This document shows positions 1 to 38,111 of a stretch of DNA of 38,111 nucleotides, in pieces (the stretch's first letter is position 1; each line of letters opens with the position of its first letter). The notes beneath the pieces are model-generated. The model was not told the DNA's origin. It searched no databases and was given only the letters and a program-made list of their open reading frames with translations. Location: NCBI GenBank assembly GCA_031263095.1, contig JAISGI010000018.1:1-38111 (forward strand), in the 5' to 3' direction. This stretch comes from Rickettsiales bacterium (lineage in GTDB: Bacteria; Pseudomonadota; Alphaproteobacteria; Rs-D84; CACZYB01). The position numbers and the translations under genes were made by a program.

Positions 1-1
1 T

Positions 2-706
2 TCCAGGGACGATGTCTCAAAAACCCTCAGGAAAATCAGCGGCTTCGATAACCGTGAAAAGGAGTACAAGGACTACGCCGCAAGCGTCGATGCGCGCTTG
101 ACATACCTGACTGAGCTGAAGGATAAATTCCCCGCCGACTACTCCACCGCGTATGACAGAGAACAGTATTCCTCGAGCGAGGACGAGCTTGCCGCGCTGA
201 CGAAGCTCAAGGACGACTTGAAGAAGCGCCAGACTCTTACCCCGCCGCCGTTCGATTCGGTATTTATCTTCGGCGACGACATAAACGACGTGATTATGAT
301 AGGCTCGACGCTTTTGTATTTCGACGTCCGTCCCGAGAATGCCCGGTTCATAGGCACTTCGCAGCTTGCCAATTCAAAGGTCTATGCCGAACGCGCGCTC
401 AAGGGAGCCGTCTTTCCGCTTGCCTCGACCAAATATTCGGCCAAGTTCGACTTCGCATTCGAGAAGTACTTCGGCCGCGCTCCGAACAAGCTGGCCTCAC
501 TTGCCTACGACGCGGTGGCGCTGCTTGCCAGCCTGCCCGAGCCTACCGCGGCAGAAATCGCAAGCCCCGACGGATTTGCGGGAATAAACGGCGCGTTCAG
601 GTTCATGGGAGCCGCCGCCGAAAGAAATATGGATATTATGGAAATCGTGGGCGGCACAAAGGGAGCCAAAGTCGTCTCCCCCGCATCGGCAAGATTTATG
701 GATTGA
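2..706 (+). CDS. Periplasmic-binding-fold / penicillin-binding-protein-activator-like protein, C-terminal part (5' truncated by window)
   Basis: Frame is open from base 2 (SRDDVSKTLRKISGFDN...) into the listed ORF; the segment VFIFGDDINDVIMIGSTLLYFDVRPENARFIGTSQ resembles type-1 periplasmic binding / LpoA-like domains. Confidence 0.65.
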   Translation, partial: SRDDVSKTLRKISGFDNREKEYKDYAASVDARLTYLTELKDKFPADYSTAYDREQYSSSEDELAALTKLKDDLKKRQTLTPPPFDSVFIFGDDINDVIMIGSTLLYFDVRPENARFIGTSQLANSKVYAERALKGAVFPLASTKYSAKFDFAFEKYFGRAPNKLASLAYDAVALLASLPEPTAAEIASPDGFAGINGAFRFMGAAAERNMDIMEIVGGTKGAKVVSPASARFMD

Positions 707-759
707 GCACCCGCGCCGCGCTATAATAAATAAGGCTCAAGTGTCAGGAATGTATCTTT

Positions 760-1452
760 TTATACATATTTTGACAATACCTTATATTTCATATGAACAT
801 ATGAATTTTTCAATTCTTTTGCAGAAATAAGTTCCAACGTTTTTATTTTTGCCAATTCCTCTGCCGATTTTAAGGAATCTCCATCCAGCAGAGTAGGCGT
901 ATTGGTTCCGCCGACCAGAAGCGGCGCTATGAAAACAGACACTTCGTCAATATATCCTTCGCGGACAAGCTGGGCGTTCAATGTCCCACCAGTCTGAATA
1001 GTTATGCGCTTGACGCCGAATATTTTATAAAGCTGTGCGAAAAGATCTTTGAAGTTTAATTCTCTGTCATAACAAAGTACGGTTATATTGTCCGCTTTGC
1101 ACAAAAAAGCGGGATGTTTTTTGTTTGTAGTCGCAATATAGAGGTGGGCGCTCTTTTCGGCAATGTTTTCAACACCGGTTTTCGTTAGATTCTTGTTGTC
1201 GACGACAATAAAACTAACCTGCGTCTTATTTACTTTCTGCTTTTTATTTATGCCTAGTTTCGCCAAAATCTTGCCCGAAATCATCGAATGGAGGTCTGTC
1301 GTTTGTTCATAGTCGTAATATTGTTTCAATCCTTCGCATGCATCGGCAATGGTTGGAATATCTTTGTCAAAGTCCATCGCATCGCCGGCTCCGGTCGATA
1401 TTTTTCCATCCAAGGACATCAACATGAACAAGGTATTGTAAGGGCGGTTCAT
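760..1452 (-). CDS. RibD C-terminal-domain / dihydrofolate-reductase-like protein
   Basis: N-terminal MSLDGKIS motif and QTGGTLNAQLVREGYIDEVSVFIAPLLVGG, typical of the RibD_C family; low GC relative to neighbours. Confidence 0.8.
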   Translation of the reverse strand: MNRPYNTLFMLMSLDGKISTGAGDAMDFDKDIPTIADACEGLKQYYDYEQTTDLHSMISGKILAKLGINKKQKVNKTQVSFIVVDNKNLTKTGVENIAEKSAHLYIATTNKKHPAFLCKADNITVLCYDRELNFKDLFAQLYKIFGVKRITIQTGGTLNAQLVREGYIDEVSVFIAPLLVGGTNTPTLLDGDSLKSAEELAKIKTLELISAKELKNSYVHMKYKVLSKYV

Positions 1453-1455
1453 AAT

Positions 1456-1938
1456 TTACTGCTCCACCATATGTATGGGGTGATTCTTGGAAAGGAATTC
1501 GAACATAGGCTTTGGCGAGCAGAGTATTTCCATCTCGACACGCCGGTTGTGGCTGCGGTTCTCGGGCGAATCATCCGGCACGTAGGGCTGGTATTTCCCC
1601 TTGCTCTCGAGAATCATGCGCTCGAATGGCACGCCTTCCTCATGGAACATTTCGGCTACATGCTCGGCCCGCTTCATGCCCAGGATATAGTTCTCGCGGT
1701 CGGAACCAAGGTCGTCCGTATGCCCGGTGATGTGTATAACATAGCGCCGGCTCGAGTTCATGGCACGCCGCGCCGCCGCACGCACCCGCTCGTACTCGAA
1801 GTCTGGCACCTCCGGATGGTTGTAGGTAAAGTCATCCGCGATAATCTCGCGCGAGGCAAGTATCGGGAGGTCCAAGCTGGTCGGAATCTCGCGCCCGCCG
1901 CACGCGGCCAACATCAGAGCCAGGACAAGTTTCTTCAT
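1456..1938 (-). CDS. OmpA-family C-terminal domain lipoprotein
   Basis: MKKLVLALMLAACGG lipobox and ITGHTDDLGSDRENYILGMKRAEHV OmpA-C motif; start overlaps the stop of the upstream autotransporter (ATGA). Confidence 0.85.
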   Translation of the reverse strand: MKKLVLALMLAACGGREIPTSLDLPILASREIIADDFTYNHPEVPDFEYERVRAAARRAMNSSRRYVIHITGHTDDLGSDRENYILGMKRAEHVAEMFHEEGVPFERMILESKGKYQPYVPDDSPENRSHNRRVEMEILCSPKPMFEFLSKNHPIHMVEQ

Positions 1939-4900
1939 TTTAAATCCCTCGTTGTAAAGCCGATTTTTCCACCCCATCCGCGCGCCGCTTCGCCATCAAG
2001 CGCGATGAGGTCGAAGCTCAAAAGACTATCCTTGCCATACTCGCGCGCCGCACCAAGCGAGTACTCCATGTACGAGCCGTCCATGCGCTCCTGCGGCAGA
2101 GCGATGTTCCCGGCGCGACCATTTACTCCAAGGCCATAGTTCATTACGTACAAGCCTTTGGCCCGCGCGTTCCAACCGCCTTCGGCAAGGTACACCGCGG
2201 AAAGCGACGGTACTACGCTAGCCCCGTCGAGCGACCCTGCGGTTATGTCCATGTCGCCATAGTCGGAGTGCCACTCCTTGCTTCCGTAGGAAACATAGGC
2301 GGCAAGAACGCTCGGCTGTGCCACGAACCTGCGATGTGCGAAGTTATACGCACCCTTTAAGGCAGCTCCGCCGAACAGATCGGTAGTGTGGTCATGCTCG
2401 CCTCCGATGTGCATATCGTTGCCGTACACGCCGCCGAACATCATACCCGAGGCCAAGAATCCACCTTTTTCCACGGTGCCGATTACGCCAGCCTGAAGTC
2501 CGTTCTGCCGTATGCTCGCCTCGTCATAGTCGTACGAGCCGCCGGTGTAGGCGACATACGCGCCCGGGATGAAATTGAATCCGCTCCCCATGTGCCGCAC
2601 GTCGAAATCATACCCAGCCGCCGCACCATAGAGCGAGCCGGAAAGCCCGACTCCTTGGGACATATTCCATTTCGAGGACAACCCATAGACTTTCGCCCAC
2701 TCGCCGCCACTACCGACTTCAGTCTCGAACGACTCGAGACCGAGTAGGCAATCGCATGCGTCTTCGCTTGATTTTTCTATTATCCCGTCCGTATATGTGT
2801 GGTCGAGTATCTCGCCTATTGCGAATATCTGTCCGACAAAGTTGGCGATTTTGGACGCACCACCCCGCTCGATTGTTGGGTTGAACTGGTCGTTGAACGA
2901 CAGCTCGTATTCTCCCTCGCCAAGCGAGCTGAGAGTATAGTTGCCGATAGGTGTTTTGAACTCCTTGCCCACTGCAGCGAAAGTTATGCTTGGGTCGAAC
3001 GACGGCGCCTCCATTATCCTGAAATCCACCGTCTTGTCGATTGGCGCCTTTACGAAGTTTAGATCGGCAAGCATGACGGTTCCGGCCATAGCGGTTATGT
3101 CCGCGACCCCTCCGGGCACGCTTCCATGGATGACGGTTGCCCCGGGCGCCGCCGTGCCTGCGAATTTCAAAAGGTCGGCCGTGCCGGACTGCGCATCGAC
3201 ATCCACCGCGAAATTGGCAAGCGTCTGGCTCGAGCCGGGCAGGGCGGAAAACAGCGCGAAGTCGCCCGCGAACATATGCGTCTGAAGTGCGCCGTCTATG
3301 GTCGAAAGCATGGCGTTGTCGCCAACAGCAAGCGAGCCCGAGGTGGGAATGATGCTTCCGTCGCCTACGCCTACGTTCAAGTCCACTCCTTGGACAAGCA
3401 GGGTCGCATTCGTGATGGCCATATCGCCACCGTAGATTCCGCCGCTTGCCCGCGCGGGGTTCAAGAAGCCGAGCGCATTGTTCTCAAGGTGTATGACGCC
3501 GCCACTCTGCTCGTACCCTCCGGAATAGACGTATATTCCCTGTCCCGCGATGACCAGGTGCCCGTCGGTCATGTTCGCGTACCCATAGCTTCCATCCGGC
3601 GCAATAAGCGTGCTGTTAGGGCTGATATAGACCGTTCCGCCCGCGATTTCAAGGGAATCGCCCTTGTACATGTTGAGGATTGCGTTCGAGCCGATAAGGT
3701 CGTACTCGTTCTCAAGCCTAAGGTTGCCGTATATGTTGATTGCTCCGCCAGTCGCATTGAGTATAGAGTTTGCAGGCTTGACAGCGCCCGCGTTCCAGTT
3801 CAAGACTCCACCCTCGATTGTGGACGTCCCACCAAAGAACGCGCCGTACACGTCGACTATGCCGTTCGATTGGTTGAACGCACCGGTAAAGCCCGAGCTG
3901 TCGCTCCCCGGGGCCAGGATAAGGGTGGCAAGTCCATTCTTGTTTATGTCGCCCGTACCGGATATTCCGCCGCCGAAAGTTATCATGCCGCCGGTCGAGG
4001 CAAAGTTGAATGTGCCCGAAGTGTATATGTCGTTGGGCAACGGGTCAAGCGAGTAGTTGCCCGAGAATAAGATGTTCGCACCCGGCGCCGCGGCAAGGGT
4101 AAGCGTACCTGCATTGTAAATCGCGCCTCCATCCCCGCCTGAATTGTTGCCCGCAAAGTTCATCGTGCCCGAACCGGCGTATATGCCGAGATTCCCTCCA
4201 GCCGCATTGTAAATTGCGCCACCGTCGCCTGAGGCAGTATTATTCGTGAACGAACCGGCTAAAACACTGGTCGAGGTGGAATTATAGATTGCGCCGCCAT
4301 TCCCACCCGTGGCCGAGTTGTTGTCGTAATCGACATTTATGCTTGCGACTGTGCCGGCAAGGGCGTTTATCGCACCGCCATTGTCCGAAGCCGTATTGTT
4401 CTTGACCGAAAGGTTCTGAAGCATCGCGGTGGATGAGGCGTCGTTTATGCTCAAAACCGACCCGCTTCCACTCGTGGCCGCATCTTGGATTGTCATGTCG
4501 GCAAGGGCGAAGCTCGCGCTGTTCGTCCCTATGTTGAACAGGGATTGCCGCGTACTCGGGTCGCCTTGTTTCAGGCCGGAAAGCACCGCCGTGCGCTTGC
4601 CCGCTTCCGCGCCATAGACCGAGAATGTCCCCGCCGCCATCTCATCAAGGTTTGCGTCGTTGTAGTATGGCGCGCTAGTGCTTATCTGGAACGCGCGTGG
4701 CGTAGTACTCGAGAATATGTTCACGACACCCGATGAAATCGCATTCACGTCGTTGAGCGTTATCGACCTTGAGCCTGCCGGCGGGCTGATGACAGTGCCT
4801 CCGCCTCCACCCGGCGGAGTTATTATGTTCCACGACCCGCTTCCTCCCGGAAGTGTCACCGCACCGCTGACCGACCCGTCCGGATCGGTCGAGGTGCTTA

Positions 4901-7691
4901 TCTCGAAATCACCGCTCGTGCCCGGCAGGGTTATGACACCGCTTCCGCCGCCCGGAGGAGTTGTTATCACAACGTTGCCGCCATCAGGGACGGTAAAAGT
5001 GGTGTCCCCTCCGCCCGGCAGGGTTACCGCTCCGCCGCTGCCAGGAACTGTGAAAGTTATGTCTTCGCCGCCAGGAAGCGTTATGACCTCGCTCCCTCCC
5101 GGAGGTATGGTTATCGCCCCGCCTCCGTCCGGAGGATTGACGGTGATTTCGCCGCCGCTGCCATTCGATATGTCGAACTGTCCGCTTGTTCCAGGAAGAG
5201 TAATTGCTCCGCTCCCTCCTGACGGCAGGGTTACGGTTATGTCCCCACCATCCGGAGGGTTGACGGTAATTTCGCCACCACCGGTGGGAGGGGTGATTGT
5301 GGTCGAGCCGCTTCCGTCCCCATTGGTCGAAAGCTCGAAAGTCCCATCCGTGCCCGGAAGAGTTACTACTCCGGTCTGGGAATCGCCTCCTCCACCTCCG
5401 CCACCCGGCCCGCTTCCTGCATAAAGGCCCGAGAACAGGACGTATTTTCCATCTGCCGTAGTAGTAATTTCATACGCCCCGTTGCCGGTCGCTACATGCT
5501 GCACGCTGCCCTGGGCAAAGTCAAGCGCATTTCCGTATATAATCTGTTTGTATCCGTCGATAAGCCCGTTCGCGTCGTTGATGTATATGTTGCCTAGACC
5601 GACCGTCCCGCCCGCACCGCCAAGCACGTTTATCGTGTCCGAGGATAGGGTATTTATCCCAAGATCGTTGCCCACCTTGAAGCTAAGCAGCGCGTTCGAA
5701 TCCGTCGCAAGATTGCCGAACACATAGTCCAGATAGTTGCTGGACGAATTTGCAAGGTCGATGGTCGAGCCGACGCCGTTCGCGCTAAGGAACCCATAAC
5801 CCGTCCCACCCGTGAACTGTGTCGATCCGAGCGAGACATTGGCTCCGAAGAAATCTATCGTGTTGCTCTGCCCGTTGGCGATGTCTTTGGAAAGCAGGTA
5901 ATACGCGCCAGGAGCATTTTCGTTGAATTTGATGTTCGCACCCGCGCCGGCAAAGCTTATGCCAGGCGCCCACACGCTATCCGCCGCGCCGATAGATACC
6001 GCACCCGTAGAGGTCGAGGTAAAGTTCATCTGCGCGCCGCTAAGCATATTCGCGTTGAAATAGAAACTGTTCTGTCCCGATGTTATGTTCGCGACTCCGC
6101 CGATGTTGTTTGTGCCTCCAAACATCACGCCTTGTGCGTTCAAGGTGGCGCCCGCAGCAAGGTTGTATGTGCCGATGAACCCAAAGCTCTGGCTTGGCGC
6201 CCAGAGGCCAAGCATGGTGCCGCTTGCTTGGTTTATGGTTCCGACGCCGCCGATTCCATCGCTTATGTTCAGGCTCCCGTTGCCGGTTATGTTTATGACG
6301 GCGGAGATAGAGTCTTGGTATATGTCCGCGCCATATTCAGCACCCGCGGCATAGTTGTTGGTAAAGTTTATGCCCGTTATGCCGGTCTCGAGGTTGATAA
6401 TCCCGTTGCCGAAATTATAGATTGCACCGCCGTACGTCGCGCCGTTGCTGTAAAAGTTCGTCCCGTCAAGGATGGTAAGCGTCGGGCTGTCGGAACCGAA
6501 GCTGCTTGCGATATTATAGATTGCACCGCCATTCGCCGAGGCCGAGTTGTTGGTGAACTGGCCTGAAACGGTGGTCGAGACGTTCGACTGGCCGGCCAAG
6601 GTGTTGTTGTATATTGCGCCGCCGTTCGCGGCCTTGTTCCCGTTGAAATTGCCCGAGATGTTGAAATTTATCGCGCCGCCGTATGGCGAGAATTGGTCGC
6701 CGACCGCATTGTATATTGCTCCGCCGTATGTCGTGGCCGAATTCGACTGGAACGTGCCCGAAATGTTGATATTGTTATCCGTGTTTCCGCCGTTGATTTG
6801 TGTTGCGATTGCGCCGCCGCTTGCGGCTTGGTTCTGGGCGAAATCGCCGCCCGTGATGTTGAAGTCGTTTACTGCCGGATTGTTTCCGTTCATGACGCCG
6901 TTATAAATCGCACCGCCAAGTCCGGTGGCCGAGTTCGCGTAATAATGGTTCCCCGTTGCCGTGAAAGCGTTCTTGACACTGCTCCCACCGGCATTGTTGG
7001 CCATAAAGTATATTCCGCCGCCATTGCCGGCCATAGCTCTGTTGAACGCAATATAGTGCGTGCTCGTTCCAGAGGAATCTATGACCGAGAATTCTATGGG
7101 AATGCTTGAATCCGAATACTGCGCGTTATTCGAGACCATATAGACCGCACCGCCTGAGGCCGCGCTGTTGCTGGAAAAGTCGTCATCGGTCAGGATATAG
7201 CGATTTGGGGCCAAGCTTGCCACCTGCGCTTGAGCGGATACGGCACCTCCATTCGACCCGGTCGAGTTTCCATAGAAATAAGTGCCGCTAAGGCTGTAAT
7301 TGTGCGTCCCTGTCCCGTCTCCATGGAAAGCAACAGCTCCATTCGTCGCTCCATAGATACTAAGGTTGGATATATCGACGCTTATGTCGTTTCCCCATCC
7401 CGGCGCGAAAACGAGGGTGTATGGACCAAGGATAAGCGCGGTTCCGTCTGGCGTGCCGCCATAGCTTGTCATAGACATGCTGGATCCGAGCGTATTCAGA
7501 TAGTCGGATATGGCTATGCCATAGTTCCCAGCCGAGTCGATAGGTGTGCCGACAATTGTCATTTGTGTCGCACCACTGTTCCAAGCACTTGAGAAGTCTG
7601 ACGAAGTAGAGATTGTCGCGGCAGCGCTCCGTACATACAAAACCATCGCCGCCGCTAAGAATAGACGTAGGTACCTGATTTTCCCCTCCAT
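1935..7691 (-). CDS. Giant autotransporter with Pmp-like GGAI/FxxN passenger repeats, Gly/Pro-rich linker and C-terminal beta-barrel
   Basis: 1918-aa ORF; signal-like N-terminus MEGKIRYLRLFLAAAMVLYVRSAAA; at least 12 GGA(I/V)-type motifs with FxxN motifs between them; C-terminal ~280 aa with alternating aromatic/glycine beta-barrel pattern. Confidence 0.88.
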   Translation of the reverse strand: MEGKIRYLRLFLAAAMVLYVRSAAATISTSSDFSSAWNSGATQMTIVGTPIDSAGNYGIAISDYLNTLGSSMSMTSYGGTPDGTALILGPYTLVFAPGWGNDISVDISNLSIYGATNGAVAFHGDGTGTHNYSLSGTYFYGNSTGSNGGAVSAQAQVASLAPNRYILTDDDFSSNSAASGGAVYMVSNNAQYSDSSIPIEFSVIDSSGTSTHYIAFNRAMAGNGGGIYFMANNAGGSSVKNAFTATGNHYYANSATGLGGAIYNGVMNGNNPAVNDFNITGGDFAQNQAASGGAIATQINGGNTDNNINISGTFQSNSATTYGGAIYNAVGDQFSPYGGAINFNISGNFNGNKAANGGAIYNNTLAGQSNVSTTVSGQFTNNSASANGGAIYNIASSFGSDSPTLTILDGTNFYSNGATYGGAIYNFGNGIINLETGITGINFTNNYAAGAEYGADIYQDSISAVINITGNGSLNISDGIGGVGTINQASGTMLGLWAPSQSFGFIGTYNLAAGATLNAQGVMFGGTNNIGGVANITSGQNSFYFNANMLSGAQMNFTSTSTGAVSIGAADSVWAPGISFAGAGANIKFNENAPGAYYLLSKDIANGQSNTIDFFGANVSLGSTQFTGGTGYGFLSANGVGSTIDLANSSSNYLDYVFGNLATDSNALLSFKVGNDLGINTLSSDTINVLGGAGGTVGLGNIYINDANGLIDGYKQIIYGNALDFAQGSVQHVATGNGAYEITTTADGKYVLFSGLYAGSGPGGGGGGGDSQTGVVTLPGTDGTFELSTNGDGSGSTTITPPTGGGEITVNPPDGGDITVTLPSGGSGAITLPGTSGQFDISNGSGGEITVNPPDGGGAITIPPGGSEVITLPGGEDITFTVPGSGGAVTLPGGGDTTFTVPDGGNVVITTPPGGGSGVITLPGTSGDFEISTSTDPDGSVSGAVTLPGGSGSWNIITPPGGGGGTVISPPAGSRSITLNDVNAISSGVVNIFSSTTPRAFQISTSAPYYNDANLDEMAAGTFSVYGAEAGKRTAVLSGLKQGDPSTRQSLFNIGTNSASFALADMTIQDAATSGSGSVLSINDASSTAMLQNLSVKNNTASDNGGAINALAGTVASINVDYDNNSATGGNGGAIYNSTSTSVLAGSFTNNTASGDGGAIYNAAGGNLGIYAGSGTMNFAGNNSGGDGGAIYNAGTLTLAAAPGANILFSGNYSLDPLPNDIYTSGTFNFASTGGMITFGGGISGTGDINKNGLATLILAPGSDSSGFTGAFNQSNGIVDVYGAFFGGTSTIEGGVLNWNAGAVKPANSILNATGGAINIYGNLRLENEYDLIGSNAILNMYKGDSLEIAGGTVYISPNSTLIAPDGSYGYANMTDGHLVIAGQGIYVYSGGYEQSGGVIHLENNALGFLNPARASGGIYGGDMAITNATLLVQGVDLNVGVGDGSIIPTSGSLAVGDNAMLSTIDGALQTHMFAGDFALFSALPGSSQTLANFAVDVDAQSGTADLLKFAGTAAPGATVIHGSVPGGVADITAMAGTVMLADLNFVKAPIDKTVDFRIMEAPSFDPSITFAAVGKEFKTPIGNYTLSSLGEGEYELSFNDQFNPTIERGGASKIANFVGQIFAIGEILDHTYTDGIIEKSSEDACDCLLGLESFETEVGSGGEWAKVYGLSSKWNMSQGVGLSGSLYGAAAGYDFDVRHMGSGFNFIPGAYVAYTGGSYDYDEASIRQNGLQAGVIGTVEKGGFLASGMMFGGVYGNDMHIGGEHDHTTDLFGGAALKGAYNFAHRRFVAQPSVLAAYVSYGSKEWHSDYGDMDITAGSLDGASVVPSLSAVYLAEGGWNARAKGLYVMNYGLGVNGRAGNIALPQERMDGSYMEYSLGAAREYGKDSLLSFDLIALDGEAARGWGGKIGFTTRDLK
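4770..5418 (-). repeat. Low-complexity Gly/Pro tandem repeat linker inside the autotransporter (ITLPG / ITVNPPDGG units)
   Basis: Repeated peptide units VTLPGTDG, EITVNPPDGG, AITLPGTSG, VITLPGG, FTVPDGG, ITTPPGGG visible in the ORF translation; boundaries approximate. Confidence 0.85.
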
Positions 7692-7837
7692 TGTTCGGAT
7701 TATATCAGAACACGTTCCGATTCTCTACAATAAAAAGATTCCTAGGATTTTCATTTGATTAGATTTTGTCGAGGGCGGTGGAAAACCAATGTATCACTAC
7801 CAAATATAGAAAAAACTAATGAACGAGAGGCTAGTAA

Positions 7838-8749
7838 TCAGCGCGACAAATGAGGAGCAATAAGGTCATATAATGCCTGATTAAAGCTATTGCCGTTGCC
7901 GATATTTTTGTAAAATCTCTTCCTTACGGTTATATCGCTCAAATTCGTCTGAACAACAATCATTTGCGTAATCCGGTAAAGCGTTATTTTTCCAGTGATG
8001 TGTGAGAGTAGAATCTCGTTTATTGCTTTCTCAATCTCTTTATTTGCGGGCTCTTTTTGCGTATTGCCAGACTTCTTTGCTGACAACAGCATTTTTTCTT
8101 TGTTCTCGCTCCATCGTTTTGCTACAGCCTTACTCCTGTTTGCTTTGGTTTCCGGAGTTTTATTGGTCTTCATTACTCCCTCTTTCCACTCTGACGAATC
8201 CCATAATTTTCTTGTTGCATTGCTTCTTTTTTCTATAGTTTCCGGTTTTGCATCAGTATCTGCCCTTTTCTTTTTAGCTCCCGGCAAAGTTAGGGCTTTC
8301 GTTATATTCTTTCTTAGTATTTCTTTTGTTTCTGGGGAGTCCCATAACCTTTCTGCCACTTTGCTATTTTTTTCATTCTTGTCCATTTTTAACCAACCGA
8401 GAGGCAAGAGCATTGAAGCTTTCTCAAAAAAACTATAACGAAACCGTCCAGTCCATGTGGTAATTCCCGCCTCGAATACTTTTAATTGTTCCGGGGTAAT
8501 ATTTGCTAAATCCTTGGGCACTCCCGCTTCTCTATTTTGTTTAAGATTAGGATTGATTCTTGTATGCAACGTACACAAGGAGTGTTCAAATCCTTTTTTT
8601 TGTAATTGCTCGTGTAGTTCTATTATATAGTTAATTCCGCTCGAAGCTTCTTTGTCAATGAGAAGGTCAAGAAATGCATTTTCGAGGCTTTTATCTATTT
8701 CATCCGCCAGCTCGATTGGCGGAAGTTTTTCTTTGTTGTGTTTTGCCAT
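7838..8749 (-). CDS. Hypothetical protein with repeated lysine-rich E-T-x-x-x-R-S-x-A motifs (NUMOD3-like?)
   Basis: Low-GC 303-aa ORF; three similar segments: SPETKEILRKNITKAL, KPETIEKRSNATRKLWD, TPETKANRSKAVAKRWS. Confidence 0.6.
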   Translation of the reverse strand: MAKHNKEKLPPIELADEIDKSLENAFLDLLIDKEASSGINYIIELHEQLQKKGFEHSLCTLHTRINPNLKQNREAGVPKDLANITPEQLKVFEAGITTWTGRFRYSFFEKASMLLPLGWLKMDKNEKNSKVAERLWDSPETKEILRKNITKALTLPGAKKKRADTDAKPETIEKRSNATRKLWDSSEWKEGVMKTNKTPETKANRSKAVAKRWSENKEKMLLSAKKSGNTQKEPANKEIEKAINEILLSHITGKITLYRITQMIVVQTNLSDITVRKRFYKNIGNGNSFNQALYDLIAPHLSR

Positions 8750-8924
8750 AGTATCATTATATCATGAAAAAACAGATTGTCTAGATTAACTCCTTAAAGC
8801 TAAAACAGAAAAAAGTTCGATAATAATTGAAAAACCGCACTTGCTGAATAACTAATTATAGAACTTGTCCGACACCTTGCAATCGTCGGCCAAAAAGACT
8901 CTAAAGAAAAAGTCCTGTAATACT

Positions 8925-9007
8925 TGGTGGGGGCGGTGGGAATCGAACCCACACTGTTTCCAACCAGATTTTGAGTCTGGCGCGTCTGCCAATTCCGCCA
9001 CGCCCCC
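8925..9007 (-). tRNA. tRNA-Leu (anticodon CAA), CCA encoded
   Basis: Reverse strand GGGGGCGTGGCGGAATTGGCAGACGCGCCAGACTCAAAATCTGG...GTGGGTTCGATTCCCACCGCCCCCACCA; 7-bp acceptor stem, anticodon loop CTCAAAA, T-loop TTCGATT. Confidence 0.95.
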
Positions 9008-9108
9008 GGCGGACAGAGTATAAGAGCGCGAAAAAGCTAATGCAATAAAATTTTTCCCTTTACTTCCCACGGCATAAGGGATAATTTCCTTGTGCCAAAG
9101 GAGAGGGG

Positions 9109-10620
9109 ATGCTAGCCAAAATTGCCACATCCGCGTTTAGCGGTATAGATTCGATACTCGTCTCGGCCGAGGTGATGATATCCTCGGGTCTGCCGCGCTT
9201 CGCCATAGTCGGTCTGCCGGACAAGGCTGTATCCGAGGCGAAAGAAAGGGTGGGCTCTGCGTTCCTCGCCATGGGGCTTTCGCTTCCGGCGAAAAAGATT
9301 ATCGTCAACCTCGCTCCTGCCGATGTGGTTAAAGAGGGAAGCCACTTCGACCTGCCCATCGCCGCGGCTATACTGGCCGCGCTTAATATTATTCCGGCAG
9401 AAGAGGCAAGAAATTATATGATGCTTGGCGAACTATCCTTGGACGGCGCCATAAAGCCGGTTTCCGGCATTCTTCCCGCCGCGCTTGGCGCGCTTTCGCA
9501 TAATCTCGGCATAGTTTGCCCCGCCGAGCAGGCGCCCGAGGCATTGTGGGCGGGCAATAGGCGCGTAGTGGCCGCAGGTTCTCTTATCGAGCTTATAAAT
9601 CACTTCAAGGGAAGCCAAGTCATAGCTGCGCCTCCTCCGCCTGCGGCTTTCACGGAAAACTATGCGGTTGATATGGCCGAGATAAAGGGTCAGGAACGCG
9701 CTCGTCGGGCATTGGAAATAGCAGCCGTCGGCGGCCATCACCTTTTGATGGTAGGCCCGCCCGGCGTGGGCAAGTCCATGCTCGCCTCGCGCCTGCCCAC
9801 GATTCTCCCACCAATGGGTGCGCGCGAAGCTCTCGACGTCTCGATTATAAATTCGATTGCCGGAGTAGGGCTTGAGCATGGGCTTAAATTGACCCGCCCG
9901 TTCCGCTCGCCGCACCATACCGCGTCCCAGGCGGCCCTTACCGGCGGAGGCACTAAGGCCAAGCCCGGCGAGGCAAGCCTTGCCCACAACGGCATATTGT
10001 TCCTAGACGAACTGCCCGAGTTTTCATCCGCCGCGCTCGATTCGCTGCGCCAGCCGCTCGAAAACGGGTGCATAACAGTAGCGCGCGCGAACGGGCATAT
10101 AACATACCCGGCAAGGTTCCAGCTTGTCGCCGCCATGAACCCGTGCAAGTGCGGCTACTTCGGCGACGCCGCCAAGGCATGCTCAAGCGCCCCATTGTGC
10201 GCGATGAAGTACCAAAACCGCATATCCGGCCCGCTCTACGACCGCATAGATCTCTGCGTCGAGGTGGAAAACGTAAGCCCATGGCAGCTCGAGGGCTTAA
10301 AGCCGTCTGAGCCATCGTCCTCGATTCGCGCAAGGGTCATTGCCGCTCGCCGGTTCCAGTCCGAACGGCTTGAGCGCCACACGGGCAAGCCCGGCCTCCT
10401 AAACTCCGCGCTCTCCGGCAAGGAGATAGAGGAATCCGCCGACCTGACCCCGGACGCGTCCCGGCTTTTGGCAAATTCGGCCGAGAAACTCAAACTGTCG
10501 GCCCGCGGGTATTATAAGGCGATTCGCCTCGCCCGCACCCTTGCCGACATGGCCGGCCGTGCAAGTACGACCCCTGCCGATATGTCCGAGGCTCTGACGT
10601 TCCGCCGCCGCACGCTCTAA
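9109..10620 (+). CDS. comM: YifB/ComM family Mg-chelatase-like AAA+ ATPase
   Basis: Full-length 503 aa; Walker A GPPGVGKSML, PFRSPHHTAS, FLDELPEF, AMNPCKCGYFGD motifs; Shine-Dalgarno-like sequence upstream. Confidence 0.95.
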   Translation: MLAKIATSAFSGIDSILVSAEVMISSGLPRFAIVGLPDKAVSEAKERVGSAFLAMGLSLPAKKIIVNLAPADVVKEGSHFDLPIAAAILAALNIIPAEEARNYMMLGELSLDGAIKPVSGILPAALGALSHNLGIVCPAEQAPEALWAGNRRVVAAGSLIELINHFKGSQVIAAPPPPAAFTENYAVDMAEIKGQERARRALEIAAVGGHHLLMVGPPGVGKSMLASRLPTILPPMGAREALDVSIINSIAGVGLEHGLKLTRPFRSPHHTASQAALTGGGTKAKPGEASLAHNGILFLDELPEFSSAALDSLRQPLENGCITVARANGHITYPARFQLVAAMNPCKCGYFGDAAKACSSAPLCAMKYQNRISGPLYDRIDLCVEVENVSPWQLEGLKPSEPSSSIRARVIAARRFQSERLERHTGKPGLLNSALSGKEIEESADLTPDASRLLANSAEKLKLSARGYYKAIRLARTLADMAGRASTTPADMSEALTFRRRTL

Positions 10621-10662
10621 AAACTTGCTTATATTTCTTCAATCTGGTATAATTGAACCGTT

Positions 10663-11745
10663 ATGAGGAAGATTCTAGCGCTGACAGTACTGGTACAGGC
10701 TATTTCGCCCGTTTTGGCGCAGGAGGCTCAGGACATATCCTCGGCCCGCGCGTCCCAGGTTTCGCGCGCAGGGAAAAAGAAGGGCAACGGCGGCAACTCC
10801 AAGGTAAAATTGCAAAAGAAATCCGCGGGCAGGGTCGCCAAGGGCAAACGCGCGGAATCGGCCGCGCTCGCGGTTGACGAGGCATCGCTAGGAACACACA
10901 CCGACGCCGCTCTATCGGCAATAGGCGCAGACGGCACGCCCGTCGCAGCCCAAACCGCTGAGACAGCACTGATAGCAGCACCCGGCTCCGTCGCCGACAG
11001 CCCGGATTGGGAGGGCTTTACGATGTGCATGCGCGGCAGCTGCGGCGGCGGCAACAGCCAGCCTGCGAACGTGCGCTGCTACGAGGATTTGACGGCCGAG
11101 GACGTATTCAACCAGGAATGCAAGATAATGGTCGCGACCGACCCGTCGCGCGCCAAGGAATTTTACGACTACTTCCACGACACGGTACTTCCGACGGAAC
11201 AAAAGGAGGCATGCAATAGAAGAGGCGGCCTGTGGGATACCGCCGGCCGCCGGTGCCTGATAACCATAACGTACCGGAGGAAAGGAAGCGGAGCAAGCAA
11301 TGCCAAGGGCGTCAAGCTCGAGGATAATATCGGCTGCGACGACAACGTTCCGAAACAGGTCGAGCTCGGCGGAACACAGAAATCGCTGTTGTGTAAAGCG
11401 GAAATTTTCGGCAAAGGCCCGTGCTTCAACGCGGATAACAAGGCAATCGACGAAGTGAAAACGCAGCAGGCTCTTGGAGTCGGTCTTATGGTAACTGGAG
11501 TTGTTGGAGGTACAATCGGAGGAATCTTGGCTGGGAAACCAAAAGATGGAGCTGGTGATTGGAATGTCGGCACTACCGTACTGACCGGAGTCAGTGGCGC
11601 AGTTGCTGGAGTAGGGTCAGGCTTGCCGACTTTATTGACCGCCAACAGCAGGGCTGTCGGTCAAGGAACCGAAGCCAAGGGAAACTGCTCCCTTCCAGAC
11701 GGAAGCGATGTAAGCGAAAGTCAGGAAATAAGCTTGGAATGGTAA
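10663..11745 (+). CDS. Hypothetical secreted, Cys-containing protein with glycine-rich hydrophobic C-terminal segment
   Basis: Signal peptide MRKILALTVLVQAISPVLAQ; intact 360-aa ORF; C-terminal GVGLMVTGVVGGTIGGILAG hydrophobic glycine-zipper-like stretch. Confidence 0.65.
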   Translation: MRKILALTVLVQAISPVLAQEAQDISSARASQVSRAGKKKGNGGNSKVKLQKKSAGRVAKGKRAESAALAVDEASLGTHTDAALSAIGADGTPVAAQTAETALIAAPGSVADSPDWEGFTMCMRGSCGGGNSQPANVRCYEDLTAEDVFNQECKIMVATDPSRAKEFYDYFHDTVLPTEQKEACNRRGGLWDTAGRRCLITITYRRKGSGASNAKGVKLEDNIGCDDNVPKQVELGGTQKSLLCKAEIFGKGPCFNADNKAIDEVKTQQALGVGLMVTGVVGGTIGGILAGKPKDGAGDWNVGTTVLTGVSGAVAGVGSGLPTLLTANSRAVGQGTEAKGNCSLPDGSDVSESQEISLEW

Positions 11746-11776
11746 AGATATAAAACTATTTTTTATTATTTTTATC

Positions 11777-11826
11777 CCTGTGGGCAAGTGGAGATAACTT
11801 GAAAAGTTATCCTGCTTGTCCACAGG
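11777..11826 (+). repeat. 50-bp hairpin repeat, copy 1
   Basis: CCTGTGGGCAAGTGGAGATAACTTGAAAAGTTATCCTGCTTGTCCACAGG; near-complete palindrome. Confidence 0.9.
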
Positions 11827-11832
11827 AAACAT

Positions 11833-11859
11833 AAAAAAAGAAGCAAGAAGGCTTCTTTT
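11833..11859 (-). terminator. Intrinsic terminator (minus strand)
   Basis: AAAAGAAGC-aagaag-GCTTCTTTT hairpin, followed by a T-run when read on the minus strand, just after the 11858 ORF stop. Confidence 0.65.
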
Positions 11860-12292
11860 AACGTGAGTGAACTAATTTGCCATCTATTATAATTATATAA
11901 TCATACGCTCCCATTCCAGACTGTTCATGACGAGGATACCAACCAAATCTAACTGATTCAGCATTCAGTATCTCAGGGTGGGCTTTTATATATTCCGGGC
12001 TTAAATATATATGTTTCTGGTCAGCAGTAGTTCCAAGATTTCCATCGGTATCTACGACTATAAGTTTTCCTGGTTTTCCTCCAAGATTATTACCATCATA
12101 AGTCTTTACAATCGAGCCTTCAAAAACCTGAGGCTGAGCCGCAGGCGTGCTCTCGCAACCGGCCGCGCCAAAAGCCGCGACGACTGGTACACCGACTTTA
12201 AGTCCGACATCAAGCCCTTTGCCCACTGCTTTTGTCAAAATTTTCGCAGCTTTTTTGGCAACTTCACCCACTTTGGGGGAAATTTTCTTCAT
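11858..12292 (-). CDS. Hypothetical lipoprotein/secreted protein
   Basis: Start MKKISPKVGEVAKKAAKI...GVPVVAAFGAAGCES; unusual Lys/Ala-rich N-terminus ahead of a lipobox-like AAGC. Confidence 0.55.
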   Translation of the reverse strand: MKKISPKVGEVAKKAAKILTKAVGKGLDVGLKVGVPVVAAFGAAGCESTPAAQPQVFEGSIVKTYDGNNLGGKPGKLIVVDTDGNLGTTADQKHIYLSPEYIKAHPEILNAESVRFGWYPRHEQSGMGAYDYIIIIDGKLVHSR

Positions 12293-12372
12293 TTTTTTAT
12301 ACTCCCGGTTAAACAATTGACAAATTACGTCCGTCTATTTGTCAAAGTCAAGAAGTATTTTTCCCCACCCCG

Positions 12373-13614
12373 CTATTGGTACCTAAGCGCCTCTATGGGG
12401 TCAAGCTTCGTCGCCTTTATCGCGGGGAACAATCCGCTTGCTATTCCGACCACGATTGCCACGGAAAAGCTTATGATTACGGTCAAAAGCGATATTGGCA
12501 CTGCTTGGTCGAACAACGCTCCGCCCGCCTGCGAAAGCACTATTCCCAAAACCATGCCCACCATCGACCCGATGAACGAAATCAGTATCGCTTCAAGCAG
12601 AAATTGCCCCATAATTGCCCGATTCGTGGCGCCGATTGCCTTGCGAATCCCGATCTCGCGCGTGCGTTCCGTCACCGACACCAACATCATGTTCATAATG
12701 CCAATCGATCCCACAATCAGGGAAATCGACGCTATGCTGGCCAATAAAATCGACAAATACATCCCCACGCTGCGTATAGTGTTGAGCATTTCCGTCATAT
12801 CGTCGATATGGAAGTCGTTCTCTGCCGCAGGCTTGATTCTCCGCGATTCGCGCAGCGCCGTCTCGATAAGCTGCTTGGATCTCTCTATGTTGCTCTCGTC
12901 GTCCACCTGCGCCATGATATAGTTGACCCGATTCGGTATCCACGACCCTTGCAACCTCCGGCGATAGGTCGTAATCGGCATAAGAACCGCCGAATCTTGG
13001 TCTTGCCCGCCTATTCCCTGCCCCTTGGCTTTAAGGAGGCCGCGCACGACAAAGGGAACGTTGCCGATTCGCACCACTTCGCCGATAGGATCCGCCCCGT
13101 GGAACAGCTCGGTTTTAAGGGTTTGGCCGATAAGCACCGCCGCCGTAGCCGACTTTACGTCGCGCCAGGTAAGGGACTGCCCCTCCTCAAGCTCGTAATT
13201 CCCGGTCTTCATCACGTCCGGCGTGCTGGCGGTAATGCTGATGGTATAGTTCTCGCCCTTATAGACAATCTGGCGCGTCCCATGCACCATGGGCGATACG
13301 GCGGTAAGATAGCGTATTTTGCGCACCACGTCCGCGTCGTCCGTCTTGATGACGGTCTGCCCTCCGCCGCGCACACCTGCGGTTGCAGTGTACTCCGGTC
13401 GGATGATAAGCAGGTTCGAACCTATGCCGGACAGGGAATCGTTTATCATGTTTTGTACGGTCTGTCCCGCCGCTACCATAATGACCACCGCACACACACC
13501 GATGATTATGCCAAGCATCGTCAGGAACGAACGCAACCTGTTCGCATGCAGGGAAATCCACGATTCGCGGAATACCGCCTCGGCCATTCTAAGGTTTTTG
13601 TTGTCGGTTGCCAT
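12373..13614 (-). CDS. MacB-like ABC transporter permease (MacB_PCD + FtsX domains)
   Basis: RLRSFLTMLGIIIGVCAVVIMVAAG N-terminus; SVTERTREIGIRKAIGATNRAIMGQFLLEA FtsX motif. Confidence 0.92.
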   Translation of the reverse strand: MATDNKNLRMAEAVFRESWISLHANRLRSFLTMLGIIIGVCAVVIMVAAGQTVQNMINDSLSGIGSNLLIIRPEYTATAGVRGGGQTVIKTDDADVVRKIRYLTAVSPMVHGTRQIVYKGENYTISITASTPDVMKTGNYELEEGQSLTWRDVKSATAAVLIGQTLKTELFHGADPIGEVVRIGNVPFVVRGLLKAKGQGIGGQDQDSAVLMPITTYRRRLQGSWIPNRVNYIMAQVDDESNIERSKQLIETALRESRRIKPAAENDFHIDDMTEMLNTIRSVGMYLSILLASIASISLIVGSIGIMNMMLVSVTERTREIGIRKAIGATNRAIMGQFLLEAILISFIGSMVGMVLGIVLSQAGGALFDQAVPISLLTVIISFSVAIVVGIASGLFPAIKATKLDPIEALRYQ

Positions 13615-13617
13615 GAT

Positions 13618-13926
13618 CTATTGTATCCCGAATCTTCCGCTTTCGAACGTGTCGCTCGAGCCATCCTGATACTCGATTTCCCGGCTGGTCTCATATCCGT
13701 TGCGATATATGACGGTAATCGTCATGACACCGGCGTTGGTCTTGGTGGAATAGCGTAGCACGCCATCCGCGGGCGTAATTCCATCCCGCTCGCAATAGTC
13801 GTACTCCGGATACATCTTGTCATACTTCTTGGGGTTGCATGGCCCCACGTCATTCTCGCTGAAGTACTTTACTCCATCGCACGCAGCAAGCAGGACGATA
13901 AGTATCGGCAACAACTTATTTTTCAT
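13618..13926 (-). CDS. Small putative lipoprotein within the efflux locus
   Basis: [18 protein letters not shown] lipobox; lies between ATPase and permease genes and overlaps the end of the ATPase gene. Confidence 0.65.
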   Translation of the reverse strand: MKNKLLPILIVLLAACDGVKYFSENDVGPCNPKKYDKMYPEYDYCERDGITPADGVLRYSTKTNAGVMTITVIYRNGYETSREIEYQDGSSDTFESGRFGIQ

Positions 13927-14635
13927 TATGTTCTCCCTTGAAGTTTTTGACCTCGCCATCGTACCGCACCACGCCGTCGCGGATGTAGATAAGCCGCTTG
14001 GCATACGCGGCTATGTCCGGTTCATGCGTGACAAGCACGATTGTCTTTCCCTGATGGTTCAGCTCGGTAAATAAATCCATAATCTCGTCGCTGGTTTTCG
14101 TGTCCAAGTTTCCCGTCGGCTCGTCAGCCAGAAGGAGGGAAGGGCGATTGACAAGCGCCCTCGCGATTGCGACCCTCTGCTGCATGCCGCCGGAAATCTG
14201 GTTCGGCATGCGATGGATGAAGTCGCCAAGCTTGACGCTTTTAAGTATGTCTTCTGCCCGCTCGTGCTGCTCGGACAAGGTCGCGCCGGAGTAGATCATA
14301 GGAATGCACACATTGTCGAGAATCGTGCGCTGCATAAGCAGGTTGAAGCCTTGGAAAACGAACCCGATTTTCTGGTTGCGTATGGACGCAAGCTCGTCAT
14401 CCGTCATGCCGGAAACAAGCTGTCCGTCGATAAGGTATTTGCCCTCAGTCGGTTTGTCCAGGCACCCGAGAGTGTTCATAAGCGTGGACTTACCCGACCC
14501 ACTTGGGCCCATGATGGCCACGAAATCCCCCGCTTCTATGTCGAAGTTTATGTCGTGCAAAACCGGATAAATCTGCCCTCCGGCCATGAAATAGGTCTTG
14601 AAAAGATGCTGTATGGAAATGACCTTGCCGGACAT
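13916..14635 (-). CDS. MacB/LolD-type ABC transporter ATPase
   Basis: Walker [10 protein letters not shown], signature [15 protein letters not shown], Walker [13 protein letters not shown]. Confidence 0.95.
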
Positions 14636-15858
14636 CAGCGTCTTCCACCGCCCATAGGCCCGCCGCGGTTATTCTGAGGCTTAGGTTTTGCGCGCCCCGA
14701 GCCTTCAAGATAGTCCATGATAATCTTGTCCCCTTCGCCTATGCCTGCGCCCTCTATTTCCGTATGCATGCCATCCGAGATTCCCTTGGTTATCTTGATT
14801 GCTTCGATTCCCTTTATGGACGTGTCGAAGACATATACGAACCCCTGCGATGCACCCAGCTTGCGGTCTTCGGGATACACGACTTTTGAATCGAGCGATT
14901 CCGGCGGGCGGAATTGCAATGCCTGGTTCTCGACCGACAGCGCATCCTTTTTCTCAAGAGTATTTATTTCGACAAAAGCGGTCATGCCCGGAAGAAGTTT
15001 CTCGTCCTTGTTGTCGATTTTGATTACAACATTATAGACCACGATATTCTGCTCGGTCTTTGGGTTCAACCGAATTTGATCAACCGCACCCTTGAAAGTC
15101 TCAAGTGGAAAGGCGTCTACAGTGAAATCCACGCTCTGCCCCGGCTTGACATTGCCGACGTCCGCCTCGGAAATCGAGGCCTCGATTTGCATTTTCTTGA
15201 GATCTTCCGCGATGACGAATAAGGTCGGGGCCGAGAAGCTGGAGGCAATCGTCTGCCCCTCCTCGACATTCTTGGATATGATGATTCCCTTGACCGGACT
15301 ACGGATTTCAGTATAGCCGAGATTTATCTGTACCCGCTCCATCGTCGACTTTGCCGACACATAGTCCGAATTCGCCGCGGCAAGCTCGGTCTCAGCCTGG
15401 TCAAGCTCGATTTTTGCGACATACCCAGCTTCGTATAGTTCAAGCTCGCGCGCTTGGTTGAGCGTTGCGAATTTAAGCTTGGTCTTGGCCTGCTCGTATC
15501 GAGCCTCTGCAGCTTTCATCTCCTCCTGTAGACTCGACTTGTCGATGACGGCCAACAGCTGCCCGGCCTGAACCGGAGTGTTGTAATCGACGAGAATTTT
15601 ATCGACAATACCCGATACCTGCGCGCCCACGGATACAAGATTTACAGGGTTCACATTCCCGTTCGCGCTTATCTGCGCTTTGATTGTTCGTCGCGTGACA
15701 GTGGCGAAATCAAAGCTCGACTCCTTTATATTTGCACCCTTTTTCGAAGGTGAGAATATTTTGTATATAACGAACAAAGCGATGATTGCAATCGCCCATT
15801 TAAGGATTTTGCGCCGTCTAGGTGTGGTTGCGGATACGGCTGTCATAGCATCGTCCAT
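14635..15858 (-). CDS. MacA/HlyD-type periplasmic adaptor subunit
   Basis: N-terminal TM segment; VSVGAQVSGIVDKILVDYNTPVQAGQLLAVID biotinyl-lipoyl-like motif; coiled-coil region; start adjoins the ATPase stop side. Confidence 0.92.
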   Translation of the reverse strand: MDDAMTAVSATTPRRRKILKWAIAIIALFVIYKIFSPSKKGANIKESSFDFATVTRRTIKAQISANGNVNPVNLVSVGAQVSGIVDKILVDYNTPVQAGQLLAVIDKSSLQEEMKAAEARYEQAKTKLKFATLNQARELELYEAGYVAKIELDQAETELAAANSDYVSAKSTMERVQINLGYTEIRSPVKGIIISKNVEEGQTIASSFSAPTLFVIAEDLKKMQIEASISEADVGNVKPGQSVDFTVDAFPLETFKGAVDQIRLNPKTEQNIVVYNVVIKIDNKDEKLLPGMTAFVEINTLEKKDALSVENQALQFRPPESLDSKVVYPEDRKLGASQGFVYVFDTSIKGIEAIKITKGISDGMHTEIEGAGIGEGDKIIMDYLEGSGRAKPKPQNNRGGPMGGGRR

Positions 15859-15877
15859 CGTTTCCCCTCTTTTAAGG

Positions 15878-17446
15878 TTATTCTACGTCATTTCTCTCGG
15901 GCAATATCGGCTCGCTCGCCCAGATAGCCTTGGGCTTTTCAAGTGAAGTAGAGCCAACATTATCGCTTTTTGCAGTTGGAGTTGCGGCCGCATTCTCATC
16001 CATAGCTGGTGTTTCTAAGGCTACAGGCATGACATAAGCATCCGTCTTTATATCCGCCTTAGGCCCTTCGGAATCTCGCAGGTTTTTAAGCGATAACTCG
16101 CCAGAGGCGCGAAGCAATGCCACACGGTAGATATATACCCCGTACTGCGCTGCTATTTTCTCCTTGCGCGACTGAATAAGGCGCGATTGTGCGTTTAAGA
16201 GACTGATTATATCGCCCTTCCCGGCTTGATATGAGCCAAGAGCAACCTGCTCGTTCTCCTGAGCACTCTCGAACATCTTTTTGGCCAGAGTCAGAGATTT
16301 CAAAGAAGTCTTATAGTCGTTATACGCATTCACAACCGACAGCTCGACCTCCTGCTCTTTAAGTCGCACTGCCTCGCGAGCATAGGCATACATGTACTTG
16401 GCATTGCGCAAAGAATACGTTGTGTCAAAACCCGAGAATATAGGTATGGTAAGCTTTACTCCCGCCGCATGACTACCCGATTCGATGAAAGATTTACCAT
16501 TCCCCTCATCCATATTCACGTTCCACTGTCCGCTTGCGTAGGTGGAGAGAATGGGGTAAAAATCTGCACTCGCTCGCCGAACATCCGCATACGAAGCGTT
16601 CATATCGGATACTTTCGAAGCCAAATCCGGACGTTTCGCAAGCGCGACCTCTATAATCTCTCCGATGGATTTCTTCACCGGGTCGTTCTCCGGCATATCA
16701 AGCGGCGTGGCAAGCGAAATGGAAAGGTTCGGCGACAGGCCTAAAATCTGAAGTAGGTTGGCCTTGTCCGTTCGCACTACTTGTTCCTGCCGCGTGGTGT
16801 CAAGCTGCGCTTGGACAAGCGCGGTCTCGGCCTGAAGCTTGTCCGCTTTCGAGTTCATGCCAAGCTCGAATTTCTTACTGGCAAGCTCGAAAGCTTTCGT
16901 GGCCGCCTCTTCGTTCGCGCGTGCCGCCGCCAAGGCTTCTATCGCAGATAGGGTCTGGTAGTATGAGGAAATCGCCTCGAACGCAACGTTCTGTAGGGTC
17001 GAGTTATACGCGAAGCTCTTTGAGTTCATGGTCTGGAACGTCCCCTCGGTTGCGGAATCCCGTCGACCAAAATCGTAAAGTGTCCAAGAAATAGACGCAC
17101 CCAGTGTAGCCGCATCCTCATCCGATTTGAAGTTCTCCTTGTCCTTATAGTATATCTCCTGTAAGTTCCGCTGATACCCGGCTGAGGCATCAAGCGTAGG
17201 CCAATATGATGACAGCGACCTACGGTAAAGCGCCTGGCTCGACTTTGCAAGCAGCCAGCTGCTCCGCGTCTGCGAGTTATTGCACATAGCAAGCTCTATC
17301 ACGTCGGCAAGGTCAAGCTCGTCGGTCGCGAGGTTCTTGGAAAAGTTGCACGACTTCGAAAGCTCGGCAAGCGAGGTATTACGCACTTCAGCTCTTGCAC
17401 TCGTACCGATAAGAGCCATAATTATCAAAAAACTTATTCTCTTCAT
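15878..17446 (-). CDS. TolC-family outer membrane efflux protein
   Basis: Start MKRISFLIIMALIGTSARA (SD GGAG upstream); duplicated OEP-type repeats incl. LSPNLSISLATPLDMP and KRPDLASKVSDMNASYADVRRASADFYP. Confidence 0.9.
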   Translation of the reverse strand: MKRISFLIIMALIGTSARAEVRNTSLAELSKSCNFSKNLATDELDLADVIELAMCNNSQTRSSWLLAKSSQALYRRSLSSYWPTLDASAGYQRNLQEIYYKDKENFKSDEDAATLGASISWTLYDFGRRDSATEGTFQTMNSKSFAYNSTLQNVAFEAISSYYQTLSAIEALAAARANEEAATKAFELASKKFELGMNSKADKLQAETALVQAQLDTTRQEQVVRTDKANLLQILGLSPNLSISLATPLDMPENDPVKKSIGEIIEVALAKRPDLASKVSDMNASYADVRRASADFYPILSTYASGQWNVNMDEGNGKSFIESGSHAAGVKLTIPIFSGFDTTYSLRNAKYMYAYAREAVRLKEQEVELSVVNAYNDYKTSLKSLTLAKKMFESAQENEQVALGSYQAGKGDIISLLNAQSRLIQSRKEKIAAQYGVYIYRVALLRASGELSLKNLRDSEGPKADIKTDAYVMPVALETPAMDENAAATPTAKSDNVGSTSLEKPKAIWASEPILPERNDVE

Positions 17447-17621
17447 TGCCACTCCTTGTATCGACTTATTATATAGGAAACCAGCCATCGAGTCAATAGA
17501 AAAATGGCCGTTTCCCCTTTGTCTAATATATGACAAACAAGGCAAATTCTTGCGTTTTTGTTATTATTGAAAAGTATATGGAATCAGGAAGTAATTTATG
17601 AAAGTTATGGATAGGACTCCT

Positions 17622-18539
17622 CTAATCTCTTTGCATATAAGTTTTTTCCAGTGTAGGAGTCAAGGGTTTTTCTATGGAAATATTATATTGGAATAAACCA
17701 AGGGGTGGATATTTGCTTTTTTCACCATTTATCACATCCATAACGGAATATGAAGTACGCCACGCGTTTTGCACTGGCCAATCGAATACAGTGGTATAAT
17801 TTCCTTTAGCGTTTGTTGGAACTGCCTCTAAGTCATTTAGGTACAACCTTCCATAAATACCTTTATCAGTCAAAACCCCATATCTTAGTACATCTTTGTT
17901 GTTGTAGGCTAAGATATTGAGGTTTTCTGAAAAAATACAAATGCCGGTATCTACAAGCTTTGTTCTGCCAGAGTAATAACTATTGTCTCCAATTTTATAT
18001 ACATTGCCATGTGTCCTTGCCTCATAATTGCTTGAACAACCGTTTAACTCTGTCCTATCTGTAATTGTAAAAAAAGAGTACCCTTCTTGTAGTGCAACTT
18101 CCGCCGCCACCATCATTGCCCAATCTTTTTTCTTGTCATAAGAAAAATTATTATCTGTCAAATTTATTTTATACTGTCGCACATCCAACGGACGACCTAT
18201 TGCTAAATCTGATAAAGATACAAAATGTTTTTTCTTCATCTCTAATTCGGCATTTTGTTCCTTATCTTGTTCAGTCCAGCCTATAGCCTGTCCAGAAAGC
18301 TCATATCCGCGAATGATGGATTCTTTTGATTGTTCAAATCCACAGCCGTTCGATATACTAACCCCTCTGTCTAATTGGCGTTGGCATAAAGCCCAATCTT
18401 CTAAATTTGCGGGCATGTAGAACTTATTCGCAGTTTGTTTAACTTGCGCCTTTCTACGAAAATTTCCATCCGTAATATCTTTGTTTGCGCCAACGCAACC
18501 TACGAATAAAGTAATAAGAACTAAATGCAACTGTTTCAT
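17622..18539 (-). CDS. Hypothetical low-GC lipoprotein
   Basis: MKQLHLVLITLFVGCVGANK lipobox; SD GGAGAGGG upstream; no family recognised. Confidence 0.6.
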   Translation of the reverse strand: MKQLHLVLITLFVGCVGANKDITDGNFRRKAQVKQTANKFYMPANLEDWALCQRQLDRGVSISNGCGFEQSKESIIRGYELSGQAIGWTEQDKEQNAELEMKKKHFVSLSDLAIGRPLDVRQYKINLTDNNFSYDKKKDWAMMVAAEVALQEGYSFFTITDRTELNGCSSNYEARTHGNVYKIGDNSYYSGRTKLVDTGICIFSENLNILAYNNKDVLRYGVLTDKGIYGRLYLNDLEAVPTNAKGNYTTVFDWPVQNAWRTSYSVMDVINGEKSKYPPLGLFQYNISIEKPLTPTLEKTYMQRD

Positions 18540-18634
18540 TTTACCCTCTCCGGATGGCAATAACGCTTTGCCGTATTCGTATTTCCTGCCGTCAACCTTA
18601 GTTCATTTATCGCAGTTCGTTTTTTTATTATTCC

Positions 18635-18684
18635 CCTATAGAAACCCAAGATAACTTACAAAAGTTATTCTGGGTTTCCACAGA
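18635..18684 (+). repeat. 50-bp hairpin repeat, copy 2 (diverged left end)
   Basis: CCTATAGAAACCCAAGATAACTTACAAAAGTTATTCTGGGTTTCCACAGA; same architecture as copies 1 and 3. Confidence 0.85.
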
Positions 18685-18698
18685 CGAAATCAAATGCT

Positions 18699-19052
18699 TT
18701 ATGCAACTTTGCGAAGCTTGCTCTCGCTCGAGGCGCCGACCTCCGCTTCTAGTGCACTCATCTGCTCATGCGCGGCCTCGAATATGAAAAGCTTTATGCG
18801 CTCGGCGATTTGCGAGTCGGTCATGGTCTTAGTGTTCTCGGCGAACGACTGACGCCGTATCTGGAACGCAGTGTAAGCACCGATAAGCTCGGCGCGCTCC
18901 AAGCTCTCGAGGCTGCCGCTTGCGCCCTCATGTATGCTTTTTGCAATGGCCTCTTTAAGCGAGACTGTCGCGCCGCCCTTTTCGACCCATATTATCTCCT
19001 CAAGTACCGAGTCGATTATGGTCATGAGTATGGTCTTGTTCTTGCTTTCCAT
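18699..19052 (-). CDS. Hypothetical protein
   Basis: Probable start MESKNKTILMTIIDSVLEE preceded by AGGAG-type SD; helical composition; no family recognised. Confidence 0.55.
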   Translation of the reverse strand: MESKNKTILMTIIDSVLEEIIWVEKGGATVSLKEAIAKSIHEGASGSLESLERAELIGAYTAFQIRRQSFAENTKTMTDSQIAERIKLFIFEAAHEQMSALEAEVGASSESKLRKVA

Positions 19053-19172
19053 TTTTTCTCCTTTTTTACGCCCTCGGGTACCAATATGATTCATACAGAT
19101 TCTATTGTCAAGTAAAAAATGTATTTTTATTGAAAAAAGTTATTCTATGTCATGTCTAGGCATTTTTTGTCA

Positions 19173-19201
19173 TTGACAGCCATAAAAAGGCATTATAAGA
19201 T
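19173..19201 (+). promoter_or_regulatory. Putative sigma70 promoter of mraZ
   Basis: TTGACA (19173-19178), 17-bp spacer, TAAGAT (19196-19201); six bases before the ATG at 19208. Confidence 0.5.
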
Positions 19202-19207
19202 ACAGCT

Positions 19208-19657
19208 ATGTTGTTTCTAGGCTCGATTGCGAATAAGATTGACGCCAAGGGTCGTGTAAGCGTCCCGGCCGAATTTCGCTCGGGCCTACACTCGGGCGAA
19301 TTCCAAGGCGTAATACTCTACCATTCCTTCACCGGCAGGTGTATCGAGGGTTGCACACTCGAAAGGATGGAAAAGATTTCTGATGCCGCCGACACCATGG
19401 ATATGTTCGGCGAGGAGGCGCAGAGCCTCAACTCGCTGATATTCTCCGACGCGCGGCGCCTTGCGTTCGACATAGCCGGACGCATAGTCGTGCCAATGGA
19501 CTTGCTCGAGTTCTCGGGGATAAAGGGAGATGCTCTGTTCGTTGGCCGTGGCAAGACGTTCCAGATATGGAACCCCGATGATTTCAAGGTCGCCCAATCC
19601 ACCGCCCGCCACCGCGCGCTCGAGTCCCGCCCCAGTCTCATAATCCCAAAGGGTTAG
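19208..19657 (+). CDS. mraZ: Transcriptional regulator MraZ
   Basis: FLGSIANKIDAKGRVSVPAEFR and second AbrB-like repeat DIAGRIVVPMDLLEFSGIKGDALFVGRGKTFQIW; followed by rsmH. Confidence 0.95.
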   Translation: MLFLGSIANKIDAKGRVSVPAEFRSGLHSGEFQGVILYHSFTGRCIEGCTLERMEKISDAADTMDMFGEEAQSLNSLIFSDARRLAFDIAGRIVVPMDLLEFSGIKGDALFVGRGKTFQIWNPDDFKVAQSTARHRALESRPSLIIPKG

Positions 19658-19733
19658 TCCAGTCTAGAGAGAAGTATGCTGTATTTTCGAGCTTATCCTT
19701 GATTTAACAGGGCTAATATTATACAATTCATCC

Positions 19734-20588
19734 ATGCATATTTCGGTTTTATTAAAAGAAGTCCTTGAATACCTTTCCCCGCAGCAGGGCGAAACCATAA
19801 TCGACGGAACGTTCGGGGCAGGGGGATATTCAAGGGCAATACTTGAAGCAGGGGCAAATGTTATAGCGTTCGATCGCGACCCGTCCGTGACCCTTATCGC
19901 CGCCAAACTGACAGAGGAATACCCGTCCCGCTTCACGTTCCACAACGATAAATTCTCGAACATCGCGAAAATCATAACAGAGCCGGCTGACGGCCTTGTA
20001 CTCGACCTCGGCGTTTCATCCATGCAGCTGGACGAGGCGGAACGAGGCTTTTCCTTCCGTGCCGACGCTCCGCTCTTGATGGAGATGGGCGGCAACGACC
20101 GCTCCGCCGCCGATATTCTCAACATGGCCAAAGAAGCCGAGCTGTCGCAAATATTGAAAGACTACGGCGAAGTCCGCGGCGCCCGCGCCATAGCAAGGAA
20201 AATAGTGGCCGCCCGCCCATTGCAAACGACGTTCGACCTCGCGGCCCTTGTCCCGAAACAGGAATTGGCCAAGGTATTCCAGGCCGTGCGTATAGCCGTG
20301 AACGACGAGCTTACCGAGCTCAGGAAAGCCCTTGAGGGCGCAGCGGGAATACTCAAGCCCGGCGGACGCATGGTGGTGGTAAGCTTCCACTCGCTCGAGG
20401 ATAGGATGGTCAAGGATTTCCTGCGCCCAAGGGCGACCACAACAAACCGCTATGCCCCGCCCGCGCCCGTTCAGGCGATAAATCTCTTCCAAGTCCTGAC
20501 GAAAAATGCTATAATCCCGACGGCGGAGGAGACAAGGCGAAATCCGCGCGCCTCCTCGGCCAGGCTTCGTGCGGGAGTAAGGATATGA
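19734..20588 (+). CDS. rsmH: 16S rRNA m4C1402 methyltransferase RsmH
   Basis: HISVLLKEVLEYLSPQQGETIIDGTFGAGGYSRAIL; GLVLDLGVSSMQLDEAERGFSFR; VVSFHSLEDRMVKDF. Confidence 0.97.
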   Translation: MHISVLLKEVLEYLSPQQGETIIDGTFGAGGYSRAILEAGANVIAFDRDPSVTLIAAKLTEEYPSRFTFHNDKFSNIAKIITEPADGLVLDLGVSSMQLDEAERGFSFRADAPLLMEMGGNDRSAADILNMAKEAELSQILKDYGEVRGARAIARKIVAARPLQTTFDLAALVPKQELAKVFQAVRIAVNDELTELRKALEGAAGILKPGGRMVVVSFHSLEDRMVKDFLRPRATTTNRYAPPAPVQAINLFQVLTKNAIIPTAEETRRNPRASSARLRAGVRI

Positions 20589-20881
20589 ACAGGGCTTTTC
20601 TCTATTGCTTGATAATAGCAGGCGGCGTCGGTATGGGAATCATCTCCGCCGTGGTTCAGTATAGGATAAACAGCCTCGAAAGGCGCATAAGGACGCTGAA
20701 GTCCGAAATCGCCTCCGCAGACACGGATATGAAAGTGCTGGGTGCGGAAATCTCGCGCCTCTCGACGCTTCCGCGCATAAAGCGCCTCGCCGCCGAGCGA
20801 TTGGAGGGCTTCAGGCCGATAGCAAGGGGGGACGAGATAAGGGTGCTCGAGATTCCCATAAGCCCGAGGTTCGAGCGATGA
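20585..20881 (+). CDS. ftsL: FtsL-like cell division protein
   Basis: Short protein with one TM and coiled coil between rsmH and ftsI, overlapping both by 4 bp. Confidence 0.75.
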   Translation: MNRAFLYCLIIAGGVGMGIISAVVQYRINSLERRIRTLKSEIASADTDMKVLGAEISRLSTLPRIKRLAAERLEGFRPIARGDEIRVLEIPISPRFER

Positions 20882-22473
20882 ACGGGCATATATTGGGCGG
20901 CGGCTTTGCGCCCGGCCGCGACCTGCCGCTAAGGTGGTTCGAGCGCAGACGCTTCACCCGCATGGATTTCATCAAATACGCGCTTGCTGCATTGTTTTTG
21001 TTCGCCGTGGCAAGGATATTCCAGCTGTGGCTTTTGGGCACATCCGCCCGTCCAGCCATAGAGCGCCAAAGCGGCTCGCGCGCCGATATAGTGGACAGGA
21101 ACGGCGTCCCGCTGGCCGTAAGCCTGCCTGCATACGAGCTCTGCGCAAACGGTATAAAGGTTGCAAGGCTGGCCGAGTCCGCCCGCGCGCTGACCAAGAT
21201 ATTGCCCCAACTAAAATACGACGACGTGATGGCGAAATTCAAAGCCAAAAAGGAATGCGCACCCCTCGCAAGACGCATAACGCAGGAGGAAAGGGATAAA
21301 ATCGCCGCCCTGAAAGAGCCCGGCTTCGGCTTCAATCTGACCGAGCGCAGGGCATACCCGCACGGCGGCCTTTTCGCCCACGTCCTGGGCGGAGTGAACG
21401 CCGCCGGCATCGGCATGGGAGGCATGGAAAAGTTCATGGACGAGCATAGCCTCGCCTCATCGCCAACGCCTCTCTCTCTCTCGGTCGATATGTACATCCA
21501 GGACGCGCTGCGCGGCAACCTCGCAAATGCCATGCAGTCCTACGGCGCCAAGTCCGCCGCCGGTATAGTGATAGACGTCAAGACAGGCGAGGTATTGGGC
21601 CTTGCGAGCCTGCCCGACTTCGACAGCGCTGCGGCCGGAACATACTCGGCGTCCGAGCCGCACAAGAACCATGCTACCTCCGACGTGTACGAGCTTGGCT
21701 CAATAATGAAAATCTTCAATCACGCCTTGGCGGTCGAAAGCCATTACTCCAAGGATAAAAAGTTCGACGTCGAGCGCCCGCTTTATATTGGCGAGCACCT
21801 CGTCCGCGACGCGCACTTCCATAAGCAGTATTTGGACTTCGACGAGGCGTTTTATTATTCAAGCAATCGCGCCGCCGCGCAGATTGCCGAGGAACTTGGG
21901 CTCGAGAAACAGAAAGAGTTTTTCGCCCGCTTCAACTTCTTCGACCGCATGGTATTCGAGCTTCCGGGCTTGGCCAAACCTATACTTAGCCAGTGGAACA
22001 AGACCACAGGCAAGACGGTCGCCTACGGCAACGGGCTTGCGATAACCATGCTGCACGCAGTCGCGGGCGTGAACGCCATAGTCGGCGGCGGAATGTACGT
22101 AAGCCCCACGCTCCTGAAACGCTCCGACGGCGATGTCTTGAGAAGCCGCCAGGTCGTCCGCGATGATACGTCCGAGGAGATGAAACGGCTCATGCGCCTT
22201 GTGCTGACCGAGGGCACCGGCCGCGCCGCAACCACAAGCGACGTCGTGGCCGGAGGCAAGACCGGCACCATGTTCAAAAGGAAGAACGGCGCCTACGACG
22301 AGACAAGGACTCAGGTTTTTTTCGTGACAAGCCTGCCGCTTGAAAGCCCGAAATACACGATGATGATAATGCTGGACGAGGCCGTGAGCGGCGCCTGCAA
22401 CGACGCTTCCTGTACCGCCGCCCCCACTGCGCGCAGGATTATCGAGGAGATAACCCCCCTGCTTGTGATGTGA
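20878..22473 (+). CDS. ftsI: Penicillin-binding protein (FtsI/PBP3-like transpeptidase)
   Basis: SIMK (SxxK), SSN (SxN) and KTG motifs; single TM; dcw position. Confidence 0.95.
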   Translation: MNGHILGGGFAPGRDLPLRWFERRRFTRMDFIKYALAALFLFAVARIFQLWLLGTSARPAIERQSGSRADIVDRNGVPLAVSLPAYELCANGIKVARLAESARALTKILPQLKYDDVMAKFKAKKECAPLARRITQEERDKIAALKEPGFGFNLTERRAYPHGGLFAHVLGGVNAAGIGMGGMEKFMDEHSLASSPTPLSLSVDMYIQDALRGNLANAMQSYGAKSAAGIVIDVKTGEVLGLASLPDFDSAAAGTYSASEPHKNHATSDVYELGSIMKIFNHALAVESHYSKDKKFDVERPLYIGEHLVRDAHFHKQYLDFDEAFYYSSNRAAAQIAEELGLEKQKEFFARFNFFDRMVFELPGLAKPILSQWNKTTGKTVAYGNGLAITMLHAVAGVNAIVGGGMYVSPTLLKRSDGDVLRSRQVVRDDTSEEMKRLMRLVLTEGTGRAATTSDVVAGGKTGTMFKRKNGAYDETRTQVFFVTSLPLESPKYTMMIMLDEAVSGACNDASCTAAPTARRIIEEITPLLVM

Positions 22474-22519
22474 TGATTTCGCTCTTGATTTCACGCGCAG
22501 GGTGCCATACAATACCCTC

Positions 22520-23296
22520 ATGGAAAAAATCGCGGCCATAGGCAGGATAGGTATAGACTTCGCCCGCGGAGTGGCCTCCTACGCAGCGTTCCTGCTGCGC
22601 GCGGTAAAGGACGCGTTCGTCCCGCCGTTCTATCCCAAGGTATTGGCGGCCCAAATGGCCGAAATCGGGTTCTACTCGCTCCCGGTCGTAAGCCTGACCG
22701 CGCTGTTCGCCGGCATGGTGCTGGCCGTGCAAAGCTATACCGGCTTCGCGCAGTTCTCGGCCGGAAGCGCTGTCGCAACGGTGGTGGTTGTGTCGATAAC
22801 GAGGGAGCTTGGGCCGGTATTTGCAGGCCTTATGGTCGCCGGACGCATAGGCGCAACCCAGGCGGCTTCGATTGGAACAATGGCCGTGACCGACCAGATT
22901 GACGCCCTGAAAACCCTCTCGGTAAGCCCGTTCAAATATATAATAAGCCCGCGCATATTGGCGGGCGTCCTGACGCTTCCGTTCTTGGTCTTCGTGGCCG
23001 ATATAATAGGGGTGTTCGGAGGGTTCATAGTAGGCACCTCGACACTTAAATTCAACGCATACACATACGTAAAGAATACCTACGCCGCGCTCTCGTGGAG
23101 GGACGTTTATATAGGACTGGTCAAAGCAAGCGTCTTCGGCCTGGTCATAACCTCGATGGGCTGCTACTTCGGGTATAAAACCAAAGGAGGAGCCGAGGGC
23201 GTGGGCAAGTCGACCACCAACGCCGTCGTCATCAGCTCGATTTTGATTCTGATACTCAACTACGTCATAACCGACCTGTTCTTCGAGGGCGCATAG
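22520..23296 (+). CDS. mlaE: MlaE-family ABC transporter permease
   Basis: MVLAVQSYTGFAQF, RELGPVFAGLMVAGRIGATQAASIGTMAVTDQIDAL MlaE signature; probable start ATG 22520. Confidence 0.92.
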   Translation: MEKIAAIGRIGIDFARGVASYAAFLLRAVKDAFVPPFYPKVLAAQMAEIGFYSLPVVSLTALFAGMVLAVQSYTGFAQFSAGSAVATVVVVSITRELGPVFAGLMVAGRIGATQAASIGTMAVTDQIDALKTLSVSPFKYIISPRILAGVLTLPFLVFVADIIGVFGGFIVGTSTLKFNAYTYVKNTYAALSWRDVYIGLVKASVFGLVITSMGCYFGYKTKGGAEGVGKSTTNAVVISSILILILNYVITDLFFEGA

Positions 23297-23303
23297 ACGG
23301 ACA

Positions 23304-23639
23304 TCAAGCCGCCTCGAAATGCGGCGTATCTATAAACGAAGCGAAATGCCCGCCCCACTTGTTCCCCGCGCGAAGCGTTTCCCAGTATTTGCCAATCGGC
23401 TCGAGCGCGCTGACCTTCTCGACCAACCGCCCATTCTTCGTAAAGAACAGGTCAATTGCAAGCTTGTCCAAGTGTTTGCTGAACATTGTCTTGCTTTTCC
23501 CGGCCGCAAAATAAATCTTCTGCTGCTCGAGGGTGCGCTGCGCCTCGCCTATGCGGCATTCAAAGCCAAGCTCGAACGAACGCGCCAAAAGCGCCGCCAC
23601 GTCGCGCGAAAATTTTTCCTGCCTCTCTCCTAGTATCAT
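23304..23639 (-). CDS. Peptidase M15-type (endolysin-like) peptidoglycan hydrolase
   Basis: SKHLDKLAIDLFF (SxHxxxxAxD zinc motif) and KWGGHFASFIDTPHFE C-terminal motif; SD AGGAG 6-7 nt before ATG. Confidence 0.8.
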   Translation of the reverse strand: MILGERQEKFSRDVAALLARSFELGFECRIGEAQRTLEQQKIYFAAGKSKTMFSKHLDKLAIDLFFTKNGRLVEKVSALEPIGKYWETLRAGNKWGGHFASFIDTPHFEAA

Positions 23640-23656
23640 TTTTATCTCCTTTTTTT

Positions 23657-24041
23657 TGTACCCACAGCCAGTGGCGAATATGAATGCTACCGATGATAGG
23701 CCCGGACGGGTGATTGGCCCGGGGCTCCAAAGGCGCCAGCCGCGGAAATTCTTTCTGGAAGAATACCGCGTAGTTTAGTCCGCAAGGACAAGGGTAAGTA
23801 ATAAGATACGAACCCTAACCAAGTCGCCCCTTGGGAGGTGGCGAAGCCGCCCTGAAGCCAAAGAGGTTCGGTAAGGAACCTGGATGGAGCCTCCGCCTGG
23901 CAGGTTGTAGCCTGCTATTTTACGGTCTGGGAGGCAGTAGGGTTTCGCATGGTCATTCCCGCGGAGGCGGGAATCCGGTTGTACGAAACCGTAAAGGACA
24001 GCTATGACATTCAAAAAGACGCCAAAGGTCGTGTGGGTACA
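23657..24041 (-). ncRNA. Putative large structured RNA (standalone ncRNA or 5' leader of the M15 gene); class not recognised
   Basis: Ends form a perfect 10-bp helix TGTACCCACA (23657-23666)/TGTGGGTACA (24032-24041); nested GGCG/CGCC and GAATG/CATTC; many internal hairpins; strong promoter upstream on minus strand; no plausible ORF. Confidence 0.6.
23952..23980. repeat. dRS3-like palindrome inside the putative structured RNA
   Basis: GTCATTCCCGCGGAGGCGGGAATCCGGTT; exact ATTCCC-N8-GGGAAT core (23955-23974). Confidence 0.85.
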
Positions 24042-24070
24042 CATTCCTTCGCTTTTCTAAAGCTTCCCAC

Positions 24071-24099
24071 TATATAGCACAAATAGAGAACAATGTCAA
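24071..24099 (-). promoter_or_regulatory. Near-consensus sigma70 promoter reading into the structured RNA
   Basis: Minus strand TTGACA (24099-24094), 17-bp spacer, TATATA (24076-24071). Confidence 0.75.
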
Positions 24100-24115
24100 G
24101 AGAAAAATAAAATAA

Positions 24116-24589
24116 TTATATTTTTTTGTTATTATTTGAGTGGCATATCGCAATCGCAAGCGCATCCGCCGCATGCTCCGAGTCCACCGCCGGCCGGCCC
24201 AAGAGAACGCCGATCATCATCTCTATCTGCTCCTTGCCCGCATGCCCGACGCCGGTTATGCTCTTTTTCACAAGGTTGGCCGAGTATTCGAAAACCGGCA
24301 CGCCGTAAAGCGCGGGCATCAAAAACGCCACCCCCCGCGCCGCGCCAAGTTTCAAAGTAGAGGCCGGATTCATGTTCACGAAAACCTCCTCGATTGCCGC
24401 TGCCTCCGGCTTGTATTCGTCCATTACCGCCGCAAGCCCGTCGTGTATGTGGCGAAGGCGCTCCGCCATCGCAAGCTTCTCGGGGATTCGCACGGTTCCG
24501 TTCGCGATGTGCGTGAAACGCCCGTGCTCGTGCCCGATGACGCCCCAGCCGGTAAAGCGCAAGCCCGGATCTATGCCAAGTATTCTCAT
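24116..24589 (-). CDS. ruvC: Holliday junction resolvase RuvC
   Basis: MRILGIDPGLRFTGWGVI; AAIEEVFVNMNPASTLKLGAARG; HAADALAIAICH. Confidence 0.97.
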   Translation of the reverse strand: MRILGIDPGLRFTGWGVIGHEHGRFTHIANGTVRIPEKLAMAERLRHIHDGLAAVMDEYKPEAAAIEEVFVNMNPASTLKLGAARGVAFLMPALYGVPVFEYSANLVKKSITGVGHAGKEQIEMMIGVLLGRPAVDSEHAADALAIAICHSNNNKKI

Positions 24590-24676
24590 GGCCCAAGTAT
24601 AGCGCCGCCCGCGCCCGCCCGCAATAAATTTGTTGATAAATATTTTTTAAGGCTTACAATGGCAACAGGAGGAAAA

Positions 24677-25345
24677 ATGGGATACATCGCGCTTTTTTTG
24701 ATAATGATTGCAACGCCGGCCTGCGCCGAAGACGCGGCTCTCGCCGCCGAGAATAGGATGAACGGGGTCGAGGACGCGCTCTCTGCCTTGACCGCCAAGA
24801 TAGAAAAGGCCGAGTTCGACACCAAGGTCTTCAAACAGGAAACCGGCGCTCTCCTTAAAAACCTCTCGCTCCAGATGGACGAGGTTAAAAGGGACGCCGC
24901 CACCGCGAAACAGCGGCTCGAGGATGAGATAGACGAGCTTAAAAAGCAGAACGACGCCAAGGCCGCGCAAATCCAGACCCAGCCGGTAACGCCGCCGCCC
25001 TCGAAAAAGGCCAAGGGCGCGCCCAGGGGCATAATCGCGCTCGACAAGGACAGGGACGCCGCACCCACGCCCGCGCTCGAGTTCGAATCCGCGCTCGCCC
25101 TGTTCGACAAAAGGGATTTCGAGGCCGCCGCCGTCGCCTTCGCCGATAATATCGAACGCTCGCCCGAGGGTGCCCTGTTCTACAAGAACCTGTTCTACCT
25201 CGGCCTGTCGTTCAAGAACCTGGACAAGAAAGTCGAGGCCTGCCGCTCGTTCGACGCTATAATAAAGTCCGCGCCCGCCGCCGACGCCGATACCGCGACC
25301 CTTGCCGCCGCCGAGTATGAAAAATTGAAATGCGCGAAGAAATAG
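24677..25345 (+). CDS. CpoB/YbgF-like periplasmic TPR coiled-coil protein
   Basis: Signal peptide MGYIALFLIMIATPACA, coiled coil, C-terminal TPR (FESALALFDKRDFEAAAVAFADNIERSP); SD AGGAGG. Confidence 0.75.
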   Translation: MGYIALFLIMIATPACAEDAALAAENRMNGVEDALSALTAKIEKAEFDTKVFKQETGALLKNLSLQMDEVKRDAATAKQRLEDEIDELKKQNDAKAAQIQTQPVTPPPSKKAKGAPRGIIALDKDRDAAPTPALEFESALALFDKRDFEAAAVAFADNIERSPEGALFYKNLFYLGLSFKNLDKKVEACRSFDAIIKSAPAADADTATLAAAEYEKLKCAKK

Positions 25346-26064
25346 GCCTTTTGCGGTTTTTTATCTCCGTCGGAGCCGACGCCATGTTCTCCGACACGCC
25401 CGTTTCGCTCTATAACGTTGTCGAAAAGCCAAAGATACAGGCACAGCCACCGCAACCGCTTGCCGCCGTATCCGTTTCCGCCGCAACCGAGGAGGCCGAA
25501 AACCTCGCCGCCGCATGCACGAACCCGGCAGAGATTACAAAAGCGCTCGAGACATTCTCCGCCTGCCCGCTAAGGAAATTCGCAGGCTCCGCAATCGGCG
25601 GCATAGGCGCACCCGCGCCCAAAGTGCTTGTGCTGACCGAGGCTCCATCCTCCGCCGACGACGCGACCGGCAACGCGTATTCCGACGATTCGGGCGAGCT
25701 TTTGCGCCGCATGCTTGCAAGGGCGAACCTCTCGCTCGACACCGACACGTTCGCGCTCCCGTCTATAGCGTATAGGCCGCCCGGCGGCCGCCCGCCCACG
25801 GACGAGGAAATCGCGACGCTGAAACCGTTCCTGCTCCGCCATATAGAGCTCCTCAAACCTCGCGCGATATTTGCGCTTGGCCAGCTCCCCGCGCGCATGC
25901 TGCTTGCGACGGACGAGCCCATGGCAAACCTGCGGGGGCACTGGAGCGAGGCCGCGGGAACCCCGCTTATGCCGACATTCTCGCTCGCCCAGCTTCTGGC
26001 CAACCCCGAGGCAAGGAAAGCCACATGGGAGGACTTGCAACAAGTGCTTGACAAAATAATATAA
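25330..26064 (+). CDS. Uracil-DNA glycosylase superfamily protein (family 4/5-like)
   Basis: APKVLVLTEAPSSADDATGNAYSDDSGELLRRML; YRPPGGRPPTDEEIATLKPFLLRHIELLKPRAIFALGQLPARMLL. Confidence 0.85.
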   Translation: MREEIGLLRFFISVGADAMFSDTPVSLYNVVEKPKIQAQPPQPLAAVSVSAATEEAENLAAACTNPAEITKALETFSACPLRKFAGSAIGGIGAPAPKVLVLTEAPSSADDATGNAYSDDSGELLRRMLARANLSLDTDTFALPSIAYRPPGGRPPTDEEIATLKPFLLRHIELLKPRAIFALGQLPARMLLATDEPMANLRGHWSEAAGTPLMPTFSLAQLLANPEARKATWEDLQQVLDKII

Positions 26065-26106
26065 AGTTCTATAATTTTGTCTATAAACCTCGAAACGGAG
26101 GACAAA

Positions 26107-26304
26107 ATGAATATAATAGAAAAAGATCAGGCATCCGAGCTTCGTCGTATGTGCGCCAATAGGGAGCGCGCGTCCGTCGGTGTCTCGCCCTTCGCCAGGA
26201 TAAGGAATTTTATTATGCGCGAACGCAAAAGCGTAAGGCAGATAAACGAATTCTTCAACGATTTCCTTATACCTCAAATCAAACAGGACAGGTTGAAAAA
26301 GTAA
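26107..26304 (+). CDS. Small hypothetical protein (65 aa)
   Basis: ATG at 26107 after GGAGG; MNIIEKDQASELRRMCANRERASVGVSPF. Confidence 0.55.
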   Translation: MNIIEKDQASELRRMCANRERASVGVSPFARIRNFIMRERKSVRQINEFFNDFLIPQIKQDRLKK

Positions 26305-26343
26305 AGCTGTACTTCCGCCCGTGGCTGTTGTATTATTTCACCT

Positions 26344-27087
26344 ATGGAAAACGTCATCGAAATGAAGGGCGTCTACAAGTCCTACGGCACGAAACAGGTG
26401 CTAAAGGATTTCAACTTGACGCTCGCCAAGGGCGAATCCGTGGTCATGCTTGGGCCTTCGGGCGCCGGCAAGTCCGTTTCCACCCGCATAATGCTTGGGC
26501 TTGAAAGGACCGACCGGGGCAGGGTGTCTGTATTTGGCGAGGATTTGGCCAAATCCTCCGAGGAGGATATATTCCGCCTCAATAGGAAAATGGGCATGCT
26601 CTTCCAGAACGGCGCCCTGTTTGACAGCCTTAGCGTATGGGAGAATGTGGCCTTTTCCCTAATCCACAACGACGATATGAAGGATGCCGAGGCAAGGAAG
26701 CTCGCCATAGACAAGCTCTCGTCCGTCGGACTGGCGCCAAGCGTCGCCGACCTTATGCCCGCGCAGCTCTCCGGCGGAATGATAAAGCGCGCCGCCTTGG
26801 CACGCGCAATCGCCTCCGACCCCGAGGTTATATTCTTCGACGAGCCTACGACCGGCCTCGACCCCATAATGGGCGACCAGATAAGCGAGCTGATAGCAGG
26901 CCAGGTAAGCTCGCTTGGCGCGACCGCGTTCACGATAACCCACGACATCGCCTCCGCCATGATAATCGCAAGCCGCATAGTCATGTTGCACGAGGGAAGG
27001 ATAGTGTGGGAGGGCAAACCCGCCGATTTGCGCGCCCCCGGGAATAAAGTCGTTGCCGAATTCGTCGGCGCCCGCAAACCCTGTTGA
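26344..27087 (+). CDS. mlaF: MlaF-family ABC transporter ATPase
   Basis: GPSGAGKSVSTRIMLGLE; LSGGMIKRAALARAIASDPEVIFFDEPTTGLDPIMG. Confidence 0.93.
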   Translation: MENVIEMKGVYKSYGTKQVLKDFNLTLAKGESVVMLGPSGAGKSVSTRIMLGLERTDRGRVSVFGEDLAKSSEEDIFRLNRKMGMLFQNGALFDSLSVWENVAFSLIHNDDMKDAEARKLAIDKLSSVGLAPSVADLMPAQLSGGMIKRAALARAIASDPEVIFFDEPTTGLDPIMGDQISELIAGQVSSLGATAFTITHDIASAMIIASRIVMLHEGRIVWEGKPADLRAPGNKVVAEFVGARKPC

Positions 27088-27154
27088 GCAAGCGTTTTTC
27101 TCTTGCATTTCCAAGCATTTTGGGCTATAACGTGCGCGATAACAAGGAACTTCG

Positions 27155-27697
27155 ATGACCGAAAAGATACTGATGCCGAAATCAACCGCCGTCTGGCTTA
27201 TCGACAATACCGCGCTAAGCTTCGCTCAGATTGCGGCGTTCTGTTCCATGCACCCGCTCGAGGTTCAGGCCCTTGCCGACCGTGACGAGGAGGAGTACGT
27301 TGTCGGCTTTTCCCCAATCCTCAACAACATGATAACGTGGGAGGATGTAAGGCGGTGCGAGGCCGACCCGAACGCGCGCCTGACCGTAAGCGACAGCCTC
27401 GAGGGGTTCATCAAGCAAAGCCGCAAGGTAAAATCCCGCTATACGCCCATGGCGCTTCGAGCCGGCCGCCCGGACGCCATACTCTGGCTGGTCAAGAACC
27501 ACCCCGAGCTTTCCGACGCCCAGATTTGCAAACTTGTTCGTACCACCAAAAACACGGTCGAGTCGATACGCAGCCGCACGCACAAGGCCATGGCCGACCT
27601 TACCCCGAAAAGCCCGATATTGCTCGAGATTTGCACCCAGGCCGATCTTCAGGCAGCAATCGACGCCGCCGACAAGAAAACGGCCAAGGCCGACTAG
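27155..27697 (+). CDS. trcR: DUF1013 family / TrcR-like cell-cycle regulator
   Basis: LMPKSTAVWLIDNTALSFAQIAAFCSMHPLEVQALADRDEE is characteristic of the alphaproteobacterial DUF1013 family. Confidence 0.88.
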   Translation: MTEKILMPKSTAVWLIDNTALSFAQIAAFCSMHPLEVQALADRDEEEYVVGFSPILNNMITWEDVRRCEADPNARLTVSDSLEGFIKQSRKVKSRYTPMALRAGRPDAILWLVKNHPELSDAQICKLVRTTKNTVESIRSRTHKAMADLTPKSPILLEICTQADLQAAIDAADKKTAKAD

Positions 27698-27709
27698 GCA
27701 GGAGCGCTG

Positions 27710-29752
27710 ATGTTTTTCAAAAGAAAGCCGGCCCCCGCGCCAGAACAAAAAAAAGCTCCAGCCAGGGCTCCCGACGCCGCGGGCGATTTCCTGCTCAAGG
27801 GCCTGTCCGAAAATCTCCAGGTGCTTGTCGGTCGCGCGCGCGTCCGCGGATACATCGCCAAGGCCGAGGTGGATAACGCCTCCGCGCTCGACGGCCTAAG
27901 CCCCGAGGAGGCCGACGACGCCCTGGTTTTAATCTCCGAAATCGGCGTCACGGTCAAGGAGGAATACGGCGAGGACGACGAGATTTCGATAGGCGCCGAA
28001 GAGGACGCCGCCGCCCCGCCCGATGGCGAGCAGGACGAGGACGAGAACGTCTATGGCGTCGCCCGCGCAAAGGTCGAAAAATCCACCGCAATGAAAGAGT
28101 TCCTCGAAAGCCACCAGGAGGAAGAGGCCGTCTTCGTCGACCCCGGCTCCTCCGACCCCGTTCGCAACTACCTCCGCGCCATGGGCTCGATAGAGCTTTT
28201 CAGCCGCGCGGGCGAAATCGCCATAGCCAAGCGTATCGAAGCCGGCCGCAAGCTGATGATAGAGGGCCTGTGCGATTCTCCCATGACCATAAGGCGGATT
28301 TTGTCCTGGTACGCCGCCCTCGGGCGCGAGGAGATAATGCTCCGCGATATTATAAATTTGGACTTGATGTACGGCGACGCGTTCCTTGAAAAGGAATTCG
28401 AGGACGGCGAGGTCATCGCCCCCACGCCCGAGGAGGATGACGACGACGAAACCGAAACCGAGGACGGAGCCGAGTTCTACGAGGACGGCGGAAGCGTTTC
28501 GGTCTCCGCCATGGAGGCCTCGCTCCTGCCGGGCGTCATGGACATTTTCGCAAGCATAAAGCGCGTCTTTTCCCGCGTGGAGAAACTCGCCCAGACCAAG
28601 CCGCCCGCCCGCCAGAAGAACGAGCTCGCCAAATATATGGAGAAAAAGGCCCGGCTCTCCGAGGAGCTTGTCGCCTGCATGAGCCGCATAAAGCTCTCCG
28701 ACGCCAAGGTGGCCGAGGTCTTGGACGAAATGGTCGAGAAGAACCGGCGCATCCTCGCGCTCGAGGGACGCCTGCTCCGCCTCGCCGAAAACGCAAGGAT
28801 AAAGCGCGAGGAGTTCCTCTCCGTCTATTCTGAAACCGGCCTCACCGACGCGTGGATAAAGGGCCTTGCCAAAATGCCTGGCAAGAATTGGCAGCGCTTC
28901 GCGACCGTCCACATCGAGGAAATAAAAAAGATAAAGGCCGAGGTCGACAAAATCTCCGCCGAAACCGGCCTCCCGCTGGGCGAGTACAAGACCGTAGTCG
29001 AGGTCGTAAGGAAGGGCGAGCGCGAGGAGTCAAGGGCGAAAAAGGAGATGATAGAGGCCAACCTCCGCCTTGTCATTTCGATTGCGAAAAAATATACCAA
29101 TAGGGGCCTCCAGTTCCTCGACCTCGTTCAAGAGGGCAACATAGGCCTGATGAAGGCCGTGGACAAGTTCGAATACCGCCGCGGGTACAAATTCTCGACC
29201 TACGCTACTTGGTGGATACGCCAGGCTATCACGCGGAGCATTGCCGACCAGGCCCGCACCATCCGCATTCCGGTGCACATGATAGAGACTATAACCAAGC
29301 TCAAAAAGACCAGCCGCGTCATGATGCAGGACCTCGGCCGCGACCCCACGCCCGAGGAGCTCGCCAAAAAGATAAACATGCCCATCGAAAAGGTGCGCAA
29401 GGTCTTGCGCATCGCCAAGCCGCCGATTTCGCTTGAAACCCCGGTCGGCGACGACGAGGACAGCTCTTTCCGCGACTTTATCGAGGACAAGAACGTGGTC
29501 AAACCCCTCGACGCCGTGGTCAATTCCAATTTGCGCGAGATTACCTCCCAAGTCCTCTCGACCCTCACCCCGCGCGAGGAACGGGTGCTCCGCATGCGCT
29601 TCGGAATAGGCATGAACACCGACCATACGCTTGAGGAGGTCGGCAAGCAGTTCAGCGTCACTCGCGAACGCATAAGGCAAATCGAGGCCAAGGCCTTGAG
29701 GAAACTCAAACATCCCACCCGCGCCAAAAAGCTCCGCACTTTCGTGGAATAA
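27710..29752 (+). CDS. rpoD: RNA polymerase sigma factor RpoD
   Basis: [76 protein letters not shown]; region 4 [30 protein letters not shown]. Confidence 0.97.
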
Positions 29753-29821
29753 AGCGGATTTTTCTTGATTTTGCGAACCGGTGTATGTATAATCTGCCAA
29801 AATGAAAAGAGGTGATTTTAT

Positions 29822-30028
29822 ATGGTAAAAGTTCTCGTGCGCGAGAATAACGTCGAGCAGGCGCTCCGCGTCCTAAAGAAAAAAGGGCAAAAGGAAGGGC
29901 TGCTTCGCGAGACGAAGGAACGCAAATACTTCGAAACCGGCACCGCCCGGCGCAAAAGGAAGAAGAACGAGGCCGTCCGCCGCGAGCGCAAGCGCATCGT
30001 CAAGGAGAAGCAGGTCTTGGGCTTCTAG
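29822..30028 (+). CDS. rpsU: 30S ribosomal protein bS21
   Basis: MVKVLVRENNVEQALRVLKKKGQKEGLLRETKERKYFETGTARRKRKKNEAVRR. Confidence 0.95.
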   Translation: MVKVLVRENNVEQALRVLKKKGQKEGLLRETKERKYFETGTARRKRKKNEAVRRERKRIVKEKQVLGF

Positions 30029-30088
30029 GCCTTGACAACCTTGCCCGAACAGGGTAAAATCCAAAACGTAAAACCAAAGAGGAAAAAA

Positions 30089-30334
30089 ATGAGCGTATTT
30101 GAACAGGTAAAGAAGATAGTGGTCGAGAACCTTGGGGTCGAGGCCGACAAGGTAACCGAGAACGCCAGCTTCATAGAGGATCTGGGCGCCGACAGCCTCG
30201 ACACGGTCGAGCTTGTGATGGCCTTGGAGGAAGAGTTCGGCGTCGAAATTCCTGATGAAGAGGCCGAGAAGATTCTCAAGGTCTCCGACGCTGTGAAATA
30301 TATCGAGGCCCACGCCAAAAAAACCGACAAGTAA
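30089..30334 (+). CDS. acpP: Acyl carrier protein
   Basis: [16 protein letters not shown]...[33 protein letters not shown]. Confidence 0.97.
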
Positions 30335-30356
30335 GTTTTATACGAAAATCAAACCG

Positions 30357-30389
30357 AAAAAAGGCCAGGGTTTCCCCGGTCTTTTTTTC
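30357..30389 (+). terminator. Intrinsic terminator of acpP
   Basis: AAAAGGCCAGGG-ttt-CCCCGGTCTTTTTTT, GC hairpin plus T-run. Confidence 0.8.
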
Positions 30390-30411
30390 TGTCATTCCCG
30401 CACCTCCTCTT

Positions 30412-30658
30412 GTCATCCCCGCGCAGGCGGGGATCCGGTTGCCAACAGTGCCTGAATGTTTAGAAGAAGCAACCGGATTTGCTCGCTACGCTCGTCCCTG
30501 CGGGACCGCCTGCGTCCTTCGGACTCCGGCGTCGTTCCGCTTCGCTCCACCCGCCTCCGCGGAAATGACAATACTATTGCTTTGATATTTAATTTTATTG
30601 TTATTTTCCCTGTGGTAAGCGGGAGATAACTTGAAAAGTTATCCTCGCTTTCCACAGG
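30412..30658 (+). repeat. Composite intergenic repeat, copy A (dRS3-like arms plus 50-bp hairpin)
   Basis: GTCATCCCCGCGCAGGCGGGGATCCGGTTGC...AGTGCCTGAATGTTTAGAAG...GCAACCGGATT...CCGCCTCCGCGGAAATGACAATACTATTGCTTTGATATT, shared with 31633-31803. Confidence 0.88.
30609..30658 (+). repeat. 50-bp hairpin repeat, copy 3
   Basis: CCTGTGGTAAGCGGGAGATAACTTGAAAAGTTATCCTCGCTTTCCACAGG. Confidence 0.9.
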
Positions 30659-30724
30659 CTAAACAACTTATCCTTGCTTTCCATTATCTCTCGTCTTATA
30701 ATCTCCGCAGGAATGGAGGACAAG

Positions 30725-31624
30725 ATGAGACGCCTGATTCTGTTGATACTTCTGGCCGCCTGCGGCGAGGCTACCTACTCGCCCGACGATGTTCACTTGG
30801 CAACCATCGAGGGCAAGACCCTGTTGGTCGACAAGAAGGAGCGCCCCGTCTCTGGCCTCCTCGAACGCAAGGAAAACGGCGACAAGGTGGTGCTCAAGGT
30901 AAGGGACGGCGTAAAAATCTCCGAGCAGTTCTATAACGCCCGCGGCAAACTTGTAAGCGAGACCGAGTTCAGCCCCTACCGCGTCCGCGCGTTCTACCCC
31001 AACGGCAACCTGAAACGCGAAGCCGTCGAAGATCAGAGCAAACGCGAATCCTCCTCGCGCATTTACTATCTTGACGGCGGAGTGTTCAGCGAGCTTAAAT
31101 CCGTCCCCGGCGTCGGCCAGTCGCAAACGTTCTTCGACAAGGACGGCGGCGTAGTCTTGGCCACAAGCTCCGCCGACGATTCGAGCGATAAGTGCAACGA
31201 AGTCATCGGCCGCGCCATGTTCAGGGACGGCAAGGGCTTGCCCGCCCGCGGCCGCGTAGTGATAGGCAGCCCCGAGGCGCCAGCCGACCCCTCGATAATC
31301 TTCAACTTCAAGGAGGGCCGCGTCGACGGCGATATTACCTACATATCCGAGGTCTCGACCGAAACCGCACGGTACAAAAACTGCGACAAAGTGTACGGCA
31401 AGACCGTCCTTTCCGACGGCACCGAAACCGAAACGTTCGTCTTCAAGGCGCGCGGAAGCGTGGCAGTCCAGTACTTCCCCGGCCAGGCGCAGCCTTATAG
31501 GGTCGAGTGCAAGTACGCCGGCGAGGACAAGGACGGCACCCTGAACGTCTCCGGCCGCCTCGCCGAAACAATGGCCAAAAAGCTCGAGAAAAACCCGAAC
31601 GCTTTCGTTTGCCCGAGTTTATAG
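30725..31624 (+). CDS. Putative lipoprotein with MORN-variant-like repeats
   Basis: MRRLILLILLAACGE lipobox; repeated EQFYNARGKLVSETEF / RAFYPNGNLKREAV motifs. Confidence 0.7.
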   Translation: MRRLILLILLAACGEATYSPDDVHLATIEGKTLLVDKKERPVSGLLERKENGDKVVLKVRDGVKISEQFYNARGKLVSETEFSPYRVRAFYPNGNLKREAVEDQSKRESSSRIYYLDGGVFSELKSVPGVGQSQTFFDKDGGVVLATSSADDSSDKCNEVIGRAMFRDGKGLPARGRVVIGSPEAPADPSIIFNFKEGRVDGDITYISEVSTETARYKNCDKVYGKTVLSDGTETETFVFKARGSVAVQYFPGQAQPYRVECKYAGEDKDGTLNVSGRLAETMAKKLEKNPNAFVCPSL

Positions 31625-31632
31625 TTCTCCCC

Positions 31633-31803
31633 GTCATCCCCGCGCAGGCGGGGATCCGGTTGCCCCAAGTGCCTGAATATTTAGAAGTAGCAACCGGATT
31701 TCCGCCTCCGCGGAAATGACAATACTATTGCTTTGATATTTTGCTGTTATTATACCTGTGGTATTAGTGTGCAACTCGCAGAGTTGTGCACGAATTCCAC
31801 AGG
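31633..31803 (+). repeat. Composite intergenic repeat, copy B
   Basis: Near-identical blocks to 30412-30658, lacking the ~70-bp insertion present in copy A. Confidence 0.88.
31755..31803 (+). repeat. 49-bp hairpin repeat, copy 4
   Basis: CCTGTGGTATTAGTGTGCAACTCGCAGAGTTGTGCACGAATTCCACAGG. Confidence 0.85.
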
Positions 31804-31808
31804 CAACT

Positions 31809-32033
31809 TCAAGTGCAACTGACTTCCACCCTTTTGTCCCGGCTTGAAAGCCCGGACACGATTCGCACGCAGGACTTTGGCACATCGTAATGTGCGGCCA
31901 AGAACAAGATTAAAGCCTCGTTCGCGCGCCCGTCCACAGCCACCGCACGCAAAGCGATCTTGACCCGCCCGCCATGCTCGCCGCAGAACCCCTCGCGCCG
32001 CGCTCCGGGCACTACGTGGAGGTCGAGTATCAT
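31809..32033 (-). CDS. DUF167 (YggU family) protein
   Basis: LHVVPGARREGF...GGRVKIALRAVAVDGRANEALILFLAAHYDVPKSCVRIVSGLSSRDKRVEV. Confidence 0.9.
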   Translation of the reverse strand: MILDLHVVPGARREGFCGEHGGRVKIALRAVAVDGRANEALILFLAAHYDVPKSCVRIVSGLSSRDKRVEVSCT

Positions 32034-33107
<1,074 letters not shown>

Positions 33108-33153
33108 CTATAAACCGTCGCCGCCGAAAAATCAAGGAAAACTTGCTTTTTAT

Positions 33154-33717
33154 TTAGAAATTATAGCGGTATCCTATGCCAATCTCGTTTATGCACCTGT
33201 CGAAATTCAGGCCAAGGACGAAACTGTTATAGTCCGTGCGCTTGTACGAGATTTGCACGTCCGACCGCTCGTTGAAATGCAATACTCCGGCAAGGATGAA
33301 AGAGCTTGTTGCAATGGAATCCCCGCTTGCCCCGTCGATTGAGTTGCGGACGCTTCCGGCGGAAATTCCGGCCTCTACGTCAAGGTTGACATAGTTCGTG
33401 GGTATTATTCCCATGACGATAAGGGCAAGCTGGGACGTTGTTATGTCCGCGCCAGACCCCTCGTGCATCATGTTGTTCCCGCCGCCGTTATAGCCGAGCC
33501 CGATTCTAAAGTACTTGTCGATATTCACGCCGCCCTCGAGGGATATGGTGGGCATCGAGCCGGAAATGCGCGACTTGTACGCGCTTACGTTCCACATCTG
33601 CTGGGCGTACCCTATTCCGGCATAGGGCCTTATGTCCGCGGTTATCGCCGCCCGGACATGGCAAAACGGTATGACGGCCAAGATAAGACTTGCCGCCGAA
33701 AGCGATATGAATTTCAT
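33154..33717 (-). CDS. Outer-membrane beta-barrel protein
   Basis: Signal peptide plus beta-strand pattern (PYAGIGYAQQMWNVSAYKSR...), C-terminal aromatic GYRYNF. Confidence 0.75.
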   Translation of the reverse strand: MKFISLSAASLILAVIPFCHVRAAITADIRPYAGIGYAQQMWNVSAYKSRISGSMPTISLEGGVNIDKYFRIGLGYNGGGNNMMHEGSGADITTSQLALIVMGIIPTNYVNLDVEAGISAGSVRNSIDGASGDSIATSSFILAGVLHFNERSDVQISYKRTDYNSFVLGLNFDRCINEIGIGYRYNF

Positions 33718-33794
33718 TCTAATTCCTCCTTGTGTGCAAGGTTATTATAAGTTATTTCTTGCAAGCGCGCAACGGTTTTTGTAAAATTTTTTTT

Positions 33795-34370
33795 ATGACA
33801 AGCCGCCTCGCCCAAGGTTTTTACGACCACGACCCGTTCGACATAGCCCGCGCTCTCTTGGGCTGCCTGCTCTGCACGAACCTTGACGGCCGCACGGCGA
33901 AAGGCCGCATAGCCGAGCTCGAGGTCTACCTCGGCGGCCATGACAAGGCCTCGCACACCTACGGCTTCCGCCGCACCGCCCGCACCGAGATAACGTTCCA
34001 CGGCCCGAACCTGGCCTACATATTCGGTATCTATGGCAAGTACTTCCAGTTTTGTATCACAATCGGAAACGCCGGCGCCATATTGGTAAGGGCGCTCGAG
34101 CCGGTCGAGGGAATAGAGTTGATGGCCGACCGCCGCCGTTTTTCTTCTGTCATTCCCGCGAAGGCGGGAAACTTGACCGACGGCCCCGGCCGCCTGTGCC
34201 AGGCATTGGGTATCACGCGCGAGCTTTATGGCGAGGATTTAAGCGGCGACAGGATATGGCTCGAGCCGAGCGCCGCACTCCCAAGCGGCATAGAAACCGC
34301 CAAAAGGATAGGCATAGGCTACGCCGAAGAATACGCGGACAAGCCCTGGCGCTTCATCGCGAAATTTTAG
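33795..34370 (+). CDS. 3-methyladenine DNA glycosylase (MPG/AAG family)
   Basis: ELEVYLGGHDKASHTYGFRRTARTEITFHGPNLAYIFGIYGKYFQFCITIG; VRALEPVEGIELM; GPGRLCQALGITRELYGED. Confidence 0.92.
   Translation: MTSRLAQGFYDHDPFDIARALLGCLLCTNLDGRTAKGRIAELEVYLGGHDKASHTYGFRRTARTEITFHGPNLAYIFGIYGKYFQFCITIGNAGAILVRALEPVEGIELMADRRRFSSVIPAKAGNLTDGPGRLCQALGITRELYGEDLSGDRIWLEPSAALPSGIETAKRIGIGYAEEYADKPWRFIAKF
34152..34171. repeat. dRS3-like palindrome inside the MPG coding sequence
   Basis: ATTCCCGCGAAGGCGGGAAA, encodes VIPAKAG in the MPG frame. Confidence 0.85.
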
Positions 34371-34433
34371 ATTTGACAACACTTGGGATATTGGGTAATA
34401 TACACACGGTTCAACCAACCCAGGAGAAAAAAT

Positions 34434-34583
34434 ATGAAGAAACTTCTAGCACTCGCCGCCCTCGTGGCGCTTTCCGGTTGCGGCTCGTTCCGTACCGGCA
34501 AAGGCTCGACCTACTACAATACCTTCTTTGGTATTTCGATAGAGTCCGCCGTCATGGGCGACGGCATCTACCTGAGCAAATAA
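34434..34583 (+). CDS. Small lipoprotein (49 aa)
   Basis: MKKLLALAALVALSGCGSF lipobox; SD AGGAG; terminator downstream. Confidence 0.75.
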   Translation: MKKLLALAALVALSGCGSFRTGKGSTYYNTFFGISIESAVMGDGIYLSK

Positions 34584-34602
34584 GCTTGGCGTAGAAACCT
34601 GA

Positions 34603-34631
34603 AAAGCCCCCGGAAACGGGGGCTTTTTTTA
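34603..34631 (+). terminator. Intrinsic terminator
   Basis: AAAGCCCCCGGAAACGGGGGCTTTTTTT. Confidence 0.9.
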
Positions 34632-34642
34632 TAATTTAATAT

Positions 34643-35899
34643 TTATCTCCAGACAATCAGATTCCCGTCCCCTATGACGACCATCTTGTCCCAAACCATT
34701 ATTGGCGAGGAGTCGATTGTGCCCCCGAACGACATCTGTTTCAACAGGGAGCCCGTATAGGGGTCGATGACCACCGCGCTCCCGTTCCCCGCCATGATGA
34801 TAAGCCGGCTGTTGACCAGAAGCGGGTTCATAAGCGCCGCCTTGTCCGCACCCTCAAGCTTCAGCGACCATAAAACGCCGCCGGTAATCGCGTCGATTGC
34901 GCGCACAATCCTGTCCCCGTCCACGTCGAAGATTGTCGAGTTCGAAACCGCGGGCGTCGCCACTCCGCCGTACGCAAGCGACCAAATCTCGCTCCCGTCG
35001 GCAAGCGAAAGGGCCTTCATAACTCCGCCATAGCTCTTGATTATCACCCGGTCAGAGAGAAGCACGGGGTTCGCCACAATGTCGCTCATGTTGTTTATCG
35101 AGGTAAGGCTCTGCCGGTACGCCTGCGCCATCCATAGAAGTTTGCCCGTGGCAAGGTCGATAAGGTGAACCTCTCCGTTCGAGAACGCCGCGACCGCGCG
35201 CCCGTCCGCGCACGCCGGGGTCGAACCCTTGATGAACCCGAACGGATTCTCGAGCGACCGGTGCGTGAATACTTTCTCGCCGGTCGAGGCGGAAAGGACG
35301 ACCAATTCGTCCGCGTCCGTTGCGAACATAAGCCGCCCGTTGCAAACCTTCGCGCCGCTCTTGAGCGTGCCCTTGTATGATTTTTTCCAGATAATCTCGC
35401 CGCTCGCCTTGTCAAGCTTGACCGCAACCGCATCGTTCGTAATCGCGTAAAGATAATCGGAATCAAGCGCAAGCGCGCCGAAAGTCAAAAGCGCCTCCGA
35501 CGAAAGCGTGTTGTTTCTCCAAACCTTCTCGCCCGTCGCAAGCGATATTTTGGCAATGTTGAGGTCGCCGTCGATAGCGTACGCCGCCTCCCTGTCCGCA
35601 ACCGGAGGATATAGGATTAAAGAGGTTTTATTCGACGTGCCGACAGAGGCGGTGAAAAGCGGCTCCATATCCTGCCGCCCGCCAAGGTGCCCCGCAATGT
35701 TCGCATCCGTGCGCGATTCGCTCTCCCACCCGCGCGTGATGATTGGCCGGGCAAGCTTTATCGAACCCGCCTGCGCCCCGCCGCCATCCGCCGCAACAAT
35801 AGGAGCGTTGAAAATCGACACCCTCTCTCCGTCAAGCTTTTTCTTCTCCTCCGCACACGCCGCAAGTATGATAAGCGCGGCGATGACCCCCTTCTTCAT
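34643..35899 (-). CDS. bamB: Outer membrane assembly lipoprotein BamB
   Basis: Lipobox ILAACAE; PQQ-like beta-propeller repeats (YAITNDAVAVKLDKASGEIIWKKSY; LIDLATGKLLWMAQ). Confidence 0.9.
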   Translation of the reverse strand: MKKGVIAALIILAACAEEKKKLDGERVSIFNAPIVAADGGGAQAGSIKLARPIITRGWESESRTDANIAGHLGGRQDMEPLFTASVGTSNKTSLILYPPVADREAAYAIDGDLNIAKISLATGEKVWRNNTLSSEALLTFGALALDSDYLYAITNDAVAVKLDKASGEIIWKKSYKGTLKSGAKVCNGRLMFATDADELVVLSASTGEKVFTHRSLENPFGFIKGSTPACADGRAVAAFSNGEVHLIDLATGKLLWMAQAYRQSLTSINNMSDIVANPVLLSDRVIIKSYGGVMKALSLADGSEIWSLAYGGVATPAVSNSTIFDVDGDRIVRAIDAITGGVLWSLKLEGADKAALMNPLLVNSRLIIMAGNGSAVVIDPYTGSLLKQMSFGGTIDSSPIMVWDKMVVIGDGNLIVWR

Positions 35900-35903
35900 A
35901 AAT

Positions 35904-36599
35904 CTACTCCCTGTTGTCGCGTATGTAGGATAGCAAAGTGTACGCCTGCGACTTTACCGCCGCCGGCGCCGCCTCGTCCGCCTTTATTTCATCCAAAAGC
36001 CCGCGCGCAAGATCTACATTCCCGCGCCTGGAGAGAAGAAGCGCGCGCGTGAACTTCGCGCTGTAATATAGGGGCGCACGCCGCCCGATTGACTCGAGCG
36101 ATTTAAGTGCTTCCGCATACCCCTCCTCGCTCGCCGTGTATTCCGGAATAAGGGCAAGCTTGACAAGCGCGATGTTCCTGAACTCCCGGTCGGTCGCCCG
36201 CGCCGCAGCTTCTTTAAGCGTGGCAATCGCGTCCTCTTTCTTGCCCGCCTCCACCTCAAGCGCATAGATGTTCTGATACGCAATGTCGCGGTACCCATAC
36301 TCCGCCGCCCGCGCGAAAGTCTTGAGCTGGGCAAGCCTCTCCGCGTCCGGCAGAGCGGTTATCCGCTCGAACTCGAGCGCGTTTTCGGCCGCGATTCGCC
36401 CCTTGCGCGCCTCGATTGCATTATACGTAATCGTCGCGCCAAGCGCCAACGCGATGACGAGGATTATATATAGCTTGTACTTGCGCCAAATGGCAATCGC
36501 ACCCTCCTTGCGCATTTCCTCGGCCACTTCGCGCATGAAAGCGCTCTGCTGCGCGTCCTCGTATTGCTGCTTCAAGGATTTATTGTTTGTCGATGGCAT
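35904..36599 (-). CDS. YfgM/TPR_21 family tetratricopeptide membrane protein
   Basis: FMREVAEEMRKEGAIAIWRKYKLYIILVIALALGATITYNAIEARK N-terminus; adjacent to bamB. Confidence 0.85.
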   Translation of the reverse strand: MPSTNNKSLKQQYEDAQQSAFMREVAEEMRKEGAIAIWRKYKLYIILVIALALGATITYNAIEARKGRIAAENALEFERITALPDAERLAQLKTFARAAEYGYRDIAYQNIYALEVEAGKKEDAIATLKEAAARATDREFRNIALVKLALIPEYTASEEGYAEALKSLESIGRRAPLYYSAKFTRALLLSRRGNVDLARGLLDEIKADEAAPAAVKSQAYTLLSYIRDNRE

Positions 36600-37386
36600 T
36601 GAAGTTCTCCTCTTCTTCGGTTTTTTCGGCCTCGGTCTCTGGCTCGGGTTCGGGCGCCGCTGGCGCGTCCTTTATGCCGAGGGCTTTTTTCTGGAGCGAG
36701 CATAGCTCCATGTTTCCCTTTTTTGCAAGCTCCAGAAGCTCGCCGAACTCCTCCTCCGTGAACGGAAGCTTTTCCGCAGTCGCCTGTACCTCGACAAGCC
36801 GCCCGTCGCCAGTTATGACGAAGTTCGCATCCACCTTGGCGTTGCTGTCCTCCTCGAAGTCAAGGTCGAGAAGCATCTCCTCGCCCACAATCCCGCACGA
36901 TACGGCCGAGACAGAATTGACAAGCAGACACTCGCGCGATTTATAGGTTTTCGTAAGCTTGGCAAGAGCAAGATACATCGCCACATACCCGCCGGTAATA
37001 GCAGTCGTGCGCGTTCCCCCGTCCGCCTGCAACACGTCGCAGTCGACTATAACCTGACGCTCGCCAAGCGCGGCAAGGTTCACGCATGTGCGAAGCACCC
37101 GGCCGATAAGGCGCGATATTTCGATTGTGCGCCCGTTGGGGGCGGCCTTGTTCCGCTCGCGCTCGGTGCGGATGTTGGTGGCGCGCGGCAGCATGGAGTA
37201 TTCCGCCGTCACCCACCCCTGGCCCGAGTTCCTTAAAAATGGCGGCACCTTGTTCTCGATTGTCGCGGTGCAAAGCACCTTCGTATCGCCGAATTGGGCA
37301 AGACACGACCCCTCGGCATACTTGTTCACTCCGGGGATAAGGGTTATCTGGCGTATCGCGTTGTTTTTCCGTAAGAGGGCGCGCAT
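36580..37386 (-). CDS. rph: Ribonuclease PH with acidic C-terminal tail
   Basis: ITLIPGVNKYAEGSCLAQFGDTKVLCTATIENKVPPFLRNSGQGWVTAEYSMLPRAT; QADGGTRTTAITGGYVA. Confidence 0.95.
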   Translation of the reverse strand: MRALLRKNNAIRQITLIPGVNKYAEGSCLAQFGDTKVLCTATIENKVPPFLRNSGQGWVTAEYSMLPRATNIRTERERNKAAPNGRTIEISRLIGRVLRTCVNLAALGERQVIVDCDVLQADGGTRTTAITGGYVAMYLALAKLTKTYKSRECLLVNSVSAVSCGIVGEEMLLDLDFEEDSNAKVDANFVITGDGRLVEVQATAEKLPFTEEEFGELLELAKKGNMELCSLQKKALGIKDAPAAPEPEPETEAEKTEEEENFNAIDKQ

Positions 37387-37452
37387 TTCGTAATCCTTGA
37401 CTTTATGTGCGTTTATTGGTATCATTCTACACGAATATTTGCAAAAGGCAAG

Positions 37453-37674
37453 ATGAAACAGAATTTGGAAAATTCCCTGTCCGCGCTCGCGTCCGCCGCC
37501 GCAAGGCTCGAATCCGCCGCCACAAGGGTAAAGACGCTCGACGGCAGGAAGACGGCCAGAATCGAACGCGGAGAGGTTGAGCTGTACGAGGCTTCGGCCG
37601 GACTTTCCGATATGAAGGAGCGTATCTCCCGCGCCCGCAAGAAAATCTCCGAAATGGTCGAGGGGATGAAATGA
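37453..37674 (+). CDS. Small coiled-coil protein (DUF4164-like)
   Basis: MKQNLENSLSALASAAARLESAATRV...; overlaps the zapA start. Confidence 0.65.
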   Translation: MKQNLENSLSALASAAARLESAATRVKTLDGRKTARIERGEVELYEASAGLSDMKERISRARKKISEMVEGMK

Positions 37675-38006
37675 GCAATGTCAATTTCAGCATAAACGCC
37701 AAGCTGTATTCCGTCGAATGCCCTATGGGGCAGGAGGCTTATATCAAAAGCCTCGCCTCGCTTGTGGACGCAAGGGTCAAAAACCTCGCCCAGGCCTTCC
37801 GCGGCGCCGACGCCGAAACATTGCTCCTTATGGCCGCCGTCATGTCCGCCGGCGAAATCGAGAAACTCAAATTCCGCATAGCCGAATTGGAAACCGCCAA
37901 AAAGGACGGCGCGGGAGTCTTGGAGGACGAACTTGCCGGAGCAATATCGGACATCGCCGCCAAAATCGCCTCCGCCGCCGACAGCCTGGATGAAATCAAG
38001 GAGTAG
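37671..38006 (+). CDS. zapA: Cell division protein ZapA
   Basis: VNFSINAKLYSVECPMGQEAYIKSLASLVDARVKNLAQ; LLMAAVMSAGEIEKLK. Confidence 0.9.
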   Translation: MSNVNFSINAKLYSVECPMGQEAYIKSLASLVDARVKNLAQAFRGADAETLLLMAAVMSAGEIEKLKFRIAELETAKKDGAGVLEDELAGAISDIAAKIASAADSLDEIKE

Positions 38007-38008
38007 AA

Positions 38009-38111
38009 ATGCCACGCACGAAAAAAATCGAACATGTCGAACCCGCACCCGCGCAGAACAAGCCAAGCCGCGCTCCCGCCATCCTTGCCACGCTTTTGTT
38101 CATCGCGCTTG
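38009..38111 (+). CDS. Start of a hypothetical membrane protein, truncated by window end
   Basis: ATGCCACGCACGAAAAAAATC... MPRTKKIEHVEPAPAQNKPSRAPAILATLLFIAL, SD AAGGAG in the zapA end. Confidence 0.5.
   Translation, partial: MPRTKKIEHVEPAPAQNKPSRAPAILATLLFIAL

Follow-up and report, generated by a model that had tools for sequence, protein, structure and literature searches.

The window, that is, the whole stretch of DNA analysed here (38,111 nucleotides), carries between ruvC and a gene for a 111-aa M15 peptidase an element of ~390 nt within a 409-nt stretch. The features of this locus are the following.

23304..23639, minus: gene for an M15 peptidase or phage-type endolysin, 111 aa, downstream of the RNA (Pfam, PHROG)
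23637..23649, minus: GGAG-N6-ATG directly behind helix P1; Shine-Dalgarno sequence and start codon follow P1 in all five copies
23657..24065, minus: one of the five paralogous large structured RNAs, its ~13 helices forming three domains that P1 closes (folding, paralogue comparison)
23657..23666, minus: 3' arm of P1, TGTACCCACA, pairing with 24032-24041
23699..23725, minus: hairpin P13, its stem rewritten between copies and its loop CAATCACCC nearly invariant (arm-swap, covariation)
23734..23843, minus: middle domain, P8 (23839-23843 / 23734-23738) around hairpins P9, P10, P11 and P12 (covariation)
23845..24003, minus: left domain, P4 (23995-24003 / 23845-23853) closing arms P5, P6/P6b and P7 (folds, arm-swap)
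23915..23934, minus: invariant segment CCTCCCAGACCGTAAAATAG in the P6 arm (copy comparison)
23955..23974, minus: dispersed short repeat hairpin ATTCCCGC..GCGGGAAT in the variable arm P5, shared with copy C40 only
24032..24041, minus: 5' arm of P1, TGTGGGTACA, pairing with 23657-23666; C28 shows a compensatory change from A-U to G-C
24071..24099, minus: sigma70-type promoter of the RNA, TTGACA-N17-TATATA, also present at copies C41, C17 and C28
24077..24091, minus: LexA-box-like operator GTTCTCTATTTGTGC in the promoter spacer, 12 of 15 bases as in this genome's own lexA operator, ATTCTATATTTGTTC

Both the closing helix P1 and the promoter lie where the preliminary description had placed them, and the M15 start codon follows P1 after 17 nt (~18 had been given), with the GGAG of the Shine-Dalgarno sequence inside this gap. 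The M15 protein matches Peptidase_M15_4 in Pfam (9e-08) and the endolysin family PHROG 465 among phage families (4.5e-18). Judged from the sequence, the window RNA is physically the 5' part of the M15 endolysin transcript, because no further promoter was recognised between the two. Elsewhere in the window (1935-7691, minus) there is a 1918-aa ORF with a weak match to the Chlamydia polymorphic membrane protein repeat, whose product is likely a large surface or autotransporter-type protein.

Five paralogues in one genome

The genome to which the window belongs is an 88.6% complete MAG of 854,641 bases in 44 contigs. When it was searched with the element, copies were found on contigs C17, C40 and C41 at 78-83% identity, together with fragments on C28 that correspond to a fifth, divergent full copy; the window copy is called C22. 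R1, a covariance model built on the 3' half, was run over 842,717 bases of this genome and recovered exactly these five copies at 144-187 bits, the next match being noise at 12 bits, and no sixth copy. Identity between pairs of copies ranges from 57 to 89%, and the exact 20-mer CCTCCCAGACCGTAAAATAG is present in all of them. The copies are mosaic: C22 is 100% identical to C17 in P2-P3 and at the 3' end, but its P5 arm is 92-100% identical to that of C40, a pattern suggestive of gene conversion. Homology among the copies ends at about the start codon behind P1. A Shine-Dalgarno sequence with a start codon, as seen behind every copy, occurs in 5.6% of random 35-nt windows; a convincing ORF follows in the window copy alone.

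Outside this genome, a DNA and 19-mer search of 58 relatives found no homologue, nor did R1 with loose filters in the 10 closest relatives. The same model, with stricter filters that lose weak matches, found none in 190 other genomes of the order and 386 others of the class; the weak class-level matches, of at most 24.7 bits and in GC-rich genomes, were judged from their alignments to be due to chance. Viral contigs, phages and plasmids yielded no homologue, and none of the 16 matches to a relaxed viral pattern was backed by the model. An exact 17-mer search of 85,488 genomes/species gave 16 matches, which were also judged to be chance since none was backed by the covariance model. On the searches made, this RNA family appears to be conserved among the paralogues of one species only.

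Common fold and strand

Compared with shuffled sequences, the 409-nt stretch has a folding z-score of -5.0 on the minus strand and -3.7 on the plus strand, none of 100 shuffles being as good, and all five copies fold alike (z -4.1 to -7.2). The common plan consists of a small 5' hairpin, the closing helices P1-P3, the left domain, the middle domain and hairpin P13, from which individual minimum-energy folds deviate locally in places. The earlier view of a large structured RNA of unrecognised class with its own strong promoter is borne out.

The comparison of homologues that had been proposed as a check does reveal covariation, the homologues being paralogues within the same genome; the covariation comes entirely from paralogues within a single species. 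Of the 41 pairs in the 3' half, 12 have both sides changed, against 3.7 in shuffles, none of 500 of which reached 12, and against 0-4 when partners were slid by 1-3 columns; 95.6% of cells are paired across the copies. The arms of seven variable helices (P2, P3, P4, P5, P6b, P7 and P13) are largely rewritten between copies, yet pairing is kept within each copy: native duplexes have mean energies of -9 to -14 kcal/mol, and those with swapped arms of -1 to -9. P8 changes from CGCCA/UGGCG in the window copy to UGCCA/UGGCA in C28. Invariant sequence is found in internal segments and loops, namely CCTCCCAGACCGTAAAATAG, GGGGCGACTTGG and CCAATCACCCGT (one variant), and the arms drift with compensation. 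One segment of P12/P8 is complementary to the 16S 530 loop, which is accounted for by the pairing of P12 and P8 themselves.

Most of the helices listed in the preliminary description recur in all five copies. One of the listed hairpins, GGTGGC-GAA-GCCGCC, competes with the better supported P4 (GCUGUCC/GGGCGGC) and P8, and the hairpin at 23955-23974 turned out to be a separate dispersed repeat. This repeat, CATTCCCGC..GCGGGAATCC at window positions 23949-23978, occurs in at least 15 other places of the genome and is shared with related genomes; two Neisseria records and one Microcystis phage record match it as well. It lies within arm P5 of two RNA copies.

The strand had been left in doubt, the promoter favouring minus. 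From sequence comparison the RNA strand is minus, because the helix cells hold 39 G-U against 1 A-C, a count biased towards minus as the arms were picked from minus-strand folds, because the promoter is shared, and because C28 folds with a z-score of -5.4 on the minus strand and -2.1 on the plus strand.

Promoter and putative operator

The alphaproteobacterial LexA box is a direct repeat, GTTC-N7-GTTC (PMC3323433), and the motif in the RNA promoter resembles it. That this genome falls in the Alphaproteobacteria was deduced from its GroEL, which among plasmid records comes nearest to this class. Scored against this repeat, the boxes of C22, C28 and C41 match at 7/8 positions, as does that of C40, and the degenerate box of C17 at 6/8; the second half-site is GTGC instead of GTTC. 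In C40 the promoter is otherwise replaced and the box lies upstream of its -35. The genome has lexA-recA (Pfam LexA_DNA_bind and Peptidase_S24), and its lexA promoter carries ATTCTATATTTGTTC on the reverse strand; that of G002, a species of the same genus, carries the same operator form, ATTCTAGCTTTGTTC. A 7/8 box is also found 19 nt before the start of uvrA.

The combined promoter-operator TTGACWTTGTTCTNNNTTTGTGCTATA is rare, being found with up to 2 mismatches only at RNA copies C22, C41 and C28, at a tail-fibre gene on contig C16 and at a locus on contig C36. The pattern RTTCTNNNTTTGTKC has six sites in 843 kb, at C22, C28, C41, lexA, the tail-fibre gene and the C36 locus, against ~0.4 expected from base counts and 2 for the reversed-pattern control; this count is descriptive, since the pattern was drawn up after the sites had been seen. 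Within ~630 kb of G002 the pattern has three sites, of which one is at lexA and one at M15. A motif made from the two lexA promoters alone shows no genome-wide enrichment, with 15 sites at up to 2 mismatches compared with 22 +/- 10 in permuted controls; 2 of its 14 non-lexA sites (two mismatches) lie in RNA promoters, those of C41 and C40. Because of their homology, three of the operator-bearing copies do not count as independent evidence. Taken together, these motifs make LexA control of the RNA probable.

The C16 gene (2267-2797, minus) encodes a protein with an Mtd_N domain (2.6e-09) and is located among glycosyltransferase and other chromosomal genes, behind the same promoter as the RNA. 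This setting suggests scattered, domesticated phage parts.

Two other groups of sites were observed. At the C36 locus (C36:6500-8600, minus strand, about 1000-1375), which has a ferredoxin gene on one side and an lptA-like one on the other, the same LexA-type promoter precedes a ~350-nt stretch that has no PHROG match and ends in GGAGAAAA plus GTG, much as the RNA copies end in a Shine-Dalgarno sequence and a start codon. Considered as a sixth copy, this locus was rejected: it is single-copy, not unusually structured (z -0.6) and has no Rfam match. Promoter-like sites at L111 14077, L130 3808, L153 4986 and L160 13374 and 15670 are followed by the 5' UTR TCTAACCAAAGGA or a close variant, which in some cases precedes secreted-type proteins with a YYTCxACAVPG motif; the genes with this leader could be a paralogous surface-protein family.

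Readings of the element and known RNA classes

Five copies in this genome have one conserved, covarying fold on the minus strand, share a promoter/operator and belong to no known family. The reading that we prefer, with a probability of roughly 0.6, is that of an unrecognised multicopy structured RNA of ~390 nt under LexA/SOS control, which in one copy is read through into an endolysin. LexA bound at the operator in the promoter spacer would keep the RNA repressed, and its release upon DNA damage would allow the five ornate RNAs to be made. One of them, the window copy, would run on into the phage-derived M15 endolysin, and the phage tail-fibre gene with the same promoter/operator would be expressed alongside. 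We infer that the RNA is SOS-induced and acts in trans, as a folded RNA, during damage or lysis. We favour a folded RNA acting in trans over a switch in cis, because no convincing gene lies behind four of the five copies and because it is internal segments and loops that are invariant, the arms drifting with compensation. It can also be argued that the RNA is useful to its host, as five diverged copies are kept in a genome under 1 Mb, where space is scarce.

A long structured 5' leader controlling downstream translation in cis, riboswitch-like or of the standby type and acting on the endolysin, seems rather unlikely to us. The preliminary description had offered a leader of a peptidoglycan hydrolase as one reading, and this holds insofar as the window copy forms the 5' part of the M15 transcript, with no other promoter recognised in between. 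Moreover, the Shine-Dalgarno sequence and start codon after P1 in all copies, near which homology stops, favour some leader history or function, which our preferred reading leaves unexplained. However, the copies do not recur before the same or related genes, a convincing gene lying behind one of the five. M15 is absent at the four others: the C17 copy is convergent to a hypothetical gene and runs antisense into it, the C41 copy does the same with EF-P, the C28 copy, between tRNA-Lys and groES/groEL, runs into tRNA-Lys, which has its own promoter, and the C40 copy precedes a hypothetical gene that also has its own promoter. In G002, an M15 homologue with 64% identity stands directly behind the same promoter, TTGACTTTGTTCTTGTTTTGTGCTATA, with no RNA between. 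Since the surroundings of the copies differ and the G002 gene lacks the RNA, this RNA was rejected as an ancestral M15 leader and is not bound to one gene.

It is more doubtful still that the copies are a dispersed, non-autonomous mobile element (intron-like, guide-RNA-like or MITE-like) whose RNA fold serves its own spread. Such an element would be in keeping with five scattered copies in one species and none found in relatives, with the recombination that the mosaic copies imply, and with sites in relatives: EF-P is followed by no element in those relatives where the sequence behind it could be read (one of six contigs ends too early), and in G002 none precedes M15. Against this, the copies keep their promoter and compensatory pairs rather than decaying. 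Target-site duplications were not seen by eye, and the inverted repeats are internal (P1), off the ends of the repeat unit. No reverse transcriptase (PF00078), as a group II intron or retron would call for, was found in this genome, and a crude regular-expression scan found no TnpB-like zinc ribbon or HNH motif; the Rfam intron models had no match, and neither a HEARO match nor an adjacent nuclease gene was found at the copies.

That the models have missed a divergent RNA of a known class (RNase P, tmRNA, 6S, ROOL, GOLLD or OLE) is very improbable, although size and complexity are comparable and GOLLD is phage-linked and increases during phage lysis (PMC12286853). In the comparison with Rfam suggested earlier, the window element had no match that reached the gathering score and, at E<=10, chance matches only. 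All models of Rfam 15, run with permissive filters, again left the window element unmatched; in the other copies they gave no convincing match, and none at gathering score inside the element; the ROOL, GOLLD and OLE models matched neither. In addition, housekeeping RNAs are single-copy, as opposed to the five copies here. A decayed coding sequence or a chance fold, for which internal ORFs of up to 89 aa might speak, is contradicted by indels of any length between copies, the lack of a common reading frame and the strong covariation, and has a negligible probability.

Bacteria have few large ornate RNAs, most of them without an assigned function, and some form RNA-only cages; ROOL and GOLLD are such RNA-only assemblies. 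The element described here is a further candidate, in which the predicted LexA operator, together with an endolysin encoded on the RNA's own transcript, provides a testable inducing condition, usually missing for such RNAs, and in which five diverged copies in one genome give covariation without other species. As a tentative extension, it might represent a new class of multicopy, LexA-controlled ornate RNAs that function as RNA machines or scaffolds, perhaps assembled from RNA alone, in a DNA-damage/lysis programme that a genome-reduced alphaproteobacterium has built of domesticated phage parts. The phage origin that had been raised as a possibility for the locus is partly borne out by the match of M15 to phage endolysins and by the same promoter/operator at the tail-fibre gene; no phage was found to carry the RNA itself.

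REP/BIME, ERIC and Neisseria dRS3 are dispersed, lineage-restricted, foldable short hairpins. Our element is likewise lineage-restricted, scattered and foldable, but has ~13 covarying helices and a promoter. HEARO and the IscB omega RNA are structured, a few hundred nt long and can be multicopy, all of which holds here; the difference is that the place of a 5' guide, behind the promoter, is taken up by conserved sequence, and that no nuclease gene adjoins. The E. coli tisB mRNA is SOS-controlled and has a LexA-type promoter followed by a structured leader, a Shine-Dalgarno sequence and a start codon, which is also the order here, with a predicted LexA-type promoter, whereas our element has no small toxin ORF and, in four of five copies, no convincing gene behind it. 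OLE RNA is also a large ornate bacterial RNA, but has other hosts, and the RNA described here is multicopy and has no Rfam match. ROOL and GOLLD are phage- or prophage-encoded, often near tRNA islands, and are, like our element, large, multi-branched, phage-linked and function-unassigned. Many GOLLDs exceed 800 nt, compared with ~390 nt here, and the five copies, which match no Rfam model, sit among chromosomal genes outside any prophage or tRNA island (C28 beside a single tRNA-Lys) and were not found in viral contigs, phages or plasmids. By the tests made, this RNA would be a non-member that is similar to GOLLD in its behaviour.
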